DNA from: Rhodanobacter sp. Root480
GTDB taxonomy: Bacteria; Pseudomonadota; Gammaproteobacteria; Xanthomonadales; Rhodanobacteraceae
Direction of reading: 5' to 3'
Assembly (NCBI RefSeq): GCF_001426645.1
Contig: NZ_LMEX01000003.1
Span: 35,449 to 99,448 of the forward strand
DNA: 64,000 nucleotides
The position numbers were made by a program, and so were the translations under genes. Below the pieces are notes generated by a model. It made no database searches. It worked only from the letters and a program-made list of their open reading frames with translations, and was not told the origin of the DNA. Positions 1 through 64,000 of this stretch are shown here, piece by piece; within the stretch, counting starts at the first letter, position 1; every line of letters begins with the position of its first letter.

Positions 1-282
1 GCCCGCCTCCTTCGCGGCGCGGGCGCGCTGCAGCACCTCGTCGATCTCCAGCAGTTTCTGCGCCTGCACGCCGGTGTCGTAGCGCGCCGCCTGCGGGCAG
101 TAGGCGCAGTCCTCAGGGCAGCCGCCGGTCTTGATCGACAACAGGGTCGACACCTGTACCGCGTTCGGGTCGTGGTGTTCGCGGTGCACGGCGTGCGAAC
201 GGAACAACAGGTCGTTGAACGGCAGGGCGAACAGTGCGACGACCTCGTCGCGGGTCCAGTCGTGACGGACGGCAGCAGGCAT
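1..282 (-). CDS. bioB: Biotin synthase, N-terminal part (cut by window edge)
   Basis: Radical-SAM enzyme that inserts sulfur into dethiobiotin, the last step of biotin synthesis in the cytoplasm. Only the first 94 codons lie in the window; the gene continues past base 1. The radical-SAM cluster motif CxxxCxxC is present at Cys55, Cys59 and Cys62 (context [12 protein letters not shown]), as in BioB. The start is the ATG ending at 282 and gives the usual N-terminus (RHDWTRDEV followed by [18 protein letters not shown]). A BirA-like inverted repeat lies 49-82 nt upstream (331-364). In many Xanthomonadales bioB is next to comF; here a nitrite reductase-like gene lies between them. Identity is near certain. 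Confidence 0.97.
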
Positions 283-324
283 GGCGGACTCCAGGGCAGA
301 GGCCGCGAAGTGTGGGCGGGGCTC

Positions 325-370
325 GCCGCCTCGTCAACCTTAAATGAATCAGCAAGGTTGACGAGGCGGC
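325..370. promoter_or_regulatory. Perfect 17-bp inverted repeat containing a BirA-like operator
   Basis: Arms 325-341 and 354-370 are perfectly complementary around a 12-nt loop. Inside are TCGTCAACC (331-339) and GGTTGACGA (356-364), 16 nt apart. Proteobacterial BirA operators follow TTGTnAACC-N14-16-GGTTnACAA, so each half differs from that pattern by one base. It lies between bioB and the end of the nitrite reductase-like gene. It may be the biotin-responsive operator of bioB, the factor-independent stop for the upstream gene, or both; there is no T run beside the stem, which argues against a simple terminator. The BirA assignment is inference from pattern and position. Confidence 0.6.
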
Positions 371-381
371 CGCCCGCCGCG

Positions 382-2364
382 CTATTTAACGGCGTCGCGT
401 ACCGCCTTGACCTGTTCGGCAGTGACCTGCTTGGCCTGGTTGCCCCACGAAATGCGCTCGTGGTTCGCGATGTCGGCGATGTCCGCGTCGTTGAGGCTGG
501 CGGCGAACGGCGGCATCGCGCTGGGATAGCTGACGCCATCGATGGCCTCGCCATGCAGGCCGTGCAGGATCACGTCGAGCTGCTTGGTCGGATCCGCGTT
601 CAGCACGGCAGGGTTGCCCTTGAGTGGCGGAAACGCGCCGGGCAGGCCCAGACCGGTGGGCTGGTGGCAGGCCGCGCAATACGTGCCATAGAGCTGCGCG
701 CCGTGGGCCGGATCGAACGTGTACGGCCCGGTGGCCGCCGGCGGCGGCGCGGCGTTCTCATCCACCGGTGCCTTGGTGATTTGCGGCTTGGCCAGCGCCT
801 CGCCCGGCGTGGCGATCTCCAGGATGCCCTGCGCGCCCAGCACGGCGTGCGCCATCGAGTGATCCACGAACGGATAGTGGCCCGCCTCGTCCAGGGTGAG
901 GTCGAACACCGCGCCCTCGCCCGGCCCCACCGTGTAGGTGGAGACGCCGTCGATGGCCTGCGCCGGGTTGCCACCGGGGTAAACCTTGTCGAAGATCGCG
1001 CCGATCACGTGGAACGCGCTCCACAGGCTCGGCCCGGCGTTGACCACGTACAGGCGCACCAGATCGCCCGGCTTGGCGGTCAATGGATGCTGCACGTACT
1101 GGAAGGCGGCGCCGTTGAACACCACTTCGTCGGGGCGGATCTGCTGCATCTTCTCGTAGTTGCCCGCCATCAGCGTGCCGGACACCTGCTGCGTGTACCA
1201 CTCGCCCTGCACCAGCACGTAGCTTTCGGCCGCCGGCGGCAGCGGCTCGGCCGGGTCGACGATGATCGCGCCATACATGCCGTTGCCGATGTGCAGCAAT
1301 ACCGGCGGCGTACCGCAGTGGTAGAGGAAGGCGCCCGGCACCTTGGCCACGAACGAGAAGGTGATCGACTCGCCCGGCATGATGTCCACGTAATGCAGGC
1401 TCGGTGGCGTGATTGCCGAATGGAAGTCGATCGAGTGCTGCATGGTGCCGCGGTTGGTGAGGGTGACGTTCACCGTCTGCCCCTGGCGCACATGGATCAC
1501 CGGGCCGGGTACGGTCTTGCCGAACGTCCAGGCCTGGTATTGCACACCGCTGGCGATCTCCACGGTGTCGTCGCTGGAGGTGATCTGCACGTCCACGCTG
1601 TCGCCCGGTTGCAGTGGCGGCAGGCGTGCATCACGCGCCTGCTTGATCGGCTGGGTGGAAGCCAGCGACAGCGGCGTCACCGCGGCGGCGGCGGCGGCGG
1701 GGCTGGCGCTGCGCACGTTCAACGCGCTGTGCAGACCGGCCAGCAGCAGCGCCACCAGCAGCAGCACGCCAGCCAGCGCCGGACCCTGCACGCGCCAGGA
1801 CAGGTGCTGCACCTGCTCCAGCGGTACACGGCTGTTCCATTCGGAAAACCGGCGCCAGCTCGGCCAGCGGCTCTCGATCAGGTAGTCGACGCTGTATGGA
1901 CTGGGGCCGGCGCGCAGGTTGATCACGATCAGGGCGGCGAAAATCAGCACGAAGCTGATCGCTGCGCCGATGTTGTTGGCGCCCACCGAATACGGCCCGC
2001 CGAAGCCCTCGGCCGTACTCCAGATCAGCAGGCTGAAAAGAATGCCCACGACATAGGTGATCTTGCGCGCGAAGCCCAGCAGCAAGGCCAGCGCCAGCAA
2101 GGTCTCGGCGATCCGCGTGGCCCATACGAACAGGCCCACGTTCGGTGTCACCAGGGCGATCCACATCTGGAACCACCACGCCGACCACGCCGGCTGTCCG
2201 GTGGCGGCATTGTGCAGGTAGCCCACGTAGTGATCGGCAAAACCATCGGTCCAGGTCAGCGCGGCGCTTACCGCCCAGATCACGCCGAAGGCTACGCGCA
2301 GCGCGGTGCCGGCGAGTGTCGGCCAGGTCGATGGAGCGGCTTGGTTGTCGTGCGACGAGATCAT
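382..2364 (-). CDS. Membrane-anchored copper nitrite reductase-like protein with C-terminal cytochrome c domain
   Basis: 660 aa with three parts. Residues 1-155 hold about four hydrophobic helices resembling DoxX/DoxD proteins; a further helix lies near 193-215. Residues about 230-540 form two cupredoxin domains of the NirK/AniA type. Type 1 copper ligands are His310, Cys350, His358 and Met363; type 2 ligands are His315, His349 and His502; the catalytic His is His452 in an FHVIG motif followed by FDKVY, as in AniA. Residues about 550-660 are a cytochrome c with Cys563-x-x-Cys566-His567 and a likely Met ligand in SAMPPF. The predicted activity is reduction of nitrite to NO at the periplasmic face with an in-built electron donor. 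A strong ribosome site (AGGAGG) precedes the ATG. All copper ligands are present, so it is probably active; the role of the DoxX-like part is unknown. Confidence 0.85.
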   Translation of the reverse strand: MISSHDNQAAPSTWPTLAGTALRVAFGVIWAVSAALTWTDGFADHYVGYLHNAATGQPAWSAWWFQMWIALVTPNVGLFVWATRIAETLLALALLLGFARKITYVVGILFSLLIWSTAEGFGGPYSVGANNIGAAISFVLIFAALIVINLRAGPSPYSVDYLIESRWPSWRRFSEWNSRVPLEQVQHLSWRVQGPALAGVLLLVALLLAGLHSALNVRSASPAAAAAAVTPLSLASTQPIKQARDARLPPLQPGDSVDVQITSSDDTVEIASGVQYQAWTFGKTVPGPVIHVRQGQTVNVTLTNRGTMQHSIDFHSAITPPSLHYVDIMPGESITFSFVAKVPGAFLYHCGTPPVLLHIGNGMYGAIIVDPAEPLPPAAESYVLVQGEWYTQQVSGTLMAGNYEKMQQIRPDEVVFNGAAFQYVQHPLTAKPGDLVRLYVVNAGPSLWSAFHVIGAIFDKVYPGGNPAQAIDGVSTYTVGPGEGAVFDLTLDEAGHYPFVDHSMAHAVLGAQGILEIATPGEALAKPQITKAPVDENAAPPPAATGPYTFDPAHGAQLYGTYCAACHQPTGLGLPGAFPPLKGNPAVLNADPTKQLDVILHGLHGEAIDGVSYPSAMPPFAASLNDADIADIANHERISWGNQAKQVTAEQVKAVRDAVK

Positions 2365-2387
2365 GCAGGCCTCCTGGTGGGAAGAGA

Positions 2388-2417
2388 CGATGGGTACGCG
2401 ACACGGCGTACCCGTCG
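2388..2417. promoter_or_regulatory. Inverted repeat in the divergent nitrite reductase/comF intergenic region
   Basis: GGGTACGC (2392-2399) and GCGTACCC (2406-2413) are perfect 8-bp arms around a 6-nt loop, and pairing extends imperfectly by about four bases on each side. It lies 24-53 nt upstream of the nitrite reductase-like start codon and about 85 nt before comF. The position suits an operator or a 5' UTR hairpin. It matches neither an FNR site nor the NsrR pattern, so the regulator is unknown. Confidence 0.35.
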
Positions 2418-2501
2418 ATCATCGAGTGTAGAGCGTGAACGTGCAATCGGCGCGAACCGGTTTTTGCCGCTACCATCGAGCGATGCCGGAACGGTAGGTA
2501 C

Positions 2502-3215
2502 ATGGACACGACCCATCGCCAGCGATCCTGGCCGGTGCTGCTGCACTGGCTGTTGCCACTGCGCTGCCTGCTGTGCGGGGGCGCGGGCGCGCACGGCATG
2601 GACTTGTGTGCCGACTGCAGCGACGAACTGCCGCGCAACCGGAGCTGTTGCGCCCGCTGCGCCCTGCCGCTGGCCGCGCCCGCCGCGCTGTGCGGCGAAT
2701 GCCAGCGGCGGTCGCCACCATGGGATGCCGCGTGGGCGCCGTTCCGCTACGGCTGGCCGTTGAACCGGCTGGAATCACGCTTCAAATTCGGCGCCGACCT
2801 GGCTGCCGGCCGCGTGCTGTCCAGCCTGTGGCAGCGCGAAAGCCGCCCCATGGCATTGCCCCGGCAGATCCTGACCGTGCCGCTGCACCGCAGCCGCCTG
2901 CGCCAGCGCGGCTACAACCAGGTGCTGGAACTGGCACGGCCGCTGGCGCGCGAACTGCGCCTGTCGCTATGCGTCGATGCGATCCAGCGCGTGCGCCGCA
3001 CCGAGGCGCAGACCGAGCTCGATGCGGTAGCTCGCCGACGCAACGTGCGTGGCGCCTTCGCGTTGCGCGAGGGCGTGGCGCTGGCGCCGCACGTGGCGGT
3101 GATCGACGACGTGATGACCACCGGCGCCACCCTGGCCGAATGCGCCCGTGTGCTGAAACGTGCAGGCGTGCAGAGGGTCGACGTGTGGGCGCTGGCGCGG
3201 GCCGGCAACCGGTAG
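2502..3215 (+). CDS. comF: ComF family phosphoribosyltransferase-like protein
   Basis: 237 aa. The N-terminus has two cysteine clusters (Cys22/25/36/39 and Cys49/50/53/64/67) that look like zinc ribbons. The C-terminal half is a type I phosphoribosyltransferase fold with the PRPP-binding loop VIDDVMTTGAT at about 200-210. ComF proteins are needed for DNA uptake in competent bacteria; their catalytic activity is not settled. The start is the ATG that puts the first CxxC at residue 22, and the length is normal for the family. The TAG stop lies inside the left arm of the inverted repeat that begins at 3212. It is divergent from the nitrite reductase-like gene and convergent with ubiA. Confidence 0.93.
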   Translation: MDTTHRQRSWPVLLHWLLPLRCLLCGGAGAHGMDLCADCSDELPRNRSCCARCALPLAAPAALCGECQRRSPPWDAAWAPFRYGWPLNRLESRFKFGADLAAGRVLSSLWQRESRPMALPRQILTVPLHRSRLRQRGYNQVLELARPLARELRLSLCVDAIQRVRRTEAQTELDAVARRRNVRGAFALREGVALAPHVAVIDDVMTTGATLAECARVLKRAGVQRVDVWALARAGNR

Positions 3216-3345
3216 GAGCGCACCCTGTGCGCGATGCTCTTGGCTCTTGGCTCTTGCGAATCCCGAATCCCGAATCCCGAATCCCGAATCCGGAATCCGG
3301 AATCCGGAATCCCGCAAAAGCATCGCGCACAGGGTGCGCTCCTAC
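3212..3345. repeat. REP-like inverted repeat element with 27-bp perfect arms
   Basis: Left arm 3212-3238 starts GTAGGAGCGCACC and is exactly complementary to right arm 3319-3345. The loop is filled by a heptamer array. The GTAGGAGC core recurs at 34427-34492 and 54226-54317, so this is a dispersed family resembling the REP doublets of Xanthomonadaceae. The arms carry the TAG stop codons of both flanking convergent genes, comF (3213-3215) and ubiA (3342-3344). It probably also folds as a bidirectional transcription stop. Confidence 0.85.
3237..3313. repeat. Heptamer tandem array, 11 units
   Basis: Eleven consecutive 7-nt units fill the loop of the inverted repeat: three CTCTTGG-type units (3237-3257), then eight GAATCCC or GAATCCG units (3258-3313). 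It is a simple-sequence array prone to copy-number change. It is not a CRISPR, because the units are 7 nt with no spacers. Confidence 0.85.
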
Positions 3346-4367
3346 ATGGCAAGTGCCAGCACGATGCCGATCCACAGCGCCAGCCCGACCCAGTTGTTGT
3401 GGCGGAAGGCGGCCAGGCAGGCGTCGCGTTGGCGGTCGCGGATCAGCCACAACTGCCAGGCGAACAAGCCGGCCACTGCCAGCAGGGACAGCCAGAACGG
3501 CCAGCCCAGCGCGGCGCGCTGGCCCACGAACAGCATCGCCAGCAGGAACGTGCCCATCAGCACGCCCAGGATCGGCACGTCGGCATCGCCAAACAGGATC
3601 GCGGTGGACTTGGCGCCGGCCTTGAGGTCGTCTTCGCGATCGACCATCGCGTATTCGGTGTCGTAGATCACCGACCACAGGATGTTGCCGATGAACAGCA
3701 GCCAGCCCACCGGTGACACCGTGCCGGTCGTGGCCGCGAACGCCATCGGGATCGCCCAGCCGAACGCCGCGCCCAACACCACCTGCGGCATGTAGGTGTA
3801 GCGCTTGGTGAACGGGTACAGCGCCGCCAGCGCCGCGCCCACGAAGGACAATTCGATGGTCAGCCGGTTGGTGAACAACACCAGCACGAACGCGACCGCC
3901 AGCAGCGCGCCGGCCACCAGCAGCGCCTCGCGCGGCGTGACCCGGCCGGCGGCAATCGGCCGCCCCGCCGTGCGGGCCACCTGCGGGTCGAGGTGGCGGT
4001 CAGCGTAATCGTTGATGGCGCAGCCGGCGGCGCGCATCGCGAACACCCCCAGGGTGAAGATGGCCAGCAGCTTCCAGGACGGGAAATCGCCCGCCGCCAG
4101 CCACAGCGCCCACCAGGTCGGCCACAGCAGCAGCAGCGCGCCGATCGGGCGGTCCATGCGGGTCAGCACCAGGTAATCCAGCGCCTTCTCGCGGTGGCGC
4201 GCAGGCCAGCGGCGCAGCAGCCAGTTCAGGACCCGCGTGGCCGTGGTGGAGCTGTCGGCCGGGCGCGGCGCCTTCGCGCGTGGTCGCGTCGCCGCGCCAG
4301 GGCGCGGGCGGGGGGCTGGCGAGGGGGCGGCTTTCTGCGGGCGGCGCTTGCGGGACGTGGGAGCCAT
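3342..4367 (-). CDS. ubiA: 4-hydroxybenzoate polyprenyltransferase
   Basis: 341-aa integral membrane prenyltransferase that attaches the polyprenyl tail to 4-hydroxybenzoate in ubiquinone synthesis. The two Asp-rich Mg-diphosphate motifs are visible: N119-D120-YAD-RHLD127, and YDTEYAMVDREDD at 235-247. About eight or nine hydrophobic helices follow residue 70. The first 45 residues are a basic Pro/Ala/Arg-rich extension not found in E. coli UbiA, so the true start could be internal, for example near Met71, although the upstream reading frame is open and begins with ATG. The TAG stop is provided by the right arm of the inverted repeat at 3319-3345. Confidence 0.95.
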   Translation of the reverse strand: MAPTSRKRRPQKAAPSPAPRPRPGAATRPRAKAPRPADSSTTATRVLNWLLRRWPARHREKALDYLVLTRMDRPIGALLLLWPTWWALWLAAGDFPSWKLLAIFTLGVFAMRAAGCAINDYADRHLDPQVARTAGRPIAAGRVTPREALLVAGALLAVAFVLVLFTNRLTIELSFVGAALAALYPFTKRYTYMPQVVLGAAFGWAIPMAFAATTGTVSPVGWLLFIGNILWSVIYDTEYAMVDREDDLKAGAKSTAILFGDADVPILGVLMGTFLLAMLFVGQRAALGWPFWLSLLAVAGLFAWQLWLIRDRQRDACLAAFRHNNWVGLALWIGIVLALAM

Positions 4368-4586
4368 GGGCGAAGTTTAGCCCGAGCCCGGTGCCGTGGC
4401 TGTGCCACGCCGCACGCCCGCTGCGACCCTGCCCGCGGCGTGGATCGACGAGGAAAACACGCCGGCTTCGACCATGGTCGCCCTAAAGCGCCATGACAAA
4501 CAGCCGATACATGTTCAGGCCTGCCGTTTCGGCCCTCCGCCACCTCTGGCCTTGGGCGGATGGCGCCTTGGAGTTCGGGAGGAGTG

Positions 4587-5708
4587 ATGGTCGAGTGTGA
4601 ATGCTCCGGGCGGGAGAACCAGGCGGCGTCGGGCACAGCCAACGTCGAGCCTGTCGACGCGTCCCGGTTGCTGGCGCATTCGCGCCTGCTCGATTCCGTG
4701 GCGGCGTTCACCCATCACCGCGACGTCGATGCGCTCGATCACAGCCTGGTGCTGTCGCTGGCCGAATTGACTTCGGCGCACAGCGTGTCGCTGGGCAAAT
4801 ACACCGCCGACAACCTTGGCCGGCTGCGTACCGTGGTGCGCTGCACGGTGGGCGCCCATGGCCATTACGAGTTGCGTGCGTTCGAGCCGGCGCCGAATGA
4901 TCCGTCGCTGCACCTGTTGCGCCAGGGACTGGAGCGGGTGGACGCGCATGCGGAACAGGGTGCCGAAGGGCTGCACCGGCTGATCGTGCCGATACTTTCC
5001 GAAGGCCGCGCGGTGGGCGCGTTGCAACTGGAAAGCGACGTGCCTTGCGGCGACAGCCTGCCGCTGGTCGCCGGCTTCGCGCGCATCTATGCCAATTACA
5101 CCGCGCTGCTCAACGAGAGCGAGCGCGACAAGCTGACCGGCTTGTACAACCGCCGCACGTTCGAACGGCACCTGCGACGCCTGTTGCAGCCGGACCCTGC
5201 GGCGATCACCACCGAAGCGCTTGACGAGCGCCGTCATGGTGGGCCGTCTGCGCGCGACGAGGTCTGGCTGGCCATCCTCGACATCGATCACTTCAAGCGC
5301 ATCAACGACAGCTACGGCCATGTCTACGGTGACGAGGTGATCCTGCTGCTGGCACAGCAGATGCGCGCCTGTTTCCGCCAGTCCGACGTGTTGTTCCGCT
5401 TCGGCGGCGAGGAGTTCGTGATCCTGCTGGCGGCGCATGACGAAGCCACCGTGCGCAGCGTGCTGGAGCGGTTCCGCCTGCGCATGGCCGCGTACGTCTT
5501 TCCGCAGGTGGAGCACGTCACCGTCAGCGTCGGCTATGCGCGTATCGGCGAGCACGACTACCCCGCGACCATCCTCGAGCGCGCGGACAAGGCGCTGTAC
5601 TTTGCCAAGGAGCACGGGCGCAACTGCGTGCAGGGCTTCGAGGCGCTGACGGCGCAGGGCCTGCTGGCCTCCGGCGGCGCGGCGGCGGGAAGCATCGACC
5701 TGTTCTGA
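4587..5708 (+). CDS. Soluble diguanylate cyclase (GAF-like and GGDEF domains)
   Basis: 373 aa predicted to make the second messenger c-di-GMP from GTP. The N-terminal 175 residues look like a GAF-type sensor; the C-terminal half is a GGDEF domain with active site GG-E-E-F at 273-277. The product-inhibition I-site RxxD (Arg264 to Asp267) sits exactly five residues before it, so the enzyme should be active and feedback-inhibited. No membrane segment is seen. I chose the ATG at 4587 because GGGAGGAG lies directly upstream; an earlier in-frame ATG at 4560 has no such site. The stop codon falls in the first unit of a 14-nt repeat array. Confidence 0.9.
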   Translation: MVECECSGRENQAASGTANVEPVDASRLLAHSRLLDSVAAFTHHRDVDALDHSLVLSLAELTSAHSVSLGKYTADNLGRLRTVVRCTVGAHGHYELRAFEPAPNDPSLHLLRQGLERVDAHAEQGAEGLHRLIVPILSEGRAVGALQLESDVPCGDSLPLVAGFARIYANYTALLNESERDKLTGLYNRRTFERHLRRLLQPDPAAITTEALDERRHGGPSARDEVWLAILDIDHFKRINDSYGHVYGDEVILLLAQQMRACFRQSDVLFRFGGEEFVILLAAHDEATVRSVLERFRLRMAAYVFPQVEHVTVSVGYARIGEHDYPATILERADKALYFAKEHGRNCVQGFEALTAQGLLASGGAAAGSIDLF

Positions 5709-5751
5709 CCGACCTGTTCTGATCGAGCTACCCTGGCCGAGCTACCCTGGC
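5696..5751. repeat. Two back-to-back 14-nt duplications
   Basis: Four 14-nt units in register: CGACCTGTTCTGAC, CGACCTGTTCTGAT, then CGAGCTACCCTGGC twice, with a partial CGAGC after. The first unit contains the last codons and TGA stop of the diguanylate cyclase. The block separates that gene from the end of ilvA. It looks like recent slippage duplication of the gene end. Confidence 0.75.
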
Positions 5752-5764
5752 CGAGCCGCGCGGG

Positions 5765-7357
5765 TCAGCCCTGCAGCAACAGCCGATAGGCGCTGTGGTC
5801 GCTCTCGTTGCGATACGGATAGCCCAGCGTTTCGAGGAAGCGCTGGAACAGTTCGCGTTCGTCCGGCGGCACCTGGATGCCGACCAGGATGCGGCCGTAA
5901 TCGGCGCCCTGGTTGCGGTAGTGGAACAGGCTGATGTTCCAGTCCGGGTGCATGTGGCCCAGGAAGCGGGTCAGCGCGCCGGGGCGCTCGGGGAATTCGA
6001 AACGGTACAGCTGCTCGTCCTGCGCCAGTGGCGAGCGGCCGCCCACCATGTGGCGCAGATGCAACTTGGCCAACTCGTCGTCGGTGAGGTCGAGCACACC
6101 GAAATCCTGCGCGTGGAAGGCGGCGATCAAGGCCTCGCGTTCGTTCCGGCCGGTGGTCTGCACGCCCACGAAGATGTGCGCCAGCCGGGTGTCGCCGACG
6201 CGGTAGTTGAACTCGGTGATGCTGCGATCGCCCAGCGTGGCGCAGAAACGGCGGAAGCTGCCGCGTTGCTCGGGTACGGTCACCGCGAACACGGCCTCGT
6301 GCTGCTCACCGACTTCGGCGCGCTCGGCCACGAAGCGCAGCTGATCGAAATTCATGTTGGCGCCGGAGACGATCGCCACCAGCGCGCCCTCGCTCTCCTC
6401 GCCCGCGGCCTTCTGGTCGGTGATGTATTGCTTGAGACCGGCCAGCGCCAGCGCGCCAGCGGGTTCGGGAACGCTGCGGGTTTCCTGGAACACGTCGCGG
6501 ATGGCGGCGCAGATCGCATCGGTATCGACCCGCAGCATGGCGTCAACGTGACGCTTGCACAGGGCATAGGTGCGTACGCCGACCTGCTTCACTGCGGTGC
6601 CATCGGAAAACAGGCCCACTTCGTCCAGCGTCACCCGTTCGCCGGTTTCCAGCGAGCGGGCCATCGCATCGGAGTCGGCCGCCTGCACGCCGATGACCTT
6701 GACCTCCGGGCGCAGCGACTTGATGCAGGCGGCCACGCCGGCCAGCAGGCCGCCGCCGCCCACCGGCACGAACACCGCATCCAACGGGCCTGGGTGCTGG
6801 CGCAGGATCTCCAGGCCGATGGTGGCCTGGCCGGCGATCACGTCCGGGTCGTCGAACGGGTGCACCACGGTGTAGCTGTGGGCGTACTGCAGGCGCAGCG
6901 CCTCGGCCTGGGCCTCGCTGTACGAGTTGCCGCACAACACCACTTCGACGGAACTGCCGCCGATGCGGCGCACGGCATCCAGCTTGACCTTCGGTACCGT
7001 CACCGGCATCACGATGACCGCGTGGATGCCCAGCTTCGCCGCCGCCAGCGCCACGCCCTGGGCATGGTTGCCGGCGGACGCGGCGATCACGCCGCAGGCA
7101 CGCTGGGGCGGGTCGAGGCGGCTCATCTTGTTGTAGGCGCCGCGCAGCTTGAACGAAAAGACCGGTTGCTGATCCTCGCGCTTCAACGCCACCGACCGGC
7201 CGTAGCGGGTCGACAACAGCGGTGCCGGCTGCAACGCCGTCTCGCGCGCCACGTCGTAGACGCGCGCGGCGTACATGCGCCGCAGCAACTCCTCGTCGGA
7301 CAACGAGGGCACCCCGTCCGGTTGCACCGGCGCCTTGCTGGTGACGGCATTCATCAT
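5765..7357 (-). CDS. ilvA: Threonine ammonia-lyase, biosynthetic
   Basis: 530-aa PLP enzyme that deaminates threonine to 2-oxobutanoate, the committed step to isoleucine. The PLP lysine is Lys70 in SFKLRGAYN, and the glycine-rich phosphate loop VGGGGLLAG is present. The last 190 residues carry two ACT-like regulatory domains (ending about SLFHYRNQG), which in the biosynthetic form bind isoleucine. It is the last gene of the leu-ilv operon. Its ATG overlaps the TGA of ilvM (TGATG), indicating translational coupling; a second Met follows at once and could be the start. In Xanthomonas genomes this gene is sometimes labelled tdcB, but the regulatory tail supports the biosynthetic role. Confidence 0.96.
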   Translation of the reverse strand: MMNAVTSKAPVQPDGVPSLSDEELLRRMYAARVYDVARETALQPAPLLSTRYGRSVALKREDQQPVFSFKLRGAYNKMSRLDPPQRACGVIAASAGNHAQGVALAAAKLGIHAVIVMPVTVPKVKLDAVRRIGGSSVEVVLCGNSYSEAQAEALRLQYAHSYTVVHPFDDPDVIAGQATIGLEILRQHPGPLDAVFVPVGGGGLLAGVAACIKSLRPEVKVIGVQAADSDAMARSLETGERVTLDEVGLFSDGTAVKQVGVRTYALCKRHVDAMLRVDTDAICAAIRDVFQETRSVPEPAGALALAGLKQYITDQKAAGEESEGALVAIVSGANMNFDQLRFVAERAEVGEQHEAVFAVTVPEQRGSFRRFCATLGDRSITEFNYRVGDTRLAHIFVGVQTTGRNEREALIAAFHAQDFGVLDLTDDELAKLHLRHMVGGRSPLAQDEQLYRFEFPERPGALTRFLGHMHPDWNISLFHYRNQGADYGRILVGIQVPPDERELFQRFLETLGYPYRNESDHSAYRLLLQG

Positions 7358-7611
7358 CAGTCCGCCGTTGCCTGGTGGCTGACTTCAAGCACGTCGATCA
7401 GCTTGCGCGTCTGGCGCACGATCTGCACCACGGCCTGGTCGTCGCCGCGGATGCTGAGCACCAGCTTCGAGATGGCGGGGTCGGCGGTGGCGGCCACGTT
7501 GAGCGAGTCGATGTTGTAGCTGCGCGAGGCGAACAGCCCGGCCACGCGCACCAGCGCGCCGGTTTCGTTCTGCAGCATGATGGTAAGCGTGTGTTGCGTG
7601 ACGGCGTTCAT
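7357..7611 (-). CDS. ilvM: Acetolactate synthase small (regulatory) subunit, short IlvM-type
   Basis: 84 aa, a single ACT domain (TLTIMLQNETGALVRVAGLF, then SYNIDSLNVA), close to the length of E. coli IlvM and half that of IlvH. It should bind the IlvG large subunit and confer or modulate branched-chain amino acid inhibition. The reading frame is open further upstream but would run into ilvG. ATG codons at 7617 and 7611 are possible; 7611 has a GAGCGG site at better spacing. It follows ilvG by about 10 nt and overlaps ilvA by 1 nt. Confidence 0.93.
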   Translation of the reverse strand: MNAVTQHTLTIMLQNETGALVRVAGLFASRSYNIDSLNVAATADPAISKLVLSIRGDDQAVVQIVRQTRKLIDVLEVSHQATAD

Positions 7612-7621
7612 GGGCATCCGC

Positions 7622-9487
7622 TCAAAACATGTCGTTGCGTAGGGTTTCGTCGCCGGCGGCGCGCTGCCGCGAGGCGATGAAATCACCGGTGATCATCTGG
7701 GCGTACGACATGCCCGGGCCCACCATCGGGTAGACGCCGGCGTCCGGATCGATCATCACTTCCAGGAAGGCAGGGCCCTCGAACGCCAGGAACTCGGCGA
7801 TGGTGTCGGCCAGTTCCTCCTTGCGCTCCAGCCGGCGCGCCCAGGTGAAGCCGTCGGCCTGCACGGCCTTGATGAAATCCTTGGTGTGCAGGCTCTTGTC
7901 GGAGGAGGCGAAGCGGCCCTTGAAGAACAGCTTCTGCCACTGCCGCACCATGCCGTCGCCGCGGTTGTTGAGCAGCACGATCTTCACCGGCAGGCCATAC
8001 GTGGTGACGGTTTCCAGCTCGCCCAGGTTCATGCGGATGCTGCCGTCGCCATCGATGTCGATGACGGTGGCATCGCGCCGCGCAAACTGCGCGCCGATGG
8101 CCGCGGGCAGGCCGAAACCCATCGTGCCCATCGAGCCGGAGCTGAGCCAGTGGCGTGGCGCGCGGTAATCGAAATACTGCGCCGCCCACATCTGGTGCTG
8201 GCCCACGCCCGTGCTGATGATCGCGTGGCCGTCGGTGATGCGGTTGATCGCCTCGATCACCGCGTACGGCTGGATCAGCTCGCTGTCGTGGTCGTAGTTC
8301 AGCGCGTGCACGCGCTTGAGCTCGGCGATATGCGCGTGCCAGGCGGCGTAGCGGCCGTCCTGCCGCGGGTGGATACCGTGCGCCGCGCCGTACTCGCGCA
8401 GGCGCTCGAGCGTGCGTCGCAGGTCGCCGATGTGGTGCCAGTCCACCGCCTTGACCTTGCCGATCTCGGCCGGATCGATGTCCACCTGGGCGATGAATTT
8501 CGCGCGGGGAGCGAACTTGTCCGGCACGCCGGCCACGCGGTCGTCGAAGCGCGCGCCCAGGGTCAGCACGAAGTCGCAATCCTCCACCGCGTAGTTGGCG
8601 TAGGCGGTGCCGTGCATGCCCAGGAAATGCAGCGCCAGCGGATCGGTGGTGTCGAACGCGCCCAGCCCCATCAGCGTGGTGGTGACCGGCAGGCCGAAAT
8701 CGGCCACGAAATCACGCAGGGCCTCGGCGGCGCCGGAGGCGATCACGCCGCCGCCGGCGTAGATCAACGGACGCCTGGCCTGGGCCAGCGCGTCGAAGAA
8801 GCTGGCGCAACCGGCATCGTCCAGCTGGGCCGACTGCACGTTGCGCAGGCGCGCGCGGTAGCCGGGAATGGGCAGCTGGCCCTGGCCGGCAAAGGTCAGC
8901 GCGGTGTTCTGCACATCCTTGGGTACGTCCACCACCACCGGCCCCGGCCGCCCGCTGCGGGCGATCTCGAACGCGGTACGCAAGGTGGCTTCCAGCACGC
9001 TGGCATCGGTCACCAGGAACACGTGCTTCGCGCAGGCGCCCATGATCGTGCTGACCGGCGCTTCCTGGAACGCGTCGCTGCCGATGGCGGCCACGCCGAC
9101 CTGGCCGCAGATCACCACCATGGGGATCGAGTCGGCCATCGAGTCACGCACCGGGGTGACCATGTTGGTGGCGCCGGGGCCGGAGGTGACCACGGCCACG
9201 CCGACCTTGCCGGAGGCGCGCGCATAGCCGGCGGCCATGAAGCCCGCGCCCTGCTCGTTGGCCGGCACGATCAGCGGCAACGGCTCGCTGCCGTCGTCGT
9301 TCGGATGGGTGGCGTTGTACCGGAATACGGCGTCGTAGACCGGCAGGATGGCGCCGCCGGAATAGCCGAACATCACGTCGACGCCTTCGTCCGCCAATAC
9401 CTGCACGATGACCTCGGCGCCGCTCATCGACTTCGCCGCCAGCGGGTGCAGGTCGCCGGCGGGAGCCGGGGTGGACTTGGTGTTCAT
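7622..9487 (-). CDS. ilvG: Acetolactate synthase large (catalytic) subunit
   Basis: About 621-aa thiamine-diphosphate enzyme joining two pyruvates, or pyruvate and 2-oxobutanoate, in valine, leucine and isoleucine synthesis. The catalytic Glu is Glu78 in PANEQGAGF. The ThDP motif begins GDGSIRMN and ends about 30 residues later with VLLNN. FAD-type central and C-terminal domains are complete. The start is uncertain: ATG 9487 gives a family-like N-terminus (MNTKSTPAP), while GTG 9502 and ATG 9523 are in frame, and an AAGGA lies about 11 nt before the GTG. The gene is followed directly by ilvM. The symbol ilvG is used because of the ilvM partner. Confidence 0.95.
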   Translation of the reverse strand: MNTKSTPAPAGDLHPLAAKSMSGAEVIVQVLADEGVDVMFGYSGGAILPVYDAVFRYNATHPNDDGSEPLPLIVPANEQGAGFMAAGYARASGKVGVAVVTSGPGATNMVTPVRDSMADSIPMVVICGQVGVAAIGSDAFQEAPVSTIMGACAKHVFLVTDASVLEATLRTAFEIARSGRPGPVVVDVPKDVQNTALTFAGQGQLPIPGYRARLRNVQSAQLDDAGCASFFDALAQARRPLIYAGGGVIASGAAEALRDFVADFGLPVTTTLMGLGAFDTTDPLALHFLGMHGTAYANYAVEDCDFVLTLGARFDDRVAGVPDKFAPRAKFIAQVDIDPAEIGKVKAVDWHHIGDLRRTLERLREYGAAHGIHPRQDGRYAAWHAHIAELKRVHALNYDHDSELIQPYAVIEAINRITDGHAIISTGVGQHQMWAAQYFDYRAPRHWLSSGSMGTMGFGLPAAIGAQFARRDATVIDIDGDGSIRMNLGELETVTTYGLPVKIVLLNNRGDGMVRQWQKLFFKGRFASSDKSLHTKDFIKAVQADGFTWARRLERKEELADTIAEFLAFEGPAFLEVMIDPDAGVYPMVGPGMSYAQMITGDFIASRQRAAGDETLRNDMF

Positions 9488-9594
9488 CAGTTGTGCATTC
9501 ACGATGTTGCGGTTCCTTGGCATGGCCGGCAGCCGCCGGGTGCTTGGACGCGATGCGGTGGCGGTGCGGCGCACCGGTCACCCCAACGTTTGTG

Positions 9595-9942
9595 TCATGA
9601 GTGGGAGGTCGATTCCCGTGGTGGTCGTCCTGACCTGACCGGAACGCCATAGGTCTCGGCGATCTTCAGATCCTGTTCCTGCGCGCAGAAGCTTTCCCAT
9701 ACCAGGCCATTGACGTCGGAGGTGCTGGAAAATCCTTCGGCGAGGTCGTCCTCGAAGCCGATGTGGCGCAACTGGCCCGCGCGCTCCGGCATCTGGTTGA
9801 TGGAGAAGTTCAGCAGGTCGGTACGCCACATCGCGTACTTGCCGGCGACGACGGCGCTCGGCTGGGCATCCAGTCGCTGGCTGTAGTCGTCGATCGACTC
9901 GGCCAGGTCGCGAACCGCCAGCGCAATGTGAAAACGTTTCAC
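9595..9942 (-). CDS. VOC (glyoxalase-fold) family protein inside the ilv operon
   Basis: 115 aa. The N-terminal FHIALAVRDLAESIDDYSQRL is a typical VOC-superfamily half (beta strand, then helix). A His appears at RHIGFE and an acidic residue in GLVWESF, matching metal-ligand positions of the fold. The start is a GTG with GGGGA 8 nt upstream; the longer open frame would enter ilvC. It sits between ilvC and ilvG on the same strand. The substrate is unknown. Its position suggests a role in branched-chain metabolism, for example a reactive intermediate, but nothing in the sequence shows this. Confidence 0.8.
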   Translation of the reverse strand: MKRFHIALAVRDLAESIDDYSQRLDAQPSAVVAGKYAMWRTDLLNFSINQMPERAGQLRHIGFEDDLAEGFSSTSDVNGLVWESFCAQEQDLKIAETYGVPVRSGRPPRESTSHS

Positions 9943-10007
9943 GTCGTGTCCCCGATGGAAAAACGTTGCCGCTCCGTTCCCCGGCGAACCGGGGAACGGG
10001 ACGTCGA

Positions 10008-10997
10008 TCAGCCTGCCTGCTTCGCCGTTTCCGGCTGCAGCCACGGCATGCGGGCGCGCAGCTTGGCACCCACCACCTCGACCGGATGCTCGAGATCGGC
10101 CTGCTTGAACTTCTTGTAGTTCGGCAGGCCGGCTTCGTACTCGGCGATCCAGTTGCGCGCGAAGGTGCCGTTCTGGATGTCGGTCAGCACATCCTTCATG
10201 CGCGCCTTGACGCCGGCGTCGATCACGCGCGGGCCGCTGACGTAGTCGCCGTACTGGGCGGTCTCGGAGACGAACTGCAGCATCTTGGTGATGCCGCCTT
10301 CGTAGAACAGGTCCACGATCAGCTTCAGTTCGTGCAGCACTTCGTAGTAGGCGATTTCCGGCTGGTAGCCCGCTTCCACCAGGGTCTCGAAGCCGGCCTG
10401 CACCAGCGACGAGGCGCCGCCGCACAGCACGGCCTGCTCGCCGAACAGATCGGTCTCGGTCTCTTCCTTGAAGTCGGTCTTGATCAGCATGGCGCGGCCG
10501 CCACCGATGCCGTTGGCATAGGCATGCGCCTTGGCCTCGGCCTGGCCGGACACGTCCTGGTACACCGCCCAGATGCTGGGCACGCCGCGGCCGCGCTCAT
10601 ACTCGGTGCGCACCAGCGCGCCGGGGCCCTTGGGGGCCACCAGGATCACGTCGATGTCCTTGCGCGGGTCGATCCGCTTGAAGTGCACGTTGAAGCCGTG
10701 CGCGAACAGCAGCGCCGCGCCGGGCTTGATGTTCGGCTCGATGCTCTGCGTATAGACGTCTGCCTGCACCATGTCGGGCGTCAGCACCGCGACCAGGTCG
10801 GCACCCTTCACCGCCTCGCCCGGCTCGGCCACCTTGAAGCCTTCGGCACTGGCCTTCTCCCAGGACGGGCCGCCCTTGCGCAGGCCGACGACGACGTCGA
10901 GGCCGGAGTCGCGCAAGTTGAGGGCGTGGGCGCGGCCCTGGCTGCCGTAGCCGAGAACGGCGATGCGGGCATTGCCCAGGGTGTCGTTGTTGCTCAT
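10008..10997 (-). CDS. ilvC: Ketol-acid reductoisomerase (class I)
   Basis: 329-aa NADPH-dependent enzyme converting acetolactate or acetohydroxybutyrate to the dihydroxy acids. The Rossmann motif [10 protein letters not shown] is near residue 16, and the C-terminal knotted helical domain contains the metal ligands in [10 protein letters not shown] and the [14 protein letters not shown] segment. The length is that of the short class I form. The ATG overlaps the ilvD stop by 4 nt (ATGA), so translation is coupled. Confidence 0.97.
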
Positions 10998-12715
10998 GCG
11001 GTAACTCCTGCTTTGGTTGGTTTGTTTGTGTGGGCGGGCGTCTGCACCGCCGTATCGGGATGGGTGTTGGCGCCGTCGGAGGCGGAACCAACCAGCCGCG
11101 CGTACTTGGCCAGCACGCCGCGGGTGACTTTGGGCTCGGGCGGCTGCCAGCTGGCGCGGCGGCCGTCGAGGTCGGCATCGGTGACCAGCTCGCGGGTGTT
11201 GGCATCGATGCGCAGGTGGTCGCCGTCACGCAGCAGCGCGATCGGGCCGCCACGCGCCGCTTCCGGCGCCACGTGGCCCACCATGAAACCGTGGGTGGCG
11301 CCGGAGAACCGGCCGTCGGTGATCAGCGCCACGTCATCGCCCAGGCCGCGGCCGATCAGCGCGGCGGTGACGCCCAGCATCTCGCGCATGCCGGGGCCGC
11401 CGGCGGGGCCTTCGTTGCGGATCACCACCACGTCGCCCTTGCCGATGCGTCCTTCCTGCACGGCGGTGAAGGCCGCTTCCTCGCTCTCGAACACGCGGGC
11501 GGTGCCTTCGAAATGAGTGGCGCCATGGCCGGCGCTGTTCTTGCCGGGGATCTTCAGGATGCAGCCTTCCGGCGCGACATTGCCGTAGAGGATGGAATAG
11601 CCGCCGCGCGGCTTGATCGGTGCGCTGACCGGGAACACCACCTGCTGGTCCTCGAAACGCGGCGCCTCGGCGGCTTCGGCAAACAGTGTGCGACCGGTGA
11701 CGGTGGGCGCGTCCTGCAGCATGCCGGCGGCGATCAGCTCCTGCGCCACGCGGGCAATGCCGCCGGCGTCGAACAGCTCGACCGCGGTGTACTGGCCGCC
11801 TGGCAGCAGGTCGGAGATCACCGGGGTGTTCTCCGAAGCGGGCTGGAAGTCCTCCAGCGTCCACGGCACGCCGGCCTCGCGGGCGATCGCCAGCAGATGC
11901 AGCACGGCATTGGTGGAGCCGGCGGTGGCGGCGACCATGCGTGCGGCGTTGCTCAGCGCGGTGCGGTTGAACATCGAGCTGGGGCGGCGATCCTCGCGCA
12001 GGCATTCCATCACCAGCTCACCGCAGCGCTGCGCGGCGGCGAGTTTGTCGGGATGCGTGGCGGGGATGTCGTTCAGGCCCATCGGCGACAAGCCCAGCGT
12101 GGTCAGCACCATCGCCATGGTGTTGGCGGTGAACTGGCCGCCGCAGGCACCGGCGCCGCCGCAGGCATCGCATTCCACCGAGCGCAGCTCGGCATCGTCG
12201 ATCTTGCCCGCGCCATGCGCGCCGACCGCCTCGAACACCTGCTGGATGGTGATCGGGCGGTTCTTGTGCAGGCCATGCGCGATGGTGCCGCCGTACAGCG
12301 CCACCGCCGGGATATCCAGCCGCGCCATCGCCATCGCGGCGGCGGGGATGGTCTTGTCGCAACCGCACAGCACCACCATGGCGTCGCACAGGTGGCCCTC
12401 GACCGCCGCCTCGATGGAGTCGGTGATGACCTCGCGGCTCACCAGCGAATAGCGCATGCCGGCCGTGCCCATGGCGATGCCGTCGGTAACCGCGATGGTG
12501 TTGAACTCCACCGGCGTGCCGCCCGCCGCGCGGATGCCCTTGGCGACTTCCGCAGCCAGATCGCGCAGGTTGAGGTTGCACGGGCTGACGTCGGACCAGG
12601 TGTGCACCACCGCGATCAGCGGCTTCTTGATCGCGTCGTCATCCATGCCGGTGGCGCGCAACATGGCACGGGCGGGAGCGCGATCGGCGCCGGTCTTGAT
12701 TGCATCACTACGCAT
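10994..12715 (-). CDS. ilvD: Dihydroxy-acid dehydratase
   Basis: 573-aa iron-sulfur enzyme dehydrating the dihydroxy acids to the branched 2-oxo acids. Three conserved cluster cysteines are visible: Cys46 (SPCNLN), Cys119 (CGCDKT) and Cys191 (GACGGQ). The C-terminal half carries the [15 protein letters not shown] motif. I start at the ATG that gives [21 protein letters not shown]; the frame is open further upstream but that part reads into leuB. It follows leuB with a 37-nt gap, the largest in the first seven genes. Confidence 0.97.
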
Positions 12716-12752
12716 GGCGGTTCCAGTAGGACATGGGGAAGGGGGCGTCCGG

Positions 12753-13838
12753 TCAGCCGGCCGAGCGCAGGGAAGGGGCGGCGCTGGCGTAGCCGTCCAG
12801 GGCCTGCAGCACCGCGTCCAGCACGTCCTGCGTGCCGGCCTGGCCGCCAATGTCGCGGCTGTGCGGGCCGTCGCTCAGCACGCGGTCGATGGCGGCTTCG
12901 ATCGCCACGGCTTCGGCTTCCAGCTGCAGCGAGTGGCGCAGCAGCAGGGCGGCGGAGAGGATGGTGCCGACCGGGTTGGCCACGCCCTTGCCGGCGATGT
13001 CCGGGGCCGAGCCGTGGATCGGCTCGTAGAGGCCTACGCGGCTTTCGCCCAGCGACGCCGACGGCAGCAGGCCCAGCGAGCCGGCCAGCGCGGCGGCCTC
13101 GTCGGTGAGGATGTCGCCGAACAGGTTTTCGGTGACCACCACGTCGTAGCGCGACGGCTGGCTCAGCAGCAGCATCGCCATCGAATCGACCAACTGGTGC
13201 TCGACCTTCACGTCCGGGAATTCGGTGGCGATGCGCTGCACCGTGCTGCGCCACAGGCGCGAGGTTTCCAGCACGTTGGCCTTGTCCACCGAGGTGAGCT
13301 GCTTGCGGCGGCCGCGTGCCAGCGCGAGGGCGCGGCGGGCCACGCGTTCCACTTCGGCCACGGTGTATTTGCATTCGTCGGTGGCGGTGTCGTCGGTGCG
13401 GGTCTTGGCACCGAAATAGGCGCCGCCGGTGAGTTCGCGCACGAACAGCACGTCCACACCCTGCAGGCGCTCATTCTTCAGCGGCGACAGGTCGGCCAGC
13501 GCCGGATGCACCTGCAGCGGGCGCAGGTTGGCGTACACGCCCAGCGCGGCGCGCAGGCCCAGCAAGCCCTGCTCGGGGCGCACCGGCGCGTTCGGATCGG
13601 ACCATTTCGGCCCGCCCACGGCGCCCAGCAGCACCGCGTCGGCCTGCTTGCAGGCGGCCAGCGTGGCGGCGGGCAGCGGCTCGCCGGTGGCGTCGATGGC
13701 GCAGCCGCCGATCAGCTGTTCGTCGAAGGTGAACTCGTGGCCGTAGTGGCCAGCCACGGCTTGCAGCACGGCGACAGCCGCGGCGGTGACTTCCGGACCC
13801 ACGCCGTCGCCGGGCAGAGTGACGATGCGTGCCTTCAT
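12753..13838 (-). CDS. leuB: 3-isopropylmalate dehydrogenase
   Basis: 361-aa NAD-dependent oxidative decarboxylase of leucine synthesis. The opening [13 protein letters not shown], the active-site [13 protein letters not shown] motif and the NAD-binding [17 protein letters not shown] are all present. The length is normal. The ATG overlaps the leuD stop by 4 nt. Confidence 0.97.
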
Positions 13839-14416
13839 GCCGCTTTCTCCTGTTTTTCAAATTGACCGATGGCGTCGGTGTGCTGCAGCAGGAAGCCGAG
13901 CTGATCCACGCCGTTCAGCAGGCAGTGGCGGGCGAACGGCTCCAGCGTGAACGCGACGTTGCTGCCGTCGGGCAGGGTGATCGTCTGCGCCTGCACGTCG
14001 ATGGTCAGTTCCACGCCGGGGTTGTCCAGCAGCCAGCGGTGCTGCGCCTCGGCGATCACGATCGCCAGCAGGCCGTTCTTCAGCGCGTTGTTGCGGAAGA
14101 TGTCCGCGATCTCGCTGCACAGCACGGCCTTGATGCCGTAGTCGAGCAGCGCCCACGGCGCGTGTTCGCGCGAGGAGCCGCAGCCGAAGTTGCGCCCGGC
14201 CACCAGGATCTCGCAGCCCTGCGACTGCGGCTGGTTGAGCGGGAAGGCGGGGTTGTCGGAGCCGTCGCTCTGGTAGCGCCAGTCGTTGAAGCACAGCTTG
14301 CCCAGGCCTTCACGCACCGTGGTGGTGAGGAAGCGCGCCGGGATGATGCGGTCGGTATCGATGTTTTCGTCGGTCAGCACGGCGGTGCGTGACTGCAGGC
14401 GGGTAATCGGTTTCAT
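13835..14416 (-). CDS. leuD: 3-isopropylmalate dehydratase small subunit
   Basis: 193-aa swivel-domain subunit that pairs with LeuC to isomerize isopropylmalate. Family motifs [16 protein letters not shown] and [14 protein letters not shown] are present. I start at ATG 14416 ([13 protein letters not shown]); the open frame extends far upstream but only as the shadow of leuC. It has 4-nt overlaps on both sides. Confidence 0.96.
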
Positions 14417-15825
14417 GCTGCGGCCTCCGTCAGGTACACGCGTGGGTCGGCGACCACGCCGGCCACGGCCGATGCGGCCGCGGTGGCCGGGCTGGCCAGC
14501 ACGGTGCGGGCGCCCTTGCCCTGGCGGCCCTCGAAATTGCGGTTTGAGGTGGACACCACCAGCTGGCCCGGCTGCGCCAGATCGCCGTTCATGGCGATGC
14601 ACATGGAGCAACCCGGCACGCGCCATTCGGCGCCGGCATCCAGAAACACCTGGTGCAGGCCCTCGCGCTCCGCATCGCGGCGCACCGCCTCGGAGCCGGG
14701 CACCACCAGCATGCGCACGCCCTCGGCGACGTGGCGACCGCGCAACACGCTGGCGGCCTCGCGCAGGTCGGGCAGGCGCGAGTTGGTGCAGCTGCCGATG
14801 AACACCACGTCCACCGCCATGCCTTCCATCGACTGGCCCGGCTCGTAATGCATGTAGTCGCGGGCGCGGCGCTCCTGCGCGTTGGTGGGTTCCGGCAAGG
14901 TGGCGCTCAGGGCGCTGGCCATGCCCGGGTGGGTGCCGTAGGTGACGGTGGGGCCGATCTTGCTGGCGTCGAAATGCACCTCGCGGTCGTAGCTGGCGCC
15001 CTCGTCGCTGCGCAGCGCGCGCCAGCGGGCCACGGCGGCGTCCCAGTCGGCGCCCTGCGGTGCCATCGGGCGGCCCTTCAGCCACGCGAAGGTGGTTTCG
15101 TCCGGTGCGATCAGGCCGGCGCGGGCACCGGCTTCGATCGACATGTTGCAGACCGTCATGCGCTCTTCCATCGACAACGCCTCGATGGTCGGGCCGCGGT
15201 ATTCCAGCACGTAGCCGGTGCCGCCATCGACGCCGATGCTGCCGATGATGTGCAGGATCAGGTCCTTGGCGCCCACGCCGGGGGCCAGCTTGCCGTCCAC
15301 GTGGATGGCCAGGGTTTTCGGCTTGCGCTGCAGCAGGCACTGGGTGGCCAGCACGTGGCCCACCTCGGTGGTGCCGATGCCGAACGCCAGCGCGCCGAAC
15401 GCGCCATGGGTGGAGGTGTGGCTGTCGCCGCAGACGATGGTCATGCCCGGCTGGGTGGCGCCCAGTTCCGGGCCGATCACGTGCACGATGCCGCGCTGGT
15501 CGCTGTCCCAGCCATGCAGGGTGACGCCGAATTCGGCGCAATTGGCTTCCAATTGCTCCACCTGCGCCTTGGCGGCGGCATTGGTGTACGGCCGCACGCC
15601 GTCCGCGCCGGTGGGCAGCGTGGGCGTGGAATGGTCGAGCGTGGCCAGGGTGCGATCGGGGCGGCGCAGGGTGAGGCCGCGTTGGCGCAATTCGCTGAAC
15701 GCCTGCGGCGAGGTGACTTCGTGCACCAGATGCAGGTCGACGTACAGGACGGCGGGCGTATCGGTGGATTCGGGCGCCACCACGTGGGCGTCCCACACTT
15801 TTTCAAACAGGGTTCTTGCGGTCAT
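14413..15825 (-). CDS. leuC: 3-isopropylmalate dehydratase large subunit
   Basis: 470-aa aconitase-type subunit with the [4Fe-4S] cluster. The ligands are Cys346 (IGSCTNSR), Cys406 and Cys409 (PGCSMC). The active-site segment [13 protein letters not shown] is intact and the length is typical. The start overlaps the stop of ilvE by 4 nt and the end overlaps leuD. Confidence 0.97.
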
Positions 15826-16811
15826 GCATTGGCTCCAGTCGACGCTGGCTGTTGTTGGGGAGTCCGGCCGTAGGTGGCCGGTTCTTGATTGTCGCGGTCA
15901 CTGACAACATTCAGCCAGTTCCAGCGGTCTTCGGTACGGCCGTCGAACAGGCCAAAGAATGCCTGGCGCAGGGCCTTGGTGATCGGGCCGGGCGTGCCGT
16001 CGCCCACGTTCTTGCGATCGACCGAGCGCACCGGCGTGACCTCGGCCGCGGTGCCGGTCATGAAGATCTCATCGGCGGTATACAACGCCTCGCGCGGCAG
16101 GTCACGTTCTTCCACGCTCAGGCCCAGGTCGGCCGCCAGCGTCAGCACGGTGTCGCGGGTGATGCCGGCCAGGATGCCGGCGCTGGACGGCGGCGTGAGC
16201 AGCTTGCCGCGCTTGACCAGGAACAGGTTTTCGCCGGCGCCTTCGCTGAGCAGGCCGTTGTGACCCAGCGCGATGCCCTCGTCATAGCCGCCGCGGCGCG
16301 CCTCCAGCCCGATCAGCTGGCTGTTGAGGTAGTTGCCGCCAGCCTTGGCCCAGCTGGGAATGGTGTTGGGCGCGGGCCGGTTCCACGACGACACGCACAC
16401 GTCGGCGCCGCGTTCGGCCGCCTCGCCGAGGTAGGCGCCCCAGTCCAGCGCCATGATGGCCACGTCCACGGGTGCCTCGCCCTTGGGCAGCACGCCCAGG
16501 CCACCGGCGCCACGAAACACGATCGGGCGCACGTAGGCCGATTCCATCTTGTTGGCGCGGATCAGCTCGATGCAGGCGGCGTTGATCTGCGCCTCGGTGT
16601 AGCCGATCTCGATCTCGTAGACCTTGGCCGACTCGAACAGGCGCCGGGTGTGATCCTCCAGCCGGAAATACGCCGGCCCGCGGTGGGTCGCGTACACGCG
16701 CTCACCCTCGAACACGGAGGAGCCGTAGTGCAGCGCGTGGGTGCTGACGTGGACATTGGCCTCGGCCCAGGGCTTGAGCTGACCGTTGTGCCAGATGAAA
16801 GGCGTGCTCAT
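15822..16811 (-). CDS. ilvE: Branched-chain amino acid aminotransferase
   Basis: 329-aa class IV PLP transaminase carrying out the last step to valine, leucine and isoleucine. The PLP lysine is Lys156 in [11 protein letters not shown]; the phosphate-binding segment [11 protein letters not shown] and the late [10 protein letters not shown] motif are present. The C-terminal 25 residues are Gln/Pro/Thr-rich and look like an added tail. It lies between leuA and leuC with 4-nt overlaps at both ends. Confidence 0.96.
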
Positions 16812-18415
16812 GGTGTGGATTCCAGTGCTTTCGGTGCGGAATGCGAGCGGGCCGGAGCCTGCCGTTCGATGCGGTTGACGATCGCCAGCGCGGCCAGGGC
16901 GGCGGCTTCCACGATGTCGGTGCTGACGCCGTTGCCGTGCCAGTCAAGGCTGCCGTGGCGGGCGGTGAGTTCGGCGCGACCCTGGGCATCGCCACCTTCG
17001 CCCATCGCGCGGATCTGGAACTGGGTCAGCGCCAGTTCGATGCCGGTGGCGCGGGTGATGGCGTGCAGCACGGCGTCGACCGGGCCGTCGCCGGCACCTG
17101 TTTCGGCGACCTCGCGGCCATCCTCGTGGACCAGCGTCACCGCGGTGGAGCTGCCGCCACCCAGCTGCGAGCTGGCGTTCAACTGCAGCAGGCTCCAGGG
17201 GCCGGTGGTGTCCGGGTCCTGGCCCAGCGCCAGCGCCTGCAGGTCGTCGTCGTGGATGTCGCGGCGCTGGTCGGCCAGCATCTTGAAGCGGGCGAAGATG
17301 CCGTCCAAGGTGGCGTCGTCCGGCGTGTGGCCCAGCTTCTGCAGCCGCTCACGCAGCGCATGGCGGCCGGAATGCTTGCCCAGCACCAGGCTGGTTTCGG
17401 CGATGCCCACATCCTGCGGATGCATGATTTCGTAGGTGCCGCGATGCTTCAACATGCCGTGCTGGTGGATACCCGATTCGTGTGCGAATGCATTGTCGCC
17501 CACGATCGCCTTGTTGCGCGGCACGCCCTGGCCGGTCAATTGGGTCAGCAACCGCGAGGTGGGATACAGCTTGCGCGTATCGATGCCGGTGCTGACGCCG
17601 AAGTGCGGTGCGCGCACCTTCAGCGCCATTACCAGTTCCTCCAGCGCGGCATTGCCGGCGCGTTCGCCGATGCCGTTGATGGTGCATTCCATCTGTCGCG
17701 CGCCCGCGCTGACCGCCGCCAGGCTGTTAGCCACGGCCATGCCCAGATCGTTGTGGCAATGGCTGGAGAAGATCAGGTTCTCCGCGTTGCGCACGTTCTT
17801 GCGCAGGTAGGTGAACAACTCGAACATCTCCGCCGGCGTGGTGTAGCCGACAGTGTCGGGGGCGTTCAGCGTGGTGGCGCCGGCGGCGGCGGCGGCGTTG
17901 AACACCTCGACCAGGAAGTCCGGCTCGGTGCGCAGCGCGTCCTCGGCGGAAAACTCCACCTCATGGCACAGCTGGCGGGCACGCTCGACCGAGCGCACGG
18001 TGGCTTCCACGACCTGCTGCTTGCTCATGCCCAGCTTGTGCTCGCGGTGCAGCGGGCTGGTGGACAGGAACAGGTGGATGCGCGAGCGACGCGCGCCTTC
18101 CAGCGCGCGGGCGCAGCTGTCGATGTCGCCGGGAACACAGCGGGCCAGGCCGGCAACGGTGGTCTTCGTCAACGACTGGGCGATTTTCGCCACCGCGTTG
18201 AAGTCATCCGGTGAGGCCTGCGGGAAGCCGGCCTCAAGGATGTCCACGCCGAGTTCCTCCAGCGCATGCGCCAGTTTCAGCTTGGCGTGCAGATCCATCG
18301 AGAAGCCGGGCGCCTGCTCGCCATCGCGCAGGGTGGTGTCGAAGATCAATACGCGATCGGGCGTTGTGTCTTCGCCGTTGCTGCTGTCGTTCGTTGCTGC
18401 CGGTTGGTTATTCAT
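16808..18415 (-). CDS. leuA: 2-isopropylmalate synthase
   Basis: 535-aa acetyl-CoA condensing enzyme and first committed step to leucine. The TIM-barrel opening FDTTLRDGEQAPGFSM, the metal-ligand SHCHNDLGMAVAN and the GIGERAGNA motif are present. The C-terminal 130 residues form the regulatory domain (QLGGGSSTAVTLVHEDG). It is the first structural gene of the operon; its ATG is 32 nt downstream of the attenuator T run, with GGAG 8 nt before it. Confidence 0.97.
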   Translation of the reverse strand: MNNQPAATNDSSNGEDTTPDRVLIFDTTLRDGEQAPGFSMDLHAKLKLAHALEELGVDILEAGFPQASPDDFNAVAKIAQSLTKTTVAGLARCVPGDIDSCARALEGARRSRIHLFLSTSPLHREHKLGMSKQQVVEATVRSVERARQLCHEVEFSAEDALRTEPDFLVEVFNAAAAAGATTLNAPDTVGYTTPAEMFELFTYLRKNVRNAENLIFSSHCHNDLGMAVANSLAAVSAGARQMECTINGIGERAGNAALEELVMALKVRAPHFGVSTGIDTRKLYPTSRLLTQLTGQGVPRNKAIVGDNAFAHESGIHQHGMLKHRGTYEIMHPQDVGIAETSLVLGKHSGRHALRERLQKLGHTPDDATLDGIFARFKMLADQRRDIHDDDLQALALGQDPDTTGPWSLLQLNASSQLGGGSSTAVTLVHEDGREVAETGAGDGPVDAVLHAITRATGIELALTQFQIRAMGEGGDAQGRAELTARHGSLDWHGNGVSTDIVEAAALAALAIVNRIERQAPARSHSAPKALESTP

Positions 18416-18447
18416 CGCTGGCTCCGCGGGGCGGCGCCAAGGGCATG

Positions 18448-18480
18448 AAAAAACCCCGCATTCGTTTCCGGGTGCGGGGT
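18448..18480 (-). terminator. Attenuator (intrinsic terminator) of the leu-ilv operon
   Basis: Read on the minus strand, ACCCCGCA and TGCGGGGT arms (18473-18480 and 18453-18460) close a 12-nt loop and run into six Ts (18448-18453), a textbook intrinsic terminator just before leuA. The 5' arm (CCCGCACC, complement of 18471-18478) can instead pair with GGTGCGGG at the end of the leader peptide (complement of 18532-18539), giving an 8-bp antiterminator. Confidence 0.9.
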
Positions 18481-18527
18481 TCTTCGGGAGTCATCAGGTT
18501 ATCTTCTAACTACCTGGACACATGCCC

Positions 18528-18629
18528 TCAGCCCGCACCTCCGTTGGTAATAAGGAGTACGAGTACAAGGACAAGGATGAGCGCGCCGCGCAATCGCGGC
18601 GGACCAGCAACCATCGCGGGATGATTCAT
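18528..18629 (-). CDS. leu-ilv operon leader peptide
   Basis: 33-codon reading frame starting ATG 18629 (MNHPAMVAGPP) and containing 11 consecutive branched-chain codons, LILVLVLVLLI at residues 17-27, followed by Thr. This is the control peptide of a ribosome-mediated attenuator sensing charged Leu, Val and Ile tRNA. An in-frame ATG at residue 6 is an alternative start. The final codons GGT-GCG-GGC double as the antiterminator strand, so a ribosome reaching the stop would mask it and allow the terminator to form. It is too short for ordinary gene finders. Confidence 0.9.
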   Translation of the reverse strand: MNHPAMVAGPPRLRGALILVLVLVLLITNGGAG

Positions 18630-18672
18630 TCCGGTGATGCGGCGATGTGTGCTGCGCTGCGACATGTCGTTG

Positions 18673-18701
18673 ACCGTACGGCACACCCTGTGGCTTGTCA
18701 A
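18673..18701 (-). promoter_or_regulatory. Sigma-70 promoter of the leu-ilv leader
   Basis: A perfect -35 TTGACA (complement of 18696-18701), a 17-nt spacer and -10 TACGGT (complement of 18673-18678). It lies about 45 nt before the leader ATG. The weak -10 with a perfect -35 is plausible for an amino acid operon. Confidence 0.7.
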
Positions 18702-18746
18702 CACTTACGTTTGTAATTGAACACAACGGATAACGCACGCCACCGT

Positions 18747-18774
18747 ATGGACGTCCAGAAGTCCGGACGTCCAT
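18747..18774. promoter_or_regulatory. Palindrome resembling a tandem met-box array
   Basis: ATGGACGTCC (18747-18756) is the exact inverted partner of GGACGTCCAT (18765-18774). The centre can be read as three adjacent 8-mers, GGACGTCC, AGAAGTCC, GGACGTCC, like the AGACGTCT met boxes bound by MetJ. It lies 63 nt past the thrC stop and 45 nt upstream of the leu promoter -35. A related sequence is at 38034. It may be an operator, an intergenic repeat or the thr operon stop; no T run is present. Confidence 0.4.
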
Positions 18775-18836
18775 CGGCGCAAGGCGTACTTTGCGGGCCA
18801 TCATGGCGATTCAACCATTCGTCGACGTACGGTTGG

Positions 18837-20159
18837 TCAGGCCTTGTGCGCAAGCAGCCAGTCGTGCAGCGCCGCGTCGGTGGCCGCCAACGGCAGCGCG
18901 GTTGCCGGGCGCTGGAGCATCGCCGCCAGTGCCGGTGGCACGTCCAGCGGGTGGCCGAGCAATGGTTCCACCACGCTTTCGAACTTGGCGGCGTGGGCCG
19001 TGGACACCACCGCCCAGCTGGCGCTGTCGCCGGCGGCGCGCAACTGGTCGAGCAGATGCATCGCCGTGGCCGTATGCGGGCAGAACACCTCGCCATGCTG
19101 GCGTGCATGCAGCGCGATGGTTTCGCGGATGGTGGCGTCATCCACGCAGTCGGCCCGCAGCAGGTGGCGCAACACCGACGGATCGGGGTAGGTCCAGCGC
19201 AGCCGCTCGAAATTGCTCGGTGCGCCCACGTCCATCGCGTTGGCCAGCGTCGCCACCGCGTCGCGTGGCGTGTACTCGGCGCCACCGAAATAATCCGCCA
19301 GCGTGGCGTTGGCGTTGCATGCCAGGCGTACTTCGCCAATCGGCAGACCCATCTCGCGCACCCACAGGCAGGCCAGTGCGTTGCCCAGGTTGCCGGTGGG
19401 CACGATGAAGTTCAGCGGCTCGCCGTGCGCATGCCACCAGCGCAGCGCGGTGTACGCGTAATAGCTCATCTGCGGCAGCAGTCGGCCGAGGCTGATGCTG
19501 TTGGCTGACGACATCGGCACCTGCGCCTGCAACGCGGCGTCGTTCAATGCCGCCTTGACCATCCGCTGGCAATCATCGAAACGCCCATCCACCCGCAGCG
19601 CGGTGACGTTGTCGCCGAAGCTGCCCAACTGGTGCGCCTGGCGCGGCGAGACCTTGCCGTCGGGGTAGAGGATCACCACCCGCACGCCGGGCCGCTGGTG
19701 GAAGGCTGCGCCCACCGCGGCGCCGGTGTCGCCGGAGGTGGCCACCAGGATCGTCAACGGCTGGCCGCTCGCCCGCGGCAAGCGCTGCAGGCATGCCGCC
19801 AGGAAGCGGGCGCCGAAATCCTTGAACGCCGAGGTGGGCCCGTGGAACAGCTCCAGCATCAGGCTCTGCGGATGTTGCGGCAGCGGGCGCAGCGGGGCGT
19901 CGAACACGAACGCCTCCGCGCAGATGGCAGCCAGTTCGTCGGCCAGCGGGTCGCCGGCAAAGAACGGCGCCAGCAGCGTGGCGGCGGTGTCGGCGATGCT
20001 GCCGCGCGGGTCGAACGTGGCCGGGTCGATCCTGGGAAGTACCTCGGGCACATACAGGCCGCCATCCGGTGCCAGCCCGGCGGCAATCGCCTGGCTGATC
20101 TCCACCGAGGGGCTGCGTGCGCGGGTGCTTGTGTAGAGCAGGGGTTCGATGCGGCTCAT
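18837..20159 (-). CDS. thrC: Threonine synthase
   Basis: 440-aa PLP enzyme converting O-phosphohomoserine to threonine. The PLP lysine is Lys113 in [13 protein letters not shown]; the phosphate loop region [11 protein letters not shown] and [11 protein letters not shown] are present. It is the last gene of the thr operon and overlaps thrB by 4 nt. Its product is the substrate of IlvA, which ends the neighbouring operon. Confidence 0.97.
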
Positions 20160-21136
20160 GGATTGCCCTCGATGGCGGAAATGACGGCGGCAGCCGGGCC
20201 GTTCACTGGCGACACCAGGGCGTCGCTGTCCAGCCCCGCTTCGGCGAAGGCGGCGTGCATGGCGGCAGCTGCGCTCTCGGCTTCGGCGCGTGATTCATAC
20301 CAGCCGAACACGCTGGGGCCGCCGCCGGAAATGCTGGCGCCCAGCGCGTTGTGATCGAGCGCGGCCTGCTTCACCTTGGCGAAATTGGGTACCAGCGCGG
20401 CGCGGCGCGGTTCGACCAGCACATCCTTCAGGCCTTCGCGCACCAGCGCGGCCTCGCCGCGGTAGCAGCCGGTGAGCAGCAAGGCCAGGTTCGTGCTTTG
20501 CGACACGAACTCGCCCAGCGCGTAATTGCCCGCCAGTGCGGCGCGCGCCTTGCGCGTTTCCAGCACGTAGTGCGGGTGCACCAGCGCGCAATGCCACGCT
20601 GCCGGCACCGGCACGCGCAACAACCGGGTCTTGGTGGCCAGCACCAGGCCGCCCAGCAGCATCGGGCCGAGGTTGTCGCCGTGCTGACTGCCGCTGGCCA
20701 GCGCCTCGCCCTGCAGCGCGAACGGATACAGCGCTTCGTGCGAAAGCGGCTGCGGCAGCAACGCATTGGCGGCCACCAGCGCGGCCACGCAGGAAGCGGC
20801 CGAGCCACCCATGCCCGAGCCCAGCGCGATGCCCTTGTGCAGGGTCAGTTCCAGGCCATGGTCCAACCCCATCGCCTTGTGGAATGCGAGCAGGGCCACG
20901 CCGGCGGTGTTTTTCTGCGGGTCGGTCGGCAGCGCGGTGACGCAACCGCGGATCGCATCGATGCGTACTTCGGGTGCCTCGATGCGCCGCACCTCGGCGC
21001 GGTCACCGGGGCCGGCCAGGCTGTGGCCCAGGATGTCGAAACCCACCGCCACGTTGCCGACGCTGGCATAGGCCACCGCGCAGGCGACGTCTCGGCCGGC
21101 TTCGTTGCGTGCGGGAGCGATGGCGGACGCGTTCAT
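20156..21136 (-). CDS. thrB: Homoserine kinase
   Basis: 326-aa GHMP-family kinase that phosphorylates homoserine. The ATP-binding motif [13 protein letters not shown] lies at about 104-116 and the C-terminal [11 protein letters not shown] motif is present. I use ATG 21136 ([11 protein letters not shown]); the open frame extends into hom but only as overlap. It has ATGA-type 4-nt overlaps with hom and thrC. Confidence 0.96.
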
Positions 21137-22302
21137 GCGCGCACCCCCAGCGATTCGGCAATACGCAGCAAGTCGGTGAATACGCCCGCTGCGGTGACCT
21201 CCGGCCCGGCGCCAGGCCCCTGCACGACCAGCGGGTTGTCGCAGTAACGGCGGGTGGTGAATTGCACGATGTTGTCGGTCAGGCGGGTGTGGGCGAAGGT
21301 GTGATCGGCCGGCAGGACCACCAGTTTCACGCTGGCGTGGCCGTGGCGGTCGAGGCTGGCAACGTGGCGCAGCACGCCACCGCCGGCGCGGGCCGCGGCC
21401 AGCTGGCTGGCCATCGGCGCATCGAGTTCGGGCAGGCGCTGCATGAAGGCCTCGGGCGACAAGGCCGCCAGTTCGGGCGGCACCAGGCTCTGCACGTCGA
21501 CCTCGTCCAGCGACAGCGGCCAGCCGGCCTCGCGCGCCAGGATCACCAGCTTGCGCGCCACGTCCATGCCGGACAGGTCGTTGCGCGGGTCCGGTTCGGT
21601 ATAGCCCAGTGCATGGGCTTCGCGGACCAGGGTGGAAAACGGATGGTTGCCGTCGTGGCGGTTGCACAGCCAGGCCAGCGTGCCGGAGAACATGCCGTCG
21701 ATGGCCAGCAGTTCGTCGCCGGTATCGAGCAGATCGCGCAAGGTCTGCACGATCGGCAGGCCGGCGCAAACGGTGGCTTCGTAGCGGAAACGTGCGCCGC
21801 CGTTGGCGCAGGCGACGCGGATCGCGTGCCAGCGGTCCAGCGGACCACTGCCGGCCAGCTTGTTCGGGGTGACGACGTGGATGCCCGCCGCCAGCCAGTC
21901 GGCGTAGCGCTCGGCTACGGCGTCGTTGGCGCTGCAGTCGATCAGCAGGGCGTGGCGGCCGTCCTCGCCCGTCACATGGGCGGCGAATTCGTCGAGGTTG
22001 CCCGGGCGCCAGATCTGGGCGCGCTCGGCGCCGCTACCGAGGCCGACGCGCAGTTCCGGGTCGTCGCAATCGAGCCACATGCGTTTGCTGGCGGCCACGC
22101 CGCACAGTCGCAGATCAAGCCCGGCATCGCGAGCCAGTCGCGGTTGGGCGGCGCGCAACTGCGCCAGCAGGGCACTGCCGACCCGACCGGGGCCGATCAG
22201 CCCGACAGCCAGTACGCGACGGCGCACGGTCGAGCCGGGCGTGGTCGCGGTCAGCGGCAAGGGCTGCAGTTGATCGACGAGTGGTGGTGCGCAGGTGTTC
22301 AC
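21133..22302 (-). CDS. Homoserine dehydrogenase (stand-alone)
   Basis: 389-aa NAD(P)-dependent enzyme reducing aspartate semialdehyde to homoserine. The Rossmann motif GLIGPGRVG is at 34-42, TPNKLAGSG carries the conserved Asn-Lys, and [23 protein letters not shown] is the family signature region. It lacks the aspartokinase domain fused in E. coli ThrA, and the protein most resembles the C-terminal half of that enzyme. It begins with GTG behind GGAGAGG; that ribosome site is in the 3' arm of a hairpin (22307-22323). Confidence 0.93.
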
Positions 22303-22306
22303 GATT

Positions 22307-22323
22307 GCCTCTCCGGAAGAGGC
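22307..22323 (-). promoter_or_regulatory. Hairpin covering the hom ribosome binding site
   Basis: On the transcript, GCCTCT and AGAGGC pair perfectly around TCCGG; the 3' arm holds most of the GGAGAGG Shine-Dalgarno, 5 nt before the GTG of hom. Formation would block initiation. It is downstream of the Thr/Ile leader peptide, so leader translation could control access. Confidence 0.6.
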
Positions 22324-22395
22324 CCGTGCTCGCTGGCGGTGATCGGTGTGTGCCGGCCCGCATCATCGAGGGCGGGGCCGTTTGCGTCTGTAACT

Positions 22396-22464
22396 CTATG
22401 CGCGCACGGATACCCACCCGAAGCCAGTAATGGTAATCGGGGTAATCGTGGCGGTAATGATCAT
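22396..22464 (-). CDS. thrL: thr operon leader peptide
   Basis: 22-codon frame MIITATITPITIT followed by GFGWVSVRA and a TAG stop. Residues 2-13 are almost all Thr and Ile, the end products of the pathway, exactly as expected of a thr attenuator peptide. It lies 93 nt upstream of hom. The downstream RNA has a GC-rich stem (CGGCCCCGC with GCGGGCCG) but no clear T run. Confidence 0.85.
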   Translation of the reverse strand: MIITATITPITITGFGWVSVRA

Positions 22465-22549
22465 GGCGTCGAACGACGGCGACACGGAGCCGCGATCAGG
22501 CGGCATGGGATGCATGTGTGCTGGCGTGGATGACGGCGACATGAAGTCG

Positions 22550-22579
22550 ACCATAAAGGCGTTGCTGCACTGCAGTCAA
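22550..22579 (-). promoter_or_regulatory. Putative promoter of the thr operon
   Basis: -35 TTGACT (complement of 22574-22579), 18-nt spacer, -10 TATGGT (complement of 22550-22555), with an AT-rich stretch upstream. It is about 85 nt before the thr leader ATG. The design parallels the leu promoter. Confidence 0.55.
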
Positions 22580-22709
22580 CAGATTCATTTGTAACTTTAT
22601 GCGGCGTGCAGGGCGACGCTTCCGGCGTGCTGCACACGCCGTGTGGATGGAATGCGGCGCCGCAATGAGCGCCGCTTGCGCCGTACCGCGCCGATCGGTG
22701 CGCCGCCGA

Positions 22710-24695
22710 TCAGTGCGTCAGGTCGATGGCGTAGGTCGCGGTGCCGTCGCCGTTGTCGCGAAGCACGCTGATGTTCGTCAGTCCTGCTGCACGCGCCACG
22801 GGCAGCTTGCCGCCGGGTGCGCTGAACACCACCGGGCCGCGGGTCTTGAGCGGCGCGAAACGCCAGGTCGCCAGTTCCAGCGCGGCGGCGCCGACGGTCC
22901 CGCGTTGTTCCAGCCACTTGGCCAGGACTTCGCGGTTGCCGTCCGCCACGCTGAGCACGATGCTGCCGCCGTCCAGGCCGGGGAAATGGCCGCCACCGTT
23001 GGCGCGGTAATTGTTGGTGACCACGATGAACGGCTGGGTCGGGCTCACCGGCTTGCCGTGGAGGGTCAGTGAAACGATGCGCTGGCCCACCGGCTTCGAC
23101 ACGTCGATCAGGTAATGAATGCCGCCCTGGATCTGGTCGAAGTTGTAGCCGGTGAAACGCGTGTTGATCAGCGCTTGCTCGCCGGTTTTGGCCGGGTCGA
23201 TCCGGTTGAAGCGCTGGGCGGATTTTTCCAGCCACGCCTTGACCCCGGCGCCGTCGGTTTTCACCGCGGCCAGGGTGTTGGGGTAGAAGTACAGGTCGGC
23301 GGCGCTGCGCAGGGTCAGCGGGCCGGCGGGTACGTCGGTGTAATCGTCGACGCCGCCGAAGCCGGTGCGGAAGGCGGCCGCGGCGGAAAGCACCGGCACC
23401 TTCGCCAGCTCCGGATGCAGTCGCGGCAATTGGTTGCGCACGTAATCGGCCTGTGCCGCATTGACCGGCGCCAGCGCGGTCAGGTTGCCTTCGTCGGCGA
23501 AATAGCTGCTCATGCGCAGCGTGCTTTTGCCGATCGGGGTGTCGATGTAGGCGATGGCGGCTTCATGCGCTTTCTGCACCAGCGGTGCGATGGCGGGATC
23601 GGCGGGCACGCAATCATCCTTCGTCTTGCAGATCGGCCGCACCTCGCTGTGGCTTTCGTCGCGATTGACCACCCAGCGGCCGTCCTTGCGCTCCAGCACC
23701 AGCTGGATCACACCCAGGTCCTTGCCGAAGAAGCCGCCCATCACGGCGGGCACGCCGCGCACCAGGCCGCGTTTCGCGTCGACGTCCTTCATGCCCGCGT
23801 AGCGCGGCCCGGGAAATTCGGTGTGCGAATGGCCCAGCAACAGTGCGTCGATGCCGGGCACGCCGGCCAGGTACCAGCCGGCGTTTTCCATGGTCGGGGT
23901 GTACGGCGCCGTGTTGAGGCCGCCATGCAGGATCGCCACGATCAGGTCGGGATGCTGCGCCTGCAGTTGCGGCAGGTATCTTTTCGCCGCCTCGACCACG
24001 CCACTGACGGTGACCTTGCCGGCCAGGTTCCGCTTGTCCCAGTCCATGATCGGCGGCGGCGTGAAGCCGATGATGCCCACTTTCAACGGCACGCCGAGCT
24101 TGCTGCCGTCGGCGGTATACGCCTCGATGGTCTTGGTCACCACCGTCCACGGCTGGAAGATCGGCTTGCCATCGCGCGCGCTGTATACGTTGGCCAGCAC
24201 CAGCGGAAAGTGCGGCCCCGCGCAGCGGTCGGCGTGGCCGCCGTCGACATTCATCGGCGTGCCGGTGACCTGCGACAGGAAGCCCAGGCCGTAGTTGAAC
24301 TCGTGATTGCCGGCGGTGCCGCCGTCGTAGCCGACCGCGTCCATCGCCCGGTAGATCGCCAGCTCCTGGCCGCAACCCACCGGCTTCACCAACGCCTGGT
24401 AATCGGCCAGCACCGTGCCCTGGATGGTGTCGCCGCTGTCGAACAGGAAGGTGTTGGGAAACTCGTCGCGGGCGTGGCGGATCAGCGTGGCGGTGCGCTC
24501 GTAGCCCAGCGAGTCGTCCGATTTCAGCTTGTAATAGTCGTAGCTGAGTACGTTGGCGTGGACGTCGGTGGTCTCCAGGATCGCCACGCTCGCCCGTGCG
24601 CCTTCCGGCGCCGAAACCAGCCGGGCTGGCTGGCTGGCGCATCCGGCCAGCAGCGCGGTGGCGAAAACAAGCGGAAGCAGCGCGCGGTTCGACAT
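22710..24695 (-). CDS. cpdB: 2',3'-cyclic-nucleotide 2'-phosphodiesterase/3'-nucleotidase (CpdB-like lipoprotein)
   Basis: 661-aa exported metallophosphoesterase that releases phosphate from cyclic nucleotides and 3'-nucleotides. The N-terminus is a lipoprotein signal (LLAGC lipobox). The metallophosphatase motifs are ETTDVHANVL, FDSGDTIQG, GNHEFNYG and LGHSHTEFPG. The C-terminal half is the 5'-nucleotidase-type substrate domain with NNYRANGGGHFPG. I start at ATG 24695, which puts the signal peptide at the N-terminus; an earlier in-frame Met at 24743 would bury it. Divergent from phoA. Confidence 0.93.
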   Translation of the reverse strand: MSNRALLPLVFATALLAGCASQPARLVSAPEGARASVAILETTDVHANVLSYDYYKLKSDDSLGYERTATLIRHARDEFPNTFLFDSGDTIQGTVLADYQALVKPVGCGQELAIYRAMDAVGYDGGTAGNHEFNYGLGFLSQVTGTPMNVDGGHADRCAGPHFPLVLANVYSARDGKPIFQPWTVVTKTIEAYTADGSKLGVPLKVGIIGFTPPPIMDWDKRNLAGKVTVSGVVEAAKRYLPQLQAQHPDLIVAILHGGLNTAPYTPTMENAGWYLAGVPGIDALLLGHSHTEFPGPRYAGMKDVDAKRGLVRGVPAVMGGFFGKDLGVIQLVLERKDGRWVVNRDESHSEVRPICKTKDDCVPADPAIAPLVQKAHEAAIAYIDTPIGKSTLRMSSYFADEGNLTALAPVNAAQADYVRNQLPRLHPELAKVPVLSAAAAFRTGFGGVDDYTDVPAGPLTLRSAADLYFYPNTLAAVKTDGAGVKAWLEKSAQRFNRIDPAKTGEQALINTRFTGYNFDQIQGGIHYLIDVSKPVGQRIVSLTLHGKPVSPTQPFIVVTNNYRANGGGHFPGLDGGSIVLSVADGNREVLAKWLEQRGTVGAAALELATWRFAPLKTRGPVVFSAPGGKLPVARAAGLTNISVLRDNGDGTATYAIDLTH

Positions 24696-24797
24696 GGGGA
24701 AGGTTCCGTGCGCCGTCCGGGCGCAAAGCGGCAGGATAGGCATGCGGCCGCATCGACGCCAATGCTGTCAGTCACGGTCGGCGGTGATCACCCGATT

Positions 24798-24819
24798 TGT
24801 CATGTTCAACGATTATCAT
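24798..24819 (+). promoter_or_regulatory. Possible degenerate Pho-box promoter of phoA
   Basis: TGTCAT at 24798-24803 is followed 10 nt later by a -10-like TATCAT (24814-24819), the spacing seen in PhoB-activated promoters. Another CTGTCA lies at 24765-24770. No canonical -35 is present. The match is weak and rests mainly on the function of the flanking genes. Confidence 0.3.
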
Positions 24820-24859
24820 GCCGCGCTCGCGCCGTCCCGCGCGCCCACCGAGGATCGCC

Positions 24860-26608
24860 ATGCACCATCGCCCAACCATCGCCGGCCGTTTCATCCTCGG
24901 CATCACGCTCTCGCTGCTGGGTGCTTGCGCCAGCGCGCCGTCGACGACGTCCGCACATGCTGCGATCGATGTACCGGCCATCCAGCGGCCGCAGGGCGAG
25001 ACGCCGCAATGGTGGTTCCGCAATGGCGCGGCGCAGGCCGCGCAGGCTTCCGCCCAGGCGCATGCCGATGGCCAGCGGGCGAAGAATGTCATCGTGTTCC
25101 TGGGCGACGGCATGAGCATCCCCACGATCGCGGCCGCGCACGTCATGGCCGGCCAGCGCAAGGGCGTGGATGGCGAAAGCTACCGCCTCAGCTTCGAGAA
25201 GATGCCGTTCAGCGCGTTGTCGCGCACCTACGAAACCGATCAGCAGACCCCCGACTCGGCCGGCACCATGACCGCGATCATGAGCGGCGTAAAGACGCGC
25301 GCCGGCTTCATCGGCGTGTCGCAGGTGCCGAAACGGCAGGACTGCGCCGCCAGCCGCGGGCAGGAACTGGTGAGTACGCTGGAACTGGCGGCCGCCGCAG
25401 GCATGAGCACCGGCGCGGTGAGCACGGCGCGGATCACGCATGCCACACCCGCGGCCACCTATGGGCATCTCCCCGAGCGCAACTGGGAGGTGGACGCGGC
25501 GATGCCGGCCGCGGCACGCGCCGAAGGCTGCAAGGATTTCGCGACGCAGCTGATCGACTTTCCCGCCGCCAACGGACTCACCGTGGCGATGGGCGGCGGG
25601 CGGCGGAATTTTCTGCCCGCCGGCGTAGCCGATCCGGAATACCCGAAGAAAACGGGAGCACGCAGCGATGGCCGCAACCTCATTGATGAATGGACGGCCA
25701 AACACCCCGACGGGAAATACGTCTGGAACACCGCCCAGCTCGATGCGCTGGATCTGGCGCACACGCCACGCCTGCTGGGCCTGTTCGAGCCGTCGCACAT
25801 GCAGTACGAACACGAGCGCTCGAAAGGCCCCGGCGGCGAACCCAGCCTGGCGCAGATGACGCGCAGTGCGATCACCGTGCTCAAGCAGAACCCGAACGGC
25901 TTCTTCCTGATGGTCGAGGGCGGCCGCATCGACCATGCCCTGCATGCGGGCAACGCGTACCGCGCGCTGGATGAAACGATCAGCCTGGCCGACGCGGTGC
26001 AGGCCGCGCTGGACGCCACCGACCCGGCCAATACGCTGATCGTGGTGACCGCCGACCACAGCCATACGTTGACCTTCGCCGGCTACCCGCGCCGTGGCAA
26101 CCCGATCCTGGGCAAGGTGCGCGGCACCACCGACAGTTACGACGAGGAAAGCACGGGCGCTCTGGCGCACGACGCGACCGGCTTGCCGTACACCACGCTG
26201 GGTTTCGCCAACGGCCCCGGCTACACCGGTGCCAGCGACGAGCAGCCCGAGGGGCCGAAACATTTCCCGCACCAGCCGAAACATTTCACGGCGATCAGCA
26301 AGGGGCGGCCTGACCTCACCCACGTCGACACCACCGCTCCGGACTACATGCAGGAGGCGGTGGTGCCGCTGGGCGGTGAAACGCATGGCGGCGAGGACGT
26401 GGCGATTTTCGCCAGCGGTCCCGGCGCGGCGGCGTTCCATGGCGAGCTGGAGCAGAACGCGATCTTCCACATCATCGTGCAGCACGCGCCGCGGATCCGC
26501 GCCGAACTGTGCCGGTTGGGCAGTTGCAATGCTGATGGCGTGCCGGTGGATCGACCCACGCGGCAGGCTTGGCTGCAGCAGCTGGGCGCACCTGCCGCCA
26601 CCCGGTGA
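24860..26608 (+). CDS. phoA: Alkaline phosphatase, PhoA family lipoprotein
   Basis: 582-aa exported phosphomonoesterase. A signal peptide with lipobox LLGAC is followed by the metal site FLGDGMS, the catalytic serine Ser133 (TPDSAGTMTA), EGGRIDHALH and TADHSHT; the late GGETHGGEDVAIFASGP supplies the last zinc ligand. I use ATG 24860 because GAGG precedes it; the open frame begins 63 nt earlier without one. Longer than E. coli PhoA, with an extra C-terminal segment. Its TGA overlaps the GTG of glpQ. Confidence 0.94.
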   Translation: MHHRPTIAGRFILGITLSLLGACASAPSTTSAHAAIDVPAIQRPQGETPQWWFRNGAAQAAQASAQAHADGQRAKNVIVFLGDGMSIPTIAAAHVMAGQRKGVDGESYRLSFEKMPFSALSRTYETDQQTPDSAGTMTAIMSGVKTRAGFIGVSQVPKRQDCAASRGQELVSTLELAAAAGMSTGAVSTARITHATPAATYGHLPERNWEVDAAMPAAARAEGCKDFATQLIDFPAANGLTVAMGGGRRNFLPAGVADPEYPKKTGARSDGRNLIDEWTAKHPDGKYVWNTAQLDALDLAHTPRLLGLFEPSHMQYEHERSKGPGGEPSLAQMTRSAITVLKQNPNGFFLMVEGGRIDHALHAGNAYRALDETISLADAVQAALDATDPANTLIVVTADHSHTLTFAGYPRRGNPILGKVRGTTDSYDEESTGALAHDATGLPYTTLGFANGPGYTGASDEQPEGPKHFPHQPKHFTAISKGRPDLTHVDTTAPDYMQEAVVPLGGETHGGEDVAIFASGPGAAAFHGELEQNAIFHIIVQHAPRIRAELCRLGSCNADGVPVDRPTRQAWLQQLGAPAATR

Positions 26609-27648
26609 CAACGCCGGCGCCGGCGTTGTCGATCGCCGCGCAGGTGCGGGTGATCGCCCATCGCGGCGCCAGCGCATGGCGGCCGGAACACACGCTGGCG
26701 TCGTACGCCAAGGCGATTGTTGACGGCGCCGATTTCATCGAGCCCGATCTGGTGATGACGCGCGACGGCGTCCCGGTGGCGCGCCACGGCAACGAGATCG
26801 GCAGCACCACCGACGTGGCCGATCACCGCGCGTTCGCCCGCCGCCGCACGCGCAAGCGCATCGATGGCGACTTGGTCGAGGGCTGGTTCGTCGAGGATTT
26901 CACCCTGGCCGAGCTGAAACGGTTGCGTGCCCGCGAGCGGCTGCCACCGCTGCGCGGGACGCGCTACGACGGCATGTTCGCGATTCCCACGCTGGAGGAG
27001 ATCATCGATTTCCTGGCGGTCCAGGCGAACCTGCACGGGCGAACCATCGGTCTCATTCCCGAGCTGAAGCACGGCAGCTATTCGCGCGGACTCGGTCTGC
27101 CGATGGAGGATCGCGTGCTGGATATCCTGGCCGCGCACAGCTACACGCGCCATGCGCCGGTGGAGCTGCAGTCCTTCGAGATCGGCAACCTGTTGTACCT
27201 GCGTCGCCGGCTGGGACCGGAACGCGCCAACATCAGCCTGCTGCAATTGATCGATGACGATCATCCGCAACCGGCGGATGTGCTGGCCGCGCATGGCACG
27301 CTGACCTATGCGCAGATGCTCACGCCCGCAGGCCTGCACCGGATCGCCACGTATGCCGATGCGATCGCGCCGCCGACGCGCATGATCATTCCGCTTGGCG
27401 CCGATGGCCGGTTGGCGCATCCGACCACGCTGGTGCGCGACGCGCACGAGGCGGGGCTGCAGGTGCAGCCGTACACGTTTCGCCCGGAAAACATCTTCAT
27501 TGCCGCCGATTTTCACGATGGCGGAGCACCGGAAGCATGCAACGAGGCCGGCTCCATCGCCGAGATCCGCGCCTATCTCGCTACCGGCATCGATGGCTTC
27601 TTCACCGACGATCCCGCGTTGGGGCGCAAGGCACTAGAACAGCGCTGA
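26605..27648 (+). CDS. glpQ: Glycerophosphodiester phosphodiesterase
   Basis: 347-aa GDPD TIM-barrel hydrolase releasing glycerol-3-phosphate from deacylated phospholipids. Catalytic motifs are VIAHRGAS with RPEHT, then FIEPDLVMTRDG with PVARHG; ELKHG and the C-terminal GIDGFFTDDP follow. I chose GTG 26605, which overlaps the phoA stop as GTGA. No classic signal peptide is visible from this start, so periplasmic location is uncertain although related long GlpQ enzymes are exported. Confidence 0.93.
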   Translation: MTTPAPALSIAAQVRVIAHRGASAWRPEHTLASYAKAIVDGADFIEPDLVMTRDGVPVARHGNEIGSTTDVADHRAFARRRTRKRIDGDLVEGWFVEDFTLAELKRLRARERLPPLRGTRYDGMFAIPTLEEIIDFLAVQANLHGRTIGLIPELKHGSYSRGLGLPMEDRVLDILAAHSYTRHAPVELQSFEIGNLLYLRRRLGPERANISLLQLIDDDHPQPADVLAAHGTLTYAQMLTPAGLHRIATYADAIAPPTRMIIPLGADGRLAHPTTLVRDAHEAGLQVQPYTFRPENIFIAADFHDGGAPEACNEAGSIAEIRAYLATGIDGFFTDDPALGRKALEQR

Positions 27649-27715
27649 AACCGCGTGAAATGCGCCAAAAATAGCCTTTGTTATGCTGGCCCATTGTCGC
27701 AAGGGGAAAAGCTCT

Positions 27716-29203
27716 ATGGGTTTTATCGCCAAACTGGTACGTCACAAATCAATCGAACACCTGCAGGCCGAGGCCGGGCAGCGCGGCGATTTCCGTCGCG
27801 TGCTGGGGTTGTGGCAGCTCACCGCGATCGGCGTGGGTGCGATCGTCGGCGTGGGTATTTTCGTTCTCGCCGGCCAGCAGGCCGCCGCCAATGCCGGCCC
27901 TGCGGTCGTGCTTAGTTTTCTCATCGCCGGCCTGGGCAGCGCCTGCGCCGCGCTGGCCTATGCCGAGTTTTCCGGCCTGATCCCGGTTACCGGCAGCGCC
28001 TATACCTACAGCTACGCGGTGCTGGGCGAGTTGTTCGCCTGGATCATCGGCTGGGACCTGTTGATCGAATACGCGCTGATCGTAGGCGTGGTGGCGATCG
28101 GCTGGTCCGGTTATGTGCAGGCACTGATCGAGCAGCTGTTCGGCGTGCACTTGCCGGTCTGGGCGCAGGGCGCCTACGACCCGCAAAACCCGGACAGCGG
28201 CAAGGTGTTCAACGTGATCGCCGCGGCGGTCACCTTGCTGATCGCCTGGATGCTGACGGTGAAGACCGAATGGGGCGCGCGCGCAAACACCGTGATCGTG
28301 GCGATCAAGGTGATTGGCGTGGCGCTGGTGATCGGCGTGGGCGTGTTCTACGTCAACACCGACAACTGGCACCCGTTCATCCCCGCGGCGATCACCAGCG
28401 AAGGGTTGACCCAGTACGGCTGGGGCGGCGTGCTGGCCGCGTCCAGCATCGTGTTCTTCGCGGTGTTCGGCTATGACACGCTGACCACGGCGGCGGAGGA
28501 ATCGACCAACCCGCAGCGCGACCTGCCGCGCGCCGTGTTGCTGTCGCTGGCGGTGTCGATGGCGCTGTACGTGATGGTGTCGCTGGTGCTGACCGGCATG
28601 GTGCCGTACCAGCAACTGGCCGGCCCGGCGCCGGTGGATGCGGCGTTCAAGGCGCTGGGCCTGCACTGGGTGCGCGGGATCATTTCGGTGGCGGCGGTGG
28701 CCGGCATCACCAGCGTGATGTTCGCCTTCATGCTGGGCGCGGCGCGCATCTGGTTTGCGCTGGCGCGCGACGGCCTGTTGCCGAAATGGTTCGCCAGCGT
28801 GCACCCGAAGTACGGCACGCCGGCGCGCCCGACCATCATCCTGGGCGTGTTCACCGCGCTGGTGGCCGGTTCGCTGCCGATCGGCGAGGTGGCCGAGCTG
28901 GTGAATATCGGTACGCTGGCCGCGTTCATCATCATCTGCGGCTCGGTGCTGCTGTTGCGCGTGCGCAGGCCGGATCTTCCGCGCGGCTTTCGCACTCCGG
29001 CGCTGTGGCTGGTGGCTCCGGCGGGCATGCTGTTTTCGCTGTTCCTGATCATCGGCTGGCCATGGTTCAGCGATGGCCGCTTCCACCTGCTGGGCGGCCT
29101 GCCGTGGATCACCATCGAGCGCTTCATCATCTGGATGGCGCTGGGCCTGGTCATCTATTTCGGCTTCGGCATCCGGCACAGCCGGCTGGAACGCGAACCG
29201 TGA
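27716..29203 (+). CDS. APC superfamily amino acid permease (cationic amino acid transporter-like)
   Basis: 495-aa inner-membrane transporter with about 12-13 hydrophobic helices. The first helix has the APC signature GVGAIVGVGIFVLAG; FAVFGYDTLTTAAEESTNPQRDLPRA is the conserved segment of CAT/YfnA-type permeases. The substrate cannot be told. I use ATG 27716 with AAGGGG upstream, rather than the in-frame ATG at 27683. It stands alone between glpQ and a convergent diguanylate cyclase. Confidence 0.93.
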   Translation: MGFIAKLVRHKSIEHLQAEAGQRGDFRRVLGLWQLTAIGVGAIVGVGIFVLAGQQAAANAGPAVVLSFLIAGLGSACAALAYAEFSGLIPVTGSAYTYSYAVLGELFAWIIGWDLLIEYALIVGVVAIGWSGYVQALIEQLFGVHLPVWAQGAYDPQNPDSGKVFNVIAAAVTLLIAWMLTVKTEWGARANTVIVAIKVIGVALVIGVGVFYVNTDNWHPFIPAAITSEGLTQYGWGGVLAASSIVFFAVFGYDTLTTAAEESTNPQRDLPRAVLLSLAVSMALYVMVSLVLTGMVPYQQLAGPAPVDAAFKALGLHWVRGIISVAAVAGITSVMFAFMLGAARIWFALARDGLLPKWFASVHPKYGTPARPTIILGVFTALVAGSLPIGEVAELVNIGTLAAFIIICGSVLLLRVRRPDLPRGFRTPALWLVAPAGMLFSLFLIIGWPWFSDGRFHLLGGLPWITIERFIIWMALGLVIYFGFGIRHSRLEREP

Positions 29204-29243
29204 TGTGACGAGGCGCCCGGCGGCAAGGTGCCGCCGGGCGTCG

Positions 29244-30341
29244 TCAATTGACCTGTTCGGCCGCGCGGTGCCGGCTGCTGATGACCCGGTCGCGGCCTTC
29301 GCGCTTTGCCTCGCGCATCGCCTGGTCGGCGCGGGCCAGCAGGGCTTCGATGCTTTCGTGCGACAGCTGGCAGGCGGCCACGCCGACGCTGATGGTCAGC
29401 GGGCCGTCCGGCCGTTCGACCTTGCGTACGGCCTGGCGCAGCAGTTCGTCGCGCCCGCACGCCTGGGCCAGGTCGAGGCCGGGCAGCAGCAGGGCAAACT
29501 CCTCGCCGCCGATGCGCGCCAGCAGATCCGTGCCGCGTGACTGCCTGCGCAATACCCGGGACAGTGCCACCAGCGCGGCGTCGCCGGCGGCATGGCCGTG
29601 GTTGTCATTGAGCAGCTTGAAGTGGTCGGCATCCAGATAGAGCAGGCATGCCGGCCGCTGTAGCTGGTGCAGCTCGCGCAGCGCCCGTCGGGCCAGTTCA
29701 AGGAAGCGGTTGCGCAACAGCAATCCGGTGAGATCGTCGGTGTTGGCGCGCTCGCGCAACTGCTGCTCCAGTTGAAACTGCGCAAACAGCGTGCGTGCCA
29801 TGAAGGCCCGCAGCACAGTCGAAAGCATGATCGCGATGAACATGTAGACCACGTACTGCACCACCCGCGTGTGGTCGATGTCGCCGAGCAAAAGCATCGG
29901 CAGCGGGCCCAGCGCACATAGCGCCATGGCGCAGAGGAAGTCCCAGCGGGCCAGCCAGATCACCGACGAAGCCACCGGCAGCAGCAACCCCGGCATCACG
30001 CCCGAGGCGCCGTGGACATTGCCGATGCTGTTGAGGTTGATGCCGCCTTCCAGCAACAACACGCACAGCAGCGCGAGCAGGCTGAGGTGTCGCGGTTCGC
30101 TTGCGCGGCGTGCCGTCATGGCCACCAGCAGCAGCGGCAGCAGCGGCGCCAATCGCAGCGGCAACGGCAGGGCCGAGCTGCGGATGAAGGTGCTGGCGAT
30201 GGCCGCCACGGCATAAGCCAGCGTGGCCACCAGCATCAGTGCATGGATCATCGGGCCACGCTGCCGCGCCAGATAGCGAACGTATTCGCGGCGCTGGTCG
30301 GCGTCGTCGGTGTGTCGTCGGCTCTCGAACAAGGCGGCCAT
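29244..30341 (-). CDS. Membrane diguanylate cyclase (GGDEF)
   Basis: 365 aa. Six or so hydrophobic helices (residues about 30-190) are followed by a short coiled segment and a GGDEF domain with GG-E-E-F at 278-282. The I-site RGTD precedes it by five residues. It should make c-di-GMP in response to a membrane or periplasmic cue. Start at ATG 30341; the frame is open 117 nt further upstream but that part is not membrane-like. Confidence 0.9.
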   Translation of the reverse strand: MAALFESRRHTDDADQRREYVRYLARQRGPMIHALMLVATLAYAVAAIASTFIRSSALPLPLRLAPLLPLLLVAMTARRASEPRHLSLLALLCVLLLEGGINLNSIGNVHGASGVMPGLLLPVASSVIWLARWDFLCAMALCALGPLPMLLLGDIDHTRVVQYVVYMFIAIMLSTVLRAFMARTLFAQFQLEQQLRERANTDDLTGLLLRNRFLELARRALRELHQLQRPACLLYLDADHFKLLNDNHGHAAGDAALVALSRVLRRQSRGTDLLARIGGEEFALLLPGLDLAQACGRDELLRQAVRKVERPDGPLTISVGVAACQLSHESIEALLARADQAMREAKREGRDRVISSRHRAAEQVN

Positions 30342-30622
30342 GGAGGTCTCGTGGGTGAAAGCGGTGCGGGAACGGATCAACTCGCAAAGACACTGAGGGT
30401 GACTCAGCAAGATCGATGCCAAGGCCACGCCAGTGGGTGGGGCCGTGACCTTCGGCATGGGTTAAGCGCAGGGGCGCCGGTCTAGCATCGACGGGCCGTA
30501 TCTCTGTCATGACAGCTTTGCCTGCGAAACACGCTCCAGGCGAGCCGCGTGGCTACGTTTGCGCTGCGGGTGCGGCGCTGCCTGTCGGGCGCCCGATCCG
30601 ATCCCTTTCCCCGGAGAAGCTT

Positions 30623-32521
30623 TTGAAACTCACCAGCCTCACTTCAGCCCTCGCCGCCGTTGCCCTCGGGATCAGCTCCTTCGCGGCTTTCGCCGATGTG
30701 CCACCGCCGCGCGATGTGCCGTTCGAAGGGACCGTGCAGATCAACGTGGATGCCACCGACGTGGCCCATCGCATCTTCCGCGTGCACGAGGTCATCCCGG
30801 CGCAGCCCGGTCCGCTGACCCTGCTGTACCCGCAGTGGCTGCCGGGCAACCATTCGCCGACCGGGCCGATCGACAAGCTGGCCGGCCTGGTAGTGACCGC
30901 CAACGGCAAGACGCTGCCGTGGAAGCGCGACACGGTGAACGTCTACGCCTTCCACGTCGATGTGCCGGCCGGCGCCAGCAGCGTGGAGGTGGCGTTCCAG
31001 TTTCTCTCGCCGCAGGAAAGAAACCAGGGCCGCGTGGTGATGACGCCGGAAATGCTGAACCTGCAGTGGAACGCCAGCTCGCTGTACCCGGCCGGCTACG
31101 CCACCAAGGGGATCACCGCCAAGGCCAGCGTGAAATTCCCCGCCGGCTGGCAGTTCGGCAGTGCGCTGGAAGTGGCGTCGCGCGACGGCGACACCGTGCA
31201 CTTCAAGCCGATCAGCTACGACAACCTGGTCGATTCGCCGATCTACGCGGGCAAATATTTCAAGCGCGTGGATCTCGACCCGGGCGCCAAGGTGCCGGTG
31301 CATCTCAACATCGTGGCCGATGCGCCGAAGTATCTGGAGATCACGCCGGAGCAGCTGAAAGTGCACCGCAACCTGGTGCAGCAGATGTACAAGCTGTACG
31401 GCGCGCGCCACTACAACCACTACGATTTCCTGTTCTCGCTGAGCGACAAGATGAGCGGCAACGGCCTGGAGCATCACCGCTCCAGCGAGAACGGCGTGGG
31501 CACCGGCTACTTCACCGAGTGGGACAAGAACGTACTGGACCGCGACCTGCTGCCGCACGAATTCAACCACTCGTGGGACGGCAAATACCGCCGCGGCGCC
31601 GACCTCACCACGCCCAGCTTCAACGTGCCGATGGAGGATTCGCTGCTGTGGGTGTACGAAGGCCAGACCCAGTTCTGGGGCTTCGTGATGGCGGCGCGCT
31701 CGGGCCTGTGGAGCGAAGCGCAGACGCGCGACGCGCTGGCCGAGGTGGCGGCGCGCTATGACCGCGGCCGCCCGGGCCTGGCCAGCTGGCGCAACCTGCA
31801 GGACACCACCAACGACCCGATCATCGCCCAGCGCGCGCCGCTGCCGTACCGCAACTACCAGGCCAGCGAGGACTACTACTCCGGCGGCCAGATGATCTGG
31901 CTGGACGTGGACGCCAAGCTGCGCGACCTCAGCCGCGGCAAGCACTCCATCGACGATTTCGCCAAGGCCTTCTTCGGCATGAACGACGGCGACTGGGGCG
32001 TCAACACCTACGTGTTCGAGGACGTGGTCAAGACCCTCAACGACATCCAGCCGTATGACTGGAACAGCTACCTGCGCACGCGGCTGGATGGCCACGGCCC
32101 GCTGATCGGTGGCGTCGAGGGGCACGGCTGGAAGCTGGTCTACGACGACAAACCGTCCGACATGGTGAAGGCCGCCGAGGCACGCCGGCATTCCGCCGAC
32201 CTCACCTATTCGATCGGCCTGTCGATCGGCAAGGGCGGCGCCATCGGCGACGTGCTGTGGGACAGCCCCGCGTTCAAGGCCGGCATTTCCCCCGGCATGA
32301 TCGTGGTGGCGGTCAACAACCATGAGTACGACGCCGACGCGCTGAAGGACGCGATCACCGCCGCGGCGAAGGACAAGAACCAGCCGGTGGAATTGCTGGT
32401 GAAAAACTTCGACGAGTACAAGACCGTGCGCATCGACTACCACGGCGGCCTGAAGTACCCGCACCTGGTGCGCGACGACAGCAAGCCGGACACGCTGGGC
32501 AAGCTGCTCAAGGCACGCTGA
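30623..32521 (+). CDS. M61 family metallopeptidase (glycyl aminopeptidase-like) with PDZ domain
   Basis: 632-aa exported zinc peptidase. The zinc motif is HEFNH at 312-316, in the M61 context LLPHEFNHSWDGKYRR; the downstream Glu ligand is likely in WVYEGQTQFWG. A C-terminal PDZ domain covers about 520-610 (KAGISPGMIVVAVN). The likely start is TTG 30623 behind CCGGAGA: it yields a clean signal peptide (MKLTSLTSALAAVALGISSF). The open frame begins at 30509, but that upstream part has no signal sequence. Followed by a structured repeat. Confidence 0.9.
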   Translation: MKLTSLTSALAAVALGISSFAAFADVPPPRDVPFEGTVQINVDATDVAHRIFRVHEVIPAQPGPLTLLYPQWLPGNHSPTGPIDKLAGLVVTANGKTLPWKRDTVNVYAFHVDVPAGASSVEVAFQFLSPQERNQGRVVMTPEMLNLQWNASSLYPAGYATKGITAKASVKFPAGWQFGSALEVASRDGDTVHFKPISYDNLVDSPIYAGKYFKRVDLDPGAKVPVHLNIVADAPKYLEITPEQLKVHRNLVQQMYKLYGARHYNHYDFLFSLSDKMSGNGLEHHRSSENGVGTGYFTEWDKNVLDRDLLPHEFNHSWDGKYRRGADLTTPSFNVPMEDSLLWVYEGQTQFWGFVMAARSGLWSEAQTRDALAEVAARYDRGRPGLASWRNLQDTTNDPIIAQRAPLPYRNYQASEDYYSGGQMIWLDVDAKLRDLSRGKHSIDDFAKAFFGMNDGDWGVNTYVFEDVVKTLNDIQPYDWNSYLRTRLDGHGPLIGGVEGHGWKLVYDDKPSDMVKAAEARRHSADLTYSIGLSIGKGGAIGDVLWDSPAFKAGISPGMIVVAVNNHEYDADALKDAITAAAKDKNQPVELLVKNFDEYKTVRIDYHGGLKYPHLVRDDSKPDTLGKLLKAR

Positions 32522-32532
32522 CTGATGCCTTT

Positions 32533-32653
32533 CCTTCCCCCGCTTGCGGGGGAAGGTGCCCGGAGGGCGGATGAGGGCGCTTTTCGCCGTGCAAAAGCGA
32601 AATCAAGAGGCCCCCATCCGCCTTCGGCACCTTCCCCCGTAAACGGGGGAAGG
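32533..32653. repeat. Three-hairpin repeat element between convergent genes
   Basis: Two GC-rich hairpins (32533-32541 with 32548-32556, CCTTCCCCC/GGGGGAAGG; and 32630-32639 with 32644-32653) flank a longer imperfect stem joining 32557-32576 to 32611-32630. The element can fold as a cruciform. It lies between the ends of the M61 gene and the SDR gene and may terminate transcription from both. It resembles dispersed CCTTCCCC-type elements of Xanthomonadaceae; no second copy is in this window. Confidence 0.7.
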
Positions 32654-32682
32654 GAAAGCTGGGGCCTCCCGCGCTGCGGTTG

Positions 32683-33429
32683 TTACACCGACAGCGTGCG
32701 CCCACCATCCACGCGCAACACCTGTCCGGTTACGAACGGCGCATCGCGCAACAGCCACAGCACCGCGCTGGCCACGTCCTCGGGCGTGCCGGCGCGCTGC
32801 ATGGGCGTGCGTGCCAGCATGGCCTGTTGATCGTCATAAGGCTTGCCGTCGCTCGGCCACATGACGGCGCCGGGTGCCACGCCGTTGACGCGTACCAGCG
32901 GTGCCAGATCCAGTGCCAGCGAACGCGTCATCGCCGCCAGCGCGGCCTTGGCCATGCAGTACAAGGGGTGGTTCGCCAGCGGCCGCTCGGCATAGATGTC
33001 CAGCAGATTCACGATGCCGCCGCGCGCCTCGCGCAGCGCGGGCACGGCCGCCTGGCTGAGGAAGAATGGCGCCTGCGCGTTGGAGGCAAACAGCTCGTTC
33101 CATTGCGTCGGCGTGGCCTCGCCCACGGGAGTGGGGTAGAACGCGGAAGCGTTGTTGACCAGCGCATCGAGCCGGCCGTAATGCGCCAGCAACGACTCGA
33201 CCAGCGCGGGCAGCGCGGCGGTATCGGCGAGCTCGCCCTGCAGCAGCAAGGTGCTGCCTGCGCGTTGCCGTTCCAGCGTGTCGGCCAGCGCGGTGGCCTC
33301 GGCGGCGGAGTGGCGATAGTGCAGCGCCACGTCGTAGCCGGCCGCATGCAGCGTGTGCGCGATCACCGCACCCACGCGGCGGGCGGCGCCGGTGATCAGG
33401 ACGACGGGACGTTCAGTGGGTGACTTCAT
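32683..33429 (-). CDS. folM: Pteridine reductase-like short-chain dehydrogenase
   Basis: 248-aa SDR. It has TGAARRVG at 13-20, the TGxxxRxG variant characteristic of pteridine reductases, and Asp144 where classical SDRs have Ser, with Tyr157-x3-Lys161 thirteen residues later, as in PTR1. NNASAF and the C-terminal VTGQVLRVDGG complete the fold. Predicted to reduce dihydrobiopterin or dihydromonapterin with NADPH. The exact pterin substrate is inferred. Confidence 0.85.
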   Translation of the reverse strand: MKSPTERPVVLITGAARRVGAVIAHTLHAAGYDVALHYRHSAAEATALADTLERQRAGSTLLLQGELADTAALPALVESLLAHYGRLDALVNNASAFYPTPVGEATPTQWNELFASNAQAPFFLSQAAVPALREARGGIVNLLDIYAERPLANHPLYCMAKAALAAMTRSLALDLAPLVRVNGVAPGAVMWPSDGKPYDDQQAMLARTPMQRAGTPEDVASAVLWLLRDAPFVTGQVLRVDGGRTLSV

Positions 33430-33506
33430 GCATCGGTTCCACGACGATTCGACCCACAGCTTGCCGCAAAGCCCGGCGGGGCGTCACCGCCACGCTGCGG
33501 CCACGC

Positions 33507-34337
33507 TCATTCCGGCGTGGGCTTGCGCGGTTTCCGGCTGACCGTCTTGTGCGCCGCGCCGGCCGCCTTGCTTGCGCTGCCCACGACGTTGCGCGCCGTT
33601 TTGGCCGCCTTGCGCGCGGTGCCCGCCACCTTGCGTGCGGCGCCGACGACGGACTTCTCCCCGCTGCTGCGCGACGGTTTCGCTTTCGGCTTGGCCGGCG
33701 CGGCGCCATCACCAGCGCCTTCGTCGGCGTCACCTTCGACGGCGATCTCGCTCTCGAACATCTCGATCGCCGTTTGCGCCACTTGTCCCGTGTCGTAGTA
33801 CGCATACGCGCCCACGCCCAGTGCACCGATCACCGGCAGCCAGCGCGAGAGGCCCTTGTTCAAGGTGCGCTGGGTGATCTTGACGCCCACCTGGCGCGCC
33901 ACCCGCTGCGCCACGCTGTGCGACATGCGGCGGAATACCAGCCGGTCGCCCATGCGCACCACCAGGTCGCGGAACGCCTGCGCCGCAGTGTGCCGGAACA
34001 GGCACCACAACATCTGCTCGCGCCCCAGCGTGGCGTGCCGGCCGTAGGCGGCGGCGATGTCGCTGACCATCTGGCCCTGGATTTTCCAGATCGCCACCAA
34101 CTCCGGCAACAAGGTCAGCCAGCCCAGCGGGCCGGGCGGCAAGGCCAGTGAACCGGCCGCCAGCGCCGCGCGCTGGGCCGCGCGGGTGGCGAGCTTGCGC
34201 GCCTCGCTGTCCGGGTCGGTGCTGTGGCCGATGCGGCTCGCCGGTACCTGGCTGACGAAGTCCAGCACGGCCTGCGCGATGCGGCCGTGGTCGGTGGGCA
34301 TGAGGGTGGCGGGAACGTTTTCGCTGCGACTTGGCAT
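33507..34337 (-). CDS. EcsC-like protein with lysine/alanine-rich tail
   Basis: 276 aa. The central region (LPPGPLGWLTLLPELVAIW, then QMVSDIAAAYG) resembles EcsC-family proteins and has moderately hydrophobic helices at about 70-90 and 165-185. The last 55 residues are a basic Lys/Ala/Arg tail with repeats such as ARKVAGTARKAAKTARN, like histone H1-type tails and probably nucleic acid or membrane-surface binding. ATG 34337 has GGAG upstream. Function unknown. Confidence 0.75.
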   Translation of the reverse strand: MPSRSENVPATLMPTDHGRIAQAVLDFVSQVPASRIGHSTDPDSEARKLATRAAQRAALAAGSLALPPGPLGWLTLLPELVAIWKIQGQMVSDIAAAYGRHATLGREQMLWCLFRHTAAQAFRDLVVRMGDRLVFRRMSHSVAQRVARQVGVKITQRTLNKGLSRWLPVIGALGVGAYAYYDTGQVAQTAIEMFESEIAVEGDADEGAGDGAAPAKPKAKPSRSSGEKSVVGAARKVAGTARKAAKTARNVVGSASKAAGAAHKTVSRKPRKPTPE

Positions 34338-34426
34338 GCGGACTCCGTGGCGGCGTGCCGGTGTGGACGCACTCACTCGCCAGTGTAGGCACGCGACGTG
34401 AAGCGCGGGTGGCGCCACGGGCTCGC

Positions 34427-34492
34427 AGGAGCGACTTCAGTCGCGATGCTTCTGGTTCATCGACGAAAGGCATCGCGACTGAAGTCGCTCCT
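34427..34492. repeat. REP-like inverted repeat (GTAGGAGC family)
   Basis: Arms 34427-34449 and 34470-34492 (AGGAGCGACTTCAGTCGCG core) are perfectly complementary over 23 nt around a 20-nt loop. It belongs to the same family as 3212-3345 and 54226-54317. It lies between the EcsC-like gene and the TonB receptor, both transcribed away from it, so it does not act as a terminator for either. Confidence 0.85.
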
Positions 34493-34556
34493 ACAAAAAG
34501 CAGGGCTTCCCAGCGGCCCGTGACTTGCGGCAGGGGGCGCTTGCGATCGAATAGAT

Positions 34557-34573
34557 ATGTTATAACATAACAA
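34557..34573. promoter_or_regulatory. Zur box upstream of the TonB-dependent receptor
   Basis: ATGTTATAACATAACAA matches the gammaproteobacterial Zur operator core ATGTTATAnTATAACAT at all but two positions. It begins 46 nt before the receptor ATG and overlaps the AT-rich promoter region (-10-like TAACAT; possible -35 TTGCGA at 34541). Zinc-loaded Zur would repress here. Confidence 0.8.
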
Positions 34574-34602
34574 TAAATCTCCCCGCCCCACTGGAATCCC
34601 TG

Positions 34603-36738
34603 ATGAACCCTTCCCTGCTCGCCGCGAGCCTTGCCGTCGCGCTGGCCGTGCCGTCCACCCGCGCCCTTGCGGCCGATGCGCCAGCGGCAACCGCGCTGCC
34701 CCAGGAGAGCAATGCGCAGAATCTCAGCGTCATCGACGTGTCGGCCGCGCTGGACCAGGCGCGCAACGCGCTGTCGCCCGACACCGGCAGCAGCCAGTAC
34801 GTGATCGACCACAAGGCCATCGCGCAACTGCCGCTGGGCGCGTCCACGCCGATGAACCAGGTGCTGCTGCAGGCGCCCGGCGTGGTGCAGGATTCCTACG
34901 GCGGCCTGCATGTGCGCGGCGATCACGCCAACCTGCAATACCGCATCAACGGTGTGATCATCCCCGAGTCGATCTCCGGCTTCGGCCAGACCCTGGACAC
35001 GCGCACGATCCAGACCGTGAAGCTGCTCGACGGGGCGCTGCCGGCACAGTACGGCCTGCGCACGGCGGCCGTGGTCGACATCACCACCCGCAGCGGCCAT
35101 GACCTTGGCAACGGCGGCAGCGTGGGCATCACCGGCGGCTCGTTCGGCACGCTCAATCCGAACGCCTCGATCTGGGGCAACGCCGATCGCTGGAGCTGGT
35201 TTTTTACCGGCAACTACATGGAAAACGACGCCGGCATCGAAAACCCCACCGCCAGCCGCAAGCCCGTCCACGACCACACCAACCAGGCGCGCGGCTTCGG
35301 CGACATCAGCTACCTGATCAACGACACCACCCGCCTCAGCTTCCTGTTCGGCGTCAGCAACAACCGCTTCGAAATCCCCAACAACCCGAACCAGCAACCG
35401 GAGTTCGGCTACCTCGATACGGTGGATTTCAATTCGGCCGATCTGAACGAGCGTCAGCGCGAAAACACCCGTTTCGGCGTGCTGGCCCTGCAAGGCAAGG
35501 TGGGCGCGACGAACTACCAGGTGTCGCTGGGCCAGCGCTACACCAGCGTGGCCTACAGTCCGGACCGGATCGGCGAACTGATGTTCAACGGCGTCGCCTC
35601 CGACGTCGGCCGCAGCAATCGCGCCAGCACGCTGCAGGCGGATTTCGCGATGCCGATGGGCAGCAGCCACACCTTGCGCTACGGCCTTTACGGCAGCTTC
35701 GAGCGCGCCGCCAGCGGCAACGATGCGTGGGTGTTTCCCGCCGATGCCGACGGCAACCAGGCCAGCACCACGCCGCTCAACATCCTCGACAACAGCCGCC
35801 TCATTGCCAAAACCTGGTCCGCCTACGTGCAGGACGAATGGAGCCTCGGCGAAGACTGGACGCTTAACTACGGCCTGCGCGGCGACAAGTACCAGCTGAC
35901 CCGCACCGAGAGCCAGTTGAGCCCGCGCCTGGGCCTGGTGTGGCAGGCCAGCGACAGCACCGTGGTGCATGCCGGCTACTCGCGCTATTTCACGCCGCCG
36001 GCCACCGAGATGATCGCCAGCAGCAACATCGCCAAGTTCGACGGCACCACCAACGCGGTGGCCGACAGCGGCAACAACACGCCGCTGGCCGAGCGCTCGG
36101 ACTATTTCGATGCCGGCATCCAGCAAACCATCGGCACGGCCTGGACCATTGGTGTGGACGCGTACTACCGCAAGGTGCAGCGGCTGCAGGATGAAGGACA
36201 GTTTGGCTCGGCGCTGGTCTATTCCACCTTCAACCTGGCCGACGGCCGCGTGAAGGGTGTGGAATTCACCGCCAATTACGCGCAGGGACCGCTGTCGGCG
36301 TACTTCAACGCCTCGCTGGGCAAGGCCATCGGCAAGCGCATCATCACCAGCCAGTACAACTTCGATCCGGCTGACCTGGCCTACATCGACAACCACTGGA
36401 CCCTGCTGGATCACGACCAGAAGCTGACTTCGTCCGGCGGCATCCACTACGCGTTGAACGATCGCACCAAGGTCGGCGCCGACTACCTGTTCGGCAGCGG
36501 CCTGCGCAAGGACGGCGACGTGCCCAACGGTGCCTCGCTGCCGGCGTATTTCCAGCTGAACCTCAACGTCGCGCATGACTTCATGCTGGGTGACAGCGGC
36601 AAGTTGCACACGCAACTGGCGCTGCTCAACGCGCTCGACCGCAGTTACGCGCTGCGCGATGGCAGTGGCATCGGTGTCGGCGCCCCGCAGTTCGCCCCGC
36701 GCCGTGGCGTCTACCTCAGCGTGCAGAAGGATTTTTGA
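34603..36738 (+). CDS. TonB-dependent outer membrane receptor, probable zinc uptake
   Basis: 711 aa. Signal peptide (residues 1-23, ends ALA-ADA), plug domain (about 55-165, with LLQAPGVVQ and LHVRGDHANLQYRINGV), then a 22-strand-type barrel ending in the C-terminal aromatic VQKDF. Outer membrane receptors of this kind import a ligand with TonB energy. No His-rich loop like ZnuD is obvious, so the zinc role rests on the Zur box at 34557. A CTGGAATCCCTG segment lies before the ATG; no strong ribosome site is visible. Confidence 0.9.
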   Translation: MNPSLLAASLAVALAVPSTRALAADAPAATALPQESNAQNLSVIDVSAALDQARNALSPDTGSSQYVIDHKAIAQLPLGASTPMNQVLLQAPGVVQDSYGGLHVRGDHANLQYRINGVIIPESISGFGQTLDTRTIQTVKLLDGALPAQYGLRTAAVVDITTRSGHDLGNGGSVGITGGSFGTLNPNASIWGNADRWSWFFTGNYMENDAGIENPTASRKPVHDHTNQARGFGDISYLINDTTRLSFLFGVSNNRFEIPNNPNQQPEFGYLDTVDFNSADLNERQRENTRFGVLALQGKVGATNYQVSLGQRYTSVAYSPDRIGELMFNGVASDVGRSNRASTLQADFAMPMGSSHTLRYGLYGSFERAASGNDAWVFPADADGNQASTTPLNILDNSRLIAKTWSAYVQDEWSLGEDWTLNYGLRGDKYQLTRTESQLSPRLGLVWQASDSTVVHAGYSRYFTPPATEMIASSNIAKFDGTTNAVADSGNNTPLAERSDYFDAGIQQTIGTAWTIGVDAYYRKVQRLQDEGQFGSALVYSTFNLADGRVKGVEFTANYAQGPLSAYFNASLGKAIGKRIITSQYNFDPADLAYIDNHWTLLDHDQKLTSSGGIHYALNDRTKVGADYLFGSGLRKDGDVPNGASLPAYFQLNLNVAHDFMLGDSGKLHTQLALLNALDRSYALRDGSGIGVGAPQFAPRRGVYLSVQKDF

Positions 36739-36744
36739 GGAGCT

Positions 36745-36772
36745 GGGAACAGGGAATGGGGAATCGGGAATG
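36745..36772. repeat. Short heptamer array
   Basis: Four 7-nt units (GGGAACA, GGGAATG, GGGAATC, GGGAATG) immediately after the receptor stop codon. A similar period-7 array, with a different motif, fills the loop at 3237-3313. Confidence 0.6.
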
Positions 36773-36831
36773 GCAGGAGCGGTGGGCCGTATCCACTATG
36801 CTTGCGGCGCTATCACCACCCGTCAAAGCCG

Positions 36832-38025
36832 ATGCCTTCCCGACTCCCCGAACCCAGCGCCGACGAGCGCGCGCATTCCGACCATCTGCTGCAGCTGCTG
36901 CGCGAGATGATCGCCTCGCACGGGCCGCTGCCGTTTTCGCAATACATGGAGCGTTGTCTGTACGCGCCGGGGCTGGGCTACTACAGCGCCGGCCGCACCA
37001 AGTTCGGCGCCGCCGGCGACTTCGTCACCGCGCCCGAGCTGGGGCCGTTGTTTGCGCGCTGCGTGATCCACGCGTTGCAGCCCACGCTGGCGTCGCTGGG
37101 CGACGAGGCGGATTTCCTCGAGCTGGGCGGCGGCAGCGGTGCGTTTGCCGAAGCGGCCTTGTTGGCCTTCGCGGACAGCGGCACGCTGCCGCGTCATTAC
37201 CTGATTCTTGAGCCCAGCGCTGACCTGCGCGAGCGCCAGCGCGAACGCCTCGCCGCCAGCTTGCCGGCCGATCTGAATGCCCGCGTGCGCTGGTTGGATC
37301 GTCCGCCCGAGCAGGATTGGCGCGGCGTGCTGTTCGCCAACGAGGTGATCGACGCGCTGCCGGCGACGCGTTTCACGTTGCGCGACGGCGAGGTGTACGA
37401 GGAATACGTGGCGCTGGATGGCGAGGGCCGCCTGATGCGCGTCGATCGCCCCGCCGATGCACTGGTAGGTGGCGCCGTGCGCCATGTCGAGCGCGACATC
37501 GGCAACGAGTTCCCCGCCGGCTACCGCTCGGAAATCCTGCCGCAGCTGCCGTACTGGATCCAGGCCGTGGCCGGTTCGCTGGTGGCGGGCCTGATGCTGT
37601 TCATCGACTACGGCTACGTGCGCCGCGAGTTCTACCTGCCGCAGCGTGATGACGGCACGCTGATGGCGCATTACCGCCACCATGCGCACAACGATCCGCT
37701 GTACCTGCCGGGCCTGAACGACCTCACCGCCTCGGTCGATTTCACTGCGCTGGCCGAGGCCGGCAACAGCGCCGGCTTCTCCGTGGCCGCCTACCTGCCG
37801 CAGGCGCAGTTCCTGATCGGCGCCGGCCTGCAGGCCATCTTCGAGCACGAGCAGGCGCAGGCTGCGGACGAACACGCGCGCTACCGCCTGTCGCAGCAGG
37901 TCAAGACCTTGATGCTGCCCGACCAGATGGGCGAGCGCTTCCAGGCGATGCTGCTGGCGCGCGGACTCGATGTGCTGGCGTTGCCGGCCGAGCTGATGGC
38001 GGCCGACCAGGGCGGACGGCTTTGA
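36832..38025 (+). CDS. MidA/NDUFAF7-family SAM-dependent methyltransferase
   Basis: 397 aa. The SAM-binding loop FLELGGGSGAF is at 95-105. The N-terminal PFSQYMERCLYAPGLGYYS and the FVTAPELGPLF segment are hallmarks of the family, whose mitochondrial member methylates an Arg of complex I. The bacterial substrate is not established. ATG 36832 gives the family-like start; an in-frame Met 30 nt upstream is less likely. The stop overlaps the first possible start of the VanZ-like gene. Confidence 0.88.
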   Translation: MPSRLPEPSADERAHSDHLLQLLREMIASHGPLPFSQYMERCLYAPGLGYYSAGRTKFGAAGDFVTAPELGPLFARCVIHALQPTLASLGDEADFLELGGGSGAFAEAALLAFADSGTLPRHYLILEPSADLRERQRERLAASLPADLNARVRWLDRPPEQDWRGVLFANEVIDALPATRFTLRDGEVYEEYVALDGEGRLMRVDRPADALVGGAVRHVERDIGNEFPAGYRSEILPQLPYWIQAVAGSLVAGLMLFIDYGYVRREFYLPQRDDGTLMAHYRHHAHNDPLYLPGLNDLTASVDFTALAEAGNSAGFSVAAYLPQAQFLIGAGLQAIFEHEQAQAADEHARYRLSQQVKTLMLPDQMGERFQAMLLARGLDVLALPAELMAADQGGRL

Positions 38026-38033
38026 GCAAGGCG

Positions 38034-38053
38034 ATGGACGTCCAGACGTCCGG
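38034..38053. promoter_or_regulatory. Second met-box-like sequence
   Basis: ATGGACGTCCAGACGTCCGG contains two adjacent 8-mers, GGACGTCC and AGACGTCC, matching the palindrome at 18747-18774. It falls at the 3' end of the methyltransferase gene and overlaps the presumed start of the VanZ-like gene. Two copies 19 kb apart suggest a dispersed site or operator. Confidence 0.3.
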
Positions 38054-38444
38054 AAGGTTGCGTTGGCATGGGGCTTGGGTGGTGCTGGGCGGCGCGATCA
38101 TGCTGTTCGTGACATGGATGGCGCTGACGCCGGACCCGGGCATCACGTTGTCATTCACCTACGGCGACAAGCTGCTGCACGCCACCACTTTCTGCTGCCT
38201 GATGGGCTGGTGGGGCAATGTTTACCGCGGCCATCGCGCACGCGCTTGGACCGTGTTGGGCTGTCTCGCGTTCGGATTGTTCATCGAATTTGCGCAGTGG
38301 CTGGACCCGCCACGCGATGCCAGCGGTTGGGACGTGCTGGCCGATGTGGTCGGCGTGTTCGTGGGGTTGCTGTTGCTGCGCACGCCACTGGCCCGCGTGC
38401 TGGCGGGCATCGAAACGGCTGTTGGTCGCAGGCGCGCCCGGTGA
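38034..38444 (+). CDS. VanZ-like membrane protein
   Basis: 136 aa with three or four hydrophobic helices and VanZ-like features: a first helix followed by YGDKLLHATTFCCLMGWW, and FGLFIEFAQWLDPPRDASGWDVLADVVG. Function unknown; VanZ relatives affect glycopeptide sensitivity in Gram-positives. The start is unsure: ATG 38034 lies inside the met-box-like repeat; TTG 38022 would overlap the upstream stop; GTG 38079 begins at the first helix. Confidence 0.75.
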   Translation: MDVQTSGRLRWHGAWVVLGGAIMLFVTWMALTPDPGITLSFTYGDKLLHATTFCCLMGWWGNVYRGHRARAWTVLGCLAFGLFIEFAQWLDPPRDASGWDVLADVVGVFVGLLLLRTPLARVLAGIETAVGRRRAR

Positions 38445-38471
38445 GGGGTCAGCGCGCCCACACGCCTGGCG

Positions 38472-40649
38472 TCATCGCCTGCCGCTACTGGCAGCCGCGG
38501 CAGGCGCGGTGACGGTCGGTGGTGTCAGTGGCTGCACCGGTAGGGCGTCGTCCGGCCGGCGCACCAGCTTGCCGCGTTTGAACAGGTCGCTGGCGACCTG
38601 GTAGTAGGCGATCGTCTGGGCGATCTGCTCCTCGTTCTGCGGTGTGATGGCGGCGCCGTCGCCGGTGACGTAATCCGGCTTCATCTGCTCCAGCTTGCGG
38701 CCGGGTTCCAGCACGGTGAGCACGTCATTGTGCAGATAGCCCAGCTTTTCGTAGGTGGCCGGGAAAGCGCGTTCGCGGCCCGGTTCCAGCTGGAACACGT
38801 CGTAGCCGAAGAAGCGCGAGCGGTAGCTGAAGTCGAGCAGGCCCAGCAACGTGGGGGCGATGTCGATCTGGCTGGTCAGCCGTTCGACCCGCTGCGGCTT
38901 GATGTGCGCCGGCGCGTAGATCCACAGCGGGATGTGGTAGCGGTTCACCGGCACGCTGGTCTTGCCCGCGCTGGAGGCGCAGTGGTCGGCGGTGATCACG
39001 AACACGGTGTCGTTGAAATACGGCTTCGCCCGCGCCCGCTTGATGAAATCACCGATCGACCAGTCGGTGTACGCCACCGCGCCGGCGCGGGTGTGCTCTG
39101 CCTGCTTCACCCGGCCTTCGGGGAAGGTGTACGGGCGGTGGTTGGAGGTGGTCATGATGTGCAGGAAGAAGGGTTTTCCCGCCGCGTGGATCTGGTCCAT
39201 CTGGCCCAGCGCCAGCGTGTACATATCCTCGTCAGCCACGCCCCACACGTTTTCGCTGTGGATCGTGGCGCTCTTCGGGATGTCGCGACGGTCGACCGTG
39301 CGGTAGCCGTTGCTGCCGAAGAACTGGTTCATGTTGTCGAACTCGCCGTAACCGCCGTAGACGAAGTCCGACTGGTAGCCGCGGTCGTTGAAGATGTCCG
39401 CCAGCGAGAACAGGTTTTCGTTGTGCTTTTCCTTCAGCAGCGAGTCGCCGGGCGTGGGCGGCACCGACAGCGACAACGCTTCCAGCCCGCGCACGGTGCG
39501 CGTGCCGTTGGCGTAGAGGTTGTCGAAGAACATGCTCTGGCCGACCAGCGAGTCGAGATACGGCGTGATGCCTTCCTTGTTGCCGAACGTGGCCAGGTAA
39601 TCGCCGGACAGGCTTTCCACGCTGATCAGCACCACGTTGAGGTGCCGCTCCGGCCCGGCATGGCGGATCGCGCGGGTGAGGTCGCGCGGGTCGTCGCTGA
39701 CATAGGTGGCGTCGGGCGTCTTCAGCATCTCGCGTACGCGGCGGAACGCTTCGTCCTCCGGCAGGGTGCGGTAGAACTTCGCGTAGTCGAGATGGCTGCT
39801 GCGGAACGCGTTGAAGAACTGGTAGATGCCGTTGCCGGCCAGTTCGTTGACGTAGTTGTTGCCGGTGCGGTCCTTCATGCCGCCGTTCACCGCGGCGACC
39901 GAGATGATGGTCAGCACCAGCCACAGCAGCGCCACCTTGCCGCGCTGCCAGAAGCGGCTGCCGTCATCGCGCGCGCGCAGGCCGCGCCGGCTGATCGCGA
40001 ACAGCACCAGCGCGCCGACCACCAGCAGAGCCAGCCAGCGGTCGATCGGATACGACTCGCGGATATTGCCGATCACCTCGGTGGTGTAGACCAGATAGTC
40101 CACCGCGATGAAATTGAAGCGCACGCTGAACTCGTTCCAGAACACCAGTTCGGACGCCGCCACGAACAGCAGCCCGTACAGCAACAGCAGCGCGAAGCCG
40201 TACAGCACCCACTGGCCGGCACGCGAGGTATAGGTGAACGCGGTCAGTGGCAGCACGAACAGGAATGGCAGGATCGCCGGCCAGGTGGTCCTCAAGGTGG
40301 CGTGGTACATCAGGTGCAGCACCACCAGGCAGAGGGCGCAGGTCAGCACCAGCGCGGCGGCGCACAGCAGCCAGCGCCGCAGCCCGTGCATGCGTCCGGT
40401 CCGCGTCGGCACCAGCCACAGGAACAGCACCATCGGCCAGGCCACGTAGATGAAGGTGATCAGGTCGTAGCCCAGCCCGACGCCGAAGGCGTAGAGCAGG
40501 TTGCCCGGCGTGTGCGGCACTTCCGCGCCGGACATCACCAGCAACACCACCCGGGTGACGAACGCGATCGCCAGGAAGACGATGCCCAGCCACAGCAGCG
40601 GGCGGAAACGCTGGCGCAATGTTGAAGAGGGCGGGTAGGTGCGCGACAC
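38472..40649 (-). CDS. LTA synthase/sulfatase family membrane protein
   Basis: 725 aa. Five or six N-terminal helices (to about residue 265), a linker, then a periplasmic alkaline phosphatase-type domain: metal ligand VLISVESLSGDY, candidate nucleophile Thr383 or Thr385 in NGTRTVRGLEAL, FLHIMTTSNHRPY and FVITADHCAS. Such enzymes transfer phosphoglycerol or phosphoethanolamine to surface glycans. I chose GTG 40649 because GGAG sits 7 nt before it; the frame extends only 15 nt further upstream. The C-terminal 60 residues are Pro/Ala-rich. Confidence 0.87.
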   Translation of the reverse strand: MSRTYPPSSTLRQRFRPLLWLGIVFLAIAFVTRVVLLVMSGAEVPHTPGNLLYAFGVGLGYDLITFIYVAWPMVLFLWLVPTRTGRMHGLRRWLLCAAALVLTCALCLVVLHLMYHATLRTTWPAILPFLFVLPLTAFTYTSRAGQWVLYGFALLLLYGLLFVAASELVFWNEFSVRFNFIAVDYLVYTTEVIGNIRESYPIDRWLALLVVGALVLFAISRRGLRARDDGSRFWQRGKVALLWLVLTIISVAAVNGGMKDRTGNNYVNELAGNGIYQFFNAFRSSHLDYAKFYRTLPEDEAFRRVREMLKTPDATYVSDDPRDLTRAIRHAGPERHLNVVLISVESLSGDYLATFGNKEGITPYLDSLVGQSMFFDNLYANGTRTVRGLEALSLSVPPTPGDSLLKEKHNENLFSLADIFNDRGYQSDFVYGGYGEFDNMNQFFGSNGYRTVDRRDIPKSATIHSENVWGVADEDMYTLALGQMDQIHAAGKPFFLHIMTTSNHRPYTFPEGRVKQAEHTRAGAVAYTDWSIGDFIKRARAKPYFNDTVFVITADHCASSAGKTSVPVNRYHIPLWIYAPAHIKPQRVERLTSQIDIAPTLLGLLDFSYRSRFFGYDVFQLEPGRERAFPATYEKLGYLHNDVLTVLEPGRKLEQMKPDYVTGDGAAITPQNEEQIAQTIAYYQVASDLFKRGKLVRRPDDALPVQPLTPPTVTAPAAAASSGRR

Positions 40650-40721
40650 GGGCAGCTCCAGCAAGCGTGGGGTTGATCGGCGTCCCGGGCGGGCGATCAG
40701 TGTTGCGGCTTTATAGCGCGA

Positions 40722-41957
40722 TCAGCTTGCTGGAAGCTTAGTTTTCACCGTGGCGATGGCGTCGATGCGCGCCCGCTCCATCGCCGCGCCGATGGCCGGC
40801 CCGGCCAGGCCTTGCGCCACGAACGCGGAAGCATTGACGGCGGCGGCCGCGGCGCAGGCCTCGCGCAGGTAATCCGCTTGCGGGTAAGCGTCGTCCTGGT
40901 GACCGAGGCGGCCACGCTTGTCGGCCATGCAGGCGGCCAGGAAAGCGTCCAGTCGCGCCGGGCGCCGCAAGGCATCCAGCGAGGACAGCAATTTGGCCAC
41001 GGTGGCCGGTTTCAGTTCGAACGCGCGATGCGCATTCAGATGCTCGCGGCACACCGCCTCGGCCAGCGCAGCATGTTCGGTGGGCACCTTCAATCGCGCC
41101 GCCAGCTGGCGCAGCGGGGCCAACCCGCGTTGTTCGTGGCCGATGTGGCGGGGCAGCGCATCGGCCGGCGTCAACGCCTTGCCCAGGTCGTGGGTGAGCG
41201 CGCAGAAGCCGACCAGGTCGTTGCGCGGCGCCAGTTTCGCGGCGGCATCCAGCACCATTTCCACGTGCACGCCGGTGTCGATTTCCGGGTGGAACTCGGC
41301 GCGCTGCGGCACGCCATACAGCGCATCCACCTCGGGAAACAGCACGCGCAGCGCGCCGGCTTCGCGCAGCACGCGCAGGAAGGCCGAAGGTCGCGGCTCG
41401 GTCAGCGCCTTGCGCGTTTCCGCCCACACGCGCTCCGGCACCAGGTGATCGACCTCGCCATCGCGCACCATCTGCTGCATCAGGGCCATGGTTTCGGCGG
41501 CCACGGTGAAACCCAGCGGCGCGAAGCGGGCGGCGAAACGGGCCACGCGCAGCACCCGCACCGGGTCTTCCACGAACGCCGGCGACACGTGGCGCAACAC
41601 CCGCGCCTCGATATCGCGCACGCCATCGAACGGGTCGGTCAATGCGCCGTGTTCGTCGCGCGCGATCGCGTTGATGGTGAGGTCGCGGCGCGCCAGATCC
41701 TGCTCCAGCGTCACCGTGGCGTCGGCCTGGAATACAAAGCCGTGATAGCCGCGACCAGTCTTGCGCTCGGTGCGCGCCAGCGCGTATTCCTCGCCCGTGT
41801 CCGGGTGCAGGAACACGGGAAAGTCCTTGCCCACCGGCCGGTAACCCAGCGCCAGCAGGTCGTCCGGCGTGGCCCCGACCACTACGTGGTCATGGTCCAC
41901 CACCGGTCGGTCCAGCAGGGCATCGCGGACGGCGCCGCCGACAAGATAGATACGCAT
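40722..41957 (-). CDS. cca: Multifunctional CCA tRNA nucleotidyltransferase
   Basis: 411 aa. It adds or repairs the CCA end of tRNAs. The N-terminus [12 protein letters not shown], the catalytic pair Asp21 and Asp23 (VDHDHVV), the [13 protein letters not shown] segment and [16 protein letters not shown] define a class II enzyme. An HD phosphohydrolase domain ([10 protein letters not shown]) follows, as in E. coli Cca. Start at ATG 41957; the frame is open 39 nt further but the family start is clear. Confidence 0.95.
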
Positions 41958-42001
41958 GCCGCGATCTTGCCACGCGCCGCGCATGCGCATCGTCATGGTG
42001 T

Positions 42002-43186
42002 TCAGCGGGCGGCGTAGATGAAGCCGTCGTCGCTACCGAAATACACGCTGCCGTCGTGCACCGCGGGCGACGAGTAGACCGTGCCTTCGGTGGACACGTA
42101 GCCCAGCAGTTTGCCGGTGGGTCGGTCCAGCGCCACCAGCTCGCCATCGCATAAGCCCACGTACACGGCCTTGCCGACCACCACCGGCGAGGAAAACACG
42201 CGCCCGCGGGCATCGAACGACCATTGCTGCTTGCCGCTGGCCGCATCGACCGCCAGCACGGTATGCGCATCGGAAGTGCCGACGTAGACCGCGCCGTCGG
42301 CCACCGCGGGGCTGGAGATCACCCATGAGCCCTGGTTGTCGAACGCCCAGCGCTTGGTGCCGGTGCGGGTATCCAGCGCGTAGAGAAAGCCATCGCGACT
42401 GCCGAAATACACCGTGCCGCCGGCCACGGCGGGTGACGATTGCACTTCGCCCAGCGGAAACTGGGCATTGCCCGCGGTCTTGAACGTCCAGCGCGGTTTG
42501 CCATTGCGGGCGTCCAGCGCGTAGAGCTTGCCATCCATGCTGCCGGCGTAGACCACGCCATCGGCCACCGCTGGCGTAGCACGCACGCGGGCCTGGGTCT
42601 GGAACGACCACAACGGCTTGCCGTCAGCCGTGTCGAGCGCGTACACGCGGCCATCGGCGCTGCCCACGTACACCACGCCGTCGGCCACGACGGGCGAGGA
42701 CTGGTAGAAATCCCAGCCCATGTACGGCGGCGGCAACGGCTTGCCGGTGCGGAACGTCCAGCGCGATTTGCCGCTGGCAGCGTCGACGGCGTGGATCGTG
42801 CCATCGCCGGCGGCGACGTAGACCGAGGTGGCATCGGTGGCCGGCGAGGAGGTTAGTTCGCCGTCGGTGTGGAACGTCCACTTCTTCTTGCCGTCGACCG
42901 CGCCCAGCGCGTACAGGTTGCCGTCGTGGCTGCCGACGTAGACGGTGTCGTGTGCCACCACCGGGCTGGAGCGGTTCAATCGACCGGTATGGAACTTCCA
43001 CGCCGGTGCGATGAGCTCGGGCGCGTTGGCATTCAGCAGCGCATCGCGCCAGCCACTGGTGGCGCACACGCCACTGCGCTCGGGGGTGCAGCCGAACATG
43101 CCCGCCCGCGCCGCCGACGTGCACAGCACGCCGCCCCACGCCACGGTGGCCAGCACCAGCATTCGCATCCAGGAGCTCGATGACAT
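42002..43186 (-). CDS. PQQ-like beta-propeller repeat protein, exported
   Basis: 394 aa. A signal peptide (residues 1-28, ends ARA) precedes seven or eight copies of a roughly 40-residue repeat such as [17 protein letters not shown] followed by VYALD-x-x-x-G-K-x-x-W-x-F. This is the BamB/PQQ propeller fold. There is no lipobox, so it is probably a soluble periplasmic protein and not BamB itself. ATG 43186 has AAGGGG upstream. Repeats are nearly identical to each other, suggesting recent expansion. Confidence 0.88.
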
Positions 43187-43257
43187 TCGTGTAAACCCCT
43201 TCAGGTGGTTCCCGGCAGACGGCCTGCCGAAAAGTGCCCCACTGTGTGGCAGGCGCC

Positions 43258-44196
43258 TCAGCGGCGCAACGAACGCGCGGCCGACAGCCGTCGTTGCCGC
43301 GCGGAGGCCGTCAGCAGCCGTGGCAGCCAGGGGGCGAACGCCTGTGGCGTGATGCCCAGCATGGCGTAGCCGTCGTTCTTGCCCACCGAATCGGTGCGCA
43401 GCGAGCGGAAGTTGTCCAGCGAGAAGGGTTTGCCCGGCAGCAGTTCGGCCAGTTGCGCCTGCAGCCGGCCGAGGCCGTCGGGCAGTGCGAGGATCGGCGT
43501 ACGGCGCCCACTGGCGTCGCGGATCAGTCGCACGATCTCGCCCAGTGAAAACACATCGGGCCCGTAAAGCTCGAAGCAGCGCTGGCGGCCGAGCGCCGGG
43601 TTGTCGACGCAGCGGGCGATGGCCGCGGCCACGTCGCCCACCCAGGTCGGCGCCAGCCGCGCCTGGGCGCGCGCCAGCGGCAGCACCGGCAGCTGACGCA
43701 GCAGGCGGCCGAACCGGTTCACCAGGCCATCGCCTTCGCCGAACATCACGCTGGGCTGGTACAGGGTCCAGTCCAGGCCGGACTGGCGCACGCGTGCCTC
43801 CATCTGGCCGCGCGATTTCAGGTAGTTGGACAGGCCCTGGCCGGCCTTCAGCGCGCTCATCTGGTGCAGCCGGGTCACGCCGTTGGCGCGGCAGGCCTCG
43901 ATCACTTTCTCGACCAGTTCCACGTGCACGTGCTCGAAGCTGTGGATGCCGCGCGGGTTGAGGATGCCGACCAGGTTGATCACGGCATCGGCGCCGGCCA
44001 GCTCGCGCTGCAGGACAGCCGGATCGTGCGCGTCGGCGCTGCGCACCTGCACCCCGGGCAGCACGCCGAGCTCGCGATGCTGCTCGCGGTTGCGGCTCAG
44101 CACCACGACGCGGTGGCCATCGGCGGCCAGTCGCGGCACCAGGTGGCGGCCGACGAAACCGGTGCCGCCGAGCACGACGAGTTGTTGGGCGGGCAT
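43258..44196 (-). CDS. NDUFA9-like NAD(P)-binding protein
   Basis: 312-aa extended short-chain dehydrogenase-like protein. Cofactor loop VVLGGTGFVGRHLV at 7-20 and SALKAGQGLSNYLKSRGQ in place of the catalytic YxxxK region. It matches the complex I NDUFA9 subunit family of bacteria, whose members act as atypical SDRs without a known reaction. It follows slt by 2 nt (TGA-GC-ATG), so both are likely co-transcribed. Confidence 0.85.
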   Translation of the reverse strand: MPAQQLVVLGGTGFVGRHLVPRLAADGHRVVVLSRNREQHRELGVLPGVQVRSADAHDPAVLQRELAGADAVINLVGILNPRGIHSFEHVHVELVEKVIEACRANGVTRLHQMSALKAGQGLSNYLKSRGQMEARVRQSGLDWTLYQPSVMFGEGDGLVNRFGRLLRQLPVLPLARAQARLAPTWVGDVAAAIARCVDNPALGRQRCFELYGPDVFSLGEIVRLIRDASGRRTPILALPDGLGRLQAQLAELLPGKPFSLDNFRSLRTDSVGKNDGYAMLGITPQAFAPWLPRLLTASARQRRLSAARSLRR

Positions 44197-44198
44197 GC

Positions 44199-46250
44199 TC
44201 AACGCCCGTCGGCTGAGGTGGCGACCGGCGCGGCGGCGGACGTTGCCGCCGCCGGTGCCGTGCTGGCCGGGCAGCTGATGGCCTTGCGCGCGGCGTTCGC
44301 CGCCGCTGTCGCATACGGCTGGCCGATGGTGCTGAGGCGGGTCGTCAGCGGAATCACGGTGCCGTTGAGGCGCCAGTCGTAGATCACGCTGAACGCCATC
44401 ACGCGGGCCACGTATTCGCGCGTTTCCTTGAACGGGATGCTGGCGATGAAGACGTCCGGCGCCAGCGTGCCGCGCGCGGCCAGCCACTGGTCGACGCGGT
44501 TGGGACCGGCGTTGTACGCGGCGCTGGCCAGCCATGGCGAACCGTCGAAACGCGACGCCATATGGGCCAGATAACGCGTGCCCAGCGCGATGTTGGTGAC
44601 CGGGTCGTAGAGGGTGTCGCCGCCGCCCCAGCTCATGCCGTTGCGCCGTGCCACCAGCGCGCCGGTGCTGGGCAGCAACTGCATCAGTCCGCGCGCATCG
44701 GCGCCGGAGCGGGCGTCGCTCATCCAGGCGCTTTCCGCGCGCAGGATGCCGTAGGCCCACGCCGGATCGATCCCGGCTGCTTCGGCCTGGGGCACCAGGC
44801 CATCTTGGCTGGCCAGCGGGAAACGCAGGTCGTACAGGCGCAAGGCGTCACCACTGCTGAAGGCGAACACGGCGCGGTCGTACCAGCCGCGCTGGTTGGC
44901 GAGCGCGGCGGCCGCACGCACGGTGGCCTGATCGGCGCCTTGCAGGGCGCGGTTCCATTCGCGCCGCGCCGGTTTCGGCAGGTCGACCGCGAACAGCTCC
45001 AGCGCGCGTTGCAGCCCCGGCCGTGCCAGCAGAGCGGCCTGCTGTGCGGGGTCGTCGGCCAGCGTCAGCGGGCAGATGGCGTACGGCTGGCCCAGCTCGT
45101 CGGCGGCCAGGAAACCGAAGAAGGTCGCTTCGTCCGCCAACGTCTTGAACTGATTTTTCGCCTCGGCGGCATCGCCTTGTGCGGCCAGCGCGCGGCCATG
45201 GAAATAGCGCCATTCGCCGTCCTGGCGCAGCGTCGCCGGCATCGCCTCGATTGCCGCGATCACCGCCGGCCAGTTCTGTCGCGCCAGCGCCACGCGGGCG
45301 CGCCACTCGAAGGTGGCGTCGGTTTGCGCGGCAGGCGGCAGGGCGATCAGCCGTGCCAGCGCGCGGTCGTCGAAATCGGTGGCGTGGAACAGCGCCAGCG
45401 TGGCGAGAATGTGGTTGCGCTGGGCCTCGCTGAACGGGAAGCGGCCTTGCAGCGTCTGCCAGCCCGCGTCGGCACTGGTGGACTGGCGTCGTGCCAGCCG
45501 CGTCAGGGCCAGCGTCGCGGCCCGGGTGTTGCGCTCACTGCTGGTCCAGCCGGATGCGGCGGCCACGGCGGCGGCCGGGTCGCGCCAGGCCTGCGCCAGG
45601 TGCAGCGCGGTGGGCTGATCGGCGGCAGGCAGCCAGGATGCCAGGCTGGCGACGGTGCCGGCCTTGCCGGCGTCGGCGGCGCGATCGATCCGATCCCACA
45701 AGCGCGCCGTGGTCAGCAGGCCCTGGTCGTGCGCGGCGCTCAGCACCGGATCGCAAGCGCCGGGCAGGTCGGGCTTGGCCCACAACGCGGCCAGGTCGCG
45801 CTGGAAATCGAGCGTGCCGCCGCCGGCCAGGCTGGCCTGCAGCGCGTTGCAGGCCAGCGCGTCGCCCAGGCCGGGCTGGTACAGCGCGGTAAAGTCGGCC
45901 CAGTCCTCGCGTCGCGCCAGCTCGCGCAGGAAATCGCGGCGCAGGTCGGCGGCGGGGATGAGGTCGGGGTAGCTCGCCAGATAATCCTCGACTGCGGCGC
46001 GGTCGATCAGGCGGATGTCGTGTTCCAGCGCCGCGGCCGGCAGGTACGGGTACAGCGGGTAGTCGTGCAGGCCGGCCGCCAGCGTACGCCAGCCGGGATC
46101 GCCCTGACTGGCGGCGGCGTAGGCCTGCTTGAACGCGGTGCGCTGCGCATCGATGGAGGCCGCGGCCTGCGCCTGTGGCATGGCCAGCAAAGCACCGGCC
46201 GCTGCCAGCAACCCGCAGATAAAGCGCCGTGGCGCTGCACTCAAAAACAT
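44199..46250 (-). CDS. slt: Soluble lytic murein transglycosylase
   Basis: 683-aa exported enzyme cleaving peptidoglycan with 1,6-anhydro ends. Signal peptide, a long alpha-helical superhelix (Slt70 U and L domains, about 30-480), then the lysozyme-like domain with catalytic Glu506 in ILRAESAW, and GLMQLLPSTG and AYNAGP motifs. A Pro/Ala-rich tail ends the protein. ATG 46250 has AGGAG 8 nt upstream; a longer open frame begins at 46349 in the intergenic space and lacks a signal. Confidence 0.93.
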   Translation of the reverse strand: MFLSAAPRRFICGLLAAAGALLAMPQAQAAASIDAQRTAFKQAYAAASQGDPGWRTLAAGLHDYPLYPYLPAAALEHDIRLIDRAAVEDYLASYPDLIPAADLRRDFLRELARREDWADFTALYQPGLGDALACNALQASLAGGGTLDFQRDLAALWAKPDLPGACDPVLSAAHDQGLLTTARLWDRIDRAADAGKAGTVASLASWLPAADQPTALHLAQAWRDPAAAVAAASGWTSSERNTRAATLALTRLARRQSTSADAGWQTLQGRFPFSEAQRNHILATLALFHATDFDDRALARLIALPPAAQTDATFEWRARVALARQNWPAVIAAIEAMPATLRQDGEWRYFHGRALAAQGDAAEAKNQFKTLADEATFFGFLAADELGQPYAICPLTLADDPAQQAALLARPGLQRALELFAVDLPKPARREWNRALQGADQATVRAAAALANQRGWYDRAVFAFSSGDALRLYDLRFPLASQDGLVPQAEAAGIDPAWAYGILRAESAWMSDARSGADARGLMQLLPSTGALVARRNGMSWGGGDTLYDPVTNIALGTRYLAHMASRFDGSPWLASAAYNAGPNRVDQWLAARGTLAPDVFIASIPFKETREYVARVMAFSVIYDWRLNGTVIPLTTRLSTIGQPYATAAANAARKAISCPASTAPAAATSAAAPVATSADGR

Positions 46251-46372
46251 GGAAGCTCCTCTTTGGCCGATCCCCAGTGTAGTGGATGCGTCCCGTACCG
46301 CCGCCGTGAAGGCCGTGGTGCCGGCGCTGCTAAACTGGCGCGCTCCCACGCTTCAACCCACCAAGGACCGGC

Positions 46373-47968
46373 ATGCCGTCCCCATCGTTGCCCCGCTACC
46401 GCCCGCAGGTGTTCGTCTGGCTGGGTTTGTTGCTCGCCGCGTTGGCGGTTGCCCTGGGCTGGTGGGTCGAAGGGCGGCCGGTGGCGCTGCCGGATGCGCC
46501 GTCGGCGCGGATTTCCTGCGTGTCCTACGCACCGTTCCGCGATGCGGGGGAGACCCCGCTCGATCCCAACGCCTTCATCAGCCCGCAGCGGATCGATGCC
46601 GATCTGCAGGTGTTGTCGCAACGCTTCGACTGCGTGCGCACCTACTCGCAGGGACAGGGCCTCAGCGCCGTGCCGCGGATCGCCGCGCGCCACGGCATGA
46701 AAGTGCTGATGGGCATCTGGCTGGGCGCCGATCCGAAGGCCAATGAGGAACAGGTACGCCTGGGCATCGCCGCGGCCAAAGAAACACCGCAGGCCTTGCG
46801 CGGCGTGATCGTGGGCAACGAAGTGCTGCTGCGCGGCGAATTGTCGGCGTCGGCGCTAGCGGGCTACGTGCGTCAGGTGCGCGACGCGGTGGACGCGCCG
46901 GTGACCTACGCCGACGTGTGGGAATTCTGGCTGCGCTACCCGCAACTGGCCGCGTCGGTGGACTACATCACCATCCACATCCTGCCGTATTGGGAAGACA
47001 AGCCGGTGGCGCCCGAGCGCGCCGTGCAACACGTGGCCGAGGTCTATGCCCGGGTGCAGCAGGCGTTTCCCGGGCGGCGCGTGATGATCGGCGAAACCGG
47101 CTGGCCCAGCGCGGGCCGGCCGCGCCAGCGGGCCGCCGCCAGCGTGATCAACGAGGCGCGCTACCTGCGCGAGTTCCTGCGCTACGCGGCGAAGGTGGAT
47201 CTGCCGTACAACGTGATCGAGGCGTTCGACCAACCGTGGAAGCGGGCGCAGGAAGGCACCGTCGGCGGTTACTGGGGCATCTTCGACGCGCAGGCGAAAG
47301 CCAAATTCCCGATGCAGGGACCGGTGGTGGAAGAGCCGCGCTGGTGGATCGGTGAAGCCGCCGCGGGCGCCGGCGCGCTGCTGTTCGTGCTGGTCGGCGG
47401 CTGGCGGCGGCGTTGGCGCGGACGACTGGCGCTGATGCTGGCCGGCTGGGCCAGTGGCGGTGCGCTGGCGTGGCAGGCGCGGCAAATGGCCTACGCCTGC
47501 CGCGACGCCTGGGAATGGAGTATCTCGACCATCGCCTGCCTTTGCGCGCTGGGCACCGCGCTGTGGCTGGCGCGCTGGATCGCGGCACGGCTGGATGGCG
47601 AGCAGCGGGCGGAACTGCCGATGCTGCCGGTGCGCTTCGGCTGGCTGTTTGTACTGGCTTTCTACGGCTTGCTGCTGGTGTTCGACGGCCGCTACCGCGA
47701 TTTCCCGCTGGGACTGTTCGCGTTGCCTTGCGTGGGTTTTGCGCTGGCCGCGTGGCTGAGCCCGCGCGCGGTGTCGGCACCGTTGCTGGAGGCGCGCTTC
47801 CTGGCCGTCGCCTTGCTGCTGCTGGGCAGCATCGTGCTGGTGCAGGAGCGTGGCCTGAATCCCGCCAGCTGGTTATGGCTGGGACTGAACCTGCTGCTGG
47901 CCGTGCCGGTGTTGCTCGGCTGGTGGCGCGCTGCGCGGCGGCGTGGCCTGCCGACGCAACAGGCGTAG
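46373..47968 (+). CDS. Membrane protein with GH17 glucanase-like domain
   Basis: 531 aa. An N-terminal helix (12-31), a glycoside hydrolase 17-type barrel (about 46-320) with acid/base Glu150 (VIVGNEVLLRG) and nucleophile Glu241 (MIGETGWPS), then five or six membrane helices. Proteins of this layout act in beta-1,3/1,6-glucan (NdvB/NdvC-type) synthesis or remodelling. No glycosyltransferase domain is attached here. AAGGA precedes the ATG. The 3' end overlaps the convergent small membrane gene by 96 nt. Confidence 0.85.
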   Translation: MPSPSLPRYRPQVFVWLGLLLAALAVALGWWVEGRPVALPDAPSARISCVSYAPFRDAGETPLDPNAFISPQRIDADLQVLSQRFDCVRTYSQGQGLSAVPRIAARHGMKVLMGIWLGADPKANEEQVRLGIAAAKETPQALRGVIVGNEVLLRGELSASALAGYVRQVRDAVDAPVTYADVWEFWLRYPQLAASVDYITIHILPYWEDKPVAPERAVQHVAEVYARVQQAFPGRRVMIGETGWPSAGRPRQRAAASVINEARYLREFLRYAAKVDLPYNVIEAFDQPWKRAQEGTVGGYWGIFDAQAKAKFPMQGPVVEEPRWWIGEAAAGAGALLFVLVGGWRRRWRGRLALMLAGWASGGALAWQARQMAYACRDAWEWSISTIACLCALGTALWLARWIAARLDGEQRAELPMLPVRFGWLFVLAFYGLLLVFDGRYRDFPLGLFALPCVGFALAAWLSPRAVSAPLLEARFLAVALLLLGSIVLVQERGLNPASWLWLGLNLLLAVPVLLGWWRAARRRGLPTQQA

Positions 47969-48307
47969 GCAGCCGATCAGCAGGGCCAGCGCGCCCGCTT
48001 CGAAGCAATAGAGCTCAAGCGCAAACACGCCCAGCGCCGCGGCCAGCCACGCCAGCCATGCGCTTCGGTGCAGCAGAGCCGCAGCCGCGGCGATCAGCGC
48101 CGCGATACCGTAGATGTCATGCAGGAAACCCAGCACCAGCCATTGCCGCACGCTGCACCACCACGGGCCGTTGGCGGCGCCGCACAGCTGACCCATCGCG
48201 CTGCTTTCGATCAGGCCGTAGCGCAGCACCGCGGCGCCCACGCCCACCAGCGCCAGCAGCAGCCAGGGCAGGGCGGTTCGCCACCGTTGTCCGGCGGTGG
48301 TCGTCAT
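47873..48307 (-). CDS. Small membrane protein, unknown function
   Basis: 144 aa with four hydrophobic segments (about 12-30, 60-80, 82-98, 100-115) and a Pro/Gln/His-rich C-terminus. It starts at ATG 48307, overlapping the preceding nuclease-like gene by 4 nt (ATGA), so it is translated with it. The last 96 nt overlap the GH17 gene on the other strand, which explains the low-complexity tail. No family recognised. Confidence 0.65.
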   Translation of the reverse strand: MTTTAGQRWRTALPWLLLALVGVGAAVLRYGLIESSAMGQLCGAANGPWWCSVRQWLVLGFLHDIYGIAALIAAAAALLHRSAWLAWLAAALGVFALELYCFEAGALALLIGCLRLLRRQATPPRSAPPAEQHRHGQQQVQSQP

Positions 48308-49122
48308 TCGCGGTGACCGTTGGCGACGCTGCCGACGTTGGCCGGCAAGCGGATTTCCGCCGCCAGCGGCAGATGGTCGGAGAACGCCTGAGGCAGCGCC
48401 CAGACCTTGTCCAGCACGATGCCGGGCGAGGTGATGATGTGATCCAGCGCCCGCCGCGGTTTCCAGCTGGGAAACGTGGGCGTCGCCTGCGCGGGCGGCT
48501 GCAGGCTGCATTTGGCGAACAGCCGGGCCATCTCGGTGCTGCCCGGCTCGGTGTTGAGGTCGCCCATCAGCACCGCGTGCGGAAAATCCTGCAGCAGCTC
48601 GGCGATGAAGCCCAGTTGCTGCGCGCGGGCCGCGGCGCTGAGCGACAGGTGCGCGATCATCACCGCCAGCGCATTGGGGCCTTCACCGAATTGCGCCAGC
48701 AGCGCGCCGCGGCCGGGGATGCGGCTGGGCAGCGGGTAATCCAGCACGGCGTGCGGCTCCATCCGGCTGATCAGGCCATTGGCCGAATGCGCCAGCCGCG
48801 CCATCGGCCGGTTGGGCTGGTGGCTCCAGAACGGCATGCCGGCGGTTTCCGCCAGGTAGCGCGTCTGGTTGAGGAAACCCGAACGCAGGCTGCCGGCGTC
48901 GGCCTCCTGCAGGCCGATCACGTCGAACTGCGGCAGCACCTCGGCCAGCCGGTCCAGGTTGTCCATCTTGCTGCGCCCGGGCAGCACCGCGCTGAGGCTG
49001 CGGGTGACGTACTCGCGATAACGCTGCACGCTGCCGCCCGCCAGGATGTTGCAGCTGAGCAGGCGCAAGCGGCGTTCGTTGCCGCTTGCGGGGCTGCTGG
49101 TGGTGGGTACGGCGCGGTTCAT
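48304..49122 (-). CDS. Endonuclease/exonuclease/phosphatase family protein
   Basis: 272 aa. EEP-fold motifs are LLSCNILAGG (Asn ligand), VIGLQEADAG (catalytic Glu), MIAHLSLSA, LMGDLNTEPG (catalytic Asp and Asn) and FSDHLPLAAEI (Asp-His). It is a Mg-dependent phosphodiesterase; substrates in this family range from DNA to phospholipids. No signal peptide. ATG 49122 is chosen; the frame is open 63 nt further upstream. It lies in a chain with the dsbA genes. Confidence 0.85.
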   Translation of the reverse strand: MNRAVPTTSSPASGNERRLRLLSCNILAGGSVQRYREYVTRSLSAVLPGRSKMDNLDRLAEVLPQFDVIGLQEADAGSLRSGFLNQTRYLAETAGMPFWSHQPNRPMARLAHSANGLISRMEPHAVLDYPLPSRIPGRGALLAQFGEGPNALAVMIAHLSLSAAARAQQLGFIAELLQDFPHAVLMGDLNTEPGSTEMARLFAKCSLQPPAQATPTFPSWKPRRALDHIITSPGIVLDKVWALPQAFSDHLPLAAEIRLPANVGSVANGHRE

Positions 49123-49218
49123 CGCATCACATCGTGGGAAAGGAGGCGTCGGCGGGCCGATGCGGTGCCAAGCATGGAACAGCAAACGTGAAAGCGTGTG
49201 CGCTGGCCGACGCCGGGC

Positions 49219-49875
49219 TTATTTCCTGGCGGTCAGCTCGCGCTTGGCCAGCCACAGCGCCACCGCAGCCATTTCTTCCTGCGTCTTCACGCCGGTGATG
49301 CGGTATTTGCCGTCGACCACGATGGTGGGCGTGCTGTCGACCTGCCAATGGCGGATCAGGTCCAGGTCGCTCTTCATCGCGGCCGTGGCTGCGTCGGAGT
49401 TGGCGATACGCAGGAATTCGGCACGATCCACGCCCTGGCGCGCGTAGAAATCAGCCAGATCGTCCAGTGAGTTGATCGGGTAGTTCTGCTTGAACTTGGC
49501 GTCGAACAAGGCCTGATGCGTGCGCTCGACCACGCCCAGCTGCTTGGCGGCGTAGTAGGCCCGCGCATATGGCAGCCATTCCGCGCTGAACGGTGCGGGC
49601 AGCAGCTTGAATGTCACGCCGGCGGGCAGCTCCTTGCGCAGCTTCTCGGCCATCGGCGCGAAGTGGGCGCAGTGCACGCAGCCGTAGGAGAAGATCTCCA
49701 CCACCTCGACCTTGCCGTCATTGCTGAGCCGCTGGTTCGGCGCGGGCAAGGTGACGTACTCCGAGCCCTCGGTATAAGGCGCGGGCGTGGCCGGGCCGGG
49801 CTGCGCGGTGCAGGCGGCGGTAAGCATGAGGCCGGCGGCCAGGGTCAACACACGCAAGCGGGAAAATGTCTTCAT
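49219..49875 (-). CDS. DsbA-family thiol:disulfide oxidoreductase (CVHC)
   Basis: 218-aa exported thioredoxin-fold protein. The signal has a lipobox-like LTAAC at residue 22. Active site Cys66-Val-His-Cys69 (FSYGCVHCAHF), with cis-Pro183 (STPTIVVDG). CPHC is usual for DsbA; Val for Pro may change redox potential. GAGAGG precedes ATG 49875. It follows a second DsbA-like gene, giving two tandem paralogs behind cytochrome c4. Confidence 0.92.
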   Translation of the reverse strand: MKTFSRLRVLTLAAGLMLTAACTAQPGPATPAPYTEGSEYVTLPAPNQRLSNDGKVEVVEIFSYGCVHCAHFAPMAEKLRKELPAGVTFKLLPAPFSAEWLPYARAYYAAKQLGVVERTHQALFDAKFKQNYPINSLDDLADFYARQGVDRAEFLRIANSDAATAAMKSDLDLIRHWQVDSTPTIVVDGKYRITGVKTQEEMAAVALWLAKRELTARK

Positions 49876-49928
49876 GTGACCTCTCGATATGGGTGGCTTC
49901 GCGACCCGCCTCAAGTGCCGGGCGCGAC

Positions 49929-50819
49929 TTACTTGCCGGCGGCTTCCTTCGCCACCAGCCAGCGGGTCAGCTCGACCGTCTGCGCATAACCGCCGGCGCT
50001 GCCAACGGTGTAGCGGTACTTGCCATTGACCACCATGCTGGGCGTCTGTTCAATGCCCAGCGCCTTCACGCGCTCATCGGCGCGCTTCATTTTCAGGTTG
50101 GTGGCGAACGAGGCGGCCACCGCCTCGAATTCCTTCGGGTCGACGCCGAACGGCGCGTAGACCTTGGCCGCATCGGCGATCGTGGGCAGCGCGCTGGCGG
50201 GCTTGAGGCCGGTGCCGGCGGGGTTCATGGCGCTGAGCGCGCGGGTCTTCCACACCGCGTCGTACATGGCGTCGTTGCCCTTTTCGGCCACGCCCAGTGC
50301 CTGCGCGGTGAAGTACGCGCGCTGCAGCATCACCCAGTTTTCCGGCGGGTTGAACGAAGCCGGCAGGTAGGTCATCACCGCGTTGGCGGGCAGGCTGGCG
50401 GCGATCTGGTTGGCGGTGGCGTGGAACGCGTTGCAGGCGGGGCAGCCGTAGGAAAACACCTCGGTGACCTCGACCTTGCCCGGCTGGCTGGTGGGCTGCG
50501 CCGGTTCGATCAGGAAGTAGTTCTTGCCTTCGACCCATTTGCCGTCGTCAACGAACGGCGTGGCACTGCTGGCGACCGGGGTGGCCGCCTCAGGCTCGAC
50601 GGCGCTCTCCGGTGCTGGCGCGGTGCTGGCCATGGCCGGGGCCATGATGGTGGTGGCGGTCGCCGCCGGTGCTGGCGCCACGCTGGCCGGTGCCGCTGGA
50701 GCGGTGGCGGTGGCCGTTGCCACGGGGGCGGCGGTCGGTGCGCTGGTGGTATCGCTGGAATTGCTGCAGGCCGCGAGGGCAAACAGGGCGGCACAGAGAA
50801 GCGGCAGACGTTTCAACAT
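49929..50819 (-). CDS. DsbA-family lipoprotein with long linker (CPAC)
   Basis: 296 aa. Lipobox LAAC at Cys18, then a roughly 70-residue Ala/Pro/Thr-rich linker, then a DsbA domain with active site Cys126-Pro-Ala-Cys129 and QTPSMVVNGKY cis-Pro. The linker would let the domain reach through the periplasm from the membrane. It differs from the neighbouring paralog in active-site pair and linker, suggesting divided roles such as cytochrome maturation and general oxidation; that split is inference. Confidence 0.92.
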   Translation of the reverse strand: MLKRLPLLCAALFALAACSNSSDTTSAPTAAPVATATATAPAAPASVAPAPAATATTIMAPAMASTAPAPESAVEPEAATPVASSATPFVDDGKWVEGKNYFLIEPAQPTSQPGKVEVTEVFSYGCPACNAFHATANQIAASLPANAVMTYLPASFNPPENWVMLQRAYFTAQALGVAEKGNDAMYDAVWKTRALSAMNPAGTGLKPASALPTIADAAKVYAPFGVDPKEFEAVAASFATNLKMKRADERVKALGIEQTPSMVVNGKYRYTVGSAGGYAQTVELTRWLVAKEAAGK

Positions 50820-50910
50820 GGATCACCTCGACGGGTGTGGCGCAGCGAGAGCAAGCGCCAGAGTGGGGGCCCAAACCGAAAGCGCCGGCACAGGGCCGGC
50901 GCACGGGGAA

Positions 50911-51666
50911 TCAGGGTTGGGTGGTCGATTCGGCGTCGGCGCTGTGCAGCCCTTCGATGTAGCTGGCCAGGGCGGCGATGTCCTTGCTGTCGAGCTTGGC
51001 GGCGATCGACGGCATGATCTTGGCGTGGGCGTCGTCGCCCCAGGTGGTGCCGTCGTGCCAGGCTTTCAGCGTGGCTTCCACGTACTGCGCATGCTGGCCG
51101 GCCAGGTGCGGGTACATCGCGCCGGGGTTGCCGCTGCCGTCGATGGAATGGCAGGCCATGCAGGCCGGGATGTCGCGGCTGGAATCGCCCTGGCGGTACA
51201 GCTTCTCGCCGTGCTCGACCAGCGCCTGATCGGCCACGCCGGGCAGCGGCTTCTTGGTGGAGAAGTAGGCGCCGAGGTCATGCATGTCCTGCTCGGAGAG
51301 CGGCGCGGCCATGCCCATCATGATCGGGTTCTGGCGCTTGCCCGACTTGAAGTCGGTCAGCTGGCGCACGATGTATTGCTCGCTCTGGCCGGCCAGCTTC
51401 GGGTACTGCGCATCGGCGGAGTTGCCATCCATGCCGTGGCAGGCGCCGCATACGGCGGCCTTGGCCTGGCCGGCGGTGGCGTCGCCCGGCTTCACGGCGG
51501 CGGGCGTTGCAGCCACGGCAGGCGCAGCGGAAGCAGCCGGTTGGGCGGCCGTGGCGGCGGCAGCCGGCTGGGCATCCTGCGCCAGGGCCGTGCCGGACAG
51601 CACCAAGGCAAGGGCTACGGCGGCCCCGAGAACAGCTGGCCGAAAACCGGCGGACCGAAAACTCAT
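50911..51666 (-). CDS. Diheme cytochrome c4
   Basis: 251-aa exported electron carrier. Signal peptide (cleavage near ALA-QD at 30), an Ala/Pro-rich linker, then two cytochrome c domains with CGACH (Cys73, Cys76, His77) and CMACH (Cys169, Cys172, His173). Met ligands are likely in NPIMMGMAAPL and AKIMPSIAAKL. It feeds terminal oxidases. ATG 51666 is supported by GGGAG upstream. It heads the dsbA chain and is divergent from engB, a conserved arrangement. Confidence 0.92.
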   Translation of the reverse strand: MSFRSAGFRPAVLGAAVALALVLSGTALAQDAQPAAAATAAQPAASAAPAVAATPAAVKPGDATAGQAKAAVCGACHGMDGNSADAQYPKLAGQSEQYIVRQLTDFKSGKRQNPIMMGMAAPLSEQDMHDLGAYFSTKKPLPGVADQALVEHGEKLYRQGDSSRDIPACMACHSIDGSGNPGAMYPHLAGQHAQYVEATLKAWHDGTTWGDDAHAKIMPSIAAKLDSKDIAALASYIEGLHSADAESTTQP

Positions 51667-51741
51667 ACAATTGACTCCCGAGAGACTGCAGACACTGCCG
51701 TTGATTGCGCCCATGGGCCCGCGATCGGCAGAAACCGCAGA

Positions 51742-51771
51742 ATTATCCCTGTGCCACCGTACCTTGGTCAA
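51742..51771 (-). promoter_or_regulatory. Sigma-70 promoter of the cytochrome c4 operon
   Basis: -35 TTGACC (complement of 51766-51771), 18-nt spacer, -10 GATAAT (complement of 51742-51747, five of six consensus bases). It lies about 70 nt before the cytochrome c4 ATG. Confidence 0.65.
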
Positions 51772-51930
51772 ACCATCCCCATGCCGAATCCCTCAGAGTC
51801 TGCTCGTGATGTCCAGACGCCCCGCGCCGGGAGCTGTTTGCACGCAGGCCAAGAAAGAGTGAGGGAGTGGACGTCCGTCCACGACCGAACGATGACGCCG
51901 GCCTGCGCGCAAACAGACCCGGCCCGAAGG

Positions 51931-52031
51931 GTAGCTGTCGAGTGGCCGCCAGGCGGCAGCGCGCGGCTTGGCCTGACAGCCAGTCAGGCGCTGCGCCGCC
52001 CACTACCACCTGGCAGCCACTCGACGGCTAC
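51931..52031. repeat. 100-nt nested hairpin directly upstream of engB
   Basis: Outer arms 51931-51953 and 52009-52031 pair over 23 nt with two G-U-type mismatches (GTAGCTGTCGAGTGGC core). Inside are a second stem (GGCGGCAGCGC with GCGCTGCGCCGCC) and a terminal 7-bp hairpin (51971-51977 with 51983-51989, GCCTGAC/GTCAGGC). The base of the stem is 19 nt from the engB ATG. The rest of 51772-52049 holds only a 16-bp palindrome GTGGACGTCCGTCCAC at 51867-51882. It could be a mobile repeat or a regulatory RNA structure. Confidence 0.7.
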
Positions 52032-52049
52032 GCGGGGCATCTGGACATC

Positions 52050-52700
52050 ATGAGCAGACTCTTACAGGGTGCGCAGTTTGTACTCGCCGCCCATCGCATC
52101 AGCCAGTTGCCTGCCGATCAGGGCGCCGAGGTGGCGTTCGCCGGCCGCTCCAACGCGGGCAAGTCCAGCGCGCTGAATGCGTTGACCAATCACAAGGGGC
52201 TGGCGCGTACGTCGAAGACGCCCGGGCGCACGCAGCAGATGGTGGCTTTCAGCCTGCCGCCGACTCAGATCGACGGCGTGTCGCTGGAGCCACGCCTGAT
52301 CGACCTGCCCGGCTACGGCTACGCCAAGGTGCCGCTGGAGATGCGCGAGCACTGGAAGCTGGAGATCGACGCCTACCTGCACCAGCGCCGCAGCCTGCGC
52401 GGGCTGGTGTTGATCGTGGACATCCGCCATCCGCTGAAGGAATTCGACCGGATGATGCTGGAGTTCTGTTTCGCCACCCAGCTGCCGTGCCACGTGCTGC
52501 TGACCAAGGCCGACAAGCTGTCGCGCAACCAGGCCATGCAGGCGCTGGCCGCCTTGCGCAAGCAGTTCGCCGACAACAGCCCGCACGCCACCGCGCAGAT
52601 TTTCTCGTCCTCCGCGAACACCGGCGTGGACGAGGCGCGCGAAGCGGTGATGACTTTGCTGCGCACGCCGCGCGAAACGGCTCCGGCCCACGACCGCTGA
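52050..52700 (+). CDS. engB: Ribosome biogenesis GTPase EngB (YihA/YsxC)
   Basis: 216-aa essential GTPase for large-subunit assembly. G1 GRSNAGKSS at 32-40, G3 DLPGYG at 85-90, G4 TKADK at 152-156. ATG 52050 gives the family start MSRLLQGAQFVLAA. The frame is open back to 51867, but that part is the hairpin region and reads as low-complexity peptide. Confidence 0.95.
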   Translation: MSRLLQGAQFVLAAHRISQLPADQGAEVAFAGRSNAGKSSALNALTNHKGLARTSKTPGRTQQMVAFSLPPTQIDGVSLEPRLIDLPGYGYAKVPLEMREHWKLEIDAYLHQRRSLRGLVLIVDIRHPLKEFDRMMLEFCFATQLPCHVLLTKADKLSRNQAMQALAALRKQFADNSPHATAQIFSSSANTGVDEAREAVMTLLRTPRETAPAHDR

Positions 52701-52715
52701 CGTCCCCGTTCCGTC

Positions 52716-53348
52716 ATGGCCAAGCTTTATTTCTATTACTCGGCAATGAATGCCGGCAAGACCACCAACCTGTTGCAGGGCGCGTACAACTATCACGAGC
52801 GCGGCATGCGCACGTTGATCCTCACTCCGGCGCTGGATAATCGTTACGGCGAGGGCGTGGTTGCCTCGCGCATCGGCCTGAAGGCGCATGCGCGCCGCTT
52901 CCGCGCCGAGGAAAACCTGCTGGCGCTGGTGCAGGCCGATATCGCGGCCCACGGCCCGCTGCATTGCGTGTTTGTCGACGAGGCGCAGTTCCTGGCCAAG
53001 GCGCAGGTATGGCAGCTCAGCGACGTGGTCGACCAGTTGCGCATCCCGGTGCTGGCGTATGGCCTGCGCACCGATTTCCGCGGCGAGCCGTTCGAGGGCA
53101 GCCAATACCTGCTGGCCTGGGCGGACGAGCTGCAGGAGATCAAGACCATCTGCCACACCGGCAGCAAGGCCACCATGGTGGTGCGCGTGGACGAGCACGG
53201 CCGCGCCGTCACCGACGGCCCGCAGGTTGAGATCGGCGGCAACGAGCGCTATGTCTCGGTGAGCCGGGCCGAGTTCAAGAAGATCAACCAGGGCGACGGC
53301 TCCATCGAACTGCAGCAGCCCGTGTTGCCGCTGGGCGAGCCGCGATGA
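52716..53348 (+). CDS. tdk: Thymidine kinase (type II)
   Basis: 210 aa. Walker [10 protein letters not shown] at 9-17, catalytic Glu89 in VDEAQFL, and the lasso region [11 protein letters not shown]. The zinc-ribbon cysteines common in this family are mostly replaced (TICHTGSKA has one Cys, and the later pair is absent), so the metal site is probably lost. It lies 15 nt after engB and is likely co-transcribed. Confidence 0.94.
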
Positions 53349-53433
53349 CGTTGCCGGGCTCACCCGCTGGCGACAATGCTGCCGTTACCTTGACCGACCG
53401 CCCACCGTTTTCGCGCATCCCAAGGAATCCCGC

Positions 53434-54198
53434 ATGACCGAGACAAGCCCCGCCTGGCCGCGCCCGTACTGGACCCCGGGCGAAGAGAAAGCCGTGCTGG
53501 TGTTCTATGTGTTCGGCAAGTTCGACGCGGAGCTGGTGATCCCGTCGATGCGCTACCAGAGCCCGGGTTTGCCCCAGGGCATCGAGATCCAGCGCTTCCA
53601 GAACGCGGTGCTGCGCCAGTGGGATGGTTACCCGTTGCAGGGCGCCTTGGGCGAAATCCTGCACACCGAGAATCCCGAGATCACCCAGCAGGCGCGCATC
53701 GCGCCCGAGGTGCTGGTGGTGCGCGGCGAGATCGACGATCGCAACAGCCTCGACTACCTGCACGACACGCTGGGCGTGCTGGCCGGCCTGCTCGACGTGG
53801 GTGGCACCTCGATCCTCGATCCGCAGATCCTGAGCCTGTTCAGCGCCGACCAGTGGCGTCAGCGCTACCTGGTGCCCGGTGGCGCGCCGCCGCGCAATCA
53901 CGTGCTGATCCTGTGCAACGCCGATGAAACGCCGGACCGCTCCTGGGTGCGCACCCGCGGCATGCGCAAGTTCGGCCGCCCCGACCTCAGCGTACGCAAC
54001 GTGCCCGAAAGCGAGCTGGGCCGCGCCGGCAGCATGTGCGAGCGGCTGATGGAATTCCTGTCGATGGGCGGCCATTTCCGCGCCGGCCAGGAACTCGCCG
54101 TCGACGGCCTGTCCAGCGACATGGTGGCCGAACCCGGCGGCAGCGCCGACGACCCGCAGTTCAACAACACCCATGTTGCGTTCCACTGGCCTGATTGA
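53434..54198 (+). CDS. Conserved-looking protein of unknown function
   Basis: 254 aa, no signal peptide or membrane segment, acidic overall. Contains EEKAVLVFYVFGKFDAELVIPS at the start and LDYLHDTLGVLAGLLDVGGTSILDPQ in the middle, which look like a compact alpha/beta domain. I do not recognise a family. It is a genuine gene on codon usage and normal GC pattern, and sits between tdk and a repeat element. Confidence 0.75.
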   Translation: MTETSPAWPRPYWTPGEEKAVLVFYVFGKFDAELVIPSMRYQSPGLPQGIEIQRFQNAVLRQWDGYPLQGALGEILHTENPEITQQARIAPEVLVVRGEIDDRNSLDYLHDTLGVLAGLLDVGGTSILDPQILSLFSADQWRQRYLVPGGAPPRNHVLILCNADETPDRSWVRTRGMRKFGRPDLSVRNVPESELGRAGSMCERLMEFLSMGGHFRAGQELAVDGLSSDMVAEPGGSADDPQFNNTHVAFHWPD

Positions 54199-54225
54199 GG
54201 CTTTGCGGTAACGCAAAACCACCCT

Positions 54226-54317
54226 GTAGGAGCGGCTTCAGCCGCGACAGCTTTTGCTTTTGGTGGCGAGGAAAGCGTCGCGACTGAAGTCGCTCCTACA
54301 TCAGCGTGCGCTCCTAC
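54226..54317. repeat. REP-like inverted repeat plus extra half-site
   Basis: Left arm 54226-54248 (GTAGGAGCGGCTTCAGCCGCG) pairs with 54277-54299 (ends CGCTCCTAC) with a few mismatches. A third half-copy, GTGCGCTCCTAC, follows at 54306-54317. The mutM TAG stop (54314-54316) lies in this last half. Same family as 3212 and 34427. Confidence 0.8.
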
Positions 54318-55141
54318 TTTTGGCAGCGCGGGCACCAGAACGTGGAGCGTTGCCCCAGCGTCACCTGCCGGATCGGCGTGCCGCAGACGTGGCACGGCTC
54401 ACCGCTGCGGCCGTAGACATTGAGCTCGCGAAAGAAATAGCCGGGCGCACCGTCAGGGCTGATGAAATCGCGCAAGGTGGTGCCGCCGCGTTCGATCGCC
54501 CAGGCCAGGATACGTTTCACCTCGGCGGCCAGCCGCGCATAGCGGGCGCGCGACGCCGTGCCGGCGGCACGGCGCGGGTCGATGCCAGCGGCGAACAGCG
54601 CCTCGCTGGCGTAGATGTTGCCCACGCCCACCACGATCGCGTTGTCCATCAGGAACAGTTTCACCGCCGCCTTGCGGCCGCGCGAGCGGCGCCACAGCAG
54701 GTCGCCGTCGAAGTCATCGGTCAGCGGCTCGGGGCCGAGGCCCGCAAGCAGTTCGTGGGTTTCGCCCGGCGCCTGCCACAGCAGGCAGCCGAACCGGCGC
54801 GGATCGGTGAAGCGCAGGATGCGCGGCGCCTGCGCGATCGTGCGTTCCAGCGCGATGTCCACGTGATCGTGCTTGCCCACCGGCGCGTTCGGCGGCAGTA
54901 CGCGCAGCACGCCGCTCATGCCCAGGTGCAGCAACGCGCTGCCGGCTTCGGTGTGCAGCAGCAAATACTTCGCGCGCCGTTCCACCGCCTCGATGCGCTG
55001 GCCGGGCAGCAGGGTGGTGATCTGCGGCGGGATCGGCCAGCGCAAGTCGGGCCGGCGCAAGGTGACGCCCAGCACGCGGCGGCCGATCAGGTACGGCGCG
55101 ATACCGCGGCGGGTGGTTTCGACTTCGGGCAGTTCGGGCAC
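54314..55141 (-). CDS. mutM: Formamidopyrimidine-DNA glycosylase
   Basis: 275-aa base-excision repair enzyme removing oxidised purines such as 8-oxoguanine. The nucleophile Pro2 and Glu3 follow the start ([12 protein letters not shown]); Lys58 lies in RRAKYL, and the C-terminal zinc finger has Cys250, Cys253, Cys270 and Cys273. The start is GTG 55141, fixed because the mature protein must begin with Pro. The stop is in a repeat half-site. Confidence 0.97.
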
Positions 55142-55154
55142 AGATGTTCCGCCG

Positions 55155-55646
55155 TCAGTGCAGATCGGTGACGTGGCCGGTGGGCGGCCGCGGCGTGTAG
55201 TGGGCGGGGACCAGCGCAACGCGATCACCCACGCGGACGTAGCGCTGCGGACCGGTGACCGAGGTCTCGCCGAATTCGATGCGCTGGCCGTTCAGGGTCA
55301 GCACGGCAGAGGGCGGCGCCAGGCCGATCTTCGCGGGCTGGAAATCGGCGGCCGGCCGCCAACTCAGCACGTTGGCGGCGGCGGTATCGGCCAGTTCGGC
55401 GAGGCGCCCGTCATCGGTGCGGCGGGGCGTGCCATCCACAATCCACCAGTGACCGTCGCGCTTTTCGTAATGCACCGCTGGCGCGCCAGAAATCGCCAGT
55501 GCGATATGGTCGACCGAGGCCGGTTCCAGGGTCAGCAAACTGCCGGGTGCAGCCTGCGCATCGCGCTGCCACTGCCATCCCGCCACGGCCAGCAGTGCGA
55601 CCACCACGGCCAGCAGGGCAAGACGTCGGCGACTGGCGCGCGTCAT
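55155..55646 (-). CDS. DUF4340-like membrane-anchored protein
   Basis: 163 aa. One N-terminal helix (9-26), then a small beta-rich domain ([29 protein letters not shown] reads like DUF4340). It is the last gene of the ABC cluster, one nucleotide after the GldG-like stop, and usually occurs with such transporters. Start ATG 55646. Role unknown. Confidence 0.75.
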
Positions 55647-55647
55647 C

Positions 55648-57003
55648 TCAGCGCCGCCGCCGACGCCACACAATGGCGCCACCGATCAGCAGCAACAGTA
55701 GCGGCAGCACGATCAGGAAGCCCACGCTGATCGCGTTGAGCCCGCCTTGGGAGATCTGCAGCAGCCGATCCGGCGCGCCGCGCGGCGGCAGGTCGACCAG
55801 CTTGTCGTCGCCCAGCAGCCAGTCGAATACGCGCTCGCCCAGCGCGCGGTTGCCACCGTTGCCCAGGAACGTGTTGGAGAGGAAATCGCCGTCGCCGATC
55901 ACCACGGCGCGCTGCTCGCTCTTGTCCGGGCTGGGCGAAAGCCGGCTCAGCGCCAGCCCGAAATCCAGCGGCCCCTTCAACTCGCCGGCGGCGGCATCGA
56001 AGCGGATATCCGACGTGGCGTCGTTCGCGATCGGCTGGAATTCCGTCCAGCTTTGCGGGCCCGAGCGCAGGAACGGTGCCACCGCCCAGTCGCGCTGGCT
56101 GACTTGCGCCAGCGCCGACGCCTGCGGAAACAGCGTGGTGAAGGTGAAACCGCGGGTGATCGCCTGCGCCGGGTAGTCGCCGCGCGTGATGATGCGCGGA
56201 TCGTGCAGGCCCAAGGCGGCGCCGGAACCGTCGACCAGCACGCCAGGTAACACGTGGACACCCAGCACGCTGGCCAGCGGATCGAGGCCCAGCGTGTCGT
56301 TCGCCGGCTCGGTTAGCCACAACAGGTTGCCGCCGCGTTGCACGTAGTCGACCAGGGCCTGCACCGCGCCAGGCGGCAGTGCCACCGTGGGGCTGGCCAG
56401 TACCACCAGGTCGGTGTGTTCCGGCACCGCGCTGACCTGGCTGAAATTCAACGGCACCGCGCGCATGCCGCGGCTTTCCAGCTGCGCCATGAACGTGCCC
56501 ATGTCCGCATTCGCCTTGCCGTCGGCGCGCCGCTCGCCGTCGCCGGTGACGAAGGCCACCATGCGGTCGCTGCCGCGGATCAGGCGCTCCAGCGCGTTGG
56601 TGAGGCTGCGCTCGGAGAGTTCGTCCAGCCGCTGCTCGCGCTGGCCGTAGCGGATGATCAGCGCGCCATCCACGGTGATGCCCAGCTCGCGCATCGCGGC
56701 CGGGTCCTGCTGTGGATCGACAAAGCGCAGTTGCAGGTCGGGCTTCACTGCCTGGTAGCGCTGCAGGAAGCCGGCCACGGTCTGGCGCAGGTCACCTTGC
56801 GGGCTGGCGTAGCTGGTGATTTCCACCGGGCCATCCAGCCGCGCCAGCACCGCGCGGCTTTGCGCCGACACGCTGGTGCGGCCGCCGGCGGTCCAATCCG
56901 ATACATGGGCGAAACGCGTGCTGAGAAAGCCCAGCGCGCCGGCGGCCAGCAACAGCATCACGGCGAACAGCCAACCGTCCAGACGTCTGAATAGTGCGCG
57001 CAT
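55648..57003 (-). CDS. GldG-like ABC transporter auxiliary protein
   Basis: 451 aa. N-terminal helix, an extracytoplasmic GldG/IFT52-type domain (SVSAQSRAVLARLDGPVEITSYAS; FVTGDGERRADGKANADM; LVVLASPTVALPPGAVQALVDYVQRGG) and a C-terminal helix followed by an Arg cluster. It pairs with the permease and ATPase as in gliding-type ABC systems. The ATG overlaps the permease TGA as TGATG. Confidence 0.85.
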   Translation of the reverse strand: MRALFRRLDGWLFAVMLLLAAGALGFLSTRFAHVSDWTAGGRTSVSAQSRAVLARLDGPVEITSYASPQGDLRQTVAGFLQRYQAVKPDLQLRFVDPQQDPAAMRELGITVDGALIIRYGQREQRLDELSERSLTNALERLIRGSDRMVAFVTGDGERRADGKANADMGTFMAQLESRGMRAVPLNFSQVSAVPEHTDLVVLASPTVALPPGAVQALVDYVQRGGNLLWLTEPANDTLGLDPLASVLGVHVLPGVLVDGSGAALGLHDPRIITRGDYPAQAITRGFTFTTLFPQASALAQVSQRDWAVAPFLRSGPQSWTEFQPIANDATSDIRFDAAAGELKGPLDFGLALSRLSPSPDKSEQRAVVIGDGDFLSNTFLGNGGNRALGERVFDWLLGDDKLVDLPPRGAPDRLLQISQGGLNAISVGFLIVLPLLLLLIGGAIVWRRRRR

Positions 57004-57773
57004 CAGCCGCGCTCCCGCTCGTTGTCGAGCCGTCGCGACGCCAGCGCCAGCGCCACCACGATCAGCAGCGCGAACCAGGCCAGGTCGGCGGTGGAAACCA
57101 GCCCGCGCAGCAGTGGTTGCTCATGCGTGCTCATCGCCAGCCAGTTCAGTACGCCACCGTTGATGCCGGCCATCTGTGCGCCCACGTTCACGCTCCACAA
57201 CGCCAGCGCGATGATCAACGCGGCCGCGGCGGCGATTGCCGGATGCGAGGCAAAAGCCGAGCAGGTCACAGCCAGCGCTGCCAGCACCGCCAGCATCAGC
57301 GCCAGACCCAGCGTGGCGGCGGCCAGCTTGCCCCAGTCCAGATCGGTGGCGTGCGCCAACGCCAGCGGCATCGCCAGCGTCAATGCCAGCCACAACAGCA
57401 GCCAGCCCAGCAGCGCCAGGTATTTGCCCAGCACGATGCGCGAGGCGGGCAGGCCGGCGGCAAACAGCAGCGGCAAGGTGCCGTTGCGCCGCTCGCCGGC
57501 GATCACCGACATGCCCAGCAACGGAACCACCAGGAAGGACAGCTGGGCCAGCTGGCCCAGCAACGGCACCGCGACCAGATCGGTGAAACCCGGGCCATCC
57601 GGCAACGCGGCGCGCTGCACCTGGCCGGCCAGGAAGCCACCCAGCAGCAGGGTGAAATTCCACGCCAGCCAGGCCAGCGTCAATGCCGCCAGCACCCAGG
57701 CCAGCGGCCGCACCACCATGCGCCGCCATTCCAGCCGCGCCACCGCGAACGTACCGGCCACGCCGCCGCTCAT
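57003..57773 (-). CDS. ABC transporter permease (ABC-2/GldF-like)
   Basis: 256 aa, six hydrophobic helices, with the ABC-2 segment VIAGERRNGTLPLLFAAGLPASRIVLGKYL after helix 2. Partner of the ATPase that overlaps its start by 4 nt. The transported substrate is unknown; relatives include GldF and NosY. Start ATG 57773. Confidence 0.87.
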   Translation of the reverse strand: MSGGVAGTFAVARLEWRRMVVRPLAWVLAALTLAWLAWNFTLLLGGFLAGQVQRAALPDGPGFTDLVAVPLLGQLAQLSFLVVPLLGMSVIAGERRNGTLPLLFAAGLPASRIVLGKYLALLGWLLLWLALTLAMPLALAHATDLDWGKLAAATLGLALMLAVLAALAVTCSAFASHPAIAAAAALIIALALWSVNVGAQMAGINGGVLNWLAMSTHEQPLLRGLVSTADLAWFALLIVVALALASRRLDNERERG

Positions 57774-58531
57774 GCGGCGCGCGCCGCGGCGTCGCCGTGC
57801 ATCGCGATCTCGAAGAAGGTGCGTTCCAGTGCCTGATGATCGTCCGCCTGCACCGGGCCGTCGTGGCGCAGGCAGCCGTCGTGCAGGATCGCCACGCGAT
57901 CGCAGGCGGCGGTGACTTCGGCCAGCAGGTGGGTGGACAGGATCACCGCCGTGCCGGCCGCGGCCTGCTCGCGGATCAGCCCGCGCAAGGCCACCGCCTG
58001 CACCGGATCGAGCGCGTTCGCCGGCTCGTCCAGCACCAGCAGCTCGGGCCGGTGAAGCAGGGCGCAGGCCAGCCCCAGGCGCTGGCGCTGGCCCTGCGAC
58101 AGCACGCCGGCCAGGCGGCGGGCCAGCGGCTGCAGGTCGAGACGGTCCAGCACGCGTTCGCGGGCGGCGCGCAAGGTGCTGCCGTTCAGGCCGCGCAATC
58201 GGCCGTGCGCGTCGAGATGCTCGCTGACGCTGAGTTCTGCCCACACCGGCGCGCGTTCAGGCAGCCAGCCGATGCGGCTGCGGGCCAGTTCCGGGTGTTC
58301 CAGGAAATCCTCACCACGCAACCGGATGCCACCGCTGTCGGGGCGCAGCGCGCCGGCGATCATCGACAAGGTGGTCGATTTGCCCGCCCCGTTGACGCCC
58401 AGCAAGCCCAGCACCTGACCGGCGTGCAGCGACAGATCGAGGCTCCGTACGGCGTGCCGGCCGGCGCGGCGGCGGCTGAGTCGGTCCAGTTGCAGGACGA
58501 CGGGCGGCGAGGAGGAGATGATCGTGGTCAT
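57770..58531 (-). CDS. ABC transporter ATP-binding protein
   Basis: 253 aa. Walker A GVNGAGKST at 45-53, signature LSQGQ at 145-149, Walker B LLVLDEPAN around Asp168-Glu169, and the switch His in ILSTHLL. Heads the four-gene operon ATPase, permease, GldG-like, DUF4340-like. Confidence 0.93.
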   Translation of the reverse strand: MTTIISSSPPVVLQLDRLSRRRAGRHAVRSLDLSLHAGQVLGLLGVNGAGKSTTLSMIAGALRPDSGGIRLRGEDFLEHPELARSRIGWLPERAPVWAELSVSEHLDAHGRLRGLNGSTLRAARERVLDRLDLQPLARRLAGVLSQGQRQRLGLACALLHRPELLVLDEPANALDPVQAVALRGLIREQAAAGTAVILSTHLLAEVTAACDRVAILHDGCLRHDGPVQADDHQALERTFFEIAMHGDAAARAA

Positions 58532-58586
58532 TGCGTGATTGTCACGGCGCCCCCACTGTTAAACAACAGGGCACGGATGCATGCAG

Positions 58587-58608
58587 GCTAACGGCCGGTT
58601 AGCTTTTT
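58587..58608 (+). promoter_or_regulatory. Hairpin with T run upstream of the desaturase
   Basis: GCTAAC (58587-58592) and GTTAGC (58598-58603) pair around GGCCG and run into TTTTT (58604-58608). On the plus strand this looks like a short intrinsic terminator; as DNA it is a palindrome that a TetR-type lipid regulator could bind. It is 87 nt before the desaturase ATG. Confidence 0.4.
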
Positions 58609-58694
58609 CCGCTTGACCGACTGGTATCATTGTGTTTCGCGCTGGCGCGCTGCCAGTCGCGCCATTGCTTCATCCACTTCCCGGTATTTTTTCC

Positions 58695-59891
58695 ATGCTC
58701 GACGCGGTACTCAATTTCCTCAACGACGGCCTCACCGGCGCCAGTTGGGTGCAGAAGCTCGTTTACCTGCTGATCATGACCCAGCTCACCATCTTCACGG
58801 TGACGCTGTACCTGCATCGCAGCCAGACCCATCGCGGCGTGGATTTCCATCCGGCGCTGGCGCACTTCTTCCGTTTCTGGGGCTGGCTCACCACCGGCAT
58901 GGTCACCCGCGAGTGGGTGGCGGTGCATCGCAAGCATCACGCCAAGGTCGAGACGGCGGAAGACCCGCACAGCCCGATGATCTACGGCATCAAGAAAGTG
59001 TTCTGGGACGGCGTCTCGCTGTACCGCGATGCCTGCGAGAACAAGCAGGACATGGTGCAGTACGGTCGCGGCACGCCGGACGACTGGGTCGAGCACAAGC
59101 TCTATGGCGCGCACCCGTACTGGGGCCCGGCGCTGATGCTGGTGATCAGCGTGGCGCTGTTCGGCGTGATCGGCGCCGCGATGTGGGCGCTGCAGATGGT
59201 GTGGATCCCGTTCTGGGCCGCCGGCTTCGTCAACGGCATCGGTCACTGGGCCGGCTACCGCAACTTCGAGAGCGCCGACACTGCGCGCAACCTGATCCCG
59301 TGGGCGTTCTGGATCGGCGGTGAGGAGCTGCACAACAACCACCACGCCTTCCCCAGCTCGGCCAAGTTCGCGCTGCGCAAGTGGGAATTCGACATCGGCT
59401 GGGCGGCCATCTGCGGCCTGCGCGCCGTGGGCCTGGCCAAGGTGCTGCGCGTGGCGCCGTCGCTGGACGTGCGCCCCAACGTGCGCCTGCCCGACGCCGA
59501 CACCCTGAAGGCCGTGCTGACCCACCGTTTCCAGGCCATGACCGACTACTACCGCGGCGTGATCGTGCCCACCCTGCGCGAAGAAGCGACCCACGCCGGC
59601 GACAACATCAAATCCATGCCGCGCCGCATGCGTCGCGCCCTGGCCGACGGCGGCCGCTGGCTGGATCAGGACAGCAGCGCAAAACTGCAGGCCGTACTTG
59701 CCCGCCGTCCCACCCTGCAAACCGTCTACGACTTCCGCAACCGCCTCGCGGCCCTGATGGAACAGCGCGGCGCCGACCAGGCGCTGAAAGGCCTGCAGCA
59801 ATGGATCCACGAAGCCGAGGAGAGCGGCATCCGCGCCCTGCAGGACTTCGCCCAGCGGCTGAAGGGCTATACGGTCGCCAACGCTGCCTGA
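58695..59891 (+). CDS. Membrane fatty acid desaturase with helical C-terminal extension
   Basis: 398-aa di-iron acyl desaturase. The three His boxes are HRSQTHR (41-47), HRKHH (78-82) and ELHNNHH (211-217), with an extra His184 in NGIGHW. Four hydrophobic helices place the active site at the inner membrane; it should introduce a cis double bond in acyl chains. The C-terminal 150 residues are a helical domain (LRTLQTVYDFRNRLAAL-like, ending WIHEAEESGIRALQDFAQRL) that resembles the tail of ISL3-type transposases. Start ATG 58695; an earlier in-frame Met is in the upstream region. Confidence 0.92.
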   Translation: MLDAVLNFLNDGLTGASWVQKLVYLLIMTQLTIFTVTLYLHRSQTHRGVDFHPALAHFFRFWGWLTTGMVTREWVAVHRKHHAKVETAEDPHSPMIYGIKKVFWDGVSLYRDACENKQDMVQYGRGTPDDWVEHKLYGAHPYWGPALMLVISVALFGVIGAAMWALQMVWIPFWAAGFVNGIGHWAGYRNFESADTARNLIPWAFWIGGEELHNNHHAFPSSAKFALRKWEFDIGWAAICGLRAVGLAKVLRVAPSLDVRPNVRLPDADTLKAVLTHRFQAMTDYYRGVIVPTLREEATHAGDNIKSMPRRMRRALADGGRWLDQDSSAKLQAVLARRPTLQTVYDFRNRLAALMEQRGADQALKGLQQWIHEAEESGIRALQDFAQRLKGYTVANAA

Positions 59892-59918
59892 GATTTGTAA
59901 AAGCTGCCGTCTGCGCGC

Positions 59919-59942
59919 AAAACCCGCCGTTCGGCGGGTTTT
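59919..59942 (+). terminator. Intrinsic terminator after the desaturase
   Basis: AAAA-CCCGCC-GTTC-GGCGGG-TTTT, followed by GCTTTTT. It is symmetric, so it could also stop leftward transcripts from the HTH gene. Confidence 0.9.
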
Positions 59943-59960
59943 GCTTTTTGATTGTGACCG

Positions 59961-60146
59961 TTAGCGCGATCCGCCTCGCGGCCGAAGGGTGGTGTTGGCG
60001 GCAGCGAGAAGCCCGCGGATACGGGCGATCGAATACTGTGTGTCCTCCGACAGATCGCGTATTGACGAGCCGGCCTCGTACTTCAATCGGAGCTGTTCGC
60101 CCAACTCGTCGGCGGTTTCGTATGACAACCGTGCGTGTGACGGCAA
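59961..60146 (-). CDS. Small helix-turn-helix protein
   Basis: 61 aa from a TTG start. The core LGEQLRLKYEAGSSIRDLSEDTQYSIARIRGLLAAANTTLRPRGG reads as a resolvase-type HTH and is strikingly like the short HTH proteins common in actinobacteria. No good ribosome site is seen, so the start is uncertain. It is divergent from the DpnI-like gene, separated by 122 nt that contain an inverted repeat (60181-60189 with 60235-60244), and could control it. Confidence 0.55.
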   Translation of the reverse strand: MPSHARLSYETADELGEQLRLKYEAGSSIRDLSEDTQYSIARIRGLLAAANTTLRPRGGSR

Positions 60147-60268
60147 GGTAGGGATGGCGATGGGACCGCCGCTGTAACAGCAAAAGCGCGCTCAGGTCCG
60201 GAAGCGGAAATCGACCTCACCGCCGGCTATCTCTGCGCTTTTTGACCCGTATCCGTAAGGACCCGCTA

Positions 60269-61036
60269 GTGGACTTGAACTTCGATGCGCTTCTCGCCGC
60301 CCATTACAAAGGTCCTACACAATGGGCGCGCGTAGTCACTGAGCGTTGGGTAAGCACTCATCTTTTCTGCCCGAGCTGTGGGCACTCGCTCGAATCCTAC
60401 CCAAACAACACACCGGCCGCAGATTTCCTTTGCCTCACCTGCCACGAGCAGTTCGAGCTGAAGTCCAAGCAAGGCCTGTTCGGTTCTCGGATCGTGGACG
60501 GCGCCTATTCCGCCATGCTGCGCCGATTACGGAGCAACCAAGCTCCCAACCTTCTGGGCCTAACCTATGATCGAGCACAAGCCCGGGTGCGCAATCTCTT
60601 CGTGATTCCCAGTCAGTTTTTCGTACCGGAGATCATCGAACGCCGTAAACCACTTGCACCGACGGCGCGCCGAGCCGGATGGGTTGGCTGCAATATCCTC
60701 GTTCGAAAAGTCCCCCCAGCCGGCCGCGTCAGCATCATCACCGATGGTGTCGCAATCGCCAAAGGTGACGTTTTGAAGGCGTGGCGGCGCACGTTGTTCC
60801 TGAGAGACCAGCCGCAGCTCGAAAAGCGCGGATGGCTTCTCGACGTGATGAATTGCGTCGAGCGGCTCGAAAAACCCCAATTTCAGTTAAGCGACGTGTA
60901 TCAGCACGAAGACTCGATCGCTCGGTTGCATCCCGGTAACAGACACGTAAGAGCCAAAATTCGACAGCAGCTTCAGGTCCTGCGTGACTCCGGATTTCTG
61001 GAATTCCTGGGGCAAGGTCAATACAGGGTGCGATAG
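60269..61036 (+). CDS. DpnI-type methyl-directed restriction endonuclease
   Basis: 255 aa, matching DpnI in length and along the chain (LAPTARRAGWVGCNI, RGWLLDVMNCVERLE, KIRQQLQVLRDSGFLEF). DpnI cuts Gm6ATC, that is Dam-methylated DNA. The catalytic PD-(D/E)xK residues are Asp52, Glu63 and Lys65 (ADF...FELKSK); the zinc site uses Cys34/Cys37 and Cys55/Cys58. A C-terminal winged helix reads methyl-adenine. The start is GTG 60269 with TAAGGA upstream, which aligns with the DpnI N-terminus; the open frame begins 27 nt earlier. Base composition is lower in GC than neighbours. No partner methylase is needed or seen. Confidence 0.93.
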   Translation: MDLNFDALLAAHYKGPTQWARVVTERWVSTHLFCPSCGHSLESYPNNTPAADFLCLTCHEQFELKSKQGLFGSRIVDGAYSAMLRRLRSNQAPNLLGLTYDRAQARVRNLFVIPSQFFVPEIIERRKPLAPTARRAGWVGCNILVRKVPPAGRVSIITDGVAIAKGDVLKAWRRTLFLRDQPQLEKRGWLLDVMNCVERLEKPQFQLSDVYQHEDSIARLHPGNRHVRAKIRQQLQVLRDSGFLEFLGQGQYRVR

Positions 61037-61173
61037 GCAGGGGCGAACGTGATCCCGAGCCATGTTTCCTGGTCGTGGCGCTACGCCGATACTTACTCTC
61101 CGGCGCAGTTGCATGCCTCCCATACTGAAATATTCCACGGGCCTGCGTCATACGAGAACATTGAGAACAACGA

Positions 61174-61470
61174 TCACGGCCTCTCGATTGATTGTGTCCA
61201 GAAACGTTGGTTCGCGTATGCGCTGCGCTTTACATGCCCAGCCGCCCTCTGCGGATCGTCGCAAATCGCTATGACGAAAAGGCCGTCATCGTCTCGGCTG
61301 ACCACGACTGCGTGTTGGTCGCCATCGCATCTCTCCGGCTCGACCACCCACCAGTGCGGTACATCATCTAACTCAATCTCGGCCCATTCCGCAGCCGCGT
61401 TGTCATCCTCGAACGGGCCGGCAAATCGCAATCCTAAAAAAGGGCTTCCGTAAGCAACTAAGACTTTCAA
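61174..61470 (-). CDS. Small acidic protein in the DpnI islet, unknown
   Basis: 98 aa starting at TTG behind a strong GGAGG (8 nt). Rich in Asp and Glu, with AGPFEDDNAAAEWAEIELDDVPHWWVVEP, and no membrane segment. Convergent with the DpnI-like gene. Function unknown; acidic surface could mean a regulator, DNA mimic or unrelated cargo. The flanking 61471-61727 holds nothing recognisable. Confidence 0.6.
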   Translation of the reverse strand: MKVLVAYGSPFLGLRFAGPFEDDNAAAEWAEIELDDVPHWWVVEPERCDGDQHAVVVSRDDDGLFVIAICDDPQRAAGHVKRSAYANQRFWTQSIERP

Positions 61471-61729
61471 TTGTCTAACCTCCGTTTGCGGCTGACAGGA
61501 ACTTATCTCGCGCCCATTTCTGCGACAGCAACATTGCAGCATGGCTACGCATGGACCCACTTGACGTAGTTGCGCACGAACGCCCCATAGGTTCTGCTAA
61601 AGATTAAAGTGATGCGTTCCGAAAGGTGGGTGGCTGGCGGTGGCGAACAGATGGTCCAATCCGGGCCGGCGGCCCACAAGGTCGTCAGCCATGCGCCGAT
61701 CACCGCTGCTCCTTTGCCATAGACAAAGA

Positions 61730-61754
61730 AAAACCCGCCACGAGGGCGGGTTTT
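61730..61754. terminator. Terminator downstream of rpmG
   Basis: CCCGCC (61734-61739) and GGCGGG (61745-61750) with an A run before and TTTT after; works for the rpmB-rpmG transcript arriving from the right. Its stem is the same as that of the terminator at 59919, so near-identical hairpins bracket the DpnI islet. Confidence 0.85.
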
Positions 61755-61768
61755 GGGTGTTTCACTGG

Positions 61769-61788
61769 ATCCCAGCTTTCGCTGGGAT
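61769..61788. repeat. ATCCCAGC hairpin repeat
   Basis: ATCCCAGC (61769-61776) and GCTGGGAT (61781-61788) around TTTC, in the context CTGGATCCCAG...GGGATGACG, a dispersed repeat common in proteobacteria. It lies between rpmG and its terminator. Confidence 0.6.
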
Positions 61789-61835
61789 GACGTTCCGGCA
61801 AAGGCGTTCGCGCGATGCGCGAACGCGCCGTCACG

Positions 61836-62003
61836 TCACTTGATCTTGCCTTCCTTGTAGATCACGTGCTTGCGCACCACCGGGTCGTACTTCTTGAACT
61901 CGAACTTTTCCGGCGTGTTCTTCTTGTTCTTCTTGGTGGTGTAGAAGTGGCCGGTGCCGGCCGAGGAGATCATGCGGATCTTGTCTTGTGTCTTGTTAGC
62001 CAT
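61836..62003 (-). CDS. rpmG: 50S ribosomal protein L33
   Basis: 55 aa, [18 protein letters not shown] then [11 protein letters not shown], with [23 protein letters not shown] at the end (each a family hallmark). It lacks the CxxC pairs, so it is the zinc-independent form. GAGGAT lies upstream of the ATG. It follows rpmB by 10 nt. Confidence 0.97.
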
Positions 62004-62013
62004 GGCTCAATCC

Positions 62014-62250
62014 TCAGACCTTTTCGCCGCGGGCGCGCATTTCGGCAATCACGGCTTCGATGCCATTCTTGTCGATCGTGCGCAACGCATGGTTGGAAAC
62101 GCGCAGTTTGATCCAGCGATTCTCGCCGGGGACCCAGAAGCGACGCTCATGCAGGTTGGGCAACCAGCGGCGACGGGTCTTGTTGTTGGCGTGCGAGACG
62201 TTGTTGCCGCTCTGCACACCCTTTCCGGTGACTTGACATACACGGGCCAT
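62014..62250 (-). CDS. rpmB: 50S ribosomal protein L28
   Basis: 78 aa beginning [29 protein letters not shown] (family start), ending [10 protein letters not shown] strong GGAGG precedes ATG 62250. The frame is open far upstream, but the family start is unambiguous. Co-transcribed with rpmG. Confidence 0.97.
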
Positions 62251-62306
62251 GACGACCTCCGTTGAATGGCTTTTTTGAAGCCTGATTTGCCGCCCGTTGG
62301 CCAGGG

Positions 62307-62346
62307 CAGCATCGGCCCAGCGGCGCCTGGGCGCCCCGCGATGCTG
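62307..62346 (-). promoter_or_regulatory. Stem-loop in the rpmB leader
   Basis: CAGCATCG (62307-62314) and CGATGCTG (62339-62346) are perfectly complementary, with a GC-rich internal stem. It lies in the roughly 170-nt leader between the likely promoter and rpmB, a place where ribosomal operons often carry autoregulatory RNA. Confidence 0.45.
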
Positions 62347-62426
62347 GAGGTGGTGCTGTCGCGTGTCGTGAATCCGCATCGCGTGGCGGATGGCCCAAAG
62401 CATCAGGTCGACGTGGCGAGCCGCGT

Positions 62427-62456
62427 ATTCTCCCAGAAAAACAGGGCAATGCGCAA
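62427..62456 (-). promoter_or_regulatory. Putative rpmB-rpmG promoter
   Basis: -35 TTGCGC (complement of 62451-62456), 18-nt spacer, -10 GAGAAT (complement of 62427-62432), followed by a GC-rich discriminator ACGCGGC as in stringently controlled ribosomal promoters. Confidence 0.45.
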
Positions 62457-62547
62457 TCATCGGTGCGGAATGCGCGTGCGCGAGTGGGGGATGTATGGAA
62501 CAATCAGCCCCTTTGAATCGACGCAAGCGCGTTCCAAGGGATTTCCG

Positions 62548-63057
62548 ATGGCAGAAGTAGTCAACAACGGCCAGGCCAATGGCCAGGGCAGCCAGCCGCA
62601 ACTGATGTTGCAGAAGATCTACGTGAAGGATGTCTCGTTCGAGGCGCCCAATGCGCCGCAGGTGTTCCAGGCCATGGGCGAGAACGAGCAGCTGCAGCCG
62701 CAGATCCAGCTCAACGTGGGCCAGAAGGCCACCGACCTGGGCAACGACCTGTACGAAGTGGCGCTCAGCCTCACCCTGACCTGCACGCTGGGCGATCGCA
62801 CCGCGTACCTGGCCGAGGTGGAGCAGGCTGGCCTGTTCGGCATCGCCGGTTTCAGCGAGGAGGAGCACGCCGGCATCATCGGCAGCTACTGCCCGAACCT
62901 GTTGTTCCCGTACGCGCGCCAGGTGATTTCGTCGCTGGTGCTGGAAGGCGGCTTCCCGCCGTTCCTGTTGCAGCCGATCAACTTCGACGCGCTTTATGGT
63001 GAACAGCAGCGCCGCATGCAGGGCGGTGACGAGGCCCCGACCACGCTCAACAGCTGA
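62548..63057 (+). CDS. secB: Protein-export chaperone SecB
   Basis: 169-aa tetrameric chaperone that holds preproteins unfolded and delivers them to SecA. The segments [27 protein letters not shown] and [30 protein letters not shown] are canonical. ATG 62548 has AAGGG upstream. Divergent from rpmB and 7 nt ahead of gpsA, with which it is normally co-transcribed. Confidence 0.97.
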
Positions 63058-63064
63058 GTCGAAA

Positions 63065-64000
63065 ATGGCTGATCTCCCGACCATGGTCGTGCTCGGCGCC
63101 GGCTCCTGGGGCACCGCGCTGGCCGCGCTGAGTGCGCGCAACGGGGTGCCTACCCGCCTGTGGGGGCGCGATGCCGCCGCGCTGGCGGCGATCGCGCAAA
63201 CCCATCGCAATCAGCGTTACCTGCCGGATGTGGAACTGCCGCCGGAACTGCGTTGCGAGAGCGACCTGGCCGCGGCCTTGCGTGGCGCGGACATCGTGTT
63301 GATCGCGGTGCCCAGCCACGCCTTCACCTCCATGCTGGCCGAGGTGGCGCCGCTGCTGGATGCGGGCAGCGCGATCGCCTGGGCCACCAAGGGTTTCGAG
63401 CCGGGCACGGGCCGCTTCCTGCACGAGCTGGTGGCAGAACATTTGCCGGGCCGTGCCACCGCGGTGGTCACCGGTCCGTCGTTCGCACGTGAGGTGGCGG
63501 CTGGCCTGCCCAGTGCCGTCACCGTGCATTCGGAAGACGAGGCCTTCGCGCGGCAACTGGCCGGCCTGCTGCACGCGCCGAATCTGCGCGCGTATTCGGG
63601 CGGCGACGTGCTCGGTGGCGAGCTCGGCGGCGCCATGAAGAACGTGCTGGCCGTGGCCACCGGTATCGCCGACGGCATGGAGCTGGGCCTGAACGCCCGC
63701 GCCGGCCTGATCACCCGCGGCATGAACGAGATGCTGCGCCTGGGCATGGCCCTGGGTGCGCGCCCCGAAACGCTGATCGGCCTGTCCGGCCTGGGCGACC
63801 TGGTGCTGACCTGCACCGGCGACCTGTCGCGCAACCGCCGTCTCGGCCTGGCATTGGGCCGCGGCGTGGCGATCGACGAAGCCCTGCGCCAGATCGGCCA
63901 GGTGGTGGAAAGCATCCTCACCGCCGACGAAGTGAACCGCCTGGCGCTCAAGCACGGGCTGGATCTTCCCATCAGCGCAGCCGTGCACGCCGTGCTGCAC
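63065..64000 (+). CDS. gpsA: Glycerol-3-phosphate dehydrogenase [NAD(P)+], cut by window edge
   Basis: First 312 codons, open to the last base. Makes sn-glycerol-3-phosphate for phospholipids from dihydroxyacetone phosphate. NAD-binding [10 protein letters not shown] at 11-20, [21 protein letters not shown] and the catalytic-lysine segment [18 protein letters not shown] are present. Starts 7 nt after secB. The stop lies outside the window. Confidence 0.96.

Follow-up and report, generated by a model that had tools for sequence, protein, structure and literature searches.

We propose that the gene at positions 382..2364 (minus strand) of the window, by which we mean the whole 64,000-nucleotide stretch of Rhodanobacter sp. 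Root480 DNA analysed here, encodes a membrane-bound copper nitrite reductase (NirK), a reading to which we give a probability of about 0.93. The predicted product of 660 residues joins a DoxX-type membrane part, a two-cupredoxin NirK core and a C-terminal cytochrome c domain in one chain. It would form a trimer, carry its core in the periplasm and produce NO from nitrite.

The fused chain and its copper core

Among the open reading frames of the window, one runs from ATG to stop exactly over 382-2364 on the minus strand, whereas translation of the plus strand there is uninformative. As the best 120 of 3310 homologues match it in length (643-679 residues) and align over 97-100% of the protein, the frame is not a chance one, and the three-part fusion that a first-pass annotation had read from the letters alone stands. 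The start of a bioB-type gene, which extends beyond the window (1..282, minus strand), follows downstream after some 100 bases in the same orientation and corresponds to L056 9242-10282, with BATS and Radical_SAM; there it carries one X residue, the mark of an ambiguous base in the assembly. On the other flank stands a divergent comF-type gene (2502..3215, plus strand; DZR_2 and Pribosyltran), and the stretch between it and the fusion gene was free of FNR-like boxes (TTGAT-N4-ATCAA, two mismatches allowed). Of the 28 three-part loci collected, 10 have at least one of these two flanks beside the fusion, the identities of the flanks being inferred from the window's genes. Further along, minus-strand frames over 5765-12850 (5765-7357, 7357-7686, 7622-9574, 10008-10997 and 10994-12850) read by eye as an ordinary branched-chain amino acid (ilv) cluster. 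A PHROGs search gave no match.

The NirK core (residues 256-517; 814..1599, minus strand) and the cytochrome c domain with its one heme site (residues 550-656; 397..717, minus strand) were both recognised by Pfam above cut-off, the multicopper domains (Cu-oxidase_3, Cu-oxidase_2 and Cu-oxidase) at residues 266-444 and cytochrome c (Cytochrome_CBB3 and Cytochrom_C) at 552-634. The closest PDB matches are copper nitrite reductases, heme-tethered ones first, covering residues 257-656 with a best E of 2.2e-73. Down to E 1.7e-39, 34 of the top 36 rows are named nitrite reductase, and the remaining two, 4kns and 1kbv, bear the names multicopper oxidase type 1 and PAN 1, the latter being AniA. The complete copper core and the catalytic histidine claimed at the outset were both recovered: the seven ligands (H310, C350, H358 and M363; H315, H349 and H502) are identical in all 26 aligned sequences, the window's included, and so are AspCAT D313 and HisCAT H452, the roles of these residues having been assigned by alignment to solved enzymes. 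The heme c motif CxxCH (residues 563-567; 664..678, minus strand) is present in 19 of the 19 aligned sequences that have the C-terminal domain.

On TIGR02376, the NCBI equivalog model for NirK, the window protein scores 191.2 bits against a cut-off of 296.3, and six relatives score 174-205. As the cut-off is missed, the protein falls outside the equivalog as drawn and is better described as a divergent NirK-type enzyme. Public names are uneven as well, some homologues carrying only 'multicopper oxidase domain-containing protein'.

The DoxX-type membrane part

Of the three domains that Pfam had been expected to recognise, DoxX fell below the cut-off: the direct search of the window protein gave nothing significant (E 2.6; 9.2 bits against a gathering score of 23.6), NCBIfam likewise returned no significant DoxX match, and the Pfam model, run against 27 N-terminal parts, matched seven of them at E up to 10, with a best value of 0.3. 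As the direct searches were not significant, kinship was shown through intermediates. P0237 is matched at E 6e-59 by a profile built from these 27 parts, and it passes in its own right the Pfam DoxX (PF07681) cut-off with 24.9 against 23.6 bits, which at the level of sequence supports homology of the N-terminal part to accepted DoxX proteins.

The DoxX-type part was modelled with a mean pLDDT of 81 and shows a helix at residues 190-215, whereas the full-length model, with 26 sequences in its alignment, reached a mean of 65, and since it is poor we claim no geometry between domains. Against the PDB, Foldseek gave no match at E 0.001 and 33 at E up to 10, and NACHO/TMEM35A came out as the best match of a second look. 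Four PDB rows of chlorite dismutase, obtained by sequence search with a deep N-terminal alignment at E above 1, were taken as chance.

The membrane part comprises five helices, namely the DoxX-type four-helix bundle (residues 14-152; 1909..2325, minus strand), supported by the profile search, the fold model and the NACHO/TMEM35A match, and one helix that joins the bundle to the core (residues 190-215; 1720..1797, minus strand), a helix of the model that is inferred to span the membrane. Five helices starting from an N-terminus inside the cell fit a copper core placed outside, in the periplasm. The charge pattern agrees with this placement, as lysine and arginine are enriched in the two cytoplasmic loops (1.9 and 5.1 per sequence) over the two periplasmic ones (0.65 and 0), with helix boundaries drawn by eye on the model, and the membrane location first suggested for the enzyme is supported.

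In a comparison with 18 three-part relatives, identity to the window protein is 65-96% for the bundle and 65-97% for the core; with seven two-part relatives the figures are 50-63% and 62-65%. The loop and helix that follow the bundle range from 32 to 92% over these 25 relatives. W115 and Y125 are invariant in a set of 78 sequences, of which 76 have R23 and 73 have E87. Periplasmic loops are richer in invariant positions (18 of 49) than cytoplasmic segments are (8 of 56; P 0.012), and no conserved Cys or His was found in the DoxX part. As the bundle is conserved nearly as well as the core, keeps an Arg and a Glu within the membrane and has invariant residues on its predicted periplasmic face, it is likely to do more than anchor the enzyme, and what is conserved looks like a working pocket toward the periplasmic side.

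DoxX-type parts were also seen in other company. In P0163, a protein of 354 residues, one is fused straight to a cytochrome c domain and the NirK core is absent. Among 12 standalone DoxX-type loci (L069-L080, from the phylum of L033's genome) four have a cupredoxin-like gene as neighbour (L070 2079-2792, L071 794-1228, L074 2134-2775 and L075 442-897), the match at L074 being under the Pfam cut-off and the other eight loci having been read by eye; this count hints at a possible pairing of DoxX with cupredoxins. As a separate observation, two tandem DoxX-type matches occur within one frame in gammaproteobacterial proteins (L094 1033-1968, L095 994-1971, L096 1420-2406, L097 970-1956 and L098 2-1282), and also in the genus members G018 and G031; of the five, the L095 protein was run against Pfam and gave no match.

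Distribution, origin and genomic setting

The survey across genomes that the first-pass annotation had called for found the architecture repeatedly. The 51 fetched loci comprise 28 three-part fusions, all labelled Pseudomonadota or its members, seven DoxX-NirK fusions with no heme domain (Thermomicrobiota, Verrucomicrobiota and Planctomycetota), 14 NirK-like cores with no DoxX-bundle match, one locus truncated inside the core and one fragment. Within the genus of the window the full-length fusion is present in 13 of 45 genomes. Among the matches listed, 12 of these 13 also have a separate heme-tethered NirK (three at contig edges), and in the thirteenth, G019, the heme-tethered match is partial with an internal stop; at least 21 further genomes of the genus have the heme-tethered match alone. 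As at least 33 of the 45 genomes, counted by eye, have a NirK of the classical type, the two do not clearly co-occur more often than expected by chance. The N-terminal profile matches eight of 369 genomes sampled from the class, two of them over nearly its full length (the window's own genome and G616, whose frame reaches the end of its piece while still within the core). Among 301 genomes from the phylum of L033's genome the profile matches 21, of which four hold five frames of 521-595 residues, 16 hold frames of 109-265 residues and one, G161, holds a 388-residue frame running off its piece.

A tree was made of 50 cores, 25 of them three-part (the window's own and 24 more, from all of the 28 loci except L011, L014, L015 and L030), 10 two-part and 15 that lack DoxX. 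A supported branch (98/97) sets the DoxX-bearing cores apart from the others, the two-part cores being grouped among them in turn (99/99), and the sequences are best explained by one origin of DoxX-NirK. The heme domain requires two changes over the three-part rows, and one change in 16% of bootstrap trees. Paraburkholderia rows stand among those of Rhodanobacter, which suggests transfer. The fuller account, to which we lend somewhat less than even credence, is that a DoxX quinol module and NirK were joined once and spread over several phyla, with a cbb3-type heme c serving as internal wire in Pseudomonadota.

The same genome encodes a second NirK of the classical heme-tethered kind (C2:266040-267422; L057 6005-7597, G000:C2), which is 36% identical to the fusion over 423 residues, scores 377.2 bits on TIGR02376, above cut-off, and lies near FGE-sulfatase-domain, SCO1 and NnrS genes. 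On the core tree it is very distant from the DoxX-bearing group, and because its end branch measures 2.36 its exact place is unsure. As the genome has NosZ, two qNOR-type proteins (NorB cytochrome-c-like and COX1 domains) and two NirKs, and NarG was not found in it, the strain appears to denitrify from nitrite and not from nitrate, judged on NarG.

Beside the three-part loci L013, L016, L017, L018, L022 and L024 no denitrification gene was recognised by eye among the two neighbours on each side. Neighbours of the two-part relatives, picked by eye for Pfam, include a same-strand NnrS (L034), a protein with NnrS and DUF1858 (L035), a globin (L032), an NDH-2-type dehydrogenase (L033) and an AIF/ferredoxin-reductase-type protein (L031), so that three of the seven loci have an NO-linked neighbour; none was recognised at L036 and L038.

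Electron supply and relation to known enzymes

NirK is usually placed in the periplasm, with azurin or cytochrome c as its electron donor. A 2025 community model for Rhodanobacter, a genus reported as dominant in acid, nitrate-rich groundwater, assigns azurin to a NirK predicted to be periplasmic (PMC12146267). The first-pass annotation had pointed to direct electron input from the membrane or quinone pool. We tentatively propose along this line that the fusion is a one-chain, NO-forming quinol:nitrite oxidoreductase that bypasses bc1, the DoxX bundle being the putative quinol entry. The four-helix bundle and the fifth helix would, to judge from sequence and model, hold the NirK core and heme c on the periplasmic face. 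The bundle would bind quinol near that face and hand its electrons singly to heme c, from which they would move to the type-1 and then to the type-2 copper, where nitrite would be converted to NO; in forms that lack the heme domain the bundle would deliver them directly to type-1 copper. The potential of ubiquinone is about +100 mV. As the centres of the Ralstonia pickettii enzyme RpNiR have potentials above this (heme +290, T1 +266 and T2 +255 mV; PMC13324648), such an electron path would be downhill. Entry from quinol is favoured by the conserved pocket in the membrane part and periplasmic loops, by the link to quinone of DoxDA, a member of the DoxD/DoxX group (PMC8551704), by the seven two-part loci in which DoxX and NirK are joined with no heme domain, by the fusion of a DoxX-type part to cytochrome c in P0163 and by the cupredoxin-like neighbours at four of the 12 standalone loci.

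We consider it just as probable that the DoxX part anchors the enzyme and orients the trimer, heme c or type-1 copper being fed by bc1, cytochrome c or azurin. Over 94 residues the heme domain is 59% identical to the C-terminal cytochrome of a FixO-cytochrome c fusion protein of the same genome (L003 1486-2805), which adjoins a COX1-type gene, and proteins of this type are usually fed by cytochromes. Azurin (two copies) and cytochrome b are both encoded in the genome. Searches for cytochrome b were positive in four of four Pseudomonadota fusion genomes and in 10 of 14 genomes overall, and since the four genomes with no match are all drafts of two-part forms, of completeness not given, its absence there is uninformative on quinol feeding. 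Membrane-bound heme donors have, moreover, been suggested for RpNiR (PMC13324648). A bare anchor, however, would not need such strict conservation in the membrane and in the periplasmic loops, and the two-part forms keep DoxX although they have no heme.

It is unlikely that the DoxX part serves as a maturation aid, assisting copper loading or heme attachment of the fused domains and carrying no electrons. One of the 27 N-terminal parts matches HvfX, of copper-binding RiPP maturation, at E 0.0041, and the cupredoxin-like genes beside standalone DoxX-type genes would fit copper handling too, but the HvfX match is weak and confined to this one member, and the DoxX part has no conserved Cys or His with which to hold copper. 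Least probable of all is that the core belongs to some other two-cupredoxin oxidase, as the low TIGR02376 scores and the generic public names might suggest, given the full set of NirK ligands and both catalytic residues in 26 of 26 sequences, the names of the leading PDB matches and the NnrS or globin genes that adjoin three of the seven two-part relatives.

A NirK built into the membrane, perhaps with quinol as its donor, would alter the energetics currently supposed for nitrite respiration in Rhodanobacter and would give the poorly understood DoxX family a role in electron transfer. Should quinol feeding through the DoxX bundle hold, DoxX would become a reusable electron adaptor leading from quinone to periplasmic copper or heme proteins.

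Three-domain NirKs with a C-terminal heme are well studied. The window protein shares with two of them, RpNiR and PhNiR of Pseudoalteromonas, the two-cupredoxin core with its ligands, the AspCAT/HisCAT pair and the C-terminal cytochrome c. It differs from them in its additional N-terminal DoxX-type membrane part and in a heme domain closer to that of the oxidase subunit, and from heme-tethered NirKs in a core that the tree places far from the genome's classical copy. The linker between core and heme is not alignable with theirs with certainty, and the gatekeeper Tyr323 has no clear counterpart at its place; a GPY motif stands just N-terminal of the heme domain in 19 of the 19 sequences that have it. 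With the DoxX/DoxD family, DoxDA included, the protein has the DoxX-type bundle in common by kinship. DoxDA is a thiosulfate:quinone oxidoreductase (PMC8551704) and reduces quinone, whereas the window protein would oxidise quinol, and its DoxX part is fused to NirK and comes without a thiosulfate partner subunit. The enzyme qNOR would work alike, as one chain that takes its electrons from quinol and not from cytochrome c, but is not kin, its catalytic domain being of the unrelated heme-copper oxidase family.

In the literature searched, mostly outside the subscription journals, we found no description of a DoxX-NirK fusion, and we regard DoxX-NirK as a divergent NirK form, present in several phyla and not described in the literature reached. 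A 2026 paper names cupredoxin or cytochrome c extensions of NirK at either end, and the word DoxX is absent from its accessible text (PMC13324648); PMC8756737, in the part available, treats NirS fusions and not DoxX-NirK, and the fusion is not a subject of the accessible part of PMC6704655. An extra nirK copy is reported for Rhodanobacter FW510-R12 (PMC8809349), and two copies, of 37% and 30% identity, for Rhodanobacter and Castellaniella bins (PMC13170337). The available portions of both reports mention no membrane domain, and their copies fit the picture of two NirKs in one genome; DoxX-NirK may account for the two weakly similar copies of the bins. Finally, a soil survey places Rhodanobacter-like and Chthoniobacter-like nirK together in its Cluster II (PMC7104279), and our guess is that these are DoxX-NirKs.
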